Source: Rhodomicrobium lacus (GTDB lineage Bacteria; Pseudomonadota; Alphaproteobacteria; Rhizobiales; Rhodomicrobiaceae). Taken from it: DNA of 64,000 nucleotides. The stretch covers positions 1,488,501 to 1,552,500 of the forward strand of contig NZ_RZNF01000012.1 in NCBI RefSeq assembly GCF_003992725.1, in the 5' to 3' direction. Below, one piece after another: positions 1-64,000 of the stretch; positions within the stretch are counted from its first letter, which is position 1; every line of letters begins with the position of its first letter. The notes under the pieces were generated by a model that saw only the letters and a program-made list of their open reading frames with translations, ran no database searches and was not told the DNA's origin. A program made the translations under genes and the position numbers.

Positions 1-45
1 CGTCTCTGTGACGGCACCGCGCGCCCGATCAAAAGGGGGCTTGGC

Positions 46-1104
46 GTGACGCGCTTCATCTTCGCGTTTTCCGGCGACCTCGAAACACCGACCGGCAATT
101 ACGCTTACGCGCGCAAGATCCTCCCGCCGCTGAAGGCACGGCTCGGCCTTGAGCCGTTGGCGCTGCCCGCCGGGTTTCCGCTCGCGTCAGGCGATACGAT
201 GCGTGAAGCGCTGGCGGTTCTGAGGGCTGCTTCTGGCCCCGACACGGTTCTGTTTCTCGACGGCCTCGTCGGCTCTGCACTTCCGGCCGATGCGCTGGGC
301 GCGATCGCGGGCGCGAAAGTCGCGCTCGTGCATCACCCGCTGGCGCTCGAAGACGGGCTCGACGCGTCGACGAAGGCGCGTTTGCTTCGCAGCGAGGCGG
401 ATGCGCTTGCGCTCGCCGATGCCATCATCGTGCCGAGCGAAGGCACCGCGCGCGACCTCGCCCGCATCTTCGACGTTCCGCCCGCAAGGCTTGCCGTCGC
501 GCTGCCCGGCGTGCTCAGAGGGGTTCGCGCCGGGGGATCGGCGCCGCACGATCCGCTGCACATCGTCAGCGCGGGAACGCTCACGCCCCGCAAGGGCCAT
601 GCGGTGCTGGTCGATGCTCTGGCGCAAATCGCGGACCTGACGTGGCGCGCGACCATTGCGGGGGCGCTCGATCTTTCGCCCGAAACTGCGGCAGCGGTTC
701 GAGCCAAGATCGCGGCGCATGGACTTGGCGACCGGGTGCGGCTCGCGGGACATGTCGATGAGGCCGCGCTTTCGGCGGTTTATGCCTCCGGCGATATCTT
801 CGCGCTGGCGAGCTTCCATGAGGGCTATGGCATGGTTTTCGCGGAGGCGATGGCACACGGGTTGCCCGTCGTGGCTTCGGGCGACGGCGCGGTTCGCGAT
901 ACGGTTCCGGGCGAAGCGGGCCTTGTCTGCGCGGCGGGCGATGCGGATGCTATCGCTGCGGCGCTTCGGTCGCTGAGTATCGATGCGGGACTTCGCCGGA
1001 GGATGGCCGAGTCTGCCTGGCGTCACGGGCAGACGCTTCCGAGCTGGGACGCTTGCGCTGCGATCATCGCGCGGGTGCTAGAAAAAGTCGCCCACCTCGG
1101 TTGA
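46..1104 (+). CDS. Glycosyltransferase family 4 (GT-B fold) protein
   Basis: Predicted to move a sugar from a nucleotide-sugar donor to a glycan or lipid acceptor in the cytosol. The 352-residue protein has the GT-B layout: a variable N-terminal half, then a GT1/GT4 C-terminal half opening at about residue 170 with GTLTPRKGHAVL. The donor-site E-x7-E pattern is visible in EGYGMVFAEAM near residue 259, followed by HGLPVVAS. The GTG start at 46 has a purine-rich AAAAGGGGG just upstream. It stands alone here and converges on the next gene across a strong terminator. The acceptor cannot be told from the sequence. Family assignment is secure, specificity is not. Confidence 0.85.
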   Translation: MTRFIFAFSGDLETPTGNYAYARKILPPLKARLGLEPLALPAGFPLASGDTMREALAVLRAASGPDTVLFLDGLVGSALPADALGAIAGAKVALVHHPLALEDGLDASTKARLLRSEADALALADAIIVPSEGTARDLARIFDVPPARLAVALPGVLRGVRAGGSAPHDPLHIVSAGTLTPRKGHAVLVDALAQIADLTWRATIAGALDLSPETAAAVRAKIAAHGLGDRVRLAGHVDEAALSAVYASGDIFALASFHEGYGMVFAEAMAHGLPVVASGDGAVRDTVPGEAGLVCAAGDADAIAAALRSLSIDAGLRRRMAESAWRHGQTLPSWDACAAIIARVLEKVAHLG

Positions 1105-1180
1105 AGGGAACGGAAACGCCGCGAAGTCGACAATCCGCCGCCTCGCGGGATTACCGGGCACATCCCGCGCGCAAGATGGA

Positions 1181-1206
1181 AACCCGGCTTCAAGCCGGGT
1201 TTTTCA
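1181..1206. terminator. Bidirectional intrinsic terminator
   Basis: Perfect inverted repeat AACCCGGCTT / AAGCCGGGTT with a one-base centre, followed by a T-run on the plus strand and preceded by GGAAA on the other. It lies between two converging genes and should end both transcripts. Confidence 0.85.
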
Positions 1207-1217
1207 AAATTCGCAGC

Positions 1218-1706
1218 CTATTTCTTTTCAGGCTGTTGCGCGGCGGATTCCTCTTCCTTCGGGGCGTCCTTCACCTGAACGTCGCCCTTGGCGTTGATCG
1301 TCACCAGCGCGCCGATGTCGGCGTTCGAGTTGCTGTCATAGCTTGTCACGCGCCACGTGACTTCGTTCTCGGTGCCATCCTCTTCGACCGCGAGAAAGGC
1401 ATTCGGCAGCTTCTTGTCCGCGATCTGCTTCACGGGAACGGTTTTGAACACCTTCGAGGTGTTGCCGTCCGCGCTGACGGACATGAGTTGCAGCACGAGA
1501 TGGGCCTGCGTCGTATCGCCCGCCGGTACCGTAAGCACGGTGGCGCGGAACACGCCCGACACGTCGGATTCCGACCACGTGCCGGCCGTTGCGACCTCGG
1601 TCACCTCAGGCGGGATCGAAAGCGTAAGTTTTTCCGCGTCTTGTGCCCGCGCGGACGAAAGTGCTAGACAGGCCACAATAATTGTTGCGGCGATTCTGGC
1701 GTGCAT
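1218..1706 (-). CDS. Secreted protein of unknown function
   Basis: A 162-residue protein with a clear Sec signal peptide (MHARIAATIIVACLALSSARA, cleavage expected after ARA near residue 21). The mature part alternates polar beta-strand-like stretches and ends in a charged tail (EEESAAQQPEKK). No family is recognised. It converges on the glycosyltransferase and is divergent from psd, so it is probably transcribed alone. It is likely periplasmic. No function is proposed. Confidence 0.75.
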   Translation of the reverse strand: MHARIAATIIVACLALSSARAQDAEKLTLSIPPEVTEVATAGTWSESDVSGVFRATVLTVPAGDTTQAHLVLQLMSVSADGNTSKVFKTVPVKQIADKKLPNAFLAVEEDGTENEVTWRVTSYDSNSNADIGALVTINAKGDVQVKDAPKEEESAAQQPEKK

Positions 1707-1894
1707 TGAATTCTCCCAAGGAACAGCGAGGCTGACCCGATCGGTACCGCGGCGCTTTTAACGGGTTGGATATGCGTCGGTTGTGACAATTGCGTGTCAG
1801 CGTGCCCAAGACCATCCTGACGACAGTTACATTCTGTGACATCGAAATCAAGAACCGCGATCAGCGGTTTAACACAACTTGCCGGGGGATTATA

Positions 1895-2605
1895 GTGGCT
1901 GGACCTAATGCACTCTCTCAGTTTCAGGCGATCTTTTCGCCTATCCATAAAGATGGTTATAAATTCGTAGGCATCGCGGCGGCGGTCACGCTCGTCGCGT
2001 TCTACATCTGGGACACGCTGGGTTTCCTCTGCCTTCTGGTGACGCTCGCGCTCGCCTTCTTCTTCCGCGATCCGAAGCGTGTCGTTCCGGACCGCGAGGG
2101 CCTCGTGGTCGCGCCGTCCGACGGCACGGTCATCAGCGTCAACCCGATGCTGCCGCCCGCCGAACTGAACCTCGGCACGGAGCCCATGACGCGGGTGTCG
2201 GTGTTCCTCTCGCTTCTCGATGTGCACGTGGCGCGCGCGCCCGTTGCGGGTCGCATTCTGACCGACGTACATACCGACGGCGTCTACAAGAATGCCGCCG
2301 CCCCGGAAGCGCCCTCCGAGAACGAGCGCCAGTCCTTTACCATCGAGACGAAGACCGGCACTAAGATCGGCGTCGTGCTCGTGTCGGGCTACGTGGCGCG
2401 GCGCATCATCACGAACGTGAAGGTCGGCGACGCGGTCACCGCGGGCGAGCGCATCGGGATCATCCGGTTCGGCAGCCGCACGGATCTTTACCTCCCGGCG
2501 GGTACGGTGTTCGTTTCGGAAGGACAGCGCATGATCGCAGGCGAAACCGTGGTTGCGGAACTTGGTTTGACGGAGCCGACGCCGCGCCGCTTCGCGCGCG
2601 TGTAG
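1895..2605 (+). CDS. psd: Phosphatidylserine decarboxylase proenzyme
   Basis: Converts phosphatidylserine to phosphatidylethanolamine at the inner membrane. The GTG start at 1895 is chosen because it follows the ribosome site GGGGGAT (1885-1891) and gives 236 residues, the usual length of the short alphaproteobacterial form; the frame is open upstream to a TTG at 1790. Membrane segments sit near residues 20-55. The self-cleavage site is RFGSRTDLY, with cleavage expected between Gly193 and Ser194, where the serine becomes the pyruvoyl cofactor. pssA, the preceding step of the pathway, follows after a gap filled by two palindromes. Confidence is high. Confidence 0.95.
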   Translation: MAGPNALSQFQAIFSPIHKDGYKFVGIAAAVTLVAFYIWDTLGFLCLLVTLALAFFFRDPKRVVPDREGLVVAPSDGTVISVNPMLPPAELNLGTEPMTRVSVFLSLLDVHVARAPVAGRILTDVHTDGVYKNAAAPEAPSENERQSFTIETKTGTKIGVVLVSGYVARRIITNVKVGDAVTAGERIGIIRFGSRTDLYLPAGTVFVSEGQRMIAGETVVAELGLTEPTPRRFARV

Positions 2606-2606
2606 C

Positions 2607-2673
2607 GGTCCGATTCCGACATTTGCATCCGTGTGCAGCACGCTTGCGAGCAAATGTCGGAATCGAAAGGACC
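2607..2673. repeat. Imperfect palindrome 1 (bulged long hairpin)
   Basis: Left arm 2607-2626 and right arm 2650-2673 share a perfect 15-base stem (GATTCCGACATTTGC). A further 5-base outer stem (GGTCC) is offset by four extra bases (GAAA) in the right arm. The 23-base loop has a small inner stem. There is no T-run, so a simple terminator is unlikely although it directly follows the psd stop. Confidence 0.75.
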
Positions 2674-2690
2674 TCTAGCAACATCATGAT

Positions 2691-2770
2691 TCTAGTGGAG
2701 CTTTTGAATTTGACATTTGAGCGAGAGCGCGCAGTCACCGGGACTCGAATGTCAAATTCGCTCCGCTAGA
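2691..2770. repeat. Imperfect palindrome 2 (bulged long hairpin)
   Basis: Left arm 2691-2721 and right arm 2744-2770 pair over two blocks: TCTAGYGGAGC (11 bases) and GAATTTGACATTYGAG (16 bases), each with one variable position. Four extra T bases separate the blocks in the left arm only. It shares the GACATTTG core with palindrome 1 and begins 17 bases after it, so the two look like members of one repeat family. Confidence 0.75.
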
Positions 2771-2958
2771 GCGCCGCGTTCTTGGGAACAGTCAGAGGGG
2801 CGGCGCGCATAACGCCGCATCCCCGACGCCATTTTATGAGTTGCGTTTTGTCGTCGAAAAAGCTCCCATGAAGAAATTATGACACGGGAGGCAGAAGAGG
2901 TGCGGGAAGGTTGCGGCTTGCGCGCGCAGTGCCACGCGGGTGAAATGCGGGGCAGATC

Positions 2959-3615
2959 ATGAAGCACCAGTCCGGGCGGCCTTTCACGGTGATAGGCAGA
3001 AACGAGGCTCCTACCGCGAAACCTTCGCTGAAGCGACGGCTCGTACTGCTTGTGCCGAATACATTCACCCTCGCCGCCGTGGTTTGCGGATTAACGGCGA
3101 TCCGGTTCTCGCATGACGGCTATTACGCGCTGGCGATGTTCGCGATCCTCGGCGCCGTCGTGCTCGACGTGGCGGACGGCTACGCCGCCCGGCGTCTCAA
3201 GGCCGAATCTGCCATGGGCGCGGAACTCGATTCTCTCGCCGACTTCCTGAACTTCGGCGTTGCGACCGCCATGCTGCTCTATGACCGCCACCTCCATGAA
3301 TTCGGCCTTGCGGGCTGGGCGATCGCGGCGGCTTACGTTCTGACGACCGGATTGAGGCTCGCGCGGTTCAACATACAGGCGCGCGCGCAAAAAGCGTTTC
3401 TGAAGGAAGGTCACACCGAGAAGCCGAAATGGTTTTGCGGTCTGCCTTCAACGGCGGCGGCGCTGTCGATGATCGCGCTCGATACGGCCGTCGTGTCCCT
3501 TTTCCCTGCGGAGGCGAGCCCGGTCATGGCGATTGCTACGCTGACAGCGGCAGCGCTCATGGTCAGCACACTACCCGTGCCGTCGCTGGGTGCGATCTTC
3601 GGTCGACGGCGCTAG
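2959..3615 (+). CDS. pssA: CDP-diacylglycerol--serine O-phosphatidyltransferase
   Basis: Makes phosphatidylserine from CDP-diacylglycerol and serine in the inner membrane, feeding the Psd step encoded just upstream. The CDP-alcohol phosphotransferase signature is complete: D70, D73, G74, R78, G87, D91 and D95. The 218-residue protein has about six hydrophobic segments (for example residues 35-65 and 105-125), and the cytosolic N-terminus is polar and basic. Length is normal for the proteobacterial membrane type. The last residues GRRR are basic. Confidence is high. Confidence 0.95.
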   Translation: MKHQSGRPFTVIGRNEAPTAKPSLKRRLVLLVPNTFTLAAVVCGLTAIRFSHDGYYALAMFAILGAVVLDVADGYAARRLKAESAMGAELDSLADFLNFGVATAMLLYDRHLHEFGLAGWAIAAAYVLTTGLRLARFNIQARAQKAFLKEGHTEKPKWFCGLPSTAAALSMIALDTAVVSLFPAEASPVMAIATLTAAALMVSTLPVPSLGAIFGRRR

Positions 3616-3704
3616 CGGTTACGCCCGCCGCCACGAGCGCAGGGCGGCTCTCGTGAAACGAGCGTTGCGGATCGCCGCAGCGCTCGCCTCAAGCTGCTCG
3701 CGGA

Positions 3705-3998
3705 TCAGTACTGAACCGGGAAGTTCGCCTGCGTGTTCACGCGCTCCCAGAACGTCGTGTTGTTGTAGTGGGGACCGGGATAATTATACAGGCCGGTGTT
3801 GTACCAAGCGAATGGCCGCTGATACTGCCAGCGCGGACCCGACGCGCCGAAAAAGCGCTCGACCAGCGTAGGCTCCTGCGGAGCCACATAGAGCTGATAG
3901 GACCGGGGCTGCTGTGCCCGCCGGGGCGCCGCATCGCTCTGGACGGTCGTACCGACGACGGCAGCAGCCAGAAGGGCAGTGAAAAGAAGTCGCGACAT
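3705..3998 (-). CDS. Small secreted protein of unknown function
   Basis: A protein of about 97 residues starting at the second of two adjacent ATG codons (4001 and 3998). The second is preferred because it leaves six bases after the GGGAG ribosome site. A signal peptide (SRLLFTALLAAAVVGTTVQSDA) precedes a Tyr/Trp/Pro-rich mature part (QYQRPFAWYNTGLYNYPG). This composition resembles small periplasmic or outer-membrane-associated alphaproteobacterial proteins, but no family is recognised. Its ribosome site lies in the stem of the hairpin at 4005-4045, which suggests translational control. Confidence 0.7.
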   Translation of the reverse strand: MSRLLFTALLAAAVVGTTVQSDAAPRRAQQPRSYQLYVAPQEPTLVERFFGASGPRWQYQRPFAWYNTGLYNYPGPHYNNTTFWERVNTQANFPVQY

Positions 3999-4004
3999 CA
4001 TGAT

Positions 4005-4045
4005 CTCCCGCTTAACGCATGCCTTCATGAAAGCCTAAGCGGGAG
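4005..4045 (-). promoter_or_regulatory. Hairpin that sequesters a ribosome-binding site
   Basis: Perfect 10-base inverted repeat, CTCCCGCTTA at 4005-4014 and TAAGCGGGAG at 4036-4045. On the minus-strand transcript the proximal arm contains the GGGAG ribosome site of the 3705-3998 gene, and the other arm would mask it. The 21-base loop itself contains a near palindrome, GCTTTCATGAAGGC. Confidence 0.6.
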
Positions 4046-4098
4046 CGAAGTTCCGACGCCACCGCCCTTACTTTTCAGTATAGGCGCGAGAGGGCATC

Positions 4099-4126
4099 TT
4101 ACTAGTGAGGTTTTGCCACTAAGTAA
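4099..4126. repeat. Short AT-rich inverted repeat
   Basis: TTACTAGTG (4099-4107) pairs with CACTAAGTAA (4117-4126) apart from one bulged base. It lies just past the stop of the 4136-4372 gene and upstream of the 3705-3998 gene. On the minus strand the T-run precedes rather than follows the stem, so it is not a typical terminator. Confidence 0.45.
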
Positions 4127-4135
4127 AAAATAGCG

Positions 4136-4372
4136 TCAGGCGTAGGATTCGAGGCCCATCGCTGGCGAAAAGTCGTCGCCGCGAAAACGTTGGCGCAAAA
4201 TCTCAAGCTGGCCGCGCTGCGTGGAGTGCAGAAGCATCACCTGACGCTTGATCAAACCGTAATTCATCAGCTTCTCGGCGTGATCGGCTGGGATGTCTGT
4301 GACGAGGCAGGGGCGTTTGATGATTTTTTCGAGCGAAGAGCGTTCGCTTCGGGACATCCGAATGGCTGGCAT
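4136..4372 (-). CDS. Small helical protein of unknown function
   Basis: A 78-residue protein without a signal peptide, rich in charged residues and predicted mostly helical (SLEKIIKRP, HAEKLMNYGLIKRQVMLL, GQLEILRQRF). The pattern of a short domain with LIKRQ could fit a small nucleic-acid-binding or regulatory protein, but no family is recognised. An internal ATG six codons in is an alternative start. It is divergent from the DUF971 gene. Confidence 0.6.
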   Translation of the reverse strand: MPAIRMSRSERSSLEKIIKRPCLVTDIPADHAEKLMNYGLIKRQVMLLHSTQRGQLEILRQRFRGDDFSPAMGLESYA

Positions 4373-4520
4373 TGCACACTACCCCATACGCAGAAACCGA
4401 ACCTTATGGTTGGTGAACCGTAGGTTCCTTGTAAACAAATCTATTAAACCTGAATGCGGCAAAAAAGGGTAACTCTGACGTTTCAAAGTGTATCAATCAC
4501 AAAAAAAGGAGCCAACAGCG

Positions 4521-4898
4521 ATGTCGCAAGCGCTTGGCAACGAGCCTGTACCATCGGAACTGCGGCTGAGCGCGGACAAGACCATGCTCCGCGTTACCTT
4601 CTGCGACGGCTTGGAGAGGGAGCTTCCAGCGGAACTTCTTCGGGTCGAAAGCCCGAGCGCCGAGGTTCAGGGGCATTCGCCTTCGGAGCGAAAGCTCATC
4701 CCCGGCAAGCGCCTCGTCACCATCCTTTCCATCGAGCCGGTCGGCAATTACGCGGTGCGACTCGTGTTCAGCGACGGGCACCACACCGGCATTTATTCCT
4801 GGGTGTACCTTTACGAGCTTGCGCGCAACAAAGACGAGGTGTGGCGTACATATCTTGACCGCCTCGAAGCGGCAAGCCTCAGTCGCGACCTTGTCTAA
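4521..4898 (+). CDS. DUF971 domain protein (gamma-butyrobetaine hydroxylase-like N-terminal domain)
   Basis: A 125-residue cytosolic protein matching the DUF971 pattern: KTMLRVTFCDGLERELPAELLRVESPSAEVQGH, then YAVRLVFSDGHHTGIYSW and YLYELARNKDEVW. The ATG at 4521 follows AAAGGAG by a normal spacing, so the open frame before it is not coding. Members of this family occur alone or fused to gamma-butyrobetaine hydroxylase and are often near Fe-S assembly genes. The molecular role is not settled. It precedes phoR but is not obviously co-transcribed. Confidence 0.85.
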   Translation: MSQALGNEPVPSELRLSADKTMLRVTFCDGLERELPAELLRVESPSAEVQGHSPSERKLIPGKRLVTILSIEPVGNYAVRLVFSDGHHTGIYSWVYLYELARNKDEVWRTYLDRLEAASLSRDLV

Positions 4899-4950
4899 AG
4901 CTTAACGGGGGCGTCGAAAAACTGTCGCAGATATTGGTTACCCTGACTCC

Positions 4951-6426
4951 ATGGCCGGCAATTCTTCTACAATAAACGTCTCAAGCGGCGAAGGACAAGG
5001 GAACGGCATGCTCGAAGTCTATCGGGAGAGCGACAGCAAGCGCTTTGGTGTCGGCATTATTCAGAGAAATATTTTCATGCCCGTGCCTGAAGGCGATAAC
5101 GCATCGCGCGGTTTCGCACCGCAGCCCGGGGTTCTGTCGCGCCTCTACCTTCGGCGCTGGCTTGTCCTGCTTGCCGCGGCCGTCATTGTTGCGCTCTCGA
5201 TGTTTCATGGCCTCCCGTGGGCCGGGACTGCGGCCGCGGTTGTGACATTTGCAGCGGGTGCCGCCATCATCCCTACGTCGCGCACCCGTGCCCGCTATGA
5301 TGCCGTGAGTGCGGACCGGGCTAAAGAGGAAACGCTCGCGGTGGCGAAGCCCATAGCCGATGCACTCCCCGATCCGGCCATTCTTCTCGCTCGCGACGGA
5401 ACGATCCTCGCGTTCAACGGCAAGGCCCGCGATCTTTTCGACGGACTGAAGAACGGCTCGCATATATCAAGCGCGACACGCAGCCCGCAGGTGCTTGACG
5501 CGGTAACAGAATGCGGCCCTGCCAATCAGCAGCTGACGGTCACCTTCAGCGAGCGCGTACCGGTGGAGCGGCATATGGCGGCGACGGTCTCCTGGCTCGT
5601 GTTGCCGTCCAGCGCGGGACCGTCCATCCTCGTTTATCTCCGCGATCTGACCGAACAGCGGCGCCTCGACCAGCTTCGCGCAGACTTCATCGCCAACGCG
5701 AGCCACGAGATCAAGACGCCTCTGGCTTCGCTTTCAGGATTTATCCAGACGCTGCACGGTGCTGCTCGTCACGACGAAGCGGCACGCGACCGCTTCCTGC
5801 CGATCATGGCCAAGCAGGCCGAACGCATGGCGCGGCTCATCGATAATCTGATGTCCCTCTCTCGCGTGGAGATGCGGGCGCACCTGAAGCCGCAGGGCGA
5901 GGTTGCCATTGCCGAACTTGTCGAACAGGCCTGCGAGGCTCTGGAGCCGATGGCGGCGGAGGCGAATATCGTGGTTGCGGTCGAGTCCGAGGTCGGCGCC
6001 GTGACGGTGTTGGGCGACCGGGACGAACTCACCCAGGTCTTCATCAATCTCGTGCACAACGCGCTGAAATACGGCCGTAAGGGCGGCTCCGTGCAGGTGA
6101 AGCTCAAGCGCCAGCGAAGCGGCTCGCAGGACATGATAGCCATCAGCGTCAAGGATGACGGGCCCGGTATTCCGGTCCAGCACCTGCCGAGGCTGACCGA
6201 GCGCTTTTACCGCGTGGCCGGCGCTGCCGGACATGAAAAGGGCGGTACGGGGCTTGGTCTCGCGATCGTCAAGCACGTCGTGAACCGCCATCGCGGAGAG
6301 CTTCGCATCGCGTCCGAGGTGGGTTTCGGGTCGATTTTCACGGTGCTCCTGGCTGAACATAAATACAACCGTGGAGCGGTTGAGGTTGAAATAAAACCGG
6401 CTGCACGGCCCACGCTGGAAGAATAA
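4951..6426 (+). CDS. phoR: Phosphate regulon sensor histidine kinase PhoR
   Basis: Membrane sensor kinase that phosphorylates PhoB when phosphate is scarce and is held off by PstSCAB-PhoU in excess phosphate. The order is an N-terminal tail, two close hydrophobic segments (about residues 70-105), a PAS-like region near 130-215 (DPAILLARDGTILAFNG), HisKA with the phosphoacceptor His252 in NASHEIKTPL, and HATPase_c with the N box (INLVHNALKYG), DDGPGIP and GGTGLGLAIVK. The 491 residues are slightly long; an internal ATG at 5008 is a possible start. It opens the pho-pst cluster. Confidence is high. Confidence 0.95.
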   Translation: MAGNSSTINVSSGEGQGNGMLEVYRESDSKRFGVGIIQRNIFMPVPEGDNASRGFAPQPGVLSRLYLRRWLVLLAAAVIVALSMFHGLPWAGTAAAVVTFAAGAAIIPTSRTRARYDAVSADRAKEETLAVAKPIADALPDPAILLARDGTILAFNGKARDLFDGLKNGSHISSATRSPQVLDAVTECGPANQQLTVTFSERVPVERHMAATVSWLVLPSSAGPSILVYLRDLTEQRRLDQLRADFIANASHEIKTPLASLSGFIQTLHGAARHDEAARDRFLPIMAKQAERMARLIDNLMSLSRVEMRAHLKPQGEVAIAELVEQACEALEPMAAEANIVVAVESEVGAVTVLGDRDELTQVFINLVHNALKYGRKGGSVQVKLKRQRSGSQDMIAISVKDDGPGIPVQHLPRLTERFYRVAGAAGHEKGGTGLGLAIVKHVVNRHRGELRIASEVGFGSIFTVLLAEHKYNRGAVEVEIKPAARPTLEE

Positions 6427-6431
6427 GAGTG

Positions 6432-6460
6432 CTTGTCAAATCAGTGTGTTAATCTGTCAT
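6432..6460 (+). promoter_or_regulatory. Pho box upstream of pstS
   Basis: Three heptamers at exact 11-base spacing: CTTGTCA (6432), AGTGTGT (6443) and CTGTCAT (6454). The last is a perfect PhoB half-site and the first matches in most positions; the middle one is weak. A TAAAAG element about 20 bases downstream is a plausible -10. This is where PhoB~P should activate pstSCAB-phoU-phoB. Confidence 0.7.
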
Positions 6461-6564
6461 TAAAGGTTCACTGCCCTTACATAAAAGAGACATGGCGCTG
6501 CCCTAGGGTTTCAGCGCGTTGAACCGCCGAAAGGTCTTGGTTCCAATTCTCAAGGGAGAGCACA

Positions 6565-7650
6565 GTGAATTATCGTCTCACCGCCCTCGTGGCGGCTACG
6601 GCGGCTGTCGGCCTGTTCGCGGCCGGTTCCGCTTCTGCCCGCGATCAGGTTAAAATCGCCGGTTCCTCGACGGTCTTCCCCTATGCGAAGATCGTCGCCG
6701 AGAACTTCGCCAAGGCGAATGCCAATTTGAAGGCTCCCGTCGTCGAATCCGGCGGCTCGGGCGCAGGCATCAAGCAGTTCTGCGACGGCGTCGGTGAAGA
6801 CAAGATCGACATCGCCAACGCGTCGCGCCGCATCAAGAAGGGCGAGCAGGAAACCTGCGCCAAGAACGGCGTCGCCGACGTGGTCGAAGTGAAGTTCGGC
6901 TATGACGGTATCGTGTTCGCTTCCGACGTCAAGGGTCCGGCTTTCGCTTACGAAGCGAAGGACTGGTTCAACGCTCTCGCTCCCGAAATCGCGGTTGACG
7001 GCAAGCTCGTCGCGAACCCGAACAAGACCTGGAAGGAAGTCAACGCCGAGTTCCCGGCCTGGGAAATCGTTGCTTACATCCCGGGCGAGAAGCACGGCAC
7101 CCGTGAAGTTTTCGAAGAGAAGCTTCTGGTCGCGGGCTGCAAGGCCACCGGCGCGGACAAGCTCATCGCCGAGAAGCTGAAGGCCGCTGGCACCGCCGAA
7201 GACAAGCTGCACGGCGCGACCGAAAAGGCTTGCGCGAAGGTCCGCAAGGATGACGGCGGCAAGCATGCCATCGACATCGACGGCGACTACACGGAAACCC
7301 TCGCTCGTCTTCAGGCGAACAAGGAGTCGATCGGCGTGTTTGGCCTCGCCTTCTACGAGAACAACACCGACAAGCTCCGCGTTGCCACCGTTGGCGGCGT
7401 GACGCCCTCCGTCGAAACCATTGCGGCTGGCAAGTATCCGGTTTCCCGTCCGCTCTTCTTCTACGTCAAGAAGGCTCACGTCGGCGTCATCCCCGGCCTG
7501 AAGGAATATGCCGAGTTCTTCGTCAGCGACAAGATCATCGGCGAAGATGGCCCGCTCGCCCAGTATGGCCTCGTTCCGCTGCCGGAAGCCGAAGCCAAGG
7601 CTGTTCGCGATACCGTCAAGGATCTGAAGCCGCTGGCTCCGCTCAGCTAG
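6565..7650 (+). CDS. pstS: Periplasmic phosphate-binding protein PstS
   Basis: Captures inorganic phosphate in the periplasm and delivers it to PstCA. It has a signal peptide (MNYRLTALVAATAAVGLFAA, cleaved after SASA), the N-terminal VKIAGSSTVFPYAK and the phosphate loop SGGSGAGIKQF. Two Cys pairs may form disulfides. Length (361) is usual. A ribosome site CAAGGGAG precedes the ATG. It is separated from pstC by 308 bases containing a strong hairpin, which fits higher expression of the binding protein than of the channel. Confidence 0.97.
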   Translation: MNYRLTALVAATAAVGLFAAGSASARDQVKIAGSSTVFPYAKIVAENFAKANANLKAPVVESGGSGAGIKQFCDGVGEDKIDIANASRRIKKGEQETCAKNGVADVVEVKFGYDGIVFASDVKGPAFAYEAKDWFNALAPEIAVDGKLVANPNKTWKEVNAEFPAWEIVAYIPGEKHGTREVFEEKLLVAGCKATGADKLIAEKLKAAGTAEDKLHGATEKACAKVRKDDGGKHAIDIDGDYTETLARLQANKESIGVFGLAFYENNTDKLRVATVGGVTPSVETIAAGKYPVSRPLFFYVKKAHVGVIPGLKEYAEFFVSDKIIGEDGPLAQYGLVPLPEAEAKAVRDTVKDLKPLAPLS

Positions 7651-7958
7651 GACTGCATAGGTGCCGGGGCTTAGCCCCGGCACCCCGATCGGAAGCGTGT
7701 GGCGTAAAGTAACCCCACAGTGTTTGCGCCACACGCGAGTTGCCTTGCCTCTTCATTGTCTTCTAGGAATTGCGCGGTCTGTAGTATCTTCTCCGGCGAA
7801 GACGTGCGCGCAGGACACCTTTCAAATGCGGAAATGCAAACAGCCGGACCCCGCAGCGGAAAGCACCAATGCCGCACCGAATGGCGCATTTGCGATGGCC
7901 GACGCCGTGCAGCGCCTGCCTATGATCGAAATCGTCGGATTCTCTATCGGAGACGGCC
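7651..7958 (+). other. pstS-pstC intergenic region
   Basis: Just over 300 bases with no recognisable gene. It holds the hairpin at 7660-7684 and, near its end, the GGAG ribosome site (7949-7952) that fixes the GTG start of pstC. Confidence 0.6.
7660..7684 (+). terminator. Attenuating or mRNA-stabilising hairpin after pstS
   Basis: Perfect 11-base stem GGTGCCGGGGC / GCCCCGGCACC with a TTA loop, ten bases after the pstS stop. There is no T-run, so it is more likely a 3' stabiliser or processing barrier than a full terminator. Confidence 0.65.
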
Positions 7959-9419
7959 GTGTCACTTAGCGCATTGCTATTTTTTCTGCTTTTTGCCGCA
8001 ATCATCGCCTTCGTTACAGGCTTCTTGCGAGCGAAGCGTCTGTCGCCCGATAATCCCCGCGCGATGCACTCGCGCCCTGGTTATCACGGGGGCTATCTCG
8101 CGCTCTGGACGGCGCTTCCCGCCATCCTCGTGCTGCTCGTCTGGTCCGCCATCGAGCCTCGCTTCATTCAGGCCGAGGTGGAATCAAATCTTCCGCCGCA
8201 AGTGCTTGAAGGCTCAAAAGGGCAGATCGGTCTTGCGATGGGCGTCGTCCGCAGTGTCGCGACCGGACTTGAAAGGCTTACGCCCGCAGAGGTCGCCGCT
8301 GCCAAGACGAGCCCAAAAGAAGCCCAACGCCTGCTTGAGAGCAGGGGCGTGGTCATAGCCAGCCCGCCCGATGCCGCCGTGATCGCCTCCGCCGAAGAGT
8401 TGAACACCATCCGCCATCTGAGCAGCCTCGCGAAAACGGCTGTCGCGGCCTTCCTCGCGATCTTCGGCTTCATTTTCGCCTTCCGGAAGCTCTCGCCGAA
8501 CCTGCGCGCTCGCAATCGCGTCGAGCAGGTGATCATCCTGGCGCTGATGGCCGCGTCCTCGGTCGCCATCATGACGACGGTCGGCATCGTGCTTTCGGTG
8601 CTGTTCGAGAGCGTCGAATTTTTCAAGCACGTGTCCATCCTCGACTTCCTGACGGGCACAGTCTGGGATCCGCGCTTCGCAGGGGCGGGGGATACCGAAG
8701 GCCAGGGACAGTTCGGCTTGCTGCCGCTCATGTGGGGCACGCTCTACATCTCCTTCGTGGCGCTGGTCGTCGCCGTGCCGATCGGACTGCTCGCCGCCAT
8801 CTACATGTCGGAATACGCGCACCCGAAAGTGCGCGCGACCGTGAAGCCCGCGCTGGAAATGCTGGCGGGCATTCCGACCATCGTCTACGGCTTCTTCGCT
8901 GTGGTGACCGTCGGCCCGTTCCTCAACTTCGTCGGGTCCGAGATCGGGCTCGTGATCCAGCCGACCAGCGTGCTCACGGCGGGCATCGTGATGGGGATCA
9001 TGATCATCCCCTTCGTGTCGTCGCTGTCGGATGACATCATCTCCGCCATCCCGAATGCGCTTCGCGAAGGGTCCTACGGACTCGGCGCCACGCAATCGGA
9101 AACCATCAAGCGCGTGGTTCTGCCGGCCGCGCTGCCCGGCATCGTCGGCGCGATCCTGCTTGCGGCCTCGCGCGCCATCGGCGAAACGATGATCGTGGTG
9201 CTCGCAGCGGGCATCGCGGCGAACCTCACGCTGAACCCGGCCGAATCCGTGACCACCATCACGGTGAAGATCGTCAGCCAGCTTACGGGCGACCTTGAAT
9301 TCAACACCCCGCAGACGCTCGTCGCGTTCGCGCTCGGGTTTACGCTTTTCATCCTCACGCTGGGCTTGAATGTCTACGCCCTCTACATCGTACGGAAATA
9401 CCGGGAGCAATACGAATGA
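7959..9419 (+). CDS. pstC: Phosphate ABC transporter permease PstC
   Basis: Inner-membrane channel subunit of the high-affinity phosphate importer. The 486-residue protein is the long alphaproteobacterial type: two N-terminal membrane segments (about 1-20 and 45-65), a periplasmic insert (about 70-145), then the conserved MetI-like permease core. Core motifs include PIGLLAAIYMSEYA and the ATPase-coupling loop AIPNALREGSYGLGATQSET. The GTG start follows GGAG by six bases. Its 3' end overlaps pstA by four bases (ATGA), showing translational coupling. Confidence 0.95.
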   Translation: MSLSALLFFLLFAAIIAFVTGFLRAKRLSPDNPRAMHSRPGYHGGYLALWTALPAILVLLVWSAIEPRFIQAEVESNLPPQVLEGSKGQIGLAMGVVRSVATGLERLTPAEVAAAKTSPKEAQRLLESRGVVIASPPDAAVIASAEELNTIRHLSSLAKTAVAAFLAIFGFIFAFRKLSPNLRARNRVEQVIILALMAASSVAIMTTVGIVLSVLFESVEFFKHVSILDFLTGTVWDPRFAGAGDTEGQGQFGLLPLMWGTLYISFVALVVAVPIGLLAAIYMSEYAHPKVRATVKPALEMLAGIPTIVYGFFAVVTVGPFLNFVGSEIGLVIQPTSVLTAGIVMGIMIIPFVSSLSDDIISAIPNALREGSYGLGATQSETIKRVVLPAALPGIVGAILLAASRAIGETMIVVLAAGIAANLTLNPAESVTTITVKIVSQLTGDLEFNTPQTLVAFALGFTLFILTLGLNVYALYIVRKYREQYE

Positions 9420-10744
9420 GCGCGGTCGCCCAAGATCCCAGCATGTCTGAAAGTGACGCTGCGGAGGAAGTCAGCCGGTTCGATAATCCAGCGCTGATGC
9501 GCAGGCGCCGCCGCGAGGAACTGCGATTTCAGGCTTACGGCCTGATTGCCATCGCGCTGGGTCTGTCGTTCCTCGTCATCCTCTTCGGCACGATTATCCG
9601 CGATGGCTGGACGGCATTCTTCCAGACATCGATCGAACTGCCGATCAAGTTCGATGCAGCCGAGATCGACCCGGACGGCACGCGCAGCTCAAGCGCGCTC
9701 GCTCAGGCGAATTACCAGAAACTGGCGAACCAGGCGCTTTACGGCAAGCTTGGCATCGACGGGGCGAATCGCGCGCAGCGTCAGGCGGCGAATGCGCTCC
9801 TCTCGCGGGACGTCGACTCGCAGCTCCGGGCCATGGTTGCCGCCGATCCCAGGATCATCGGCACCACGCAGAATGTCTGGGTTCTTGCGAGCGGCAACGT
9901 GGACGCCTTCGCGAAGGGCAAGATCGACCGCGAATTGCCCCAGCAGAACCGGCAGATTTCCGATCAGCAGATTTCGTGGATCGACAAGCTGACGGCGTCG
10001 GGAACGATGCAGAAATCTTTCAACACCGGCCTCTTCACCAACACGGCGTCGAGCCAGCCGGAAACGGCGGGGCTTGCGGTGGCGCTGCTCGGCTCGTTCT
10101 ACATCATGCTGATCGTGGTGTTGCTGTCGGTGCCTTTGGGTGTGGCCGCCGCCATCTATCTTGAAGAGTTCGCGCCGCGGAACCGCTTCACCGACATCAT
10201 CGAGGTAAACATCAACAACCTCGCGGCCGTGCCGTCGATCGTCTTCGGTCTGCTCGGTCTGGCGGTGTTCATCAACTTCGCCGGGTTGCCACGCTCCGCG
10301 TCGATCGTCGGCGGGCTCGTGCTCACGCTTCGGACGTTGCCGACCGTGATCATAGCGACGCGCGCGTCGATTACCGCGGTGCCGCCGTCGATCCGCGAGG
10401 CGGCTCTGGGGATTGGCGCGTCGAAAGTGCAGAGCGTGTTCCACCACGTGCTGCCGCTCTCGCTTCCCGGCATCATCACCGGAACGATCATCGGCCTCGT
10501 CCAGGCCATAGGCGAAACGGCTCCGCTCCTCATGATTGGCATGGTTGCCTTCGTGGTGGACGTACCGCAATCGCCGCTTGATCCCGCCACGGCGCTGCCC
10601 GTGCAGATCTACATGTGGGCGACGGAGGCCGAACGCGGCTTTGTTGAAAAGACAGCGGGCGCAACCATCGTCTTGCTCGGCATTCTCGCCGTCATGAACA
10701 TTATCGCCATGGTCCTGCGGAAAAGGTACGAACGCAAATGGTAG
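9416..10744 (+). CDS. pstA: Phosphate ABC transporter permease PstA
   Basis: Second channel subunit of the phosphate importer. The 442-residue protein has an extended N-terminus with a membrane segment near residues 40-65 and a large periplasmic insert (about 70-220), as in other alphaproteobacterial PstA. The core carries [16 protein letters not shown] and the coupling loop [18 protein letters not shown]. It overlaps pstC by four bases and pstB by seven, so the three are tightly co-translated. Confidence 0.95.
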
Positions 10745-11571
10745 ATTTCTCTATCGAACCGGGTGCCCTCAATTCCAACCCCGCTCCTTCGGCTTCGCCA
10801 GCGGGACAGCCGGTCGACTACAAGGTCAACGCGCGCAATGTCTCGGTCTTCTACGGAGAAAAGCAGGCGCTTTTCAACGTCGGCATCGACATCCCGGATC
10901 GGAGCGTCACGGCCTTCATCGGTCCCTCGGGCTGCGGCAAGAGCACGTTCCTGCGTTGTTTCAATCGCATGAACGACACCATTGCCTCGGCGAGGGTGAA
11001 GGGCGAAATCCTGGTCCAGGGGAAGAACATCTATGGTCCCGATGTCGACCCGGTTCAGGTGCGGGCACGTGTCGGCATGGTGTTTCAGAAGCCGAACCCG
11101 TTTCCGAAGACGATCTTCGAGAACGTGGCTTACGGTCCGCGCATTCACGGGCTTGCCAAGTCGAAGGCCGATCTCGAAGAAATCGTTGTCAGGAGCCTGC
11201 AACGGGCCGGCCTCTTCAACGAAGTGAAGGATCGCCTCGACGGCGAAGGCACCGGCTTGTCAGGCGGGCAGCAGCAGCGGCTTTGTATCGCTCGCGCAAT
11301 CGCGGTCAGCCCGGAAGTCATTCTGATGGATGAGCCGTGTTCCGCTCTCGATCCGATCGCCACCGCGAAGATCGAGGAGCTGATCGACGAGCTTCGCGAA
11401 AACTACTGCATCGTCATTGTGACCCATAACATGCAGCAGGCGGCACGCGTTTCTCAGCGCACGGCCTTTTTCCATCTGGGCTACCTTGTGGAAGAGGACA
11501 CGACGGATCAGATCTTCATGAACCCCAAGGACAAGCGCACGCAGGATTATATCACGGGGCGGTTTGGCTAG
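10738..11571 (+). CDS. pstB: Phosphate import ATP-binding protein PstB
   Basis: ATPase that powers PstCA. The 277-residue sequence shows Walker A (GPSGCGKST), Q loop ([13 protein letters not shown]), signature (LSGGQQQR), Walker B ([12 protein letters not shown]) and the switch histidine (IVTHNMQQA). A non-conserved N-terminal 25 residues precede the domain. The cytosolic dimer also takes part, with PhoU, in inhibiting PhoR when phosphate is plentiful. Confidence 0.97.
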
Positions 11572-11717
11572 TGTCACGGGGCCTGCACCCGATGCGCCGC
11601 GTCTCGCGGCGGCACAGGGCAGGTGGCGCAGGGTGGATACGCTGCCCCGTCGGCCCGAGACGCTGATAACAGGTCGGCGCGCTTCCTGGACGCGCGAACG
11701 CACCGGAGGAAACGGTA

Positions 11718-12443
11718 GTGTCTGGAAACGCCGACAGATCTTACGAAGGGGAACTGAAGTCGCTCGACACGATGATCGCCCAGATGGGGGGCCTTGCCGA
11801 GCAAGCCTTGGGGCAGGCCATCGACGCGCTTTACCATCGCGACCCGGACCTCGCCGAGGTGACGCTGGCGAACGACCGCAGCATCGACACGCTGGAGCGA
11901 CTCGTCGACGAACTCGCCATCTCGATCATCGCCCGTCGAGCGCCGGTTGCATCGGATCTCCGGCAGATCGTTACCGCGATCCGCATCGCGCTCGACCTCG
12001 AACGTATCGGCGACTTGTCGAAGAACATCGCCAAGCGCGCCATCGCTATCGCCGCCGAACCCCGACCGAACCAGGTCATGACGGGCTTCGTGCACATCGG
12101 CGAGGCGGCGCTGCGGCAACTGAAGGATGTGCTAGATGCCTATTCGCAGCGGGACGCGGACGCTGCTCTTGCCGTCTGGCAGCGCGATCACGAGATCGAC
12201 GCCATGTATAACTCGCTCTACGGCGAGCTGCTGACGACGATGATGGACGAGCCCCAGAGCGCCAGCGTTTACGCGCATCTCCTGTTCGGTGCGAAGAACA
12301 TCGAACGCATCGGCGATCACGCAACGAACATCGCGGAAACGATTTATTTCCTGATCCACGGCAAGGCGCTTGGCGATGAGCGCCCGAAGGCAGACAGCAC
12401 GAGTTCGCTGACGCTCGGGCGCCTCGCGTCGGTGAAGAGCTGA
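11718..12443 (+). CDS. phoU: Phosphate signalling regulator PhoU
   Basis: Links the Pst transporter to PhoR and prevents toxic phosphate uptake. The 241-residue all-helical protein has two PhoU repeats, each with a metal-binding E/DxxxD pattern: RIALDLERIGDLSKNIAKR and AKNIERIGDHATNIAE. The GTG start at 11718 follows GGAGGAAAC. A 146-base gap separates it from pstB. Confidence 0.96.
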   Translation: MSGNADRSYEGELKSLDTMIAQMGGLAEQALGQAIDALYHRDPDLAEVTLANDRSIDTLERLVDELAISIIARRAPVASDLRQIVTAIRIALDLERIGDLSKNIAKRAIAIAAEPRPNQVMTGFVHIGEAALRQLKDVLDAYSQRDADAALAVWQRDHEIDAMYNSLYGELLTTMMDEPQSASVYAHLLFGAKNIERIGDHATNIAETIYFLIHGKALGDERPKADSTSSLTLGRLASVKS

Positions 12444-12522
12444 CGGAGCAGGATGAGTGGCGGCGCTGAAAAGGTCACAGCATGGGCGGGCGCTGGAAGG
12501 TGCGGGGTAGCAGAAGCAGACG

Positions 12523-13233
12523 ATGAATGCCAAGATCCTGATTGTCGAAGATGAAGAAGCCCTTGCTCTCCTCCTGCAATATAATCTGGAAGCGGAGGGG
12601 TTCTCCGTATCGATCTCGCAGCGGGGCGACGAGGCGGAAGTGGCCATCGGTGAAGACCCGCCGGACCTGATCATCCTCGACTGGATGCTGCCGGGCCTGT
12701 CCGGCATCGAACTGTGCCGCCGCTTGCGCTCGGGTAAGACTGCGCGTTCGATCCCCATCCTGCTTTTGACGGCGCGCGGAGAAGAGGCAGACCGCATTCG
12801 CGGTCTGACCGTCGGCGCGGACGACTATGTGGTGAAGCCGTTCTCGGTGCCCGAGCTACTGGCCCGCGTGAAGGCGATCCTCCGCCGGGCCGCGCCCGAG
12901 CGCATTTCGCAGACGCTGGAAGTCGAAGACATCGAACTCGACCGCGAAACCTATCGCGTGATGCGCAGCGGTCGCGAGGTGCGGCTCGGCCCGACCGAGT
13001 TCAAGCTTCTCGAATTTCTGATGGAAAGCCCCGGCCGCGTATTCTCGCGCACGCAACTGCTGGATGGCGTATGGGGGCGCGACGTTTATGTGGACGAGCG
13101 CACGGTAGACGTACACATCGGCCGCCTGCGCAAGGCGATCAATCGCGGCAAGGAAAGAGACCCGATCCGTACCGTTCGCGGCGCGGGTTATGCGCTGGGT
13201 GAGAAATTCCCGGGGCAGAGCCTGTCCGAATAG
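12523..13233 (+). CDS. phoB: Phosphate regulon response regulator PhoB
   Basis: DNA-binding activator of the Pho regulon. It has a receiver domain with the phosphorylation site Asp53 (IILDWMLPG), acidic pocket EDEE near residues 8-11 and the conserved Lys in DYVVKPF, then an OmpR-type winged-helix domain (LGPTEFKLLEFL, VDVHIGRLRKAI). The 236 residues are slightly longer than the E. coli protein. It closes the operon and should act on the Pho box at 6432-6460. Confidence 0.96.
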   Translation: MNAKILIVEDEEALALLLQYNLEAEGFSVSISQRGDEAEVAIGEDPPDLIILDWMLPGLSGIELCRRLRSGKTARSIPILLLTARGEEADRIRGLTVGADDYVVKPFSVPELLARVKAILRRAAPERISQTLEVEDIELDRETYRVMRSGREVRLGPTEFKLLEFLMESPGRVFSRTQLLDGVWGRDVYVDERTVDVHIGRLRKAINRGKERDPIRTVRGAGYALGEKFPGQSLSE

Positions 13234-13258
13234 CGGCGGCTGAGCTTCCGAAAAGATG

Positions 13259-13285
13259 GAAGCCGAGGCTTGCGGCCCCGGCTTC
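13259..13285. terminator. Terminator-like hairpin between phoB and gcrA
   Basis: GAAGCCGAGGC (13259-13269) pairs with GCCCCGGCTTC (13275-13285) with one mismatch and a five-base loop. On the minus strand a short T-run (CATCTTTTC) follows, so it can end gcrA transcripts and may also serve phoB. Confidence 0.6.
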
Positions 13286-13397
13286 ACTCCCCGCTGTATT
13301 CTGTAACTTAAAAGCCACAGATCAAAACAATGCTGCACATCGTCAACAAAAGTTTCGATCAAGCTTTGCGACTCACCGTATAGATGAGTTGCGCCGG

Positions 13398-13901
13398 TCA
13401 CATGGCGCGGCGTTTCTTGGCGACAGGGTTGTATGCGATCGCCGAGTGGTGTTCGCAGTACGGGCTTCCGGAATTCTTCCGGCGTCCGCAAAAGTGAAAA
13501 CCTTCCTCCATGGGATCGCCGATCGGCCAATGGCACATGTTTTCCTTCAGATCGACCAAGCGGATCAATCCTTCGGGTGCGGGCTCCAGATCCGGCAGCG
13601 TCAGCGGAATAATGGTTGCTGGCTTGCGTTGCTCAGGCTCCGGCGCAATCTTCAGTGCCGTGTTGCCGAAGGTACGATATTGAACTTGCGGCGACCGCGC
13701 AGGGAAAAGTGCAATATTCGATCGCGGACGGGCCGTTCTGATGCGCGAGGTGGTCGCGCGGCCGGCGAGTCCGAGGCGATGTACTTTTCCAATAACAGCG
13801 TTACGCGTAACTTCCCCAAGTTTCGTAGCGATCTGGCTTGCACTCAAGCCGTCGGCCCAAAGCTTTTTCAAGAGTTCAACACGCTCGTCTGTCCAACTCA
13901 T
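13398..13901 (-). CDS. gcrA: Cell cycle regulator GcrA
   Basis: Alphaproteobacterial transcription cofactor that binds the housekeeping sigma factor and m6A-marked promoters to drive S-phase genes. The N-terminal helix-turn-helix is unmistakable: SWTDERVELLKKLW, then SASQIATKLG and TRNAVIGKVHRLGL. The ATG at 13901 follows GAGGAG and fixes 167 residues; the longer open frame upstream is not conserved. The C-terminal sigma-binding region holds Cys and His (NMCHWPIG, FCGRRK, YCEHH) suggestive of a metal site. It is transcribed alone, convergent with phoB. Confidence 0.95.
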   Translation of the reverse strand: MSWTDERVELLKKLWADGLSASQIATKLGEVTRNAVIGKVHRLGLAGRATTSRIRTARPRSNIALFPARSPQVQYRTFGNTALKIAPEPEQRKPATIIPLTLPDLEPAPEGLIRLVDLKENMCHWPIGDPMEEGFHFCGRRKNSGSPYCEHHSAIAYNPVAKKRRAM

Positions 13902-14263
13902 AAATTTTAGCTCCTCGTTCATTCCGGCGGACGAACCGCGAATAAGGTCGTGACCGCTGGACGGATGACCAGCGGGGCCACGGGCGCTAACGCAAGACAA
14001 GGAGACACAAGCGTAATCCCGACGCCCGGACACTCGGGGCGTGCCCTCCAGGAGGGCTATCGAGAACGCATTTCACTGAGATACAAGCTTCGCATCGATA
14101 CTATGCGAGGTGGTGTATGCGGCTACGCGCATTTCGGAAGGCGATGGCACCACTCCATCTCATGGGAGCATAATTGCACAAAAGAGCCGGTCCGACAAAT
14201 TTCAGAAACCTTAACGAAGGCGTAAATCGTTACATTTGGGGTGCGCTGTGTCTTTTATGCCGG

Positions 14264-14291
14264 TTGACACTGCCGCGAACTGTTGGAAAAT
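14264..14291 (+). promoter_or_regulatory. Putative sigma70-type promoter ahead of argD
   Basis: Perfect -35 TTGACA (14264-14269), 16-base spacer and GAAAAT (14286-14291), which matches the -10 consensus at four positions. Transcription would start about 60 bases before the argD ATG, just ahead of the hairpin at 14307. Confidence 0.45.
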
Positions 14292-14306
14292 AAGCTCACG
14301 AGCCTG

Positions 14307-14335
14307 AGCCGCCCGCCAGACGGAGCGGCTTTTTT
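14307..14335 (+). terminator. Terminator-like hairpin in the argD leader
   Basis: AGCCGC (14307-14312) pairs with GCGGCT (14325-14330) and is followed by six T bases and AATTT on the plus strand. It lies only 21 bases before the argD start, downstream of the putative promoter, so it is a candidate attenuator. No plus-strand gene upstream needs a terminator here, because gcrA runs the other way. Confidence 0.6.
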
Positions 14336-14356
14336 AATTTGAAAACGAGTGGAAAA

Positions 14357-15538
14357 ATGTCTGCGGTTCTCGGGACCTATGCGCGGATCAATGTCGAATT
14401 CGAGCGCGGCGAAGGCGCGTGGCTCGAAACCGCTGCGGGGGAACGATATCTCGACTTCGGCAGCGGCGTCGCGGTCAACGCTCTCGGGCACGCTCATCCG
14501 CATCTCATCGCGGCGCTGACGGAGCAGGCGCACAAGGTCTGGCACACCTCGAACCTCTATCGCGTGCGCGGTCAGGAACGGCTGGCGGAGCGGCTTTGCG
14601 CGCTGACCTTCGCGGATAAGGTGTTTTTCGCCAACTCCGGCGCCGAGGCGATGGAATGCTCCATCAAGATGGCGCGCAAGTATCACTCCTATAATGGGCA
14701 GCCGGAGCGCTGGCGCATCATCACTTTCGAAGGCGCGTTCCATGGGCGCACGCTGGCGACCATCGCCGCGGGCAATCAGGAAAAGCATCTGAAGGGGTTC
14801 GGCCCGAAGGTGGACGGCTTCGACCAGGTGCCCGTGGGCGACCTCGAAGCTCTGCGCGCCGCGATCACGCATGAAACGGCCGCGCTTCTGATTGAGCCGA
14901 TCCAGGGTGAAGGCGGCGTCCGCCCCGTAGGCTGGCCGTTTCTTCGCGCGCTTCGCCAGATCGCGGATGAGCACGGCCTTCTTCTTGTTCTGGACGAGGT
15001 GCAGACCGGCGTGGGCCGTACCGGCAAGTTCTTCGCGCATGAGTGGGCGGGCATCGAACCGGACATCATGGGCATCGCCAAGGGGATCGGCGGCGGCTTC
15101 CCCGTGGGCGCATGTCTTGCGACCGAGAAGGCGGCCTCCGGCATGACGGCGGGGAGCCATGGCTCGACGTTCGGCGGTAATCCGCTTGCGATGGCCGTGG
15201 CAAACGCGGTGCTCGACATCGCGACAAAGGCGGAATTTCTGGGCCATGTCCAAGAGATGAGCTTGCTTTTCAAGCAACGGCTTGCTGAAATCGTAGACCG
15301 TCACCCACGTATCATCACCGACATACGCGGCGAGGGACTCATGCTCGGACTCAAATGTAAGGTGCCCAGCACGGACGTCTCTAGCACGCTTTTTGCAGAG
15401 AAGCTGCTCACGGTGTCCGCGGGCGATAACGTCGTCAGACTTCTGCCACCGCTCATCGTGACGGAAGCCGAAATCAAAGAGGCGTGCGAAAAGATAGAAA
15501 GCGCATGTGCGAGGCTCGATGCTACACTTCCAGCGTAA
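14357..15538 (+). CDS. argD: Acetylornithine aminotransferase
   Basis: PLP enzyme of arginine synthesis, converting N-acetylglutamate semialdehyde to N-acetylornithine. It is a class III aminotransferase of 393 residues: [15 protein letters not shown] near 90, [15 protein letters not shown], and the PLP lysine Lys242 in [13 protein letters not shown]. The ATG at 14357 is preferred over a TTG six codons earlier because it follows GAGTGG. It is followed within five bases by argF, so the two form an arginine operon. Confidence 0.95.
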
Positions 15539-15542
15539 TTCG

Positions 15543-16481
15543 ATGATCAAAGAGCCCTCGGCTCCGCGTCATTTTCTCGACATCGACGACTACGACTTCG
15601 ATAAGCTCCGGCTTATCCTCGACAACGCGCACACGCTCAAGAAGCTGATCAAGACCAGCCCTCCTTCGGCGTGGCCGAAGGTTGCCGAGGGCAAGGTGCT
15701 TGCGATGGTGTTCGAGAAATCGTCCACGCGCACGCGCGTCTCGTTCGACGTCGCGATGAGGCAGCTCGGCGGCGAGACGATCGTGCTCAACAGCAACGAC
15801 ATGCAGCTCGGGCGCGGCGAAACCATCGCCGACACCGCGCGCGTGCTGTCTCGCTACGTCGACGCGATCATGATGCGCTGCACCTCTCATGAGGCGCTGA
15901 TCGAGCTTTCCGAGCACGCTACGGTGCCGGTCATCAACGGTCTGTCGGATCGCTCGCATCCCTGTCAGATCCTCGCCGACATCATGACGCTGGAAGAGCA
16001 CAAGGGCGACATCGCCCCGCTCAAGGTGGCATGGATCGGCGACTTCAACAACGTGACCGCGTCGTGGGTTCACGCCGCCGTGCGCTTCGGCTTTGCTCTG
16101 ACGCTGGCGACGCCGAAACCTCTTCAGCCGCCCCGGAGCTTCCTCGACTGGGCCAACGACGAAGGCGGCCGCATCACCGTTGTGGAAGACCCGACCGTCG
16201 CGGTCGACGGCGCCGACTGCGTGGTGACGGATGTCTGGGTTTCGATGGGCCAGGAAAACGCCGCCGAGCGCGAAACGCTGCTGGCGCCCTATCAGGTGAG
16301 CGGCGCCCTCATGGAAAAAGCCGACAAGGATGCCATATTCATGCATTGCCTGCCGGCGCACCGCGGCAGGGAGGTAACGGACGACGTTATCGACGGCCCG
16401 CAATCCGTGGTCTTCGACGAAGCCGAAAACCGGCTGCACGCGCAGCGGGCTATTCTCGCATGGTGCTTCGAGAAGGTTTGA
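15543..16481 (+). CDS. argF: Ornithine carbamoyltransferase, anabolic
   Basis: Makes citrulline from ornithine and carbamoyl phosphate. The carbamoyl-phosphate motif STRTR is at residues 61-65, HPCQ at 139-142 and the ornithine-side motif HCLPAHRG at 268-275. The ATG at 15543 gives the standard 312 residues starting [16 protein letters not shown]; an upstream in-frame start overlaps argD. The stop overlaps the hslO start by one base. Confidence 0.96.
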
Positions 16482-17452
16482 TGGGTGGAGATTTTGCCGG
16501 CGATCCCGGCGTGAAGTACAACGACTACGTTCTGCCATTTCAATTGGAAGCGTCGGGCGCGCGCGGGCGGCTCGTGCGCCTCGGTCCCGTGCTCGACAGC
16601 ATTCTCGGGCGTCATGACTATCCCGAGCCGGTGCTGCTCCTTCTCGGCGAGGCGGTTACGCTGACCGCGATGCTCGGCGCGGCGTTGAAATTCGATGGCA
16701 AGTTCATCCTGCAAACGCAATCCGACGGCGCTGTGGGCTTTCTCGTCGTGCATTACAGCTCTCCCGGCCAGATCCGTGGCTATGCGAGCTATGACGCTGA
16801 CGAAGTCGCCCATCTCCTTAACGGAGCCGCTCCCAAAAAGCCGCTGATCGGCAATGGCCATCTCGCGATGACCATCGATCCCGGCGCCGGCATGGAGCGC
16901 TATCAGGGCATTGTCGCGCTGACCGGCAATACGCTCGTCGATGCCGCGCACGAGTATTTCGACCAGTCCGAGCAGATCCCGACCTTCATCCGCATCGCCG
17001 TTGCCCGGCAATACACGGCGGGGGAGGACGGCGAACCGGGCCGTTGGACGTGGCGCGCGGGCGGCCTGATGGTGCAGAAGCTGACGCGCGAGGGCGGATA
17101 TGAATCCGGCCGGGATGTTGGCACCGACGAGGTGGACGACGACGGCTGGCGGCGCGCGCAGGCCCTGGCGACCACGGTACAGGATCATGAATTGCTTGAT
17201 CCGACGCTCGGCTCGGACCGGCTGCTCTATCGCCTGTTCCATGAAGAAGGCGTGCGTGTCTTCGACGCGGCGCCCGTGGAAGCGCGCTGCAACTGCTCGC
17301 GCGAGCGTGTGGAAGCGATGCTCGAACAGTTCTCGGCCGATCAGGTGGAGGCCATGGCCGAAGACGGCACGATCGTCGTGAAATGCGAGTTCTGCAACAC
17401 GCAATACAGCTTCGACGCCGATCGGTATCTGCATCCGGGCGAGCCGAATTGA
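16481..17452 (+). CDS. hslO: Redox-regulated chaperone Hsp33
   Basis: Cytosolic holdase that protects proteins during oxidative stress after disulfide formation and zinc release. The 323-residue protein has the N-terminal substrate-binding domain (YASYDADEV, TGNTLVDAAHEYFDQSEQIPT) and the C-terminal zinc switch C270-N-C272 and C302-EF-C305. The ATG at 16481 overlaps the argF stop (TGATG), so it is translationally coupled. argD-argF-hslO is a recurring order in this bacterial order. Confidence 0.95.
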   Translation: MGGDFAGDPGVKYNDYVLPFQLEASGARGRLVRLGPVLDSILGRHDYPEPVLLLLGEAVTLTAMLGAALKFDGKFILQTQSDGAVGFLVVHYSSPGQIRGYASYDADEVAHLLNGAAPKKPLIGNGHLAMTIDPGAGMERYQGIVALTGNTLVDAAHEYFDQSEQIPTFIRIAVARQYTAGEDGEPGRWTWRAGGLMVQKLTREGGYESGRDVGTDEVDDDGWRRAQALATTVQDHELLDPTLGSDRLLYRLFHEEGVRVFDAAPVEARCNCSRERVEAMLEQFSADQVEAMAEDGTIVVKCEFCNTQYSFDADRYLHPGEPN

Positions 17453-17477
17453 CGGCGGCCTGAAGCGAAACACAATG

Positions 17478-17500
17478 GGACACGGGCGCAACCCGTGTCC
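17478..17500 (+). terminator. Hairpin after hslO
   Basis: Perfect 9-base stem GGACACGGG / CCCGTGTCC with loop CGCAA and only a weak T stretch (TTGTC) after it. It probably ends or reduces transcription of the arg-hslO operon. Confidence 0.6.
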
Positions 17501-17526
17501 TTGTCATATCTGGGGAGACGGACGGC

Positions 17527-18372
17527 ATGCGCTTTGAAGGAACCGACACGTACGTCGCCACCGATGACCTGCGCGTGGCCGTAAACGCGGCCATCGTGCT
17601 GGAGCGCCCGCTTCTCGTGAAGGGCGAACCCGGAACCGGCAAGACCGTGCTCGCGCATGAGGTCGCAGCCGCTCTCGGCGCGCCGCTGATCGAATGGCAC
17701 GTCAAGTCCACCACCAAGGCGCAGCAGGGCCTTTACGAATACGACGCGGTGAGCCGCCTGCGCGACAGCCAGCTCGGCGACGAGCGCGTGAAGGACATCA
17801 GGAATTACATCCGCAAGGGGAAGCTGTGGGAGACGTTCGACGCGCCCGTGCGGCCGGTGCTGCTGATCGACGAGATCGACAAGGCCGACATCGAGTTTCC
17901 GAACGACCTGTTGCAGGAACTCGACCGCATGGAGTTCCACGTCTACGAGACGGGCGAGGTCGTGAAGGCGGCCGTGCGCCCCGTGGTGATCATCACGTCG
18001 AACAACGAGAAGGAACTGCCCGACGCGTTCCTGCGCCGCTGCTTCTTCCACTATATCCGCTTCCCCGACCGCGACACGATGCGCGCCATCGTGGACGTGC
18101 ACTTCCCCGGCCTGAAGCCGCGCCTTCTGCATGAAGCGCTCAGCATCTTTTACGACATCCGCGATGTGGCGGGGCTGAAGAAAAAGCCCTCGACTTCGGA
18201 GCTGATCGACTGGATCAAGCTGCTCGTCAACGAGGACATCGACCCCGAAACGCTGAAGGAGCGCGACCCGCGCAAGCTCATCCCGCCGCTGCACGGCGCG
18301 CTGCTCAAGAACGAGCAGGATGTGCAATTGTTCGAGCGGCTGGCATTCCTGAGCCGGCGGCGGGGGGAATAA
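17527..18372 (+). CDS. MoxR-type AAA+ ATPase
   Basis: ATPase of the MoxR/CbbQ class, which work as chaperones activating partner enzymes together with a VWA-domain protein. The 281-residue sequence shows Walker A GEPGTGKT (33-40), Walker B PVLLIDEIDKAD, sensor 1 IITSNNEKELPDAFLRR and a helical lid with ELIDWIKLL. The VWA (CoxE-like) gene that usually follows is absent; the next gene is an unrelated one on the other strand. The target protein is unknown. Confidence 0.88.
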   Translation: MRFEGTDTYVATDDLRVAVNAAIVLERPLLVKGEPGTGKTVLAHEVAAALGAPLIEWHVKSTTKAQQGLYEYDAVSRLRDSQLGDERVKDIRNYIRKGKLWETFDAPVRPVLLIDEIDKADIEFPNDLLQELDRMEFHVYETGEVVKAAVRPVVIITSNNEKELPDAFLRRCFFHYIRFPDRDTMRAIVDVHFPGLKPRLLHEALSIFYDIRDVAGLKKKPSTSELIDWIKLLVNEDIDPETLKERDPRKLIPPLHGALLKNEQDVQLFERLAFLSRRRGE

Positions 18373-18422
18373 CGCGGCGGTATTCGCCGGCTTGACGGCG
18401 TCGCCTGATGCAAGCTCGCCCA

Positions 18423-18911
18423 TCATTGAAACACGAGCGGTGGGGGCAGCGGCACTTCGCACACGCGCTCAATACGGACTGCGGAGCCCAGCAACACCTC
18501 TCGGTTCGTCGCTGCGGGAATCGTCCAGTAATCGCGCGCCATGTCGAATATGGCCTGAAAGTATTTCTGCGGATAGGGCGCCAGTGCCAACTCGTAACTG
18601 CCGACGTGGGACCGAGGCGAGTCTCTCACCGGCGTCACCTCATAGATGATGCTGGTTCTTTGATATTTGTTTCGGAATGCGACCCCTTCCTCAAGCGTCG
18701 GGGTAACGAAGACGCAATCGAGGCGGCTCGGCGCGTCGGGGGCATAGAGTTTGCGGGAAAGCTCCAGCACAACTTCCTTGAAAGAGTTCGTTGGAAGCCC
18801 TTCTCCCACCTTTGCCTCGTAAAGGCTGAACAAGCGTCCCCAGTTGCCTTGATATATGATCGAGCCAATATGCAGTGGCAGCGGCGCGCAGTGAAAATAT
18901 CTTTGCGCCAT
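18423..18911 (-). CDS. Protein of unknown function (possibly DUF2441-like)
   Basis: A 162-residue protein without a signal peptide. The ATG at 18911 is chosen because it follows AAGGAGGTGATC, which is the exact complement of the 16S rRNA tail. The strand/helix pattern RYFHCAP, SFKEVVLELSRKLYAPDAPSRLDCVFVT and TSIIYEV recalls DUF2441-type proteins, perhaps related to ADP-ribosyltransferase-like folds, but this is a low-confidence impression. It lies in an AT-richer patch between moxR and the patatin gene and looks like an insertion. Confidence 0.65.
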   Translation of the reverse strand: MAQRYFHCAPLPLHIGSIIYQGNWGRLFSLYEAKVGEGLPTNSFKEVVLELSRKLYAPDAPSRLDCVFVTPTLEEGVAFRNKYQRTSIIYEVTPVRDSPRSHVGSYELALAPYPQKYFQAIFDMARDYWTIPAATNREVLLGSAVRIERVCEVPLPPPLVFQ

Positions 18912-19040
18912 GATCACCTCCTTCTGGTTGAAGGTGCTAACTACCTAACTGACTCGACTTGGGCGCGGGGTGCGGCATATTGAATATCGCTATGTAAAAG
19001 ATAGGGAAGTGTATTCTTTCGGCATTTGCCAAGTTTCAGG

Positions 19041-20066
19041 TCAAACCTCCTCGCGCAGCGCATCCAGATCCAGCGTCGACCGCGCGCCGATATCGCCCGC
19101 CCTCGCCGCGAGGAATGCATCCGCCGCGCGCCGCCCCTCGTCGCGCAGCATCGCGAGGAACGCCGCCTCGGCGTTGAGCTTCGACGACGAGCCAAGCTCC
19201 GCGATCACCTCGCTGCCGATGCGGTGGATGCGCATCTTCGCCCAGCGCGCGCCTTCGCAATCGCCCGCGTCTGCCACCTGTTTCAGGATCGCGATCATGC
19301 GCAACTCCTTCAGCAGCGTGGCATTGAACGACACCTCGTTAAGGCGGTTCAGGATTTCGCGCGCGGTCTTGGGCGTGCCGCCGCGCTCGACCGGGTTCAC
19401 CTGCACGAGGATGACGTCTTCGGCGGTGCAGCCGCGCACCAGCGGCGTGATGGTGGGATTGCCGGAATAACCGCCGTCCCAATAGGGTTCGCCGTCGATA
19501 ATCACGGCCTGAAACAGCGTCGGCAGGCAGGCCGATGCCAGCAGCACATCGGGCGACAGCTCGGCGTTGGTAAAGACGCGGCCGCGCCCCGTGCGCACAT
19601 TCGTGGCGGTGATGAAGAGTTTCAGTGGCACTTTGGGCAGCAGATCGAAGTCGATGCTTTCTGCGAGAATTTCGCGCAAGGGGTTGCTGCCGCCGGGGTT
19701 CAGGTCATAGGGCGAAAACAGGCGTGCCGTCATGTCCAGCGCGACGAACAGCGGCGAGGTGTCGATGGACCAGCGGCCGAGCATCACGTCGAGGGGGCTT
19801 CGCTGGAACGGGCTGAACCTTGCCGCCTCGCCAACTCGCGCCCAGAAGGCGTCGAGTGAGGCGCGCGCGCCCTCGCTGCCACCCTTGCCGAGACCGCAGG
19901 CCATGACTGCGGCGTTCATCGCGCCCGCAGACGTGCCGGAGATGCCCTCGATACGAAGCCAGGGCTCTTCCAGCAGCCTGTCGAGTACACCCCAGGTGAA
20001 GGCCCCATGCGAGCCGCCGCCCTGGAGCGCGAGGTCTACGGTTACGGGCGAGCGCTTCTGTTGCAT
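19041..20066 (-). CDS. Patatin-like phospholipase
   Basis: Predicted lipid acyl hydrolase with a Ser-Asp dyad. The 341-residue sequence has the oxyanion glycines (LQGGGSHGAFTWGVLD), the nucleophile elbow GTSAG near residue 45, and the Asp in YWDGGYSGNPTI near residue 165. There is no clear signal peptide, so it is likely cytosolic or membrane-associated. It starts one base after the stop of the GlsB-like gene, so the two are translationally coupled. It may act in membrane lipid or PHB-related turnover, which is inference from the neighbours. Confidence 0.88.
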   Translation of the reverse strand: MQQKRSPVTVDLALQGGGSHGAFTWGVLDRLLEEPWLRIEGISGTSAGAMNAAVMACGLGKGGSEGARASLDAFWARVGEAARFSPFQRSPLDVMLGRWSIDTSPLFVALDMTARLFSPYDLNPGGSNPLREILAESIDFDLLPKVPLKLFITATNVRTGRGRVFTNAELSPDVLLASACLPTLFQAVIIDGEPYWDGGYSGNPTITPLVRGCTAEDVILVQVNPVERGGTPKTAREILNRLNEVSFNATLLKELRMIAILKQVADAGDCEGARWAKMRIHRIGSEVIAELGSSSKLNAEAAFLAMLRDEGRRAADAFLAARAGDIGARSTLDLDALREEV

Positions 20067-20067
20067 G

Positions 20068-20355
20068 CTAGACGACCTTATTGCGTTGATAGGCCCACCA
20101 GAGCCCGAGCACGATCAGCGACCCGATGAGCGCTGACACGATGTCCCGCATCGAGACGGCCACGGTCTCGAGATCGGGCAGCAGGTTGAACACGCGAAAC
20201 AGCGCGCCGCCCACTATGGCGCCGAGCAACCCGAGCCCGAGATTGGGCCAGAAGCCGAAGCCGCGCCGTTCGCGCGTCACGAGGATACCGGCGAGCGAGC
20301 CGCCCGCGATGCCGATGACGACCCAGACGAAAATCTGCGAAAGACTGAAGGACAT
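20068..20355 (-). CDS. GlsB/YeaQ/YmgE family small membrane protein
   Basis: A 95-residue membrane protein with three hydrophobic segments and the Gly-rich family pattern: VVIGIAGGSLAGILV, then NLGLGLLGAIVGGALFRVF, and SALIGSLIVLGLWW. The family is named transglycosylase-associated but its biochemical role is not established; members are often stress induced. It heads a two-gene unit with the patatin gene. Confidence 0.85.
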   Translation of the reverse strand: MSFSLSQIFVWVVIGIAGGSLAGILVTRERRGFGFWPNLGLGLLGAIVGGALFRVFNLLPDLETVAVSMRDIVSALIGSLIVLGLWWAYQRNKVV

Positions 20356-20640
20356 TGCCGAACCCTCTTTCCTGGCTTGCTTGCGTCCTCAATATAGGAT
20401 GGGAAGACTTAAGTTGCCCTTGAGTTTCATGGGCGAAGGCGGGGTGGCCAACAGACTTTAGCGTATCAATTCACGTTGTTTCTTTGATGTCTACTTGTAA
20501 TGGCGAAGAAATATTTTCCTCAAAAATCGGTTTCAAGCTTCCATGGTTCATTCAATATGTCTGCGCGGCGAAGGTGCGTTCTGTGAAATTATACCCTATA
20601 GTAAACGGAGGAGCTTCGACAATAACAAGGGAGACGCGTC

Positions 20641-21123
20641 ATGCCGCAAGCGCCAGAGCCTGCCACCTTCGACCTCTCGCCCGTGCTGAAAGCCTACGTC
20701 GAATCCATAGATGTATGGAAAAAGAACTACGAAACTCTGGCGAAAAGCGCGAGAGAGATTCAGGGGTTCGCCGCGGAAGGCCAGGGTGGGCACGGCGCGG
20801 CCCCGGCTGCGCCCTCATCGCACGATACGGAGCCATCGACCGCAGCTTACGACACCGCTGTAGCGCAGTGGCAGAAATCCGGAGAAGACCTGTTCAAGCG
20901 CTTTGCTCAGAACCAGGTTGAATTGTGCCGCTTCTTCGCTTCCCGCTGGGAGCAGTATCTGAGCCTGCCCGATCAGGTCGCGAAGTGTCACACGGTCGGA
21001 GAGTTCGGTGCTCTTCAACACGCGTTCCTGACCCGGTTCGCAACCGATTACATGCAGGAAAGCGAAAAGCTCGCGCAGCCTTTCGCGGAGTACATGGCAA
21101 GCCTCGGCGATCGCCACGCCTGA
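20641..21123 (+). CDS. Phasin family protein
   Basis: A 160-residue amphipathic helical protein expected to coat polyhydroxybutyrate granules. It opens with FDLSPVLKAYVESIDVWKKNYETL and has a second helical part with EQYLSLPDQVAK and FLTRFATDYMQESEK, joined by a Pro/Ala/His linker (about 48-65). The ribosome site GGGAG precedes the ATG. It sits before phaC on the same strand, 200 bases apart, supporting the PHB role. The paralogue group is uncertain. Confidence 0.8.
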   Translation: MPQAPEPATFDLSPVLKAYVESIDVWKKNYETLAKSAREIQGFAAEGQGGHGAAPAAPSSHDTEPSTAAYDTAVAQWQKSGEDLFKRFAQNQVELCRFFASRWEQYLSLPDQVAKCHTVGEFGALQHAFLTRFATDYMQESEKLAQPFAEYMASLGDRHA

Positions 21124-21320
21124 CGCGGACCTGCGCAGGCGCAGGCGGTTGCCGGCGGTCCATGCTTGATTTTTCTGGCTCTGGCGAGTGATCCCGCCCG
21201 TGGCTTTTCCGTACGCTTTCCGCGCGTTAACACATCGCGTTACCGATTGAACTCTCGGCGCGGGCGCCTTTTCGTGCTAATCCCCCCCGTGAATGGGCAA
21301 GTATCCGCATCGGAGGGGCC

Positions 21321-23045
21321 ATGATCGGAAGCACGAGCGCGATCGACCGCGTTTTTCATTACACGCTCGCCAAACAGACGGGCGGCATATCGCCTGCCGC
21401 ACTGGCGCTTTGTTACATGGACTGGGCGCTCCATCTATCGATGGCTCCGGGCACGCGACTTCAACTCGGCTGGAAGTTTTTCACCGACACGCTCGCGCTT
21501 CAGCGTTACACGCTGGCGACACTCACGAGCGGCGATCTGTCGGCTGGTGATTGTCCGCCTCCGGCCAAGGCCGACCGCCGTTTCTCGCATGAAGACTGGC
21601 AGCGTTATCCCTTCAACGTGATCCAGCAGAGTTTTCTCGTCTGGGAAAACCTCTGGGACGCCGCGACGAAGAACGTCCACGGCGTCAGCAAGGAACACGA
21701 GCAGGCTGTCAACTTCCTTGCGCGCCAGATGCTCGACATGGTGGCGCCGTCCAATTTCATTGCCACGAACCCCGAACTTCTGGACAAGACGGTGCGCGAG
21801 GGCGGCTTCAATCTCCTTCGCGGCGCACTCAATCTCGCCGAGGACAAGCAGCGCGATGCGGCGGGGCTGCCGCCAGCGGGCGTCGAGGAGTTCAAGGTGG
21901 GCGAAACGCTCGCCGTGACGCCCGGCAAGGTGGTCGCCCGCACCCGGCTCATGGAACTGATCCAGTACAGCCCGACGACCGCGAAGGTGCATCCGAACCC
22001 GGTGCTGATCGTTCCGGCGTGGATCATGAAGTATTACATTCTCGATCTGTCGGCGCAGAACTCGCTGATCAAATATATGGTCGATCAGGGCTTCACGGTC
22101 TTTGCGATCTCGTGGAAGAACCCGGACGAAAGCTACGCCGACACAGGCATGGACGATTACCGCCGCTTCGGTATCCTGGAGGCGCTGAAGGCGATCTCGC
22201 AGATCGTGCCGGAGCGCAAGGTGCATGCGCTAGGCTACTGTCTCGGCGGCACGCTCCTGTCGATCGCGGCGGCGGCCATGGCGCGCGACGGCGACGACCG
22301 GCTGAAGTCGCTCACGCTGCTCGCCGCTCAGACGGATTTCAGCCAGCCCGGCGAGCTTGAGCTTTTCGTGAACGAGAGCCAGCTCGCCTTCCTCGAAGAC
22401 ATGATGGGGGAGCGCGGTTATCTCTCATCCGCGCAGATGGCCGGGGCGTTCCAGCTTCTCCGCTCGAACGATCTCATCTGGTCGCACATGATCCACGACT
22501 ACATGCTCGGCGAGCGGACATCCATGATGGACCTGATGGCGTGGAACGCCGACCCGACGCGCATGCCCGCGCGCATGCATTCCGAATATCTGCGCGACAT
22601 CTTCATGGGCAACCAGCTTGCCGAAGGGCGCTACCACGTGGACGGCCGCTCGATCGCGCTGCGCGACATCACAGCGCCGATCTTCGTCGTCGGCACGGAA
22701 ACGGACCACGTCGCGCCGTGGCGCTCGGTGTATCAGATCAATGTCCTCTCCGACACCGACGTGACCTTCGTGCTGACGAGCGGCGGCCATAACGCGGGTA
22801 TCGTGTCAGAGCCGGGGCGCAAGCACCGCCATTACCGCATCGCGACATCGCGCCACGACACCCCCTATGTCGGGCCCGAGACGTGGTTTCGCACCAACAC
22901 GCCGAAGGACGGCTCGTGGTGGCCGGAATGGGCGCGGTGGCTTCGGGCGGGATCGAACGAGGCTGTGCAGCCGCCGAAGACCGGCGCGCCGAAGGCTGGA
23001 TATCCCGCGCTCTGCGACGCACCCGGCACTTATGTTTTTGAATGA
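21321..23045 (+). CDS. phaC: Class I poly(3-hydroxyalkanoate) synthase
   Basis: Polymerises 3-hydroxyacyl-CoA into PHB at the granule surface. The 574-residue sequence has the PhaC N-terminal domain followed by an alpha/beta hydrolase fold with the lipase-like box GYCLGG. The catalytic triad is Cys307, Asp462 (TETDHVAPW) and His490 (SGGHNAGIV). The ribosome site CGGAGGGG precedes the ATG. Its neighbour is the phasin gene; phaA and phaB are not in the window. Confidence 0.96.
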   Translation: MIGSTSAIDRVFHYTLAKQTGGISPAALALCYMDWALHLSMAPGTRLQLGWKFFTDTLALQRYTLATLTSGDLSAGDCPPPAKADRRFSHEDWQRYPFNVIQQSFLVWENLWDAATKNVHGVSKEHEQAVNFLARQMLDMVAPSNFIATNPELLDKTVREGGFNLLRGALNLAEDKQRDAAGLPPAGVEEFKVGETLAVTPGKVVARTRLMELIQYSPTTAKVHPNPVLIVPAWIMKYYILDLSAQNSLIKYMVDQGFTVFAISWKNPDESYADTGMDDYRRFGILEALKAISQIVPERKVHALGYCLGGTLLSIAAAAMARDGDDRLKSLTLLAAQTDFSQPGELELFVNESQLAFLEDMMGERGYLSSAQMAGAFQLLRSNDLIWSHMIHDYMLGERTSMMDLMAWNADPTRMPARMHSEYLRDIFMGNQLAEGRYHVDGRSIALRDITAPIFVVGTETDHVAPWRSVYQINVLSDTDVTFVLTSGGHNAGIVSEPGRKHRHYRIATSRHDTPYVGPETWFRTNTPKDGSWWPEWARWLRAGSNEAVQPPKTGAPKAGYPALCDAPGTYVFE

Positions 23046-23062
23046 CAGGCGGGCGGCGCGGA

Positions 23063-23899
23063 TCAATGAGAGACGAACGTCGCTACGGGCACCTGCCGCA
23101 GGACATCGCGGCTGACGCCGCCGAACAGCATTTCGCGGAAGCGCGATTTCGAATAGCCACCCATGACCAGCAGGTCGCAGTCCTGGCCCATCAGCCGCAC
23201 GATGGCGTCGGCCGCGCCATTGTCGCCCGCATAGGCGACTTCGCTCGCAGCCGTGATACCGTGGCGCGAAAGATTGGCCACGAGGTCCGCGCCAAGTGCT
23301 TCCGCCGCCTTGCGCTCGCTTTCGCGCTGGATCACCGTCACCGCGCGAACACTTGAAGCATCCTTGATCAGGTCGAGCGAGTCGAACACCGCGCGAGCCG
23401 CCTCGCGTGTGTCGTTCCATGCGATGATGACGTTCCGGCCGAAGGTCTTCTGCGGCTTCGCGGTCGGCAGGATCAGCACCGGACGCCCGCCGCCCATCAG
23501 CGCGATCTCGGAGAAGTCGTTCCATGCGTCGGGCAGATCTTCGGATTGGGCACCGCAAACAACAAGATCGGCACCGTGGGCATTTCTCACGATGGCATCG
23601 GAACCGGCGGCATAAGACGCGCTGAAGCAGCGCCATTCGAAGGTGAGGCCGCTATTGAGAAGCACGCCTTCAAAAGCCTGTTTGGTTTCCGCGGCTGCTT
23701 CCTGTCCCGCCTTTTGAATGCGGGAGATGACCTCCTCGGAAACGTCAGCCGGGAACTCGCCGTATTCGGGCACCTGCGGGATGAGGTGCAGTCCGATCAC
23801 ATGGGCGGACCGCGGAGCCGCGATTGCGACTACCGGTTCGAGAATGGCGCCGACCGTGCGGCCGTTGGGCAGATAAACCAGGATTGTCTTGATGGGCAT
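23063..23899 (-). CDS. Universal stress protein, tandem UspA domains
   Basis: A 278-residue cytosolic protein with two Usp folds. The second ends with the nucleotide-binding pattern GGYSKSRFREMLFGGVSRDVL (G-2x-G-9x-G-S/T type), while the first (about 1-150) lacks a clear version of it. Such proteins respond to starvation and oxidative stress. It converges on phaC with only 17 bases between the stops and is followed on its own strand by the host-attachment-type gene upstream. Confidence 0.88.
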   Translation of the reverse strand: MPIKTILVYLPNGRTVGAILEPVVAIAAPRSAHVIGLHLIPQVPEYGEFPADVSEEVISRIQKAGQEAAAETKQAFEGVLLNSGLTFEWRCFSASYAAGSDAIVRNAHGADLVVCGAQSEDLPDAWNDFSEIALMGGGRPVLILPTAKPQKTFGRNVIIAWNDTREAARAVFDSLDLIKDASSVRAVTVIQRESERKAAEALGADLVANLSRHGITAASEVAYAGDNGAADAIVRLMGQDCDLLVMGGYSKSRFREMLFGGVSRDVLRQVPVATFVSH

Positions 23900-23973
23900 C
23901 GCGCACCTCCAACCTGTCGCTTCCCCGGAAACTCCGCCGCATCGGCCAAAATCCGGCCGCGAACGCGCGCGCT

Positions 23974-24420
23974 TCAGATCGGGAACTCATCCCCAATATA
24001 CTCCCGAACGCTTCCATTAGGAACCTTGGTGAGGTCCTTCGGCACTTCACCGATAACGACGGCGCGCAGTTTTTCGCTCAGCGCGGTCCGGATGACGCCA
24101 AGCGTTTCCGGTGCGGCCACCACCAGAAGCCGGTCGAATTCGTTGTTCTCCAGTCGCTTGTCCAGCTTTGCCGCGAGTGCGACCGCGAATTTTCCTTTCT
24201 CGACCTGATGCAGGTCCGGGCGCTCGATGGCGTGCCGCGATACGTTCGCAGATTCATGAACGCGGCCTGGCCTGTCTCTCTCAAGCTCATGGTCGGGCTT
24301 CAGCGTCTGGCGTTCATCGGAACTCGGCACCTCGGTGAGGGCCTTCGCGCGCCCTTCGGACAACAGAAGACGCGCCCGCGCGCCGTCTGCGATCAGGATG
24401 TAGGTTCTCACGGGCTTCAT
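23974..24420 (-). CDS. Host attachment family protein
   Basis: A 148-residue protein matching the 'host attachment protein' family: YILIADGARARLLLSEGR at the start, then FAVALAAKLDKRLENNEFDRLLVVAAPETLGVIR and LTKVPNGSVREYIG at the end. The fold is eRF1/Pelota-like. The name comes from Agrobacterium attachment mutants; many carriers are free-living, so the role is uncertain. The ATG at 24420 is preferred over one nine codons earlier since homologues begin MKPxxT. Confidence 0.8.
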   Translation of the reverse strand: MKPVRTYILIADGARARLLLSEGRAKALTEVPSSDERQTLKPDHELERDRPGRVHESANVSRHAIERPDLHQVEKGKFAVALAAKLDKRLENNEFDRLLVVAAPETLGVIRTALSEKLRAVVIGEVPKDLTKVPNGSVREYIGDEFPI

Positions 24421-24556
24421 CGGCGATACTCCATGCAAAGGAAACATGGTCTCTTGCCTGTCTCAACAATCCCTTGACGCGTCTGTGCCTGACGCGTTGC
24501 CGCGCCCCGATCAGGACGGCTGCCCGCATGGCGCTGGCAAGCCCGCAAACCCGCGT

Positions 24557-25798
24557 TCAGGGGCATAGATAGGCGCGCGTTATCGGCACCGTCTCGATCT
24601 TTTTGGCAAGCTGGATCTGGAAGACGCACAGATCGTAATAGCGGAAGCTCACTTCGCAGCCCGCCAGATAATACTCCCACATCCGGCAGAAGCGTTCGGA
24701 CAGCATCGCCGCGGCCTTGCTTCTGTTTCGCTCGAAATTATGCCGCCAGATCGCGAGCGTCTCGGCGTAATGCAGCCGCAAGACCTCGACATCGGTGATG
24801 AACAAGCCGGATTTCTCGATGGCCGGCACGATTTCGCTCAGCGCGGGGATGTAGCCGCCGGGGAAGATGTATTTTGCGATGAATGCATTCGTATGTCCGG
24901 GGCCGGAAAGCCGCCCGATGGTGTGCAGCAGTGCCACGCCATCGTCTTCGAGGCAGTCCTCGACCTTGCGGAAGAAGGTCCTGTAGTTCGGCACGCCGAC
25001 ATGTTCGAACATGCCGACCGAAACGATGCGGTCGAATTTTTCGTCGATGCTTCGATAGTCCGCGAGACGGAAGTCGACCCTTCCCGCGCCTTCCTCGCCC
25101 GCTTCGATCCTTTTCTTCGCGTAGGCTTCCTGCTCCTCGCTCAGCGTGATGCCGACCACGGTCGCGCCGCGCTCCCGCGCGAGATGGAGCGCGAGGCCGC
25201 CCCAACCGCAGCCGATGTCGAGCACGCGCTGGCGTGGCGTAAGACAGAGCTTCTTGGCAATGTGGCGTTTCTTGGCGATCTGTGCCTCGTCGAGGGGTTG
25301 GTCGCCTGTCTCGAAATAGGCGCAGGAATACTGGCGATCCTTGTCCAGAAACAGCTCGTACAGCGACCCCGGCAAGTCGTAATGACGGCTGACGTTGCGC
25401 TTTGCGCCGTTGGCGTCGTTCCATTGCCGGACGAAGCGCGTCAGGCGGCGGAACTTGTCCCCGGCTCGCATCCAGATGGGGAAGTCCTTGCGGGTCAGGT
25501 TTTTCGCGAATAGTGCGAGAAGTTCGTAGAGCGTTCCGGATTCGATCTCGATATCGCCATCCATCCACCCTTCCGCGAAACCGAGCTGGGGGTCGGCGAG
25601 GAAGGCCCTTTGCGCCTTTCCTGTCGAGAAGCGCACGGCGAGCGGTTTCATATCCCGGTCCCCGAAGGCCCGGACCTGACCACGGAAATCCCAGACGCGC
25701 AAATGCCCGTCGCGTACCACGGTTTCAAGAACTTGCCACAGCGGCCAGGACGACGCCGCTCGCCGCTCCTCGTTCTGATGGGTGATCTCGTGGACCAT
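24557..25798 (-). CDS. cfa: Cyclopropane-fatty-acyl-phospholipid synthase
   Basis: Methylates the double bond of phospholipid acyl chains using S-adenosylmethionine, modifying the membrane in stationary phase. The 413-residue protein has the N-terminal domain (LGFAEGWMDGDIEIES) and the Rossmann methyltransferase domain with the SAM motif VLDIGCGWGGLALHLA near residue 195, then VGMFEHVGVPNYRTFF and the C-terminal YYLAGCEVSFRYYDLCVFQ. It is unlinked to other lipid genes but close to PHB and stress genes. Confidence 0.94.
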   Translation of the reverse strand: MVHEITHQNEERRAASSWPLWQVLETVVRDGHLRVWDFRGQVRAFGDRDMKPLAVRFSTGKAQRAFLADPQLGFAEGWMDGDIEIESGTLYELLALFAKNLTRKDFPIWMRAGDKFRRLTRFVRQWNDANGAKRNVSRHYDLPGSLYELFLDKDRQYSCAYFETGDQPLDEAQIAKKRHIAKKLCLTPRQRVLDIGCGWGGLALHLARERGATVVGITLSEEQEAYAKKRIEAGEEGAGRVDFRLADYRSIDEKFDRIVSVGMFEHVGVPNYRTFFRKVEDCLEDDGVALLHTIGRLSGPGHTNAFIAKYIFPGGYIPALSEIVPAIEKSGLFITDVEVLRLHYAETLAIWRHNFERNRSKAAAMLSERFCRMWEYYLAGCEVSFRYYDLCVFQIQLAKKIETVPITRAYLCP

Positions 25799-25882
25799 CG
25801 GTAAAAACTCGTAATTCGGCCACGCATCCGATTATTGTTACGGATGTCAAATGCATGAGCCAGTTTAACTCACGCTTGAAAA

Positions 25883-25912
25883 AATCGGCGAAAGACAATG
25901 TTCCCGCCGATT
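25883..25912. repeat. Inverted repeat upstream of the DUF5335 gene
   Basis: Perfect 8-base arms AATCGGCG (25883-25890) and CGCCGATT (25905-25912), about 90 bases before the DUF5335 start and 85 bases upstream of cfa. It could be an operator or a leader hairpin. Confidence 0.35.
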
Positions 25913-25997
25913 GCTATATTGCTTTGCGCCATATCAAGGCGATTGTAACAAGTGCATGGGACGATTAAGAATTCGGTCAGAAAACGGGTCTCAACAA

Positions 25998-26351
25998 ATG
26001 CAAAACCTCAAGTTGGAAAAGCGCGACTGGCAGCCTCTTCTCGATCATATCTCCCGCTCGGAAGGCGCTTACAAGGTCACGATCGAGGTCGACCGCGCGG
26101 ACATCGGCGCTCAAGTTCAAGTGGAGAATGTCGATTTTCGCGGGGTGAGCTATGACCCGAAAGATGATGACATCGCCATTGACGCGGGCGCGATCGAGCA
26201 CCGGATACACAAGCCGAAGGATCTTTCGGTTGCTGTCGAGGGCGCGGAACTGATTTCGCTCGAAATTCTCGACGAGAACCACGCGGTGAACTCGATCAAG
26301 TTCAAGCCGCGCCTCAATCTGCCCGATCTGTTGCTGCCGGGCGATCAGTAA
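25998..26351 (+). CDS. DUF5335 family protein
   Basis: A 117-residue cytosolic protein whose pattern matches DUF5335: LEKRDWQPLLDHIS, YKVTIEVDRADIGAQVQVEN, GVSYDPKDDDIAIDAG and IEHRIHKPKDL. The ATG at 25998 is preferred because the residues before it are not conserved. Its function is unknown; relatives are frequently near stress-response genes. Confidence 0.78.
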   Translation: MQNLKLEKRDWQPLLDHISRSEGAYKVTIEVDRADIGAQVQVENVDFRGVSYDPKDDDIAIDAGAIEHRIHKPKDLSVAVEGAELISLEILDENHAVNSIKFKPRLNLPDLLLPGDQ

Positions 26352-26537
26352 GCGCGTCGCCGCAAGGCGTTGATCGACCGGGATGTTCGGTTGATCAAAG
26401 GCGACCAGCGGCAAAACCGGCGTCTTGCCACTTCGAGCACGGCATCGGTTTTTGCCAAGCCGCATCTCTTTCGAGCGAGACGGGCATCCGCTCAAATCTT
26501 ATGGGAGTCGGGCACCGCTCTTGCGGATTGCTTGAGC

Positions 26538-26608
26538 GCGTCCGGATGAAGCGGTTTTCCGATAAGACGCGCCAGAAAATACGGGCGCGCTTCTTCAATC
26601 GGATACGC
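26538..26608. repeat. Palindromic intergenic element
   Basis: Left arm GCGTCCGGATGAAGCG (26538-26553) and right arm CGCTTCTTCAATCGGATACGC (26588-26608) are imperfectly complementary, with a further GCGCC/GGCGC stem inside. The form resembles the short palindromic repeats scattered in Hyphomicrobiales genomes. It lies directly after the stop of the 26610-26867 gene. Confidence 0.5.
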
Positions 26609-26609
26609 T

Positions 26610-26867
26610 TCAGTCGTCCAGCACGGTCTTGATGAGGAAGAAACGGATCGCGTCGGCAAGGATCACCTTGCAAACCCGCTGATGACCCTGTTCGTCCTCA
26701 AGCCTCGCTTTGGACAAAAGAGCCGAGATGTTGGTCTGCTCGGTTTGCGAAAGCTGGAGGATCTGGGTCATCTGGTCGATCACCGCCATGCCGTCAGAGC
26801 ACGTCACGGCGCGTGCCGGGCTGGCGAGCGCGGCAACAATCGCGAATGAGCACAAAAACCTTTTCAT
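26610..26867 (-). CDS. Small secreted protein of unknown function
   Basis: An 85-residue protein with a signal peptide (MKRFLCSFAIVAALASPARA, cleaved near residue 20) and a short helical mature part with two Cys residues (VTCSDGM, RVCKVIL) that could form a disulfide. No family is recognised. It lies alone between the DUF5335 gene and the peptidase gene. Confidence 0.6.
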   Translation of the reverse strand: MKRFLCSFAIVAALASPARAVTCSDGMAVIDQMTQILQLSQTEQTNISALLSKARLEDEQGHQRVCKVILADAIRFFLIKTVLDD

Positions 26868-27074
26868 CTTGAGTCAGCGACCTCGACCCGCTTGCCCGGC
26901 GACAAGAGCTGTCCACCGGGAAAATTCTGATAGCCGTTTGAGCCACGACGCACAAGCCAAGAAAATCCGGCTTGATTCGGGCAGCATCACAAGAAGTTCT
27001 ACGATGGCAGGCTTTCCCGCGCCTTGTCGCATCGATGCATCACTGGCGAAGCGAGGGGCGCGGAAAGCGCCCGC

Positions 27075-29135
27075 TCAGGCGGCGGCATCCTCGGTCAGTC
27101 CACGCTTATCGAGGAGCGGTCCGACTTCGGGATCGCGCCCGCGAAAGGCGCGATACGCCTCATCCGGCTTCAGCGTGCCGCCGCTCGAATAGACAAAGCG
27201 GTGGAGACGCTCGGCCACCTCCGGATCGAATGCGCTTCCCGCTTCCTCGAAAGCGTCGAACGCGTCTGCCTCCATGACCTCTGCCCAGAGATAGGTATAA
27301 TAACCCGCCGCGTAGCCGCCGCCCGCGAAGATATGCTGGAAGTGGGGCGGGCGATGGCGCAGCGCGATGGCGTCCGGCATGCCGAGCTTCGCGCGTAGCT
27401 CGGCCTCGAACGCGGCCGGGTCGGTGACGCCCGCGCCATCGGCTTCGTGGATCGCGAGATCGTAGAGCGCCGATGCCGTGTATTCCGCCGTTGCGAAGCC
27501 CTGATTGAACTTTCGCGCCGCGTGCAGCTTGTCGACGATGGCCTGCGGAAGCGGCTCGCCGGTTTCGACATGCCGCGCGAAGCGGTTGAGGATTTCGGGC
27601 TGAAGCGCCCAGTTCTCGTAAAGCTGCGACGGCAGTTCCACGAAGTCGCGGTCGACGCTCGTACCGGAAAGGCCCGGATAGGTGACGTTTGACAACATGC
27701 CGTGCAGCCCGTGACCGAATTCGTGGAACAGTGTGCGCACGTCGTCGAGGCTCAGGAGCGATGGCTTGCCCTCGCCGCCCTTGGTGAAGTTCAGAACGTT
27801 GACGATGATGGGCAGCACCTCGCCGTCGATGCGCGACTGCTCGCGGAAGTCGCTCATCCAGGCGCCGCTGCGCTTCGACGTCCGCGCGAAATAATCGCCG
27901 ACGAACAGCGCGACCGGCTTTCCGTCGCGGTTCTTCACGGTCCACGCGCGGACGTCGGGATGATAAAGCGGCACGTCTCGCCGCTCTTCGAAGGTGAGGC
28001 CGAACAGGCGGTGTGCTGTCTCGAACGCCGCCGCGATCATCGCATCCAGTTCGAAATAGGGCTTCAGCGCCGCGCCGTCGATGTCGAACTCGGCCTTGCG
28101 GCGCTTCTCGGCGTAGTGGTGCCAGTCCCACGCGGCGAGCGGCTCGTTATGCCCCTCCGCCTGTGCAAGCGTTGCGAGCGCGTCGGCTTCCGCATCGGCG
28201 CGGCGTTTCGCACCGGCCCAAACCTTTTCGAGCAGGTCGCGCGCGTTGGCGGGCGTTTTCGCCATGGCATCGTCGATCTGATAGGCGGCATAGGTCGAAA
28301 AGCCGAGCAACTTCGCGAGTTCGGCACGGAGCGCAAGGATTTCGCTGATCAGCGGCGTGTTGTCGGGCGAGTCGTCGCCTCCCTCGCCGCGCGCGATGTA
28401 GGCGCGATAGGCTTTTTCGCGCAGGTCGCGGCGCGTGGAAAATTCGAGGAACGGCTCGATGCTCGCCCGCGACAGCGTGATGACGTGCTTGCCGGAAAGG
28501 CCGCGTTCCTCCGCCGCCTTCGCCGCGCCCTCGCGCACGAAATCGGGCAGGCCCGCGAGGTCCGCCTCGCCGTCGAGCACGAGCTGGAACGCCTTCTCTG
28601 CGGCGAGCACGTTCTGCGAAAACGCCGTGTGGAGTTCCGAAAGCCGGGCGTTGATGTCCGTAAGGCGTGCCTTGCCCGCCGCGTCGAGCTTGGCGCCCGC
28701 GCGGATGAACCGCTTGTGATAGCGTTCCAGCAGGCGCCGTTGCTCGTCGTCGAGGCCGAGCGTGTCGGCTTTTTCCGCCAGCGCGTCGATGCGCTCGAAC
28801 AGCTTCGGGTCCGTGTAGATCGCCATGGAGTGCTTGGCGAGCTTCGGGCCGATGTCGCGCTCGATCGCCTGCCGCGTGTCGTTCGTGTCCGCCGATGAAA
28901 GGTTGAAGAAGACGTTCGCGACCTTCGTCAGCGCGCGCCCGGCGCGTTCCAGCGCCTCCACGGTGTTCGCGAAGGTTGGCTCGTTCCCGTCATTCGCGAT
29001 GGTCTCGATCTCCGCGCGATGGGTTTTCATCGCGTTTTCGAAGGCGGGGATGAAATCCTCGTCGCGGATCGCCTGAAAGGGGGGGAGGCCGAAAGGTGTG
29101 TCCCAGTCCTGAAGGAGAATGTTCGATGAAGTCAC
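27075..29135 (-). CDS. M3 family zinc metallopeptidase (oligopeptidase A / Dcp type)
   Basis: Cytosolic oligopeptidase that degrades short peptides, including signal-peptide fragments. The 686-residue sequence has a long helical N-terminal part and the zinc motif HEFGH at 471-475 within TLFHEFGHGLHGMLSNV, followed by the substrate-closing region GGGYAAGYYTYLWAEV. Length and the LPPF start fit the PrlC/Dcp group. It cannot be assigned to prlC or dcp with certainty. Confidence 0.94.
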   Translation of the reverse strand: MTSSNILLQDWDTPFGLPPFQAIRDEDFIPAFENAMKTHRAEIETIANDGNEPTFANTVEALERAGRALTKVANVFFNLSSADTNDTRQAIERDIGPKLAKHSMAIYTDPKLFERIDALAEKADTLGLDDEQRRLLERYHKRFIRAGAKLDAAGKARLTDINARLSELHTAFSQNVLAAEKAFQLVLDGEADLAGLPDFVREGAAKAAEERGLSGKHVITLSRASIEPFLEFSTRRDLREKAYRAYIARGEGGDDSPDNTPLISEILALRAELAKLLGFSTYAAYQIDDAMAKTPANARDLLEKVWAGAKRRADAEADALATLAQAEGHNEPLAAWDWHHYAEKRRKAEFDIDGAALKPYFELDAMIAAAFETAHRLFGLTFEERRDVPLYHPDVRAWTVKNRDGKPVALFVGDYFARTSKRSGAWMSDFREQSRIDGEVLPIIVNVLNFTKGGEGKPSLLSLDDVRTLFHEFGHGLHGMLSNVTYPGLSGTSVDRDFVELPSQLYENWALQPEILNRFARHVETGEPLPQAIVDKLHAARKFNQGFATAEYTASALYDLAIHEADGAGVTDPAAFEAELRAKLGMPDAIALRHRPPHFQHIFAGGGYAAGYYTYLWAEVMEADAFDAFEEAGSAFDPEVAERLHRFVYSSGGTLKPDEAYRAFRGRDPEVGPLLDKRGLTEDAAA

Positions 29136-29288
29136 GCGGAATCCTTTCGGCTCAAAAATGCACCTGCGCCTGTCACGATCCGGATTTGGTCTTTGAATCT
29201 GCGTCGGACAAGTCGTCAGGACTACCTGCGAACCGTCGCCGACGAAAGGACGCGGCCGCCTGAATTTGGCTGGCGGCCGCTCGCAAGT

Positions 29289-30851
29289 CTATTCCATATC
29301 GAAAGGTTCGTATTTGCCGCTTTCGCCAAGGACCGTGCCCCAGACCTTGTGCGACCCCTGATGGTCGCTCCGGCTGAAGGAAATCGGCGTTCCGAGCCCC
29401 AGATCGAAGTCGCGCATGTTTTCAAACGCCTCGACAAGTTTTTCGGCATCGAGCTGAGGCCCCGCCCGCCGAAGCGCCTCGATCATGATCTGCGCTGCCA
29501 CATAATATTCGAGCGAAACGTAATCCGGCGTTTCACCCCTGAAATATTTTGAAAGCGCCGCCTTGTATTCGAGAATGAGCGATGAATAGCCCTCCACGGC
29601 CGGCACAACCTCGGTGACGATGACGCCGGCGGCGTATTTCGGCCCAAGGAGCATCAGTTCATCGCGCAAGGCGATGGGGCCGACGGCCGAAATATTGGTG
29701 TAGATCAGCCCCGGCACGGCCTCGCGGCTTTTCTCGATGAACTTCGCCGCCGCTCGGTAGGTCGCCACCATCACGACCGCCTTGATTGGCGTTTTGGAGG
29801 TTTTCAGCAGATTGATCGCCGGCTCCACATCGAGCGAGTTGCGGGGGTAGGTCATCTTGAGGATCGCTCCCCCGTCGCCGCCGCGAAGAGCGCGCATCGC
29901 CTTCGTTACGCCGGCATAACCAGCCTCGCCGAAGCCGTCCTGCTGCATGAAAACGGCGATCTGGTCGGGCTTCAAACGTTTGACCTTCACGAGATAGCGG
30001 ACGACGGTTTCCGTTTCTTCCGCGTAGCTGGCGCGGTAGTTGAAAACGTAGCGGTCCGGGGGATCGCGGCGCAGGACGCTTGCGCCCGAGTAGCCCGCAT
30101 AGAACAACGCCCGGCGCTCAAGCGCGTAAGGCGCTGCCACGGCGGCCGTTGCCGTTCCGAAATTGCCGATGAAACCGAAAACCTGCTCGGTCTCGTAAAG
30201 CTGCTTCATGGTTTCCGCGGTGCGGGCGGGTTCATAGCCGTCATCGGCGGCGATGAGGCGCAACATGCGGCCATGAACGCCACCCTCGTCGTTGACCTTC
30301 TTGAAGGCCGTCTCTATGCCGACCCGGATCTGATAGCCGTAATCCTTGTTCGGGCCGGAAAAAGGAAGCGATGCACCGAACCGGATTTCGTTGTCCGATA
30401 CGCCCCGAACCAGGCTGACCGTCTGAGCGGCGAAGACGCCGACGGACGGCGGAAATGATACTGCGGCCTGCGGCGCGGCATTTGACTGGGGCGCAGACAC
30501 GCTTTCAAGATTGGCGAGGTCGCGATTGGCAGCCGCGCAATCCGTTTTCTTGTCGGCCAGATCCTTCGTGCCTTCGGCCAGGCTCGCCTTGAAAGAAGCG
30601 AGGATCGTTGCGCTTTCGGTTTCGCTCGCGGCGGACGTCTTGACGACATCGACGAACTTGTCGGCAACCGACTTCACGCGCGACTGCGCGATGTTCGGGC
30701 AACTCGCGGCCGTCCCGAGAACGTAACCCACGCGCGTTGCCAGACTGCGGAGCACGCCGCCCTTGTCGTCGCGCGGCGCTGACCACGCCGGATCAAGCGC
30801 AGACGCAACGACCAGCGCGCCCAACAAACCCATTGATATTCGCATTTTCAT
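29289..30851 (-). CDS. ABC-type periplasmic binding protein with an extra N-terminal domain
   Basis: A 520-residue exported protein. After the signal peptide (cleaved near residue 24) comes a helical domain (about 30-110) with two Cys (ASCPNIAQ, KTDCAAAN), then a linker rich in Ala/Pro/Gln and a type I binding domain of the branched-chain amino acid class starting near 150 (IRFGASLPFSGPNKDYG). No permease or ATPase is adjacent. The TPR gene lies 33 bases upstream on the same strand and probably shares its transcript. It may be a sensor or orphan binding protein; the ligand is unknown. Confidence 0.85.
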   Translation of the reverse strand: MKMRISMGLLGALVVASALDPAWSAPRDDKGGVLRSLATRVGYVLGTAASCPNIAQSRVKSVADKFVDVVKTSAASETESATILASFKASLAEGTKDLADKKTDCAAANRDLANLESVSAPQSNAAPQAAVSFPPSVGVFAAQTVSLVRGVSDNEIRFGASLPFSGPNKDYGYQIRVGIETAFKKVNDEGGVHGRMLRLIAADDGYEPARTAETMKQLYETEQVFGFIGNFGTATAAVAAPYALERRALFYAGYSGASVLRRDPPDRYVFNYRASYAEETETVVRYLVKVKRLKPDQIAVFMQQDGFGEAGYAGVTKAMRALRGGDGGAILKMTYPRNSLDVEPAINLLKTSKTPIKAVVMVATYRAAAKFIEKSREAVPGLIYTNISAVGPIALRDELMLLGPKYAAGVIVTEVVPAVEGYSSLILEYKAALSKYFRGETPDYVSLEYYVAAQIMIEALRRAGPQLDAEKLVEAFENMRDFDLGLGTPISFSRSDHQGSHKVWGTVLGESGKYEPFDME

Positions 30852-30884
30852 TCAAGCCTCCCCCCGAGTGCCCTGTCTTCCTTT

Positions 30885-31904
30885 TCAGCGTTTCTGTTCT
30901 CCGGCGGCGATATCGCCCAGGCGCTTCAGACCGTCTCTGCTTCCCGTCAGGCCCGGGTTGAGCCGCAGGGCGTTGCGATAATCTGCAGCGGCTTCGTCGC
31001 GACGACCGACAAGTTCGAGAATGTGACCGCGCGTATCGAACAGATCCGGATCGAATGGCCGCATTGTCAGCGCCTTGTTTGCATCGTCCAGAGCGCGCGC
31101 GGCATCGCCCATGCTGTAATAGGCCCAGGCGCGATTGTTGTAGGCGTCGGCGTCTTTCGGCCTCAACTGGATGAAGCGCGAGTAGTCGGTGACGGCGCTA
31201 TCGAACAGCGCCATGTCGCGAAGGACGTTCGCCCGTTCGAAATAGGCATCCGCGCTCTCTGGATTGATCCTGATCGCCGTCGAGAACTCTGCGATCGCGC
31301 GCAGGCGATCCCCGCCTTCGCGATAGATTGCGCCGCGCGCCAGATGGACCCACGTCGCCCGCGGATTGAAAGCGATCGCGGCATCGTAATCACTCAAGGC
31401 CCGAGCGATGTTTCCCTGCGCCCGGAAGACTTCGCCGCGCGCGAAATAGGCGCCGTCGAGCTTCCTGTCGATTTCGATCGCTTTCGTGAGATCGTCTGCT
31501 GCCCGGTCGAGAAGACCCTGCCGAGTGAGGGCGAGGCCGCGCTTGTAAAGGACCTCGGCATCGCGGGGGTCGAATTCCAGCGCCTTCGTATAATCTGCTA
31601 TCGCGCGGGTGAAATCGCCTGTCGCGCGATAGGCATCGCCACGCGCGGAAAAAGCCGTCGGGGTGGGTGCCTTTGTCTCGATCAAGGCAGTGCAGGCGGA
31701 GATCGCGAGCCTGGAATCCTCGTCCTGCAAACAGTCGAAAGCCGTACCAGCAATCGATGCGGAAAGCGGCATCGCCACCGCCAACCCGATCAACCAGACA
31801 TGTACGCGTGATTTTCCAGACAAATCACAGGCTCCGGGGCGCGAAAAAAGCCAACAACTGGCCCAAGCGATCCGGTAAAGAACATTTTTAAATGAATTGC
31901 GCAC
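30885..31904 (-). CDS. Exported TPR-repeat protein
   Basis: A 339-residue protein with an N-terminal hydrophobic segment (about 36-52, WLIGLAVAMPLSASIAG) acting as a signal or anchor, then roughly seven tetratricopeptide repeats from residue 80 on, for example AIADYTKALEFDPRDAEVLYKRG and ARALSDYDAAIAFNPRA. Such repeats mediate protein contacts. It likely forms an operon with the binding protein downstream. A perfect 7-base inverted repeat lies at its 5' edge (31907-31926). Confidence 0.82.
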   Translation of the reverse strand: MRNSFKNVLYRIAWASCWLFSRPGACDLSGKSRVHVWLIGLAVAMPLSASIAGTAFDCLQDEDSRLAISACTALIETKAPTPTAFSARGDAYRATGDFTRAIADYTKALEFDPRDAEVLYKRGLALTRQGLLDRAADDLTKAIEIDRKLDGAYFARGEVFRAQGNIARALSDYDAAIAFNPRATWVHLARGAIYREGGDRLRAIAEFSTAIRINPESADAYFERANVLRDMALFDSAVTDYSRFIQLRPKDADAYNNRAWAYYSMGDAARALDDANKALTMRPFDPDLFDTRGHILELVGRRDEAAADYRNALRLNPGLTGSRDGLKRLGDIAAGEQKR

Positions 31905-31906
31905 TC

Positions 31907-31926
31907 TCGACTTCAGTCTAAGTCGA
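31907..31926. promoter_or_regulatory. Inverted repeat at the 5' edge of the TPR gene
   Basis: TCGACTT (31907-31913) and AAGTCGA (31920-31926) form a perfect 7-base inverted repeat with a six-base centre. It adjoins the predicted start codon, so it is either an operator or a leader stem. Confidence 0.4.
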
Positions 31927-32027
31927 TCTGCGAGTTGGTAAAATTTGAAGCTGGTGCTGTGCCGGGATGGAAAACCGGCAAGGATTTACCGCCCGGGCGC
32001 TTCTTCAGCAGCCCGGGCGGTCAATTG

Positions 32028-33233
<1,206 letters not shown>

Positions 33234-33298
33234 CTAGTGGCGCGCGGAAAAAACGGCCATGCTCGCGGTCGCAGGTGTCGCGGCCTCTCGAACAGACT

Positions 33299-34555
33299 CT
33301 ATTTTGCGGGGTAGAGCCCCGGAAACCATCGGTGCGCCAGAGTTGCGGGTAGCGCTAGCCGAAGCGGTGCCCTTGGAGAACTCGAAGTCAGTACGCCGAA
33401 TGAATTCAACTGGCTGGCCAGACGCGAAGCCGTTCTATCCGATCCATGTATCAAGCTGGCAATGTCTCCCCTAGGTAGCTCTCCCCTGAACAGAACAGCT
33501 TCCATAACAAGAGTTGCCGATTTACTGAAAGAGCCAAGTCGGGCCTCTTCGTCTGCCCATGTTAAAACCCTTGCTCGCAATCGATCTGGTTGCATGAGAT
33601 CGCTCATGTAATCAATCTGGTCAATGCAGGTTGCAAGAAAAAATTTCGTAAAATTGATAAGAGCTTCTTCGCTCAAGGTACCTCGGCCATCGAGGTCATT
33701 GCGTCGAGGGAGGTCGCATTCAGACAGTAAAGCCTTGTATTTATCGACGTTCCGCGCCAGACCGCGCGCTATAGACCACACGCCGCCAGTGTCCAAGGCA
33801 TTTCGCATCATCGCATGAGAAACGAGCCTTACCACCCTGCCATTTCCATCTAGGAATGGATGAATCCATGTCAGCCGGTGATGGGCTGCTGCACAAGCAA
33901 TAATCGTTTCTGCACGACCGAGGTTGGCGTAGGCTTCCTCATATCGGCGCATGAAGCGTGGGACTGCCCCTGGGCTAATCGCCACCAAATTTCCAACTTG
34001 AACATGATGCTCCCGGTATTCTCCCGGAATAACGGGCAGTTTTTGATTTGTTTTCGGGATCTCTACCCAACGAAGCTCTTCCGGCAGGCATTCAACAAAG
34101 CGCCTATGAATCTCAAGAATACTTGATTCTGACGTGGGCGAGGAAGGCAAATTACCTTCGTCGATAAATCTCTGCACGGCGATATGTGCTTTAGCTTCAA
34201 GCTGAAGATTACGCTTTTCAGGGTCTGCATCGTAGACCTCGTTCAACGCGCGCTCTATTGCTATAGGGTGCGTGTGGTGTCCTTCAATGAGATTACTATA
34301 GTAGCAATTCATATTTCTAACTAATTCGCATAAAGCGACTTGTATGCCCTTGGGCAGGCTGGCTTTGAATTCGGCAGCCTTATAGGTTAAATCTACCGCT
34401 AATTCGCTGATCTCGCTACGCCATCGAGAGTCTTCTCCAATGCGCATCGGATCCATAAGCGCTATACGCTCTCCGCAGTCTTCGATAAGAAGATTTTCCT
34501 CGGAGAACGATTTCTTCCTTGCTGATGGCGCTTTTGCCCTTGGCGGCTTTGCCAT
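33299..34555 (-). CDS. Fic domain protein (AMPylase type) with N-terminal autoinhibitory helix
   Basis: Fic proteins usually transfer AMP from ATP to a hydroxyl side chain of a target protein. The 418-residue sequence carries the catalytic motif HPFLDGNGR at 232-240 (His232) and the class II inhibitory motif SNLIEG at 87-92, with Glu91 expected to block productive ATP binding. A C-terminal region of about 120 residues looks winged-helix-like (SFSKSATLVMEAVLF). Codon use is AT-richer than the neighbours, suggesting transfer. No antitoxin or secretion gene is beside it. Target unknown. Confidence 0.92.
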   Translation of the reverse strand: MAKPPRAKAPSARKKSFSEENLLIEDCGERIALMDPMRIGEDSRWRSEISELAVDLTYKAAEFKASLPKGIQVALCELVRNMNCYYSNLIEGHHTHPIAIERALNEVYDADPEKRNLQLEAKAHIAVQRFIDEGNLPSSPTSESSILEIHRRFVECLPEELRWVEIPKTNQKLPVIPGEYREHHVQVGNLVAISPGAVPRFMRRYEEAYANLGRAETIIACAAAHHRLTWIHPFLDGNGRVVRLVSHAMMRNALDTGGVWSIARGLARNVDKYKALLSECDLPRRNDLDGRGTLSEEALINFTKFFLATCIDQIDYMSDLMQPDRLRARVLTWADEEARLGSFSKSATLVMEAVLFRGELPRGDIASLIHGSDRTASRLASQLNSFGVLTSSSPRAPLRLALPATLAHRWFPGLYPAK

Positions 34556-34888
34556 GTGAATCTCCGATGGTCGTTGGCTTGGCGGGTTTTCTGGCGTGTT
34601 CCACGGCGCTTTCCGCTTGTATCATTTTTCTGGAAATATCCTTATAGTCAATGGGCTTGTTGCGTCTTATACCGACGAAGTCGGATCGATGTGGCGACCG
34701 CTTTGGCGGGTTTTCTGGCGACTTCCGGCGTAGAAATTGAGCTTGGCGTTTGGCTGCAAAAGGGCTTAGCGCATTTACTTTCCGACAACATTCGCTTGCC
34801 AAGCGATGGCGGGCGCGCGATTTGATCATGCGCATAAAGCGTACATTGCGTACGCCTGTTCGCGTATGCGATCCGATAGAAGACGGCC
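34556..34888. other. Intergenic region upstream of the Fic gene
   Basis: About 330 bases, AT-richer than average, without a supported gene. It contains an 18-base direct repeat (34579 and 34703). The open frame at 34416-34835 overlaps the Fic start in another frame and was not accepted. Confidence 0.5.
34579..34720. repeat. 18-base direct repeat pair
   Basis: TTGGCGGGTTTTCTGGCG occurs at 34579-34596 and again at 34703-34720, 124 bases apart. The copies are identical. They flank the region just upstream of the Fic gene and may be a trace of duplication or insertion. Confidence 0.6.
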
Positions 34889-35851
34889 ATGACCAGACCC
34901 AAACTCCTCATGACGCGCGTGCTGAGCCCCGCCACGATCTCGCGGGCGCGGCGCGACTACGACCTCGACCTGAACGAGGCCGACGTGCCGTTCACGCCGG
35001 ATGAACTGGTCGCGCGCGCGGCTGGCAAGGACGCGCTGCTTATCACGCTCGCAGACAAGTTCGGCTCGGACGTCATCGCGAGGCTCGACCCGTCGGTGAA
35101 GGTCATCGCCACCTATTCGGTGGGCCATGAGCATATCGATCTTCAGGCGGCGAAGGCGCGCGGCATCCGCGTCGCCTATACGCCGGACGCGGTGACGGTG
35201 GCGACGGCGGAAATAGGCTTTCTTCTGATCCTCGGCGCGGCCCGTCGCGCGAGCGAAGGCGAGCGGCTGCTTCGCGCGAAGGCGTGGCGCGGCTGGCAGC
35301 CCATGCAGCTCATCGGGCGGCGGCTCGACGGCAAGCGGCTCGGCATCTACGGCATGGGCAAGATCGGGCAGGCCATCGCCAAGCGGGCGCGCGGCTTCGA
35401 TATGGACATCCACTATTTCAACCGGCGCAGGCTCGACGCGGCGGACGAGCAGGGCGCGACCTGGCACGCGACGCTCGACAGTCTCCTCGCCGTCGCCGAC
35501 ATCCTCTGCATCGCCGCTCCGTCCACATCCGAGACGCGCGGCTCGATCAACGCCGCCGCGCTCGCGAAACTCAAGCCGGGCGCCATCGTCACCAACATCG
35601 CGCGCGGCGATCTCGTGGTGGATGACGACCTCATCGCGGCGGTGAAATCCGGCCACATCGCGCATATCGGCCTCGACGTCTACGCGAACGAGCCGGACAT
35701 CCATCCCGGCTATTACGACCTCGAAAACGCATTTCTTCTGCCGCACATGGGCACTTCCGTCATCGAGGCACGCGACGAGATGGGCCGCGATGCCTTGGAC
35801 AATATAGACGCCATTCTTGCGGGGCGCGAACCGCCCACCGCGCTCGTCTGA
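34889..35851 (+). CDS. D-2-hydroxyacid dehydrogenase (glyoxylate/hydroxypyruvate reductase type)
   Basis: NAD(P)-dependent reductase of 2-oxoacids such as glyoxylate or hydroxypyruvate. The 320-residue protein has the Rossmann motif [15 protein letters not shown] near residue 152, the catalytic Arg in [11 protein letters not shown], the Glu in [11 protein letters not shown] and the His in LPHMGTS. Length and the START motif [10 protein letters not shown] fit glyoxylate/D-glycerate dehydrogenases. It ends 19 bases before glyS and may be co-transcribed with it. Confidence 0.92.
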
Positions 35852-35870
35852 TCAACGAAAGCCATTCGCC

Positions 35871-38099
35871 ATGCCGAACCTTCTGCTCGAACTGTTCTCC
35901 GAGGAAATCCCGGCCCGCCTTCAGGGGCGCGCGGCTGACGATCTCGCAAAGCTCATGACCGAGGCACTCACGAAGGGCGGCTTGACCGTCGGCGCGGCAC
36001 GCACCTTGTCGGGCCCGCGCCGCATCGTGTTCATCGCGGACGACGTGCCCGCGCATTCGGCGGCGACGGTGGAAGAGCGCAAGGGGCCGCGGACGAGCGC
36101 GCCCGCCAAGGCGCTGGAAGGTTTCGTGAAAGCGGCGGGACTCACAAGCATCGACGAAGCGCAGGTCGTGAAAGACCCGAAGGGCGACTATTACCTCGCG
36201 AAGAGCGAGAAGCCGGGCCGCGCCGCCTCGGACATCATCGCCGAGGCCGTGCCGGAGATCATCCGCAAGTTTCCCTGGCCGAAATCGATGCGCTGGGGCA
36301 CCGGGCGGCTGCGCTGGATCAGGCCGCTGCACTCGATCCTCTGCCTTTTCGACGACAAGCCGGTCGCGTTCGAGGTGGACGGCATCAGGAGCGGCGATAT
36401 CACATTCGGGCATCGTTTCCTGAGTGGCGAAAATATCACTCAACCTAAGGTTGTGAAGATTGATTACATTTCAGACTATGCAGAAACATTGATGCACGCT
36501 AAGGTTGTGGTCGCAGGAGAACACCGGGCGAAGGTGATCCTTGAGGGCGCGCACACCGCCGCCTCGGATGCCGGGCTCGCTCTTGTTGAAGACCACGGGC
36601 TGCTTGCTGAGAATGCGGGGCTCGTCGAGTGGCCCGTGGTCCTTTCCGGCCAGTTCGAGGAAAGCTTCCTCGATGTGCCCGAAGAAATCCTCATGACCTC
36701 CATGAAGGCGCATCAGAAGTGCTTTTCGCTGCGCTCGGCGAAGACCGGGAAGCTCGCGAACCGCTTCATTCTCGTTTCCAATCTCGAAGCTGAAGACGGC
36801 GGCAAGGCCATCGTTGCGGGCAACGAGCGCGTGATACGCGCGCGCCTCTCGGATGCGAAATTCTTCTGGGAGAACGACCGCAAGCGCCCGCTCGAAGGGC
36901 TGACGGCGCTGCTCGGTCAGGTGACGTTCCATGAGAAGCTCGGCACGCAACTTGAGCGGGTAGAGCGCATCAAGACGCTGGCGCGCGAGCTTGCGCCCAT
37001 CGTCGGCGCGGACCCGGACGATGCCGAGCGCGCGGCGCATCTCGCGAAGGCCGATCTCATGTCGGAGACGGTGGGGGAGTTCCCCGAACTTCAGGGCATC
37101 ATCGGCCGTTATATCGCGCTCGCGCAGGGCGAAAAGCCTGCGGTCGCCGACGCGATTGCGGAGCATTACAAGCCGCAGGGGCCGTCCGACGCCGTGCCGA
37201 CCGCGCCGGTTTCCGTCGCGGTCGCGCTCGCCGACAAGCTCGACATGCTCGTGGGCTTCTGGGCCATCGACGAGAAGCCGACCGGCTCGAAAGACCCGTT
37301 CGCGCTTCGCCGCGCCGCGCTGGGCGTGATCCGCATCGTGCTGGAGAATTGTCCTCGGCTCCCGCTTTGGGTAGGATTTGTCGTTTTGGGGCGGCGCGCT
37401 ATGAGTGCTCTTTTACGAAATGCCGCGCAGACGAAGGTAACAGTTCCTGTAGCAAAACTAGGGTCTGACGAGACGTTGAAAGAGATTTTGCGGCTTTCAG
37501 AAAAGGCGGCGTTGTTACTTTCTTCTCCAGAACATCTTGAAGTCCCCCCTCAGCAGTGGGAACGTGAAAGAGCGAATAGTTTGCTCGCCTTCTTCGCGGA
37601 CCGCCTGAAAGTCTACCTCCGCGATCAGGGCGCGCGTCACGACCTCATCGACGCGGTGTTCGCGCTGCCGGGGCAGGACGATCTGCTCATGGTTGTCCGC
37701 CGCGTCGAGGCGCTGGGCCGCTTCCTCGAAACCGACGACGGCAAGAGCCTGCTGGCGCTGGTGCGCCGCGCGCTGAACATCCTGCGCATCGAGGAGAAGA
37801 AGGACGCGCGCGCGTTCGACGGCGAACCGGCGGCGAAGCTTCTGAAGGAGAAGGAAGAAAAGGCCCTCGCCTCGGCGGTGAAGGCCGTGGGCAAGGACGT
37901 CCGCGCCGCGCTCGCGACCGAGGATTTCGAGGCGGCGATGGCGGCTCTGGCCAAGCTCCGCGCGCCGGTCGACGCCTTCTTCGACAAGGTGACGGTGAAC
38001 GCCGACGCCGCCGACATCCGCGAGAACCGGCTGACGCTGCTGGCGCAGATCCGCGCGCTCACGCTCGACATCGCCGATTTCTCGAAGATCGAGGGATAA
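35871..38099 (+). CDS. glyS: Glycine--tRNA ligase beta subunit
   Basis: Tetrameric class II synthetase subunit that binds tRNA-Gly and works with GlyQ. The ATG at 35871 gives 742 residues beginning [15 protein letters not shown], the family start. Conserved blocks include [18 protein letters not shown] and [16 protein letters not shown]. About 75 residues between RLPL (near 497) and LLAFFADR (near 572) look like an extra in-frame segment; the DNA there (37360-37582) is visibly AT-richer. The partner glyQ, often adjacent, is not in the window. Function is secure, the insert is odd. Confidence 0.94.
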
Positions 38100-38104
38100 A
38101 AGAA

Positions 38105-38131
38105 AAGCGGTCGGGTGTGCCTCGGCCGCTT
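38105..38131. terminator. Terminator between glyS and the toxin gene
   Basis: AAGCGGTCG (38105-38113) pairs with CGGCCGCTT (38123-38131) with one mismatch. On the minus strand it is followed by TTTTCTTTTA, so it is a good terminator for the toxin-antitoxin operon and may also end glyS. Confidence 0.7.
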
Positions 38132-38137
38132 CACTCG

Positions 38138-38419
38138 CTATTCGAGCAAATCGCTGTGAGAGCCGAAACGCACCAAGATCAGTGTCTCGGGATTTGGTTT
38201 TTGGTAGATCAGAAGTAGGTCAGGCTTCAGGTGACATTCGCGATGATCGACCCAGTTGCCGGTGAGCTGATGGTCGCGCCATCGGGCCGGCAACGGCTCG
38301 TCCACTGCGAGATATTGCAACGCGGCGTTGAGCAATTCATCCAGCTCGCCGCCGCGCAGCGCCGCTCTCAGTGTTTTGTGGTCCTTCTTGAACCGCGTCG
38401 TTGTCTCGATCTTCCTCAT
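38138..38419 (-). CDS. YafQ-type mRNA interferase toxin
   Basis: A 93-residue RelE-superfamily toxin that would cleave mRNA on the ribosome. The sequence RKIETTTRFKKDHKTL, LPARWRDHQLTGNW, RECHLKPDLLLIYQ and the C-terminal LVRFGSHSDLLE are characteristic of YafQ. The C-terminal His (GSHSDL) is the expected catalytic residue. The ATG at 38419 lies inside the antitoxin gene, overlapping it by 83 bases in another frame. Pairing with DinJ-type antitoxin is clear from context. Confidence 0.92.
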   Translation of the reverse strand: MRKIETTTRFKKDHKTLRAALRGGELDELLNAALQYLAVDEPLPARWRDHQLTGNWVDHRECHLKPDLLLIYQKPNPETLILVRFGSHSDLLE

Positions 38420-38669
38420 ACAGCTCTTCGAAAAGCCGCTCGATCGATCCGACCTTGATCGTTTTCCCCGCCCGCGCGTCCTCCATCGCCACAATCGTTT
38501 CCTTGTTGGGAACGAACGGATCGAAAGGAAGCGCACCCTCACGCGCGACACGAATTAACAAAAGGCGAACAACATCCGATACAGTAAGTCCGATCTCAGC
38601 CAGAACGGCTTCTGCGTCCTCTTTCGTTTTGGTGTCGATGCGCGCCCGCACGACTTGGTTGAGTTTCAT
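38337..38669 (-). CDS. RelB/DinJ-family antitoxin
   Basis: A 110-residue antitoxin whose N-terminal ribbon-helix-helix binds DNA (VVRARIDTKTKEDAEAVLAEIGLTVSDVVRLLL) and whose C-terminal half neutralises the toxin. It is longer than usual: about 22 residues after FEELYEEDR are encoded only because the frame runs on into the toxin gene. It should repress its own operon at the two palindromes at 38738-38758. Confidence 0.9.
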   Translation of the reverse strand: MKLNQVVRARIDTKTKEDAEAVLAEIGLTVSDVVRLLLIRVAREGALPFDPFVPNKETIVAMEDARAGKTIKVGSIERLFEELYEEDRDNDAVQEGPQNTESGAARRRAG

Positions 38670-38737
38670 TTTTGCCCATAGCCATCCCAGTTAAATGCCC
38701 CCCTGGAGGGGCAGAGATTTGTTCATTGTGCGTTCAA

Positions 38738-38758
38738 TGTAGCTACAATGTAGCTACA
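38738..38758. promoter_or_regulatory. Paired operator of the toxin-antitoxin operon
   Basis: The 10-base palindrome TGTAGCTACA occurs twice, at 38738-38747 and 38749-38758, an exact 11-base (one helical turn) offset. It lies about 70 bases upstream of the antitoxin start. This spacing suits cooperative binding of ribbon-helix-helix dimers. Confidence 0.7.
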
Positions 38759-38780
38759 AGTCAAGCGCCGTTTCTCGCGC

Positions 38781-39314
38781 TCACCCCTTGTTCCACGGCG
38801 AATCCGTGCGCTTCGCGCTCGACCCGCTCTTGCCCTCGCCGCGCGGCACCTCTGTAAACTCGACATCGATCACGGTTTCGCTGCGGACCGGGCCTTGCGC
38901 ATTTGCCTGCGGCTCGGGCCGCGCACCCGGCTGAGGCCGCGTCTGCCAGCGCGCGCCGCGCGCTCGCACGCCATAGGATGCGCCACGCCAAAGGAGCCCG
39001 CGCACCGCCGGGAGCAACAGCAGGATCGCCACCGCGTCGGACACGAAGCCCGGGATCATGAACAGGATGCCGGCGAGCGATGTCGTCCCGCTGTCGAGCA
39101 AGGTCTTTTCGGGCGACCCGCCGCTCCGCATCGCTTCCATCACGCGGACGCCGACGAGGCGGCTTTGCGATTTCACGAGAAACGCGCCGACCGCCACACC
39201 CGCCGCCAGCAGCAAAAATGTCGGGATCCCGCCGATCCAGCGGCTTACCTGAATGATGGAGGCCACCTCCAGCACCGGCCACGAAATCATGAGAAAGAGA
39301 ATGACGAAGGGCAT
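38781..39314 (-). CDS. fxsA: FxsA family membrane protein
   Basis: A 177-residue inner-membrane protein with the FxsA pattern: MISWPVLEVASIIQV, PTFLLLAAGVAVGAFLVKSQ and the conserved FMIPGFVSDAVAILLLLP. Three or four hydrophobic segments fill the first 110 residues; the tail is polar and Arg/Gln-rich. In E. coli FxsA relieves F-plasmid exclusion of phage T7, but its normal role is unknown. It is divergent from the tim44-like gene. Confidence 0.9.
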   Translation of the reverse strand: MPFVILFLMISWPVLEVASIIQVSRWIGGIPTFLLLAAGVAVGAFLVKSQSRLVGVRVMEAMRSGGSPEKTLLDSGTTSLAGILFMIPGFVSDAVAILLLLPAVRGLLWRGASYGVRARGARWQTRPQPGARPEPQANAQGPVRSETVIDVEFTEVPRGEGKSGSSAKRTDSPWNKG

Positions 39315-39517
39315 CGAGACGCTCGGTCCTCGGTTGGATTGAAAATTCGCACTCCCTCATATGGGAGCGAAGAGCGATTTGCGGAGAAGGATGCAAAGAT
39401 TTCGGTGACGCTTGCGTCAAAGGGCGCGCGGCTATAGCCAGCACGCTCCGAAGCTCTTATATCACCCACAGGAAGTCTCACACAACATCGGGCCCGACGG
39501 GGGTCAGGAGCGGCGGT

Positions 39518-40219
39518 TTGACGAGCGACATTTTCGACCTCACCAATATTTTGCTTTTAGCGGTTGCGGTTGCGATCTTTCTCAGGTTGCGGAGCGTGCT
39601 TGGCCGTAGAACCGGCGATGAAGAAACACGACTTGGGAATTACGCGCGCGATGCGGCTCCCGCGCGGGACAATGTTGTTCCACTTCCGAGGGCTGAGCCA
39701 AGACCCGGCGTTACCCCCCAGGGCGGTCCCAGCGTAGACGAGCGGGTCGGCAATTTCCCCGAGGACAGCGCCGTGCGCGCGCCCCTGCGCCAGATTGCCA
39801 CATCCGATCCGTCTTTCGATACGGCGTCCTTCATAAATGGCGCGAAGATCGCCTACGAATCCATCATAACCGCTTATGCGAAGGGCGATCGCGAGACACT
39901 GCGCCACCTCCTTGCGCCGGAGGTCTTCGACAGCTTCAACGTGGTGATCAACGACCGCGAATCGCGCGGCGAGACGGTCGAGTTCCACTTCGTGGGCATG
40001 TCGGCGAGCGAGATCGTGGAGGCCCATCTTTCCGGCCGTATCGCTCATATCAAGGTGCGGTTCGTGAGCGACCTCGTGACGGCAACGCGCGACAAGCACG
40101 GCGCGGTGGTCGACGGCGACGACAAGGCCGTGCGTCAGGTCACCGATATCTGGACCTTCTCGCGCGACGTGGCCTCGCCGAACCCGAACTGGCAGCTCGT
40201 CGCAACCGACGCGGCGTGA
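39518..40219 (+). CDS. Tim44-like domain protein (TimA type)
   Basis: A 233-residue protein with one N-terminal membrane segment (LTNILLLAVAVAIFLRL), a Pro-rich linker and a C-terminal Tim44-like domain (FINGAKIAYESIITAYAKGDRETLRHLLAPEVFDSF). Mitochondrial Tim44 belongs to the same superfamily; the bacterial protein is membrane-bound with unknown partners. The TTG start follows GGAG by seven bases. It overlaps the mltA start by four bases (GTGA), so tim44-mltA-smr is one operon. Confidence 0.88.
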   Translation: MTSDIFDLTNILLLAVAVAIFLRLRSVLGRRTGDEETRLGNYARDAAPARDNVVPLPRAEPRPGVTPQGGPSVDERVGNFPEDSAVRAPLRQIATSDPSFDTASFINGAKIAYESIITAYAKGDRETLRHLLAPEVFDSFNVVINDRESRGETVEFHFVGMSASEIVEAHLSGRIAHIKVRFVSDLVTATRDKHGAVVDGDDKAVRQVTDIWTFSRDVASPNPNWQLVATDAA

Positions 40220-41284
40220 CCGCCGATCCTCCCGAAGCCGCGCTCTGGCGGTGGCAGCATGGCGGTGCGTCATCTGCCGTGCTTTCGCTGGAGCCAATGG
40301 ACTTCGCGCAAATTCCCGGCTGGCGCGACGATAATCATGCGGATGCGCTGGCCTGCTATCTCCGTTCCGCCGCGTTCGCGCCGCACCTTCCGCGCCCTGC
40401 TGGTGATCCGGCGCGGTTCATCGCCGACCGAGAGGCGGCTCGCGTCTTCTTCGAGGCGCACTTCCTGCCCTGCCGCGTCAACGCCGACCAAGGTCTTCTC
40501 ACATCCTATTTCGAGCCTGTGCTTCGAGGCTCACGCAGGCGTTCCGCTGCTTTCCCCGTCCCGGTTTGCCGGCGTCCCGCCGATCTCGCGCTGCTTCCCC
40601 CTGAACACCCGCTCGCCACGCAGGGACTGAGCGCAGCGCGCGCCACGGCCGCAGGTTTCGAGCCGTATTTCACGCGCGGCGAAATCGAGGCGGGGGCGCT
40701 CGAAGAGAGCGAGAGTGCGCTTCTCTATCTGGCGGATGCCGTCGATGCCTTTGTCATGCACGTGCAGGGCTCCGGCTTCGTTCGAACTGGACGACGGAAC
40801 GCGAGTGCGTCTGACCTTCGACGGCAAGAACGGCCATCCGTACACGTCCATTTCGAAATGGCTGATTGCACACGGCAAGCTCGCGGCGGCGGACGCCGAT
40901 CTCCCCGGCATGAAAGCCTGGCTTCGAGCGAAGCCGGGCCGCGAGGCTGTTCTTCACGAAAACCGCTCCTATATCTTTTTTCGAGAGCTGGGCGCATCCG
41001 CTGCCGCTCCGAGAGGGTCTTCGGGAGTGGACCTTTATCCCGGAAGGAGCCTTGCGGCCGACCCCGCGTTTCATCCTGCGGGAACGCTGCTATGGGTTTC
41101 GGCCCCGCTCCTCGTTTTGGAGGGAAAACGGTTCCAGCGGCTCACCGTCGCCCAGGATACCGGGTCAGCGATCAAATGGCCACAGCGCGGCGACATCTTC
41201 GCGGGAACGGGCGACGCGGCGGGCGAAAGTGCTGGCGCGGTGCGCCATTCATGCGATTTTATCGTTCTTCAACCAAGGCGCTAG
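40216..41284 (+). pseudogene. mltA: MltA lytic murein transglycosylase, interrupted by a frameshift
   Basis: MltA cleaves peptidoglycan strands to 1,6-anhydromuropeptides. The first part (40216 to about 40782) reads LACYLRSAAFAPHLPRPAGD and AFVMHVQGSGF in one frame; the rest (about 40786-41284) reads ELDDGTRVRLTFDGKNGHPYTSI, QDTGSAIKWPQRGDIFAG in another. Removing one base in TTCGTTCGAACTG joins them as GSGFVELDDG, which is the family pattern. No slippery sequence is seen. No lipobox or signal is evident at the GTG start. It is either a recent one-base insertion or a sequencing error. Confidence 0.85.
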
Positions 41285-41310
41285 TTAGCGCGATCTATGT
41301 GGGAAAAGGG

Positions 41311-41940
41311 ATGGAAGGCCGCCGAAAGAAGCGCCTCCTCTCGAAAGAGGAGATCGAGTTGTGGGCCCACGTGACCCGCAACGACGAGCCGCTTTCGCGT
41401 CCGAAACCGGACACCCTTGCATCGAGTGAAGTAGAGGAGGCAACTCCCCCGTTTGCTGGCGGCGCTGCCACGGCGAAGCCGCTCGACCCGGTGCCGGCGC
41501 GCCCCGAACCGGCCATTACCCGTGGGGGCGCAACGCCCGCACCTCTCCGCCCGTCACCGCCTCCGCACCAACCTTTCGATCACCGGATCGTGCGGAAGAT
41601 CGCGCGCGGGCGCCGCGAAATCGACGCCAGGCTGGACCTCCACGGCCTGCGCCAGCACGACGCCTATGTCACTCTTCGTGCCTTCCTCGCCCGCTGCCAG
41701 CTGGAGGGCCACCGGCACGTGTTGATTATCACAGGCAAGGGAGGTCGCACCGATTCCGACAGCCGGGATTTCTGGAACAGCGAGAAGCGCGGCGTCTTGA
41801 GAAGGCTTGTCCCGCACTGGCTGTCCGAGCCGGAATTTCGCGCCCACGTGATTAGTTTCACCGAATCGGCGCACCATCACGGCGGCAGCGGCGCACTCTA
41901 TGTGACGATCCGCAGGCGCGGCAAACCGGGCTCTGTCTGA
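41311..41940 (+). CDS. Smr domain endonuclease-like protein
   Basis: A 209-residue protein with a polar, Pro-rich N-terminal half (RKKRLLSKEEIELWAHVTRN) and a C-terminal Smr domain from about 105: ARLDLHGLRQHDAYVTLRAFL, HVLIITGKGG, VISFTESAHHHGGSGALYV. Smr domains nick nucleic acids, but the bacterial stand-alone form has no settled role. The ATG at 41311 matches the usual start M-x-R/K-R-x-LS-x-EE. It follows mltA by 26 bases in the operon. Confidence 0.9.
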   Translation: MEGRRKKRLLSKEEIELWAHVTRNDEPLSRPKPDTLASSEVEEATPPFAGGAATAKPLDPVPARPEPAITRGGATPAPLRPSPPPHQPFDHRIVRKIARGRREIDARLDLHGLRQHDAYVTLRAFLARCQLEGHRHVLIITGKGGRTDSDSRDFWNSEKRGVLRRLVPHWLSEPEFRAHVISFTESAHHHGGSGALYVTIRRRGKPGSV

Positions 41941-42059
41941 GCGGCCGCGTCGCCGTTACCGGCTCGCGATCTCAGCCTGACTCAATCCGACGAAGAGATG
42001 CTGATCGGATTGCAGGACTCACAGAGTCGCGCCCGATTTGCCGCACCATGCTGTAGCGC

Positions 42060-43820
42060 TCACTCCGCTGCGCGGGCGGCGGGTGCATCCGCCTCGTCTT
42101 CCTTGAAATCGCCCGCCTTCACGAGCCGCTCGAAGATGCCGCCAGCCTCGGCCAGCGCCGCGAACGTGCCGGCTTCGACGATCCGCCCCTTTTCGAGAAC
42201 GAGGATCTTGTCCGCGCTTGCGACGGTCGAGAGGCGATGCGCGATGAGAAACGTCGTGCGTCCGCGCCGCACGCGGTCGAGAGCGCGCTTGATCTTGAGT
42301 TCGGTTTCGTTGTCGAGCGCGCTCGTCGCCTCGTCCAGGATCAGGATCGGCGCGTTCTTCAGGATCGCGCGCGCGATGGCGATGCGCTGGCGCTCGCCGC
42401 CCGACAGCGCCGAGCCGCGTTCGCCTATGACAAAGCCGTAGCCGCCGGGTTTTGCGAGGATGAAGTCGTGCGCTTCGGCGAGACGAGCCGCTTCCTCCAC
42501 CTCGGCGTCCGTCGCGGTTGGGCGCCCCACCCGGATGTTTTCCGCGATCGAACGGTTGAACAGCCCCGCGTCCTGAAACACCACGGCGATGGACTGGCGC
42601 AGCGAGTTCAGCGTCACGTCGCGGATGTCGATTCCGTCGATGAGGATGCGGCCTTCCTGCGGATCGCGCAGCCTCTGGAGCAGCGCGAGCGTCGTCGTCT
42701 TGCCTGAGCCGGTAGGGCCGACAAGCGCGAAGGTCTGCCCGGGCGCGGCGTCGAAATCGAGGGCGAACACGCCCTGATCGCTGTTCGGGAAGCGGTAGGT
42801 GGCATGATCGAAGGTGACGCGGCCCTTCACGTTTTCAAGCGGCACCGCGCCCGTCTTCTCGATGGTCATGCCGCTCGTGTCGAGCAGGTCGAAGAAGTTT
42901 TGCAGCGTCGGCGCCTGCATGAAGATGCGCGCCACGAAGCTCGAAAGCTGGTCGAGCTTGGCGATGAGCAGCCCCGCAAAGCCCACAAAGGCCACGATCT
43001 CGCCGACCGTCACCTCGCCGCGCTCGGCAAGGATCGCGCCGATGGCAAATACGGCGACCATGGTGATCGTGGCGGCGGCGCGCGTCAGCACGGTGAGCAT
43101 CGCCCACCAGGTGAGCACGGGATATTGCGCGCGCAGGAGATCGGCCATGAGGTTGCGCAGCGCGCTCGTTTCATCGAGAAGGCGCGTGTAGCTTTGCACC
43201 ACGGTCACGTTGCCGATGACATCCCCGACCCGGCCGAAGACATCCTGATGGTAAGCTTCGACGTTTTCCTGCCCGCCCTGCGTCCGCTTGATGATGATGG
43301 TGTTCGCGAGGAAGTAGAGGACCGCGAGGGCGCCGAGCAGCGCCGCGAGCCGCGTGTCGATGGAGATGGCGACGGGGATCAGCAGGACGATGCTGATGAT
43401 GGCGGTCAGGTGCTCGCGCAGGAACGAAAGCCACAGCGCGAAAAGCTGATCCGTCCCCGCGAGGATGATGCGAACGAGCCGCCCTGTTCCGTGCTGGGCA
43501 TGATAGCTCACCGGCAGGTTGATCGCGCGCTCGAAGGCCGCGCCCATGGCCGCAAGCCGCTGGCGGTGAGCGAGGCGGTCGGCCATGATCGACAGCGCGA
43601 CGCTCGCGATGATGTTGAACAGCCCGAGCGCGGCCCATATCCCGATGATCGGAAAAGCCTGACCGCCCTTCGACAGCGCGTCCACCACGCGCCCGAAAAG
43701 GATCGGTTCGGCAAGTTGCACGATGGCAATGGCCACACCCGCCGCCACGAGCGCAATCGAGAGCCAGCGCTCGGAGGCGAGCATGCCGAGAGCGCGAACA
43801 TATATTCTGGCCATCTTCAT
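42060..43820 (-). CDS. ndvA: Cyclic beta-1,2-glucan ABC exporter
   Basis: Exports cyclic beta-1,2-glucan to the periplasm for osmotic adaptation and host contact. The 586-residue half-transporter has a six-segment membrane domain (LAEPILFGRVVDALS, LLRAQYPVLTWWAML) and an ATPase domain with Walker A GPTGSGKTTT, signature LSGGERQR, Walker B ILILDEATSALD and the IAHRLST switch. Alignment from memory with rhizobial NdvA/ChvA is close throughout. The glucan synthase gene ndvB is not nearby. Confidence 0.9.
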   Translation of the reverse strand: MKMARIYVRALGMLASERWLSIALVAAGVAIAIVQLAEPILFGRVVDALSKGGQAFPIIGIWAALGLFNIIASVALSIMADRLAHRQRLAAMGAAFERAINLPVSYHAQHGTGRLVRIILAGTDQLFALWLSFLREHLTAIISIVLLIPVAISIDTRLAALLGALAVLYFLANTIIIKRTQGGQENVEAYHQDVFGRVGDVIGNVTVVQSYTRLLDETSALRNLMADLLRAQYPVLTWWAMLTVLTRAAATITMVAVFAIGAILAERGEVTVGEIVAFVGFAGLLIAKLDQLSSFVARIFMQAPTLQNFFDLLDTSGMTIEKTGAVPLENVKGRVTFDHATYRFPNSDQGVFALDFDAAPGQTFALVGPTGSGKTTTLALLQRLRDPQEGRILIDGIDIRDVTLNSLRQSIAVVFQDAGLFNRSIAENIRVGRPTATDAEVEEAARLAEAHDFILAKPGGYGFVIGERGSALSGGERQRIAIARAILKNAPILILDEATSALDNETELKIKRALDRVRRGRTTFLIAHRLSTVASADKILVLEKGRIVEAGTFAALAEAGGIFERLVKAGDFKEDEADAPAARAAE

Positions 43821-43872
43821 GATGCGCCGACCCGATCAGATCATTGGTTGAAGCGTCGCTGGACGGATGAAA

Positions 43873-44688
43873 CTAAGCGGCTCGCGCCGTCCGCTTCGCA
43901 TGCGGGGCGGCGATACCGACGGTTTTTTGCATTCCGTCGGAGAATATGGCCACGATCCGGTCGTCGGCAAGAAGCGAAAGAGTGGCCACGGTGCGTCTTG
44001 ACCAGCCATCCGGCGCGAGTTTCGTCACCTTGACGCGCCCCGCTTCGCAGGCGAAGCAGGTCAGCGCGCCGATAGGATGCATAAGCCGCAGCCTTCGTCC
44101 ATCAGGCGCCCGCACCGGCAGAGAAAGCTCCTCTGGCGCGTTCAGCGCCGCGCCGCCCTTGGCCTCGAAGATGTAATCCTGATCGATGGCGTGCCAGCCG
44201 TTGTGCGTGCCATGACCGCCGAGACTAACGAAGCAACGCCATACCGCGCCGATCGCCGCGTCGGCCGAGATGCAGACCCACCGAAAACGGAGAGAGACGC
44301 GCTCGCCCTTCGAGCCGATGATGGCGGCATGACCCGCAGGCAACGAGGTTGCCAGAAAGCCGGCTTCGCCGCCGCCGTCGATGCGGTCGGGAAGCCCGGC
44401 GCTGCTCGTGGGGCTCCGCACGCCCCCATGAGGCAGCGGCAGGTTGCAGCCGTAGGCGATGGAACTTGTGGCGAGCGGTTCGAGGTAATTCTGCGGAAGG
44501 ACGAGAGGTTTCGGAGGGCCATCAAGATTTCCGGCGGGCCAGCCGAGGATCGGCTCCGCATGCGCGGTAACGATGACGCCATCCGCGCCGAGGGCAAGCG
44601 GCGCTGGAAACGCGTGGGATCTTGCGCTGCGCTCAAACATGGAAATCAGCCGCCGGATTCGGAACGTGTACGCTGTGTTGACTGTCAC
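43873..44688 (-). CDS. Protein of unknown function
   Basis: A protein of up to 271 residues starting at GTG 44688, or 255 if the ATG at 44640 (MFERSARSHAF) is used. It has no signal peptide and is predicted mostly beta: RVSLRFRWVCISADA, GWHAIDQDYIFEAKGG, LRLMHPIGALTCFACEAG, DRIVAIFSDGMQK. The sequence looks truly coding but matches no family I recognise. It is transcribed toward ndvA on the same strand, 50 bases apart, and could share its transcript. Confidence 0.6.
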   Translation of the reverse strand: MTVNTAYTFRIRRLISMFERSARSHAFPAPLALGADGVIVTAHAEPILGWPAGNLDGPPKPLVLPQNYLEPLATSSIAYGCNLPLPHGGVRSPTSSAGLPDRIDGGGEAGFLATSLPAGHAAIIGSKGERVSLRFRWVCISADAAIGAVWRCFVSLGGHGTHNGWHAIDQDYIFEAKGGAALNAPEELSLPVRAPDGRRLRLMHPIGALTCFACEAGRVKVTKLAPDGWSRRTVATLSLLADDRIVAIFSDGMQKTVGIAAPHAKRTARAA

Positions 44689-44823
44689 ATGAACCCGTCA
44701 CCAAAGGATGAATCGCGCGAACGGCTTGTCCACAGCGGTTGTGTGGCCACGAAAAAGCCTGCTATGAGCGGTTAAGGAAATCGAAATGGGCTTTGCGGAA
44801 GCAAGCTTGCGAAGGTGGCGGTC

Positions 44824-45618
44824 ATGACTGTTGCGGTGGTGATCCCAGCGCTGAACGAAGAAGGAAATATCGGCCGTCTCGTCGAGGAAACGCTGCGCGC
44901 CATCGCGCCGGAAGTTCTCGGCGAGGTGATCGTGATCGACGACGGCAGCACCGACGGCACTGGCGCCGAAATCAAGGCGCTCGCCGCCCGCGATCCGCGC
45001 GTGCGCTACATCCGCCATCGTGCTCGCTCCGGCCAGAGCGCCGCGATCCGCACGGGCGTTCTCGCCGCGCAATGTCCGCTGATTGCCACGATGGACGGCG
45101 ACGGCCAGAACGATCCCGCCGACATCCCCAACCTTCTGAAAGTCCTCGGCTCGCCTGCCAAGGGCGGCCCGGCGCTGGTAGGCGGCGTGCGCGTGCGGCG
45201 CAAGGCAGTCGGCTCGCGGCGCATCGCGAGCCTTCTCGGTAACCGCGCGCGCGCCGCGATCCTGAAGGACCAGTGTCCGGACTCCGGCTGCGGCATCAAG
45301 GTTTTCTGGCGCGAGGCGTATTTGCGGCTGCCGTTCTTCACGAGCATGCACCGCTTCATGCCCGCGCTGTTTCAGATGTACGGCCACAAGGTGGAGTACG
45401 TCCCGGTGAACGACCGGCCGCGCGTTGCGGGACAGTCGAAGTACACCAATTTCAACCGCGCGCTGCTCGGCATCTACGACATGATCGGCATCGTGTGGTT
45501 GAGGCGGCGCACGCGGGTTCCGGAGATCGTCGAGGATACGCTCGGCGTGGCGCGGCTGAGGGAAGCCGCTCCGATTCGCCGGGTGGGAGCATCCGTCGCG
45601 TCGCGGCAGACGCATTGA
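44824..45618 (+). CDS. Glycosyltransferase family 2 (dolichol-phosphate mannosyltransferase-like)
   Basis: Predicted to transfer a sugar to a polyprenyl phosphate carrier on the cytosolic face of the membrane. The GT-A domain shows VAVVIPALNEEGNIGRL, the nucleotide motif VIDDGSTDGTGAEIKAL and DGDGQNDPADIPNLL. The C-terminal part includes DRPRVAGQSKY, typical of DPM1/ArnC relatives. The protein is 264 residues from the ATG at 44824; another ATG lies three codons before. The following lipid-A N-domain gene is a common companion, pointing to envelope lipid modification. Confidence 0.9.
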   Translation: MTVAVVIPALNEEGNIGRLVEETLRAIAPEVLGEVIVIDDGSTDGTGAEIKALAARDPRVRYIRHRARSGQSAAIRTGVLAAQCPLIATMDGDGQNDPADIPNLLKVLGSPAKGGPALVGGVRVRRKAVGSRRIASLLGNRARAAILKDQCPDSGCGIKVFWREAYLRLPFFTSMHRFMPALFQMYGHKVEYVPVNDRPRVAGQSKYTNFNRALLGIYDMIGIVWLRRRTRVPEIVEDTLGVARLREAAPIRRVGASVASRQTH

Positions 45619-45797
45619 GGCGTTTCGGGGCGCGTGGAGAAGCGCGCGGAGTACAAAGGCAGAGTTTTCAGACGCGTTAACGCGGAAAGCTCTGGCATCG
45701 CATGATCCCGCTTCGGTGCGAGCGGGTGCCCAGGCTTCTTTCGGCCTGTCCGGCAAGCCGGTCGGCGGGAGAGCCTTCAGCCCAGGACGGGGATAGC

Positions 45798-46148
45798 ATG
45801 GACGTCGCAAAGTTCAGCCAGTGGTGGGCGCAGGTTTCGGAAGTCGAGATGGCATGGGTCATCTTCGGCTTCGCGGCACAGTCCATGTTTTTCATGCGCT
45901 TTGTTCTGCAATGGATAGCGAGCGAGCGCGTGAAGCGGTCCATCGTGCCGGAGACTTTCTGGTATTTCAGCTTTGCGGGCGGCTTGATGCTGTTCGTCTA
46001 CGCGGTTCATCGAGCCGATCCGGTGATCATGCTGGGGCAACTCGCCGGCCTCTTTATCTACGCGCGGAACATCTATCTCATCTGGGCGCATAAGCGCTCC
46101 GAGCAGGTGGCCGCGAGCGCGCCGGACGGTCTTCGCGCGGCGGAATAG
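45798..46148 (+). CDS. Small membrane protein with lipid-A-disaccharide synthase N-terminal (LABN) domain
   Basis: A 116-residue membrane protein with three to four segments: MAWVIFGFAAQSMFFMRFVL, SIVPETFWYFSFAGGLMLFV and MLGQLAGLFIYARNIYLIW. This is the LABN domain, related to small multidrug-resistance-type folds and often encoded beside GT2 genes for lipid-linked sugar handling. The ATG at 45798 follows GGGGATAGC. Its exact role is not known. Confidence 0.88.
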   Translation: MDVAKFSQWWAQVSEVEMAWVIFGFAAQSMFFMRFVLQWIASERVKRSIVPETFWYFSFAGGLMLFVYAVHRADPVIMLGQLAGLFIYARNIYLIWAHKRSEQVAASAPDGLRAAE

Positions 46149-46391
46149 GCGCCTGACGGCATTCGCCGTGCAGTCGGGATGCGGCCGGTTTCGAGAAGTT
46201 TGATGCGCGGGGCGCGCGGATGTCACGCGCACGCACCATGTCGGAAGCGGGTGCGAGGATTTTGCGCGGCTCGCCGTTTCTGCGGCAAAGCCGTCGCTGC
46301 GCGGATATGGAAACGCCGCGCGACTTTTTTCGGCGAAACGTGAAGGTATGTGTTGCGGTTTCCGGCAGAACGGCCTATGTCAACTTTGTGA

Positions 46392-46468
<77 letters not shown>

Positions 46469-46998
46469 CTTTTGCAGTACGCTGATCAGCGACTGCCAGC
46501 GTCGCAAATCCCGCTTCCATTTCCAGAGTTTTGTTATCGTTTGCCGCCTTCGGCTGCACGATGCGCGTTATGAGTCCGCGCACGAACCGCTTCGTGGTTT
46601 CCTTCCTTGTTCTGAGCGAGGCGGTTTCGTCCGCCATCCTCGAACGCATTGTGAACTACAAGAGCGTTCTCGAAAGCTACCCTTCCCTTTTGTTACCGCT
46701 GAGAGCCTACGCCGAGAGACAACGTATCCAGCAATGAGACATGGGCCACGAGCGCGGGCGTGGGCTTCTACAGTTTGGACTATCAGCCGCTGCGACAGGA
46801 GCCGACACCTGAGCCGCTTTCCGGAGACGCGCCACCGGACGACCCGCAAACCGCGCTGTCCAGAGCAGGCGGACATGCCTGTCGCTCCGACCCTATGAGC
46901 CGGCGCATCCAATCTCAAGGCAACGAACCGTCTTCATGCTGCATTGACGAAGGGCAGCCGACGGCTGCGGCAAAACAAGCGGCGCTCATCCAACCTGT
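46469..46998. other. Intergenic region after the initiator tRNA
   Basis: About 530 bases with no supported gene. Short frames on both strands lack ribosome sites and family patterns. No duplicated tRNA 3' end was found, so there is no sign of an integrated element at this tRNA. Confidence 0.5.
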
Positions 46999-47853
46999 TT
47001 AGTGGTCCTCCCGCAGCCAGGACAGTCTGCTTATCAGCCGTTGCAAAAGCACGTCCAACGTGAAGCCGATAAGCCCCACGATCAGAACGATCGCGGCAAG
47101 GCGATCGTATTCCAACGTGTCGCGGGCATCGTTGATGGCGTAGCCGAGGCCCGATTTTACCCCGAGATATTCGGCGGGCACGAGAACGATCCAGCCTACG
47201 CCAAGCGCGAGCCGGATGCCTGTCAAAATATCCTGCGAGATGGCGGGCAAGATGACCGCCGTGAGTTGGTGATAGGAATTTGCACCCAGATTGCGCGCAA
47301 CCTTGAACCAGGACGGGTCTATGCGCCTCACGCCCGCGGCGGTCGAAAAAAGGATAGGCCATATCGCGGCGGCGGCGATCAGAAAGACGATGGCCCCCTC
47401 CCATGTGGAAAAGGCCAGGATCGCAACCGGCATCCAAGAGAGAGGGCTGATCATTCGAAGAAACTGGAAGGGTACGTTCGTGATCTGCCGCGCAACGCTT
47501 GAACGGCCGATCAGGATGCCGAGCGGCACGCCCAAAACCGTCGCCCATACGAGGCCAAGCCCGACGCGCCAAAGGCTGGGAGCGGCGATGCCCCACACCT
47601 CGCCCGAGCTGACCATCTCGCCCAGACTTCGCAGGGCCGGGATCGGCCCGAATCCCGCGAAGGACGTCGTGTTCGGATTGATCGCGACGAGCCAGCCGCC
47701 CAGCGCCCAGACGAGGAAAAGGCCGCCGATCCCAGCCGCCGTAAGCGCCACCGATCGAAACCGAGCGAACAGCGCGCCGCGCCGCTCGCGGGACAAGCCC
47801 GGAATGCGTTCCGCAGGGTAGGCGGCAGCTTCGCCGGCAACGTCAACCGTCAT
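46999..47853 (-). CDS. ABC transporter permease (nitrate/sulfonate/taurine type)
   Basis: Inner-membrane channel of an importer. The 284-residue protein from the ATG at 47853 has six hydrophobic segments and the coupling loop RNLGANSYHQLTAVILPAISQDILTG, with GWIVLVPAEYLGVKSGLGY after it, as in SsuC/NrtB/TauC permeases. The ATG overlaps the binding-protein stop (ATGA). It is the last gene of the ATPase-binding protein-permease operon. Confidence 0.9.
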   Translation of the reverse strand: MTVDVAGEAAAYPAERIPGLSRERRGALFARFRSVALTAAGIGGLFLVWALGGWLVAINPNTTSFAGFGPIPALRSLGEMVSSGEVWGIAAPSLWRVGLGLVWATVLGVPLGILIGRSSVARQITNVPFQFLRMISPLSWMPVAILAFSTWEGAIVFLIAAAAIWPILFSTAAGVRRIDPSWFKVARNLGANSYHQLTAVILPAISQDILTGIRLALGVGWIVLVPAEYLGVKSGLGYAINDARDTLEYDRLAAIVLIVGLIGFTLDVLLQRLISRLSWLREDH

Positions 47854-49103
47854 ACCTGCACGATCTCCTCGCGCACGAACGGATCGCCTTTCGAGACGCT
47901 TGGGTCGTCTTTCCACGCGGGGAACTTTTCCAGCGCTTGCTTGACGAAGGTGTAGTCCACGAGATCATCGGCAACGAAGGCGGGGTCGAGTTCTTTCAGG
48001 AACGACGTGTCGCCAGAAACGACGGTCTTGCTGAGGGCTTCGACGATGAGTTTCGTGGCCGACGGGTAAGGCCATGGCTGGAAGTCGATGCGACCGTTGC
48101 CCCATTCGGGATGCTGGATCGCCTTCCCCGGCCCGTAGGTTTCGAGGTCATACTTGTTGATGGCACGGTCGACGACTTCCGCCGGGACGGGCAGATAACC
48201 TTCGCCGTCCTTGGACAGGAGCCGCGCGACTTCCTTCTTGTTCTCGGACGCGTAGATCGACGCGCGCACGATTGCATTGACGACCTTTTGCGTCCACTCG
48301 GGCTTCTGCTTCGTAACCTGCTCGTTGACGGTGATGACGCAGCAGGGATGGTTCTTCCAGATGTCACCCGTAAAGCGCAGCAAGCGCGCGCCAGCCTTGA
48401 TTTCGCCAAGCGCATTGAAGGGCTCGGCCACGATGTACCCATCGATCTTCTTCGCGGCGAGCGATGGTGGCATGTCCGGGGGCGGGAGGATCTGGAGATT
48501 GACTTCGTTCGGAGCGATAGGCTCGCCCTCACCCTTGATGACCGGGGTCAGGCCTGCCGACCGAAGCCCTATCTGCAGAACGATGTTGTGCATCGAATAC
48601 CAGAACGGCACCGCGAGCTGTTTGCCGCCAAGTTCGGCGAAGGATGTCGCGGATATGTGCTGACCGACGACGAGGCCGGACCCGTTGGTGTGCCCCCATG
48701 ACACGATTTTCGCCGGGAACTTGTTGTTGTAGCGCATCCAGACGGGGATCGGCTTCAAGAGGTGAACGACGTTGAACTTCGCGGCGGCGAAGCCTTCGAC
48801 GAGCGCGGGCCAGCTGCGGATCAGAGTGGGCTTTTCGGCTTCGAGCCCTTCATCCCTGAAAAAGCCCTTGGCGTAGGCGACGAGAAGCACCGTCGCGTCG
48901 GTAATCGGGAGATAGCCGATGCGGACCACGTCATCTTCCGCTGCGTGCGCTGCTTGCGGATAGCCTCCCAAAGCGGTCGAAAAAGCCGCCCACAGTCCCC
49001 CGGCTGCAAGCATGTCGAGGGTCTGTCGCCGCGTTATGCCGCCGCCCTCGGCTTGTTGTTGATCGTCATGCCGCGCGTCGACTCCTTCGAGCTTCGTTGC
49101 CAT
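47850..49103 (-). CDS. ABC transporter substrate-binding protein, NrtA/CmpA-like, Tat-exported
   Basis: Periplasmic binding protein of the nitrate/bicarbonate/sulfonate class. The 417-residue product has a twin-arginine signal (ITRRQTLDMLAAGGLWAAF, residues about 24-42) and the family start VRIGYLPITDATVLLVAYAKGFF, then AKIVSWGHTNGSGLVVG and IDGYIVAEPFNALGEI. The ATG at 49103 follows GGAGGGG. Tat export suggests the protein folds before crossing the membrane. The ligand cannot be read from sequence; nitrate, bicarbonate or a similar small anion is possible. Divergent linkage to cooC-cooS is notable. Confidence 0.9.
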   Translation of the reverse strand: MATKLEGVDARHDDQQQAEGGGITRRQTLDMLAAGGLWAAFSTALGGYPQAAHAAEDDVVRIGYLPITDATVLLVAYAKGFFRDEGLEAEKPTLIRSWPALVEGFAAAKFNVVHLLKPIPVWMRYNNKFPAKIVSWGHTNGSGLVVGQHISATSFAELGGKQLAVPFWYSMHNIVLQIGLRSAGLTPVIKGEGEPIAPNEVNLQILPPPDMPPSLAAKKIDGYIVAEPFNALGEIKAGARLLRFTGDIWKNHPCCVITVNEQVTKQKPEWTQKVVNAIVRASIYASENKKEVARLLSKDGEGYLPVPAEVVDRAINKYDLETYGPGKAIQHPEWGNGRIDFQPWPYPSATKLIVEALSKTVVSGDTSFLKELDPAFVADDLVDYTFVKQALEKFPAWKDDPSVSKGDPFVREEIVQV

Positions 49104-49129
49104 TGATCCCCTCCGGACTTTCCTCTGCC

Positions 49130-49957
49130 TCAAATGCTCCAGTCGTCCGCGCCCTCGGCGAATGCGAGACCGGCCGCGCCTTCGTAAGCCGAAATAAGTG
49201 CGTGGCGCGCCGTCTCGAACCCTTCGTTCCCCGAGCCATGCCCGGCCCGGCGGATCGTGATGTCGTCGCGAATGCGGCCGGGCGACGCGGTCATGATGAG
49301 GGCACGATCCGCCATGATGGCCGCCTCGTTAACGTCGTGGGTCACGAGGACAAGCGTGATCCCCAGGGAACGAGCGATTCCTCGGATGTCCCGCTGAAGA
49401 GCGCTTCGCGTGAAGGCGTCCAGCGAGGAAAACGGTTCGTCAAGAAAAAGCGCGGCGGGGGCAAGCGCGAGAGAACGGGCAAGCGCGACGCGCTGCTGCT
49501 GGCCGCCTGAGAGATCCTGCACGTTTCGCTCGGCGAACTCGCTCAGTTCCACGAGTTTGAGAAGTTCCGCCACGCGGGCGGGCGCTTCCCGGCTCCTGCG
49601 GCTGAAGCGATATCCGAGGGATACATTTCCCGCGACGGTCAACCATGGAAGAAGCGATGGCTGCTGAAACATCATGACCCGGCGAGGCGAAGGCCCCTGC
49701 ACGAGCGTGCCGTCTATCCGCACCTCTCCGGCGGACGGGGTGATGAGACCGGCCATGATATGCAGTAGCGTCGACTTCCCGCACCCGGATCGACCGATCA
49801 GGGCAATGCATTCGCCGGGCTCGACGGTGAAGCTTATCCCATCCAGAGCCGTTTCTTTGGCGTGCCGGTAGCGGTGCGAGATGCCTGAAACCTCGATGCG
49901 GGAACCTCGGGGGGGCTCTTCCGCTGCGAGATGGTCCGCCGTCTGTGTCTTAGGCAT
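49130..49957 (-). CDS. ABC transporter ATPase (nitrate/sulfonate type)
   Basis: ATPase of the importer. The 275-residue protein shows Walker A GRSGCGKST, Q loop MMFQQPSLLPWLTV, signature LSGGQQQR, Walker B ALFLDEPFSSLD and the switch VTHDVNEA. It is the first gene of its operon; the binding protein starts 27 bases after its stop. It is divergent from cooC across about 315 bases. Confidence 0.94.
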   Translation of the reverse strand: MPKTQTADHLAAEEPPRGSRIEVSGISHRYRHAKETALDGISFTVEPGECIALIGRSGCGKSTLLHIMAGLITPSAGEVRIDGTLVQGPSPRRVMMFQQPSLLPWLTVAGNVSLGYRFSRRSREAPARVAELLKLVELSEFAERNVQDLSGGQQQRVALARSLALAPAALFLDEPFSSLDAFTRSALQRDIRGIARSLGITLVLVTHDVNEAAIMADRALIMTASPGRIRDDITIRRAGHGSGNEGFETARHALISAYEGAAGLAFAEGADDWSI

Positions 49958-50273
49958 GTCGGTCCGTTAGAGCTTGTACGAGCGGTTCCGGCGCCCTTGG
50001 CATCCCACTATAATCAAATGGCCAATCCAGCTTCCAGCAGAGGATGAATATCAAACCAAGATAAAATGGAATTTATCTCTGTGAACAACAATGCAAACGA
50101 ATGCTTCTAAAAAAGCCGAACGAATAGGTGGTTTATTTTTTGCAGTCGCGCCTGTTGAGCAAGGTTCAAATGCGCAGCGCGTAGCGCTTCAAGCGAAGGA
50201 GATTTGACAGGTTCCGAGTTCACCTCAATCTTGGCGAAGGCAAAAAGCTCGATTTTGCTTCCCCGGAGATCGG
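49958..50273. other. Divergent promoter region between the ABC operon and cooC
   Basis: AT-richer region of 316 bases with no gene. Visible elements are a six-base stem GCAAAA/TTTTGC at 50240-50258 just before the cooC ribosome site, and TTGAGCAAGGTTCAA at 50155-50169, which resembles an FNR site but has one base too many in the spacer. No clear CooA-type site was found. Confidence 0.5.
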
Positions 50274-51209
50274 ATGCCTCAAGTGTCAACGCGTGAAGCA
50301 ACGGACAGCGACGCAGAGCCTCGTACCGCCCTCAAGATCGCGGTTGCGGGCAAAGGCGGGGTAGGTAAAACCACAGTTGCGGCGGCCTTGGCGCGCGCGC
50401 TCGCCAGCCGAAATTTCAAGGTCCTCGCGGTGGACGCGGACCCGGACGCCAACCTCGCAAGCGCACTTCCGCTCGACGCGCCTGACATTCCTCCACCGCT
50501 CGCCACACAGCGCGATCTGCTGAAAGCTGTCGCAAGAGAGCATGGCGGATTACCCGCGGGGCTTTTCCTCCTCAATCCCGTTGTCGATGACATCCCTGTG
50601 CCGACGGTTTTCTGGGGCCAACGCAACCGCCTTGTCGTGTTGGGCTGGACGGCGCGGGGCGGCCAAGGGTGCTATTGCGATGAGAATTCGGTACTTCGCG
50701 CGGTGTTGCAGCGCCTGACCGCCGAGCCGGGCGAAGCCATTGTGGTGGACGGAGAGCCGGGGCTGGAGCATCTCAGCCGCGGAACGCTCGCGAGCGTCGA
50801 TGTTCTTCTCGCTGTGCTGGACCCCGGCGCACGGGCCGTTCAAACAGCGAAGACCATTCGCTCTCTGGCCTCCGATCTGGGCATTCCCTGGTGTCTTCCC
50901 ATCCTGTCCGGTGTCCGAAGCGCGGACGAAACTGGCAAGATTGGAGACTCGCTGGGCGACTGGCGGCTTTTCGGCGCGCTTCCTTTCGATCCCGCAATTG
51001 CTCGGGCTGATCTTGACGGACATCCGCCGGTCTTCGGAGCGGCGTTCGCCTCCGAGATCGAGCGCATCGTGACGGCGCTGCTTGCTCTCGATCATCGCCT
51101 GCACCAACCCGTGCAGTTTGCCCCGCGCGCCCACACGCATATCGGGCCAGACGGCAAGCCCTACGTCCATACGCACGCCGTCGACCCGACGCACAGCCAC
51201 GAACACTGA
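50274..51209 (+). CDS. cooC: CooC-type CODH maturation ATPase with histidine-rich tail
   Basis: MinD/SIMIBI-class ATPase that, in known systems, inserts nickel into CO dehydrogenase. The 311-residue protein has the deviant Walker A GKGGVGKTT (26-34), the Walker B-like DADPDANLA and the CxC metal motif CYC at 133-135. Unlike typical CooC of about 250-265 residues it ends in a 26-residue tail with seven His (HTH, VHTH, THSHEH), recalling the His-rich nickel chaperone CooJ. GGAG precedes the ATG. It ends three bases before cooS, so the two are co-translated. Confidence 0.92.
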   Translation: MPQVSTREATDSDAEPRTALKIAVAGKGGVGKTTVAAALARALASRNFKVLAVDADPDANLASALPLDAPDIPPPLATQRDLLKAVAREHGGLPAGLFLLNPVVDDIPVPTVFWGQRNRLVVLGWTARGGQGCYCDENSVLRAVLQRLTAEPGEAIVVDGEPGLEHLSRGTLASVDVLLAVLDPGARAVQTAKTIRSLASDLGIPWCLPILSGVRSADETGKIGDSLGDWRLFGALPFDPAIARADLDGHPPVFGAAFASEIERIVTALLALDHRLHQPVQFAPRAHTHIGPDGKPYVHTHAVDPTHSHEH

Positions 51210-51212
51210 GCC

Positions 51213-53129
51213 ATGGCACCGTACAGCCTGAAGGACTACAAGCGCGGCTTCCCCAAAAAGGCAGACGTGCGCGAGCGAACGCCCGACCCCGGCGTGCGCG
51301 AGATGATCGACCATCTCGACGAATGCGGTATCGAAACCTGCTTCGACCGCTTCGACAAGCAGGGGACCTGCGACTTCGGACTCGCGGGCATTTGCTGCAC
51401 AAATTGCAACATGGGTCCGTGCCGCATCACCCCGAGAGCCCAGCAGGGCATCTGCGGCGCCGACAAGGATCTGATCGTCGCCCGCAATCTTCTGCGCGCC
51501 CTCGCAGCGGGCGTGGCCGGACACGGCGCGCGGAGCCGCGAAGTTCTGCTCGCGTTGAAGGCGACCGCCCGGGGCGCCATGCCGGAAAGCCTTAAGGGCG
51601 AGGCAAAAATCCGGGGCACAGCCAAGGCCTTCGGTCTCGATCCCGCAGGCGACCTGAACGCGCTCGCCGAGCAGATCGCCGACATCCTGCTCGCCGACAT
51701 GGCGCGCGCCGAACCCGGTACGCATCGCACCTTGCAGAGCCTTGCTCCGCCCGAGCGGCTCGACACATGGGCTGATCTCGACATCATGCCGATCGGCTCC
51801 TACCACGAGGTGTTCGAGGCGCTCGCGCGCACCGGCGTGGGCACCGATGGCGACTGGCGAAATGTGATGCAGCAATTTCTCCGCTGCGGGCTGACGTTCT
51901 CCTGGAACAGCGTCACCGCAGGGGCCATCGCGCAGGATTGCCTCTACGGCCCACCCCATCGCTCCCGCATCAAGACCGATTTCGCAGCGTTGGAGACCGG
52001 CACGGTGAACGTTGCGCTCCACGGGCATTCGCCGGTGCTGGCCTCCGTCATCGTCCGGCTGGCGGACGATCCGGCGGTGAAAGCCGAGGTCGAAGCCGCG
52101 GGCGCCACCGGATTGCGCTTCTATGGCATCTGCTGCACCGGCTTGTCCGTCCTCTACCGGCAGGGAAATGTGTCGCCGCTCAGCAACGCTATGGGCGCTG
52201 AACTTGTACTCGGCACCGGCCTGATCGACGCCTGGATTGCCGATGTTCAGGACATCTACCCCTCGATAATGCAGGTCGCCGCCTGCTTTCACACCACGGT
52301 CATCACGACCAGCGATTCCGCGCGGCTCCCCGGCGCGCTTCACATCGGCTTCGATCACACCCACAGCAATCTGGCCGATGTGGAAGGTCTTGCGCGCCGC
52401 ATTCTGCATGTCGCTATCGCATCGTTCAAACGGCGGCAGCCCGAGAAGGCTTTCCGCCCCAAACACGGGTTCGACGCCGAAGTCGGCTTTTCCGCCGAGA
52501 ATGTTCTCCAGTCTTTCGGCGGGGCTGCAGCGCTTGTCGATCACCTCCGCACCGGACGGTTGAAGGGCGTGGTCAACCTCGTGGGCTGCAACAATCCGAA
52601 AGTTGTTTATGAAGAAGCGACTGTCGTGGTCGCGCAGCACCTCATCGCGAACGACATCCTCGTGCTGACCAATGGCTGCGCGTCGTTTCCGCTTCTGAAG
52701 CTTGGCTTCTGCACCGAAGATGCGCTGCGGCTGAGCGGAAAAAGTTCGCGTAGCGTTCTTGAAGAGGCGGGGCTGCCGCCGGTGCTGCACATGGGCGAAT
52801 GTCTCGACAACGCACGCGCGGCTGGGCTGTTTCGGGCTGTTTCGGATGCTGCGGGGCTGCCGCTCAAAACCATGCCCTTCGCCTTCGCCAGCCCCGAATG
52901 GTCCAACGAGAAGGGCATCGGAGCCGCCCTCGCGTTCCGGCTGCTCGGCCTCGATTCCTATCACTGCGTTTTTGCCGCGACCCTCGGCTCGGAGAACGTA
53001 CAGCGCTTCCTGGAGGAGGGAACCCGCGAACTGCTTGGCGCCGTCGCCATCGTCGAGACGAGCCCTTTGGAATTGGCAAGCCGCATCGTCGCCGACCTTG
53101 AGCGCCGACGCGCGGCGCTGTCCGGCTGA
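51213..53129 (+). CDS. cooS: CooS-like anaerobic CO dehydrogenase family protein with altered active site
   Basis: Homodimeric metalloenzyme of the Ni-CODH/hybrid-cluster superfamily. In the 638-residue protein the D- and B-cluster cysteines are intact: C53, C61, C62, C65, C70, C81. C-cluster ligands present are His272 (HGHSP), C308 (GICCTG), C459 (GCNN), C489 (NGCASF) and C530 (MGECLDN), plus Lys567. The remaining ligand, Cys in the canonical DYQC motif, is Asp347 here (DVQDIYPS). Of the proton-relay histidines only His104 remains. True CO oxidation is therefore doubtful; a hybrid-cluster, CooS-V-like enzyme is more likely. No cooF or hydrogenase gene is adjacent. Confidence 0.92.
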   Translation: MAPYSLKDYKRGFPKKADVRERTPDPGVREMIDHLDECGIETCFDRFDKQGTCDFGLAGICCTNCNMGPCRITPRAQQGICGADKDLIVARNLLRALAAGVAGHGARSREVLLALKATARGAMPESLKGEAKIRGTAKAFGLDPAGDLNALAEQIADILLADMARAEPGTHRTLQSLAPPERLDTWADLDIMPIGSYHEVFEALARTGVGTDGDWRNVMQQFLRCGLTFSWNSVTAGAIAQDCLYGPPHRSRIKTDFAALETGTVNVALHGHSPVLASVIVRLADDPAVKAEVEAAGATGLRFYGICCTGLSVLYRQGNVSPLSNAMGAELVLGTGLIDAWIADVQDIYPSIMQVAACFHTTVITTSDSARLPGALHIGFDHTHSNLADVEGLARRILHVAIASFKRRQPEKAFRPKHGFDAEVGFSAENVLQSFGGAAALVDHLRTGRLKGVVNLVGCNNPKVVYEEATVVVAQHLIANDILVLTNGCASFPLLKLGFCTEDALRLSGKSSRSVLEEAGLPPVLHMGECLDNARAAGLFRAVSDAAGLPLKTMPFAFASPEWSNEKGIGAALAFRLLGLDSYHCVFAATLGSENVQRFLEEGTRELLGAVAIVETSPLELASRIVADLERRRAALSG

Positions 53130-53324
53130 CGCCTTTGCATGGAAACTTCGGCCCGTGTGCGCTAATCGCAAGAAACGATAAACCTCGGGTCGGGCGAATA
53201 TCCCACCGTTGCGCCGGGAGGCGTCACAATTCACGGTATATGATCGCTCGCGCGGTCTCATATTCAGCCCGTCGATGCTATGAAAGTCGAGGAGGGTCGT
53301 TTTCGGACGCTCGCCCCTATCGAA

Positions 53325-53353
53325 CGGAAGTCCTCTTCTGCGCAGGACTTCCG
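53325..53353. terminator. Hairpin between cooS and the MFS gene
   Basis: Perfect 10-base stem CGGAAGTCCT / AGGACTTCCG with a nine-base loop, between converging genes. No T-run follows on either strand, so it is at best a weak terminator. The rest of 53130-53428 shows nothing recognisable. Confidence 0.4.
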
Positions 53354-53428
53354 CAAGGAAACCGAGGCTCGTTCTCAAAGACAAGTTTGGGTGAACTTGC
53401 CCTTGCATCCAGCGGTTAGGCCGCTTTC

Positions 53429-54553
53429 TCAGCGTCGTATCTTCACAAGGTGCATCGTGAGCGCCACGCCGACCGCCGCGAGCGCCCCCATCGGCAGCCA
53501 AGCGGCCGACAGCTTCGCGCTCAATGCCAGCGATCCGATCGCAGCGCCGATGGCCCCGCCCAGATAGTTGATCGACGAATTCCATGCGATGGATGCGGTC
53601 GCATGCGCGGGATCGTGCGATACGAGGGCGTGCTGTTGCGGCGCGACGCTGGCCCAGCCGGCCAGTCCCCACAGGAAGCAGCCCGCGCCAGCACCCGCAG
53701 GCGACGCCCAGCCAACCAGAACGAAGCTGATCACCAGAAACGCCAACAGCCCCAATGTCGCCCGCGGCGGCGGCAGATACCTGTCGATGACGCGCCCGAT
53801 CAGCAGGGCGCCCACCATGCCGCCCAGTCCCCACAGCCAGATGAGGGCGTGGGTCGAGGCCTCCAAGCCCCGAGCGGCCGCGATCTCGGCCAGATAGGTA
53901 TAGAGCCCCAGCGAGGCGATGCCGGTCCATAGCGTCACGCCGAGCGTGGCGAGGCTAAACGGTGTTTGCAGCGCCGCCAGCCGATCCCGCCACGCGAGAG
54001 CAGGCGCAGAGGGGAAGCTGCCACGGGCAGCCACTCCCACCGCGGCGGCCAAGCCGGCCAGCACGATCAAGCCGATGGTCCAGCGCCAGCCGAAATGGCT
54101 TTCGATCAGCAGCCCCAAAGGGACGCCGAGGGCAGTGCCGACGCTCAGGCCAGCCAGCACCAGCGCCAGTGCCTGACCGCGCTGACTGGCGTCCACCATC
54201 CCGGCGGCGCTCGATGCAGCCAGCGGCGAGTAGAGCCCCGCACCGATGCCAGCCAGCAGTCGCGCGGCCAGCAAAACCATCAGCGAGGGGGCCAGCATCG
54301 TTGCAACATTGCCTGCCGCAAATAGTCCAAGTCCGCCCAGCAAGGCCGTGCGGGTCGTGTATCGTCCTGCCACGAAGGCCAGTGCAGGTGCGCTCACCGC
54401 GTATGCGGCCGTGAACAGCGCCACGCCCAGACCGATCATGGCTTGGCTGGTGCTCAGGTCACGCGCCATTGCGGGCAGCAGGCCGGCCAACACATAAGCG
54501 TCGAGGCCCAGCGCGAATGCGCCGAGCGTCAGCGGCCACAAGGAACGGATCAT
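53429..54553 (-). CDS. MFS efflux transporter (DHA1 / AraJ type)
   Basis: A 374-residue major facilitator with about 12 membrane segments. It starts LWPLTLGAFALGLDAYVLAGLLP and has motif A-like GRYTTRTALLGGLGLFAAG and the efflux motif C-like GVPLGLLIESHFGWRW. Relatives export drugs or sugars. The start overlaps the ArsR gene stop by four bases (ATGA), so the regulator and pump form one operon. The substrate is unknown. Confidence 0.88.
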   Translation of the reverse strand: MIRSLWPLTLGAFALGLDAYVLAGLLPAMARDLSTSQAMIGLGVALFTAAYAVSAPALAFVAGRYTTRTALLGGLGLFAAGNVATMLAPSLMVLLAARLLAGIGAGLYSPLAASSAAGMVDASQRGQALALVLAGLSVGTALGVPLGLLIESHFGWRWTIGLIVLAGLAAAVGVAARGSFPSAPALAWRDRLAALQTPFSLATLGVTLWTGIASLGLYTYLAEIAAARGLEASTHALIWLWGLGGMVGALLIGRVIDRYLPPPRATLGLLAFLVISFVLVGWASPAGAGAGCFLWGLAGWASVAPQQHALVSHDPAHATASIAWNSSINYLGGAIGAAIGSLALSAKLSAAWLPMGALAAVGVALTMHLVKIRR

Positions 54554-54861
54554 GTTTCGATCTCAGCCGCCAGCACCACGTCGAGCAGACCGGGAAACTT
54601 CGCGTCCAGCACTTCGCGGCGCAGGCTGATCCAGCAATTGCGCCCTTCCGGCCGGGTGCGGGTCACGCCCGCTTCGCGCAGGATACGGGTGTGATGGGTC
54701 ACCGTGGACTTGGCCATGCCCGGCCCAAGGTCGAGGCTGTTGACGGCCTCGCGTTCGGCAAGGATGCGCACCATGCTGAGCCGTACCGGGTCGCTCAAGG
54801 CGAACAGGACGCGCGCCAGACTGACGTCTTCTGGATCGGGATGTGCGTAGGTGCGGACCAT
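54550..54861 (-). CDS. ArsR-family winged-helix repressor
   Basis: A 103-residue dimeric repressor with the ArsR fold: VLFALSDPVRLSMVRILAE, the recognition helix region AKSTVTHHTRILREAG and the beta wing VTRTRPEGRNCWISLRRE. It lacks the ELCVC metal motif and has a single Cys, so the inducer is probably not arsenic or cadmium. It heads the operon with the MFS pump and faces a paired operator at 54874-54916, suggesting autorepression. Confidence 0.9.
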   Translation of the reverse strand: MVRTYAHPDPEDVSLARVLFALSDPVRLSMVRILAEREAVNSLDLGPGMAKSTVTHHTRILREAGVTRTRPEGRNCWISLRREVLDAKFPGLLDVVLAAEIET

Positions 54862-54873
54862 GAAACGACAACT

Positions 54874-54916
54874 GTTCGGTGATTGCCGAACAATTATTGT
54901 TCGATGATCGTCGAAC
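54874..54916. promoter_or_regulatory. Double operator upstream of the ArsR gene
   Basis: Two 18-base palindromes of the form GTTCGR-TGATYG-YCGAAC lie at 54874-54891 and 54899-54916, 25 bases apart. Their facing half-sites also make a third palindrome, GAACAATTATTGTTC, at 54888-54902. The array ends 13 bases upstream of the ArsR start codon. Confidence 0.75.
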
Positions 54917-55404
54917 TGTCAAGCGACTCCCGAGCAGTTTGCGCAACGATTGCCACTCGCGAACCGTCACGATACCGGCGAGGTCGGGGCTCTAAGCGGT
55001 GTTCCCGCCAATGTGTGCCGCGCCGGGGAGTTTTGGCGTCCTGAGTTCCATGTGGCTGATGTATGTCGTGATGTGCGTGCTTCATTCGGAACCTTGGCTT
55101 TCGCTTGTCTTACCGACTTCGGGAAAACGGTCGCCGAACGATTGAACCCCAGCTCGAATGATAAGTCCGGGCACAGTCAGGTTGGGAAAAAGGCCATCGC
55201 TTGCCGAGATCACCTTAGAATTACTCTAGTTACAAATAAAACAAATATGTTGACCTTGTGATATTTTGAAATCTACTTTTGGGGTGCCGTAAAGGTTTCC
55301 TGCCGCAGACTTGCTCCCATCACGGAGAGGTTAGGCGTCTTTGTAATGGAAACCTCCGATTTCCACGTCATTTCCCTCGTTCGTTCAAGGTTTTGCCGCG
55401 CATC
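54917..55404. other. Intergenic region upstream of feoA
   Basis: Nearly 490 bases without a supported gene, becoming AT-rich after 55200. It contains an Irr-box-like sequence (55214-55230) and probably the feo promoter. Confidence 0.45.
55214..55230 (+). promoter_or_regulatory. Possible Irr (iron control) box before feoA
   Basis: CTTAGAA-TTA-CTCTAGT resembles the iron control element TTTAGAA-N3-TTCTAAA, matching six of seven bases in the left half and four of seven in the right. Position about 175 bases before feoA is plausible, but the match is weak. Confidence 0.25.
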
Positions 55405-55631
55405 ATGATCACTCTCGAAAATCTCAGGGTCGGCGAGAACGCCCGCGTTGTCGGGTTTTCTTCCGGCGATCGAGGCTATCGCCAGCGCCTTCTCGCAATG
55501 GGCTTGACACCCGGCGCGACCTTCTCGGTCCAGCACCGCTCGGCGATCCGATCGAGATCAAGGTGAGAAATTTCAAACTCACGCTTCGGAAGGGCGAAGC
55601 GGCCATTCTGGAAGTCGAACGTCTCTCATGA
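55405..55631 (+). pseudogene. feoA: FeoA ferrous iron transport protein, frameshifted
   Basis: FeoA is a small SH3-like protein needed for FeoB function. The frame from ATG 55405 reads TLENLRVGENARVVGFSSGDRGYRQRLLAMGLTPGATFSV and then leaves the family pattern after 55530. From 55536 the conserved end PLGDPIEIKVRNFKLTLRKGEAAILEVE is read in another frame up to a TGA at 55629-55631, overlapping the feoB start. About one base is missing near 55531-55536. The total length fits a normal 75-residue FeoA. Confidence 0.85.
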
Positions 55632-57956
55632 AATGCCATCACACCATTGCTCTCGCCGGCAACCCTAATTGCGGCAAGACGACACTTTTCAACGGTCTGA
55701 CCGGGGCGACCCAGACAATCGGCAACTGGCCGGGCGTCACCGTGGAAAAGAAACTCGGCGCCTATGCCTGGAAGGGCACAAGCTACGAAATCGTGGATCT
55801 GCCGGGCGTCTACCTGCTTGCGAATGTCGGCCGCGGCTCGGAAGACGAGCGCGTCGCGCGCGATTACATCCTGAGCGGCGAGGCCGACCTGATCGTCAAC
55901 ATCGTCGATGCGTCGAACCTCGAACGAAATCTATACCTCACCACTCAATTACTCGAAATCGGCGTTCCGATCATCCTCGCGCTGAACATGTCCGACCTCG
56001 CGGAGAGGGGCGGGGTGGCGATCGACGCGGCGGCGCTCGGTCAGGCGCTCGGCTGTCCCGTCGTGCCCATGGTTGCGAGCAAGCGCAAGGGCGGCGAGGC
56101 GCTGAAGGCGGAAATCGCCCGAGCGGTGCAGGCTCCCTCGGCTCCGGCCGGTCGCCCGACGCAGGTTCCCGCAGTCGAAGCGGCAATCGATGTTCTGGCA
56201 CCGGCGCTGTCCGATGCGGCGAAGGCGGCGGGTGTCGATCCGCGCTGGGTCGCGCTGAAGCTCATCGAAGGCGACGATCGGGCGGAGCGGATCGCCGGGC
56301 CGAGCCTTACGGAAGAGGCGAAGCAGTTGCGCGCCGACGTGGAGAAGGCATGCGGCGAAGACGCCGACATCGTTATCGCGGATGGCCGCTTCCGTTTCAT
56401 CGCCGAGATCATGAAGGCGTGCCATCGCCAGAAGCACGCGGTCTCGACGACGCTCACGCAGCGCATCGATGCCGTGGCGCTCAACCGCTTCCTCGGCGTG
56501 CCGATCTTCCTCGTCGCGATGTACTTGATGTTCCTCTTCACCATCATGATCGGTGGCGCATTTATCGACTTCTTCGACAAGGGCGGTGAAGCACTGTTCG
56601 TCGACCTCCCCGAGCAGGGCCTTGCCGCCATCGGTGCGCCGGATCTCGTGCAGGTGATCGTGAAGGGCTTCGGCAGCGGCTTGCAGACACGCGACATTCG
56701 TGCCGATCATCGCCTGCCTGTTCCTGTTCCTCTCTTTCCTTGAAGACTCCGGCTACATGGCGCGCGCGGCCTTCGTGATGGACCGCGCCATGCGGGCCAT
56801 CGGCCTGCCCGGCAAATCCTTCGTGCCGCTGATCGTCGGTTTCGGCTGCAACGTGCCCGCGGTCATGGCGACGCGAACGCTCGAAACGCGCCGCGACCGC
56901 ATCCTGACCATCATGATGGCGCCGTTCATGTCCTGCGGGGCGCGGCTGCCGGTGTTCGCGCTCTTCGCAGCGGCGTTCTTTCCCTGGAGCGGACAGAACA
57001 TCGTTTTCCTCCTCTACATCATCGGCATCCTGTTCGCCGTGATGACGGGGCTCATCCTCAAGCACACGCTGCTTCGCGGTGAGGTCTCCCACTTCATCAT
57101 GGAACTGCCGCCCTATCACGTGCCGACCATGCGAACCGTGGTCATTCAGGCATGGCAACGGCTGCGCCGGTTCATTCTCAACGCGGGTCAGATCATCGTG
57201 CCGATGGTGATGGTGCTGAGCGTTCTCGCCAACATGGGCACCGATGGCAGCATCGGCCGCAAGGACACGCAGGATTCGGTGCTGGCGTCCGTAAGCCATG
57301 AGCTGATGCCCGTATTCAGGCCCATCGGCCTTACGGACGAGAACTGGCCTGCGGCGGTTGGCTTGTTCACCGGCATTTTCGCGAAGGAAGCGGTCGTCGG
57401 CACGCTGAACGCCCTTTATTCACAGGTCGATCAGGCGGCAGGCGAAGGCCGCGAGAAGGCCGGAGAGGAGCCCGTGTCGGTGCTCGACAAGCTGGGTGAG
57501 GCCGCCGCGTCAGTCCCGCACAATCTCGCCGAGATCGGCAGCAAGATCGTCTCGCCTGCGATAGACGTCGGTTATGTCGGCGACACGGCGCAGGCGGCGG
57601 AGAAGCTCGAAGTCAACAGCCAGGTATTCGGCGCCATGCAGTCGCGCTTCGACGGCACGGCAGGCGCTTTCGCGTACATGCTGCTGATTCTGCTCTATGT
57701 GCCCTGTGTGGCCGCGCTCGGCGCGATCCGGCACGAGGTGGGCCTACGCTGGACCGTCTTCGCGACAGTCTGGACGACTGGCCTTGGCTACATCACGGCA
57801 GTGTCGTTCTACCAGGTCGCAACATACAGCCGCGATCCGGCGACGGCACAAAACTGGCTGATGACTTGCGCGCTCGTCTTCTGCGTTGCCCTGCTGTCCA
57901 TGTGGCTTGCCGGGCTCGCGCAAGGGCGTCGTCTCGCGGCGCTTCCGGCGAAGTGA
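55628..57956 (+). pseudogene. feoB: FeoB ferrous iron transporter, frameshifted
   Basis: FeoB imports Fe2+ through the inner membrane with an N-terminal G domain. The first part (55628 to about 56690) has G1 GNPNCGKTT, G3 DLPGVYLL and G4 NMSD, then the first membrane segment, and breaks after GFGSGLQT. From about 56696 another frame gives TFVPIIACLFLFLSFLEDSGYMAR, GFGCNVPAVMATRT and the rest of the channel to 57956. Two bases missing (or one extra) near 56690 explain the break. The second part holds an internal ATG at 56700, but a separate functional subunit is unlikely. Confidence 0.88.
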
Positions 57957-57963
57957 GGGCGGC

Positions 57964-58209
57964 ATGATCACCCTGTCCGAACTCGGCCGCTATTTGCAGA
58001 GCCGTGGGCAAGCGACGCTTTCCGAGATGGCGATCCACTTCGGATCGTCTCCGGATGCCGTTCGCGGTGCGCTCGACCTGATGCTTTCAAAGGGCCGCGT
58101 TCGGAAACTGTCCGTCTCCCAGGCGTCGTGCGGTTGCGGGTGCTCGGTTTCCTGCGACTGTGTGGAAGTGTTCGAGTGGGTGGGGCCAAACTCTGGGCCC
58201 GCTCACTGA
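57964..58209 (+). CDS. feoC: FeoC-like protein with Cys-rich motif
   Basis: An 81-residue winged-helix protein: LSELGRYLQSRGQATLSEMAIHFGSSPDAVRGALDLML, followed by a compact CGCGCSVSCDC cluster that could bind an Fe-S cluster or zinc. FeoC proteins tune FeoB abundance or activity. The ATG follows GAGGGCGGC and lies seven bases after the feoB stop. It remains intact although feoA and feoB are frameshifted. Confidence 0.85.
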   Translation: MITLSELGRYLQSRGQATLSEMAIHFGSSPDAVRGALDLMLSKGRVRKLSVSQASCGCGCSVSCDCVEVFEWVGPNSGPAH

Positions 58210-58318
58210 TTGGATCGTCCCGATCTCGTCCTTAAGGACTGAGCCGCTCACGAAACTGTAAACAGCTGCCTGTGCCGCACTGCCCAAGGTCGAGGTAGGC
58301 GAGCGGACCGCATCATGG

Positions 58319-58540
58319 GCTCGCACGGGCATCGAACGGCGTGTCGCGATCAACGCGATCGGCCCGGTATGGGACGGCAATCAGGTGTGGCTGATCCTCA
58401 GCGCGGGCGCGATCTTCGCGGCGTGGCCCGCGATCTATGCCGCATCCTTCTCGGGCTTCTACATCGCGTTGTTCCTCGTGCTCGCGACGCTGATCCTTCG
58501 GCCGGTCGGGTTCGAATTCCGCAACAAGATCGATACCGGC
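58319..58540 (+). pseudogene. cydB: Remnant of cytochrome bd oxidase subunit II (cydB)
   Basis: About 74 codons in one frame match the second-helix region of Cyd[21 protein letters not shown], then [20 protein letters not shown] and [20 protein letters not shown], ending FRNKI. The usual start and the last four-fifths of the protein are missing, and no cydA is nearby. The right break lies at the repeat at 58545-58579. It is a decayed fragment, not a functional gene. Confidence 0.85.
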
Positions 58541-58544
58541 GCCG

Positions 58545-58579
58545 CCTTCTCCCAGCGGGCCGGGGTGAGGGAGAGGGGC
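58545..58579. repeat. Intergenic repeat element at the cydB break
   Basis: A GC-rich stretch with CTTCTCCCAGCGGGCC and GGGGTGAGGGAGAGG closely resembles, in reverse orientation, the element at 63947-63980. It adjoins the abrupt end of cydB homology, so it may have mediated the deletion. Confidence 0.55.
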
Positions 58580-58615
58580 GGCTGCAAAGTGGCTGCCCTT
58601 TTGCGTTTCGCAGCT

Positions 58616-59710
58616 TTAGCGATAGGCCTGCCGATTCGCTATCTCGCAGATTTTCTTTTCGGCTCCGGTCAGATCCTTGCAGGGATCGTTTCTCGGGCTT
58701 GCCACCGGAGCGGGCACGGTAACGGAAGCCGCCGCCGTGCTGTCCACGAACTTACAGGGCTCGCCGGGCCGCGTGCGCACCTTGGAGCGCGCGACCACGC
58801 ATTTATATTGCTCCCAGCCTGGAATCGGTTCGTCGAGTTTCACCTCGTTCCACTTGGGATGTCCGATCCGCTGCAACTCATCGAGATTCGATCGGATCTG
58901 GCGAGCCATCATCGAGACATTGTCGCAGTTCGCTCCCTTGAAATCATATGTGATCAGCGCCGATAGCACGGCGGCGGCTGGGACGTCGTGATCGAGCCAA
59001 GGATAGTCTCCCGCCGAAAAGCCCGCGCTCTTGTAAAGTTCGAACACGCGCGGGTCATCGATAGGCAAAAGCGTCAGTTGCTGCATGCGAGCATCGTTCG
59101 ATGAAAGCAGCTTCGTCGGTTTGCCCGCGACGGAAACGAATGCGTCGATGGAGGCATCGTCGAAGAAATCTACGAAAAGTCGGTCCAGCGCCTGGTCCGG
59201 CGAGATCATCACGGGCGAAATCGGAATGTCCAGCATCCCGAACAGCAGCGTCGACGTAACCTGTGTCCCGCTGTTCGACGCGCCAGTTGCGACGCGCTTG
59301 CCCCTAAGATCTTTCATCGATTTTATGCCGCTGTCTCTCCTCACAACGATGTGGATTTCTTCAGGATAGAGCGAGAAGACATATCGGAATCGGTCCACAT
59401 ACTCCTGAAGCTCCTTGTCTTCCTTCCGGTAAAGGCGGACAAAGGAAAGAACGTCATGTTGAGTGAGCGCCAGTTGGACAAAAGGCTCTAGGCGGAGCTT
59501 TTTCAGGTTGTCAATTGCACCGCCGGTTTCCTTTACGACGACGGGAGTATTGCAGACCTTCGAAACGATTGTGTTGATGTTATTCCCAAACTGGAAGTAG
59601 GTCCCAGTCTTCGACCCGGTCAATATACCAAGATTGGCCATATCCTGACCGTACGCAGTCCCCGCCACCAGTATGACGAGAAAAGAAAACGCAACCCGTA
59701 GCCCCAGCAT
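58616..59710 (-). CDS. TAXI-family TRAP-type solute-binding protein
   Basis: Periplasmic binding protein of the TAXI class, which normally serve a fused TRAP permease (DctQM). The 364-residue product from ATG 59710 has a signal peptide (cleaved after AYG near residue 22) and the TAXI start [19 protein letters not shown], then [14 protein letters not shown] and [17 protein letters not shown] Pro/Ala tail ends with a small Cys pair. No TRAP membrane subunit is adjacent, so it is an orphan in this window. Ligand unknown. Confidence 0.88.
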
Positions 59711-59861
59711 CGCTTCGCCCCGTGCCCCCAACGCAAAACTGCGAAGGTTTTAAGACAGTTTCGACTTAAGTTAAAGTCCTATGGCGTGGCGACGTCATTG
59801 AAAACGGCGTTCAACGCTCCGCGATCTAGCCGAACCCACCTTCCGATGGCATATAAGGCGC

Positions 59862-62804
59862 ATGGAAAAGACGCGATCGGTCAAGGCTTCGGCCGGAAAA
59901 GCGAAGACTTCGGGCGCGAAATCGGGCACCCGTCGCGGCTTCGAGGAAGCTCCGCAGGCAGCGTTCGAGCACGACGTCGCCTACACGTCCGAAAGCACTG
60001 CGCATCTCATCCCGGCTTTGCGCAATCTCAAGCCGACCGGCGCGATGCCGCTGCCGTCGCATGTGCAGGGCAAACTGCCGCCCATCGGCGATCACCCGCT
60101 GCTCACCGGCGAAAACATGCCGATGTTCATGCCGCATCGGCCACCACGCCCGGAGAAGAGCGAGGGCGGCAAACCCTTCGTCATCAAGTCGGATTTCGAG
60201 CCGCGCGGCGATCAGCCCGCCGCCATCCGCGAGCTTGTGGAAGGCGTCACCAAGCTCGAACGCGAACAGGTGCTGCTCGGCGTCACGGGGTCCGGCAAGA
60301 CCTTCACCATGGCAAAGGTGATCGAGGAAACGCAGCGTCCGGCGCTCATTCTCGCGCCCAACAAGACGCTTGCGGCGCAGCTTTACGGCGAGTTCAAATC
60401 CTTCTTCCCGGATAACGCGGTCGAGTATTTCGTTTCGTATTACGATTATTATCAGCCGGAAGCGTATATCCCGCGCAGCGACACCTACATCGAAAAGGAC
60501 TCGTCGATCAACGAGCAGATCGACCGGATGCGTCACGCCGCGACGCGCGCGCTGCTCGAACGCGACGACGTGATCATCGTCGCGTCAGTCTCGTGCATCT
60601 ACGGTATCGGCTCGGTCGAGACCTACTCGGCGATGACCTTCACCATTCAGGTGGGCGACCGCATCCAGCAACGGCAGATTCTCGCCGACCTCGTGGCGAT
60701 CCAGTACAAGCGCAACAATGTCAGCTTTGCGCGCGGCGATTTCCGCGTGCGCGGCGACACGATCGAAATCTTTCCGGCTCACCAGGAGGACCGCGCGTGG
60801 CGCATCTCCATGTTCGGCGATGAAGTGGAGAGCATCGCGGAGTTCGATCCGCTGACAGGCGAGAAGACCCAGGATCTCGCGCTCGTCAAGATCTACGCAA
60901 ATTCACATTACGTCACGCCGAAGCCGACGCTCAACCAGGCGATCCGGGGCATTCAGCAGGAGCTTCAGGAGCAGTTGCAGCGCTTCAACGCGACGGGCCG
61001 TCTGCTCGAAGCGCAGCGGCTGGAGCAGCGCACGCAGTTCGACATCGAGATGATCGAGGCCACCGGCTCCTGCAACGGCATCGAAAATTACTCGCGCTGG
61101 CTCACGGGCCGCGCGCCCGGCGAGCCGCCGCCGACCCTGTTTGAATACCTGCCCGACAATGCGCTCGTGTTCGTGGACGAAAGCCACGTGACCGTGCCGC
61201 AGATCGGCGGCATGTTTCGGGGCGACTTCCGGCGCAAATCGACGCTCGCCGAGTTCGGTTTCCGGCTTCCGTCCTGCATCGACAACCGCCCGCTCCGCTT
61301 CGAGGAGTGGGACGCGATGCGCCCGCAGACGACCTTCGTCTCGGCCACGCCCGGCAAATGGGAGATGGAGCAGACGGGCGGCGTCTTCGTGGAGCAGGTC
61401 ATTCGCCCGACGGGCCTCATCGATCCGCCGGTGGAAATCCGTCCCGTCAAGACGCAGGTCGACGACCTCATCGACGAATGTCGCAAGACGATCGCGCGGG
61501 GCTATCGTGTGCTCGTCACCACGCTGACGAAGCGCATGAGCGAAGACCTCACCGAATACGCACATGAGCAGGGCCTCAAGGTTCGCTACATGCATTCGGA
61601 CGTGGACACGCTGGAGCGCATCGAGATCATCCGCGACCTGAGGCTCGGCGCGTTCGACGTGCTGATCGGCATCAACCTCTTGCGCGAGGGCCTCGACATT
61701 CCCGAAGTGGCCTTGGTGGCCATCCTCGATGCCGACAAGGAAGGCTTCCTGCGGTCGGAAACGTCGCTGATCCAGACCATCGGCCGCGCGGCGCGAAACG
61801 TGGACGGCCGCGTGATCCTCTACGCCGACAGCATCACCGGCTCGATGGAGCGCGCCATCGCGGAGACGAACCGCCGCCGCGAGAAACAGATGGCGTACAA
61901 CACAGAGCACGGCATCACGCCGCAATCGGTGCGCAAGAATATCGGCGACATTCTCGCCAGTGTTTACGAGCGCGACCACGTGACCGTGGACGCGGGCTTC
62001 GCGGAGGGCGCGCAGACGCCGCTCGTCGGCCACAACCTTCAGGCCGTGATCGCGAATCTCGAAAAGCGGATGCGCGAGGCGGCGGCGAACCTCGAATTCG
62101 AAGAGGCGGCGCGGCTGCGCGACGAGGTCAAGCGCTTGCGCGACGTCGAGATGACGATCATGGACGATCCGCTCGCGCGCCAGTCCGAGGTCGAGGATCG
62201 GGCGGGCCGCTACGACGGCGGCGGGCGCACATCCTGGGTGCCGCAGATCGGCGTCGATGTCGCCGAGACGACCGGCGAAGGCGCGGGCAGGAAACGCGGC
62301 AAGCTCAAGGCGGGCGAGAAAAAGGCGGCCGGGGCGGCGCTGGCGAAAAGCCCGCTGTTCACAACGGGCGAAGGCTCGGACGCGCCGCGGGATTGGCAGG
62401 CCGCCGCCGAGGCGAATACAAAAGCCGCGACCGGAGCAGATGCGGAACCGGGATCGCGCATCGCCAAGCCGGCGGCGTCGAGCCGCGAAAGCCGCAACAT
62501 GCAATGGGGGCTGCCCGCAAAAGCGCTTTCGAGCGGGGGGGAGGCCGGTTCGCGCGAGGAAAACGCGTCTAAAGAGAGGGGCGCCTCGCCGCTCTCGCGG
62601 CCGCACAAGCCATCGCTGGACGAAATGGGGCCACACGCCGAACGTCCGCTGCCGGGCGGCAAGCCCGCCCCGTCGCGTCCTGCGCCTGACCTGAAGACGC
62701 TCAAACCCGGCAAGACCATCATTGTCGGCGAGGACGGCGACGATGAGCCGAAGCTGCGCGGCAAGCGGCGGCGACCGTTGAAGACAGGCCGCCCGGGAAG
62801 CTGA
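59862..62804 (+). CDS. uvrB: UvrABC excinuclease subunit B
   Basis: Damage-verifying helicase of nucleotide excision repair. The core begins near residue 107 ([17 protein letters not shown]) with Walker A GVTGSGKT (140-147), the beta-hairpin [25 protein letters not shown], helicase motifs [10 protein letters not shown] and QTIGRAARN, and a UVR domain [22 protein letters not shown]. At 980 residues it is much longer than the 670 of E. coli, with about 105 extra N-terminal residues and about 210 C-terminal low-complexity residues (Pro/Ala/Gly/Lys). Similar extensions occur in related bacteria. Confidence 0.96.
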
Positions 62805-63013
62805 GCGACAACGCGCCTGCAAAAGCTATATCGCTGCGGGAATCAAGAGCGATGGTAACCCGCGTTCCGATAAAGCCAGTGGCTACGCGGGGGAGCACAC
62901 GACGCCCCTGCAACATTACGAGGCAAATCAGACGGGGCGCGACGCGCTGTAGATTTGCGACGGTATCGGCTTTTTCAGCGTCGCATCGATGCCGATTTCC
63001 GGGCCGCTCCAGG

Positions 63014-63856
63014 CTAACCGTCCGCCTCGATGGCGACGGCAACATCGGCCGGGCGCGCTGTATAGGGCCATGATGAGACGATGAGGCCAGCACCCGCGCG
63101 GACATAGTCGCTCGCGTTGTCGGGATGAATGCCGCCCGCCGCGGCAAGGAGCGCCCGGGAGCGGGCTGCGTCCGCGAGCGAGCGCACATCTGCCACCTCG
63201 CCCGGTTCGAATTTCTCAAGCTGAATGATGTCGAACCCGGCGTCGAGGGCCTCGCCCGCCTCTTCCACGCTCTTGACCTCGACCCCGATCTTCTTTTCCG
63301 GAGCCTCGCGGCGGAGCCTGTCGGCGATGTCCGCGAGGTTGGCGTCCGGCATGAACGCGCGATGCTCGGGAAACACGAGGATCGTTTCGGACAGCCCAAG
63401 GCGATGCGGCACAGCCCCGCCAGCTCGCACGGCCATCACCGAAAGCCGCCGCGCGCCCGGCACCGTCTTGCGCGTACATGCCACGCGGATGGCCGGATCG
63501 ACGGCCTCGACGGCATCCACGAGACTGCGGGCCGCCGACGCGATGCCGGAGAGGATTTCCACGAGCGTTTGCGACGATTTCCAGGCCGCGTGCAGGGCAT
63601 TGGCGTTGCCTCGTGCCTTCAGCAACAGGTCGCTCGCCGCAGCGCGCGTGCCGGACCGAGCGACGATTTGCGCTTCCGCGCCGGCTCGCCGGATCATCGC
63701 GGCGGCTATTTCGATGCCCGCCACGGTCATGGCCTTGCGCGCGCGAAACATCATGCGCCCCGGACGGCCACCGATGCCGAGCGAGAGCGTCGTCAGATCG
63801 CCATCGGGCGTATCTTCGGCGAGGAGGGAATCGATAACGGAGACTGGCAGCGGCAT
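63014..63856 (-). CDS. modD: ModD-like quinolinate phosphoribosyltransferase homologue
   Basis: A 280-residue protein of the NadC fold, but of the ModD type found with molybdate transport genes. It has LLAEDTPDGDLTT, TRKTVPGARRLS, GGAVPHRLGLSETIL and IQLEKFEPGEV, and the end GAGLIVSSWPYTARPADV. The ATG at 63856 follows GGAG. No modABC gene lies in the window, so the partner operon may be beyond the right edge or elsewhere. The biochemical function of ModD is not established. Confidence 0.88.
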   Translation of the reverse strand: MPLPVSVIDSLLAEDTPDGDLTTLSLGIGGRPGRMMFRARKAMTVAGIEIAAAMIRRAGAEAQIVARSGTRAAASDLLLKARGNANALHAAWKSSQTLVEILSGIASAARSLVDAVEAVDPAIRVACTRKTVPGARRLSVMAVRAGGAVPHRLGLSETILVFPEHRAFMPDANLADIADRLRREAPEKKIGVEVKSVEEAGEALDAGFDIIQLEKFEPGEVADVRSLADAARSRALLAAAGGIHPDNASDYVRAGAGLIVSSWPYTARPADVAVAIEADG

Positions 63857-63894
63857 TGGTGCATTCTCCACGGCCGCCGCTCGACAGGCCGCCG

Positions 63895-63980
63895 CCTTCC
63901 TTGGTAAGGAAGGGTCAGGATGAGGGGCATGCGGGCCTTGCAATTTGCCCCTCACCCTACCCTTCTCCCGTTGGGAGAGG
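63895..63980. repeat. Cluster of palindromes upstream of modD
   Basis: Three structures lie together: CCTTCCTT/AAGGAAGG (63895-63913), TGAGGGGCA/TGCCCCTCA (63921-63954), and the element CTCACCCTACCC...TCTCCCGTTGGGAGAGG (63947-63980). The last matches, inverted, the element at 58545-58579. They look like dispersed intergenic repeats rather than a modD operator. Confidence 0.55.
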
Positions 63981-64000
63981 CAAGCCGGGAGCGTCGATGC

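Follow-up and report, generated by a model that had tools for sequence, protein, structure and literature searches.

The window, by which we mean the whole stretch of 64,000 nucleotides of Rhodomicrobium lacus DNA analysed here, carries a cooS-like gene whose sequence identifies it as a clean new member of a known, uncharacterised branch of the carbon monoxide dehydrogenase (CODH) family, clade B, group B-2. None of the proteins in this clade has a measured substrate, metal content or activity on record (PMC13056359). Together with the adjoining CooC and a divergently transcribed ABC importer (Table 1), the encoded CooS stands, in our judgement, about an even chance of forming a sulfur-acquisition module. 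Neighbour statistics, gene layout and a signature in the importer suggest the link of clade B to sulfur, and evidence pointing the clade in this direction is the main interest that the present analysis adds.

Table 1. Features of the cooS locus, with window positions, strand and supporting evidence
Feature	Position	Strand	Evidence
cooS-like gene, clade B structural group B-2, 638 aa	51213..53129	+	Prismane 435 bits, 82-sequence alignment, tree, AlphaFold2
Asp347 codon (position of CODH-II Cys333)	52251..52253	+	alignment
cooC, Ni-insertion ATPase homologue, ends 3 bases before cooS	50274..51209	+	phmmer to C. hydrogenoformans CooC 3kje, E 7e-39
CooC CxC motif C133-Y-C135 (metal-binding in known CooC)	50670..50678	+	aligned to 'CYCRENS' of 3kje
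CooC His-rich C-terminal tail AHTHIGPDGKPYVHTHAVDPTHSHEH, 7 His in 26 residues	51129..51206	+	
ABC transporter ATPase, NitT/TauT type	49130..49957	-	
Periplasmic substrate-binding protein, Tat-like signal, invariant H148, H182, M221, C264-C265	47850..49133	-	NMT1_2 142 bits
ABC transporter permease	46999..47916	-	BPD_transp_1 74 bits
Intergenic region between divergent ABC operon and cooC-cooS, control elements expected	49958..50273	.	sequence

The cooS open reading frame starts with ATG and contains no internal stop. An AlphaFold2 model computed from 29 sequences of the window family (mean pLDDT 87.3) matched solved CODHs with TM scores of 0.91-0.92 in a structure search. Relatives were gathered in a scan of GTDB genomes for which the window protein and a relative from Ruminococcus albus served as seeds; it returned 80 loci whose proteins are 52-62% identical to the window CooS. 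About 780 sampled order- and class-level genomes yielded no clade-B relative; this sample gave four hits beyond the window's own, three of them canonical CODHs, and nothing else. In a tree of clade B and canonical CODHs, clade B forms one group of 26 with support of 100/100. The window protein, for which the initial annotation had left the place in a CooS tree to be found, falls within this group on an early, long branch near Thiobaca. The 82-sequence set also includes Ruminococcus flavefaciens (loci L083 and L087), a named clade B member (PMC13056359). Within the clade, the window CooS has one histidine in its N-terminal segment and none in its C-terminal segment; this lack of a His-rich extension, combined with the clade-B signature, assigns it to group B-2. 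Its D-cluster is of type II (C53, C61 and C62, with a spacing of X7 under the definition Cys-(X)7-13-Cys-Cys). The same genome holds a second Prismane-family gene, a 538-aa open frame (G000:C4:94975-96534, L001) that is probably a hybrid-cluster protein by its size.

The other clade-B CooS proteins mostly carry a His-rich N- or C-terminus of their own and have no CooC nearby, whereas in the window the histidines are placed on the chaperone. The tail is missing from the CooC of Thiobaca, the only other clade-B locus in the set with this gene, and from four other CooC proteins compared. An intact CxC motif together with a His-rich tail points to nickel, and we infer that the window enzyme is probably nickel-dependent, with a modified Ni-Fe-S cluster built with the help of CooC. 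No ferredoxin (CooF), hydrogenase or ACS gene was recognised in the window neighbourhood, nor any sulfur-metabolism gene beside the window copy, and an Rfam scan of the window returned tRNA only. Elsewhere in the genome, a NiFe hydrogenase is present, while neither a Mo-CODH large subunit nor a cyanase was found. Genes of the pufL/pufM type, encoding the photosynthetic reaction centre, agree with the phototrophic host that had been guessed from the sequence. Four congeners yielded no cooS and, at the thresholds used, neither the binding protein nor its neighbouring MFS gene. DNA synteny with two congeners ends at the start of uvrB (window ~59931), and nothing equivalent to the whole 35-59 kb stretch of the window lies directly upstream of that gene in either of them, which places cooS in a lineage-specific region. 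At 55628-57956, a FeoB-like ferrous iron transporter appears to be split into two overlapping ORFs of 371 and 418 aa in different frames, which suggests a frameshift or an assembly error.

Gene neighbours across the clade provide the first indication of a sulfur role. A blind Pfam tally covered called genes of 100-900 aa lying no more than 2.5 kb from the CooS-ABC unit, in all 142 proteins at 42 dereplicated loci. The commonest family was Cys_Met_Meta_PP, with 9 observed against 0.42 expected from per-genome counts (P ~8e-10, for loci that are not fully independent, some members sharing a locus), and the tally also held two CysK-type proteins and two PAPS reductases. Within 6 kb of clade-B cooS, genes of the MetY family (Cys/Met PLP) occur at 13 of the 80 loci, CysK at five and CysE at three, in distant lineages. 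The CooS-ABC genes of Geobacteraceae sit between the sulfate-binding protein Sbp and CysT of a sulfate importer, and the Thiobaca locus has CysA and a CysB-family regulator directly upstream. Most clade-B loci have no close sulfur gene. Cysteine synthase beside cooS in Megasphaera has been listed as a minor context type (PMC11338639), and the main texts of the surveys consulted give no sulfur role for clade B.

Other elements recur around clade-B cooS genes. Riboswitch scans of 18 loci found none clearly controlling cooS. An S-box (SAM riboswitch) lies on the opposite strand near MetY-CooS-ABC in two Chlorobiaceae loci (L020 4763-4902 and L022 4753-4892), and a T-box leader precedes cysE-cysK-cooS in Megasphaera (L053 5467-5681). 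Genes for two small membrane-protein-like products, about 128 and 103 aa long, each abut cooS in 14 loci, mainly of Ruminococcus (L007, L083, L071, L075, L046 and others).

The second indication comes from the importer. His148, His182, Met221 and the pair Cys264-Cys265 of its binding protein are invariant in 60 of 60 CooS-linked binding proteins; a nitrate/bicarbonate relative has Thr, Gly and Lys at positions 148, 264 and 265. The window binding protein shares only 27-28% identity with its counterparts in Geobacteraceae and Bacillota. Ten Rhizobiales genes carry this signature too, with no CooS match in the flanks examined. A cyanase-like gene occurs in three of these ten regions and was confirmed by family models in two; the best-annotated region also encodes a rhodanese, OsmC, a ferredoxin reductase and an acyl-CoA-dehydrogenase-like protein. 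Related gene sets are carried on plasmids of Rhodobacteraceae, Marinobacter (with cynS) and Methylocystis, and on plasmid pANL of Synechococcus a signature-bearing importer comes after cysK and genes for a gamma-glutamyltransferase and an acyl-CoA-dehydrogenase-like protein. Many genes of pANL are induced by sulfur starvation (PMC8049743), and the importer may be among them. Thus, the occurrence of the signature in importers free of cooS argues against nickel as the cargo and for a small sulfur compound.

The combination of the His and Cys-Cys importer with OsmC, an acyl-CoA-dehydrogenase-like protein, a rhodanese and a FAD reductase, often with cyanase, is recurrent (L104-L107 in Rhizobiales; L114, L115, L117 and L118 on plasmids). 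In appearance this cluster is an aerobic pathway acting on an organosulfur or thiocyanate-like compound, and a literature search for a named thiocyanate/OsmC/cyanase importer cluster returned nothing fitting.

Nickel is at the centre of a rival reading. The importer might bring in Ni2+, which His-rich segments and CooC would deliver to a nickel enzyme of unspecified, possibly CO-linked function (Inoue 2019). The His-rich tail of the window CooC and the His-rich termini of most clade-B CooS proteins fit such a module, and the His and Cys-Cys of the binding protein could bind metal; the structure 3un6, which matches the window binding protein with an E-value of 5e-68 and has the His and the Cys-Cys, was reported as metal-binding (Inoue 2019, PMC6344411). 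Nickel genes (urease, NikM, LarBCE) are also the second, smaller theme among clade-B neighbours, which is consistent with a nickel enzyme, although they were identified by eye from sequence and Pfam named only CbiM and Ni_insertion. However, the importer signature is equally invariant beside cyanase, rhodanese, OsmC or cysK, where no nickel enzyme was recognised, and the blind tally is led by sulfur genes and not by nickel genes. We therefore give nickel delivery a minor share of the probability. Its narrowest form, an ABC transporter serving purely for nickel import, was rejected on the strength of the cooS-free importers. The loci concerned are L061 and L072 (urease, NikM), L063 and L066 (LarBCE) and L026, L031 and L050 (NikM/CbiM), and LarC among these neighbours offers a His-rich example.

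The active site was compared in an alignment of the window CooS with 81 close relatives, CODH-II of Carboxydothermus hydrogenoformans and five further CODHs from outside clade B, in which the CODH-II numbering sequence is identical to the PDB chains at 636/636 residues. The equivalent residues (window = CODH-II) are H272 = H261, C308 = C295, D347 = C333, C459 = C446, C489 = C476, C530 = C526, H104 = H93 and K567 = K563. The initial annotation had read Asp347 as a replacement of Cys333 with the other C-cluster ligands retained, and had allowed that another alignment might bring a Cys to this position or that close homologues might differ. Its reading holds: DVQDIYP aligns with DYQCIQP without a gap, no reasonable alternative places a Cys at 347, and all 82 clade-B proteins have Asp at this position, where the canonical CODHs have Cys (6/6). 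A sequencing or alignment artefact is excluded by the same conservation and gapless block. Asp347 is nevertheless a clade trait, tabulated in 2019 as Asp at the second C-cluster Cys and a hallmark of groups B-1 to B-3 (Inoue 2019, PMC6344411, Table 2); it is neither a discovery of this window nor the mark of a new CooS-V.

Further replacements near the active site run through the clade: Asp219 to Phe229 and Ser525 to Glu529 in 82/82 proteins each, and Ile567 to Ala571 (Ala in 81/82). These three are missing from the published clade table (PMC6344411), and, like the upstream cooC, the divergent ABC transporter and the separate Prismane-family gene of hybrid-cluster size, they went unremarked in the initial annotation. 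The 'dismantled proton relay' that it proposed is correct as far as His96, His99 and His102 are concerned, which are R107, E110 and L113 in the window, but is overstated as a description of the site. All 82 clade-B proteins retain the acid-base pair His93/Lys563, position 96 is His in 50/82 and Arg in 32/82, and positions 99 and 102 vary among the canonical CODHs checked too. In the clade-B alignment of 29 sequences Cys500 does not vary, at a position where CODH-II apparently has Met.

With the remaining ligands, His93 and Lys563 in place, a CODH fold and a CooC, the protein could still be a working CODH in which the Asp-ligated cluster turns CO into CO2 and back to some extent, and its role might then be to detoxify or scavenge CO. 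This has a small chance of being right, as Cys333 is lost clade-wide together with Asp219, Ser525 and Ile567, and none of the CO-linked partner genes sought was recognised near the window cooS. The score against the NCBIfam CODH model TIGR01702, 473.9, also falls just under the cut-off of 478. The warning that a CO dehydrogenase label would mislead is probably justified, given this score and the non-canonical C-cluster: with Asp347, the five-Cys, one-His set of a canonical CODH is incomplete.

The initial annotation had suggested an activity the same as or related to that of CooS-V, with an Fe-S-O cluster that would reduce hydroxylamine; in a wider form of this reading the enzyme would counter nitrosative stress. 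Both proteins share the Prismane fold and have lost one C-cluster Cys, and Asp would be an oxygen ligand. The ligand lost is a different one, however, with Cys295 and His93 kept; CooS-V appeared only at rank 44 of the structure search with 28% identity, below canonical CODHs at 33-34%; hydroxylamine reductase models gave about 24 bits against cut-offs above 360; the CxC motif of CooC argues for nickel; and the genome has another Prismane-family gene. The residue-level observation was right and the analogy drawn from it wrong, leaving a CooS-V-like function a very slight chance. Slimmer yet are the prospects of a degenerate or regulatory protein without catalysis, for which the non-canonical cluster and the many clade-B loci elsewhere without a maturase (PMC13056359) could be cited. 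Against this, neither the acid-base pair nor any of the other cluster ligands changes across 82 proteins that come from many phyla and are 52-62% identical to the window protein, a pattern suggestive of selection on a catalytic site.

The sulfur-acquisition reading can be extended, more tentatively, to the whole clade. Clade B proteins could be Ni-Fe-S desulfurases with an Asp-ligated iron that convert a thiocyanate-like thio-compound, supplied by the dedicated importer, to sulfide for cysteine and methionine synthesis, as the anaerobic counterpart of the O2-dependent flavoprotein/OsmC/rhodanese/cyanase route that uses the same importer; we consider this possible and somewhat short of probable. 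In the proposed mechanism, the importer would take up the small sulfur compound and nickel on Cys530 would attack its carbon. The C-S bond would then be broken reductively, with His104 and Lys567 protonating the leaving group. Asp347 would ligate one cubane iron in place of Cys and may shift the potential or open the site, and Phe229, Ala571 and Glu529 would reshape the pocket away from CO2. The sulfide released would pass to MetY or CysK for the synthesis of cysteine or homocysteine. The residues with their clade-wide invariance, the gene layout, the neighbour statistics and the importer signature are direct observations, and nickel, Asp as a ligand, the substrate, the direction of the reaction and the product are inferred. 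Thiocyanate is the leading guess and fits cyanase and rhodanese best, but the substrate may be another small thio-compound or an organosulfur anion. The window genome lacks a cyanase, so a cyanate product could not be used there by that route. Asp-ligated 4Fe-4S clusters have precedents, and a CODH reportedly acted on COS in a 1995 study, reducing it to CO and H2S. Should the sulfur link prove correct, a gene that is common in gut and rumen and now carries the annotation CO dehydrogenase would need a new assignment, and sulfur would join CO and the hybrid cluster as a third kind of chemistry on the CODH scaffold.

Compared with known systems, the window is closest to clade B group B-2, with which it shares a type II D-cluster, the C-cluster pattern H-C-D-C-C-C, the acid-base His and Lys, an adjoining NitT/TauT ABC transporter and a CooS without a His-rich extension. 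It differs in that cooC adjoins cooS and CooC bears the His-rich tail, whereas most clade B loci have no maturase. With CODH-II it has in common the fold, the B- and D-clusters, five of the six protein ligands of the C-cluster and His93/Lys563, and it departs from it in Cys333 to Asp, Asp219 to Phe, Ile567 to Ala, Ser525 to Glu and the absence of recognised CO-linked partner genes. CooS-V, a member of clade D-1, likewise has a CODH scaffold with one C-cluster Cys exchanged for a carboxylate, but there Glu replaces Cys295, Tyr takes the place of the acid-base His and the D-cluster belongs to type III (PMC6344411 Table 2; PMC9311411). The window protein lost Cys333 and keeps the rest, so that C308, H104 and its type II D-cluster set it outside clade D-1. 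Nor is it a hybrid-cluster protein, having Cys and not the HCP-type Glu at the Cys295 position and scoring 24.4 bits against TIGR01703 (cut-off 360.8). Finally, the importer shares an NMT1-type binding protein, a permease and an ATPase with those of the NrtA/CmpA/SsuA type; the nitrate/bicarbonate relative has Thr and Gly-Lys where the window has His148 and Cys264-Cys265; the nearest solved close family member of the window binding protein is 3un6, which shares both the His and the Cys-Cys.
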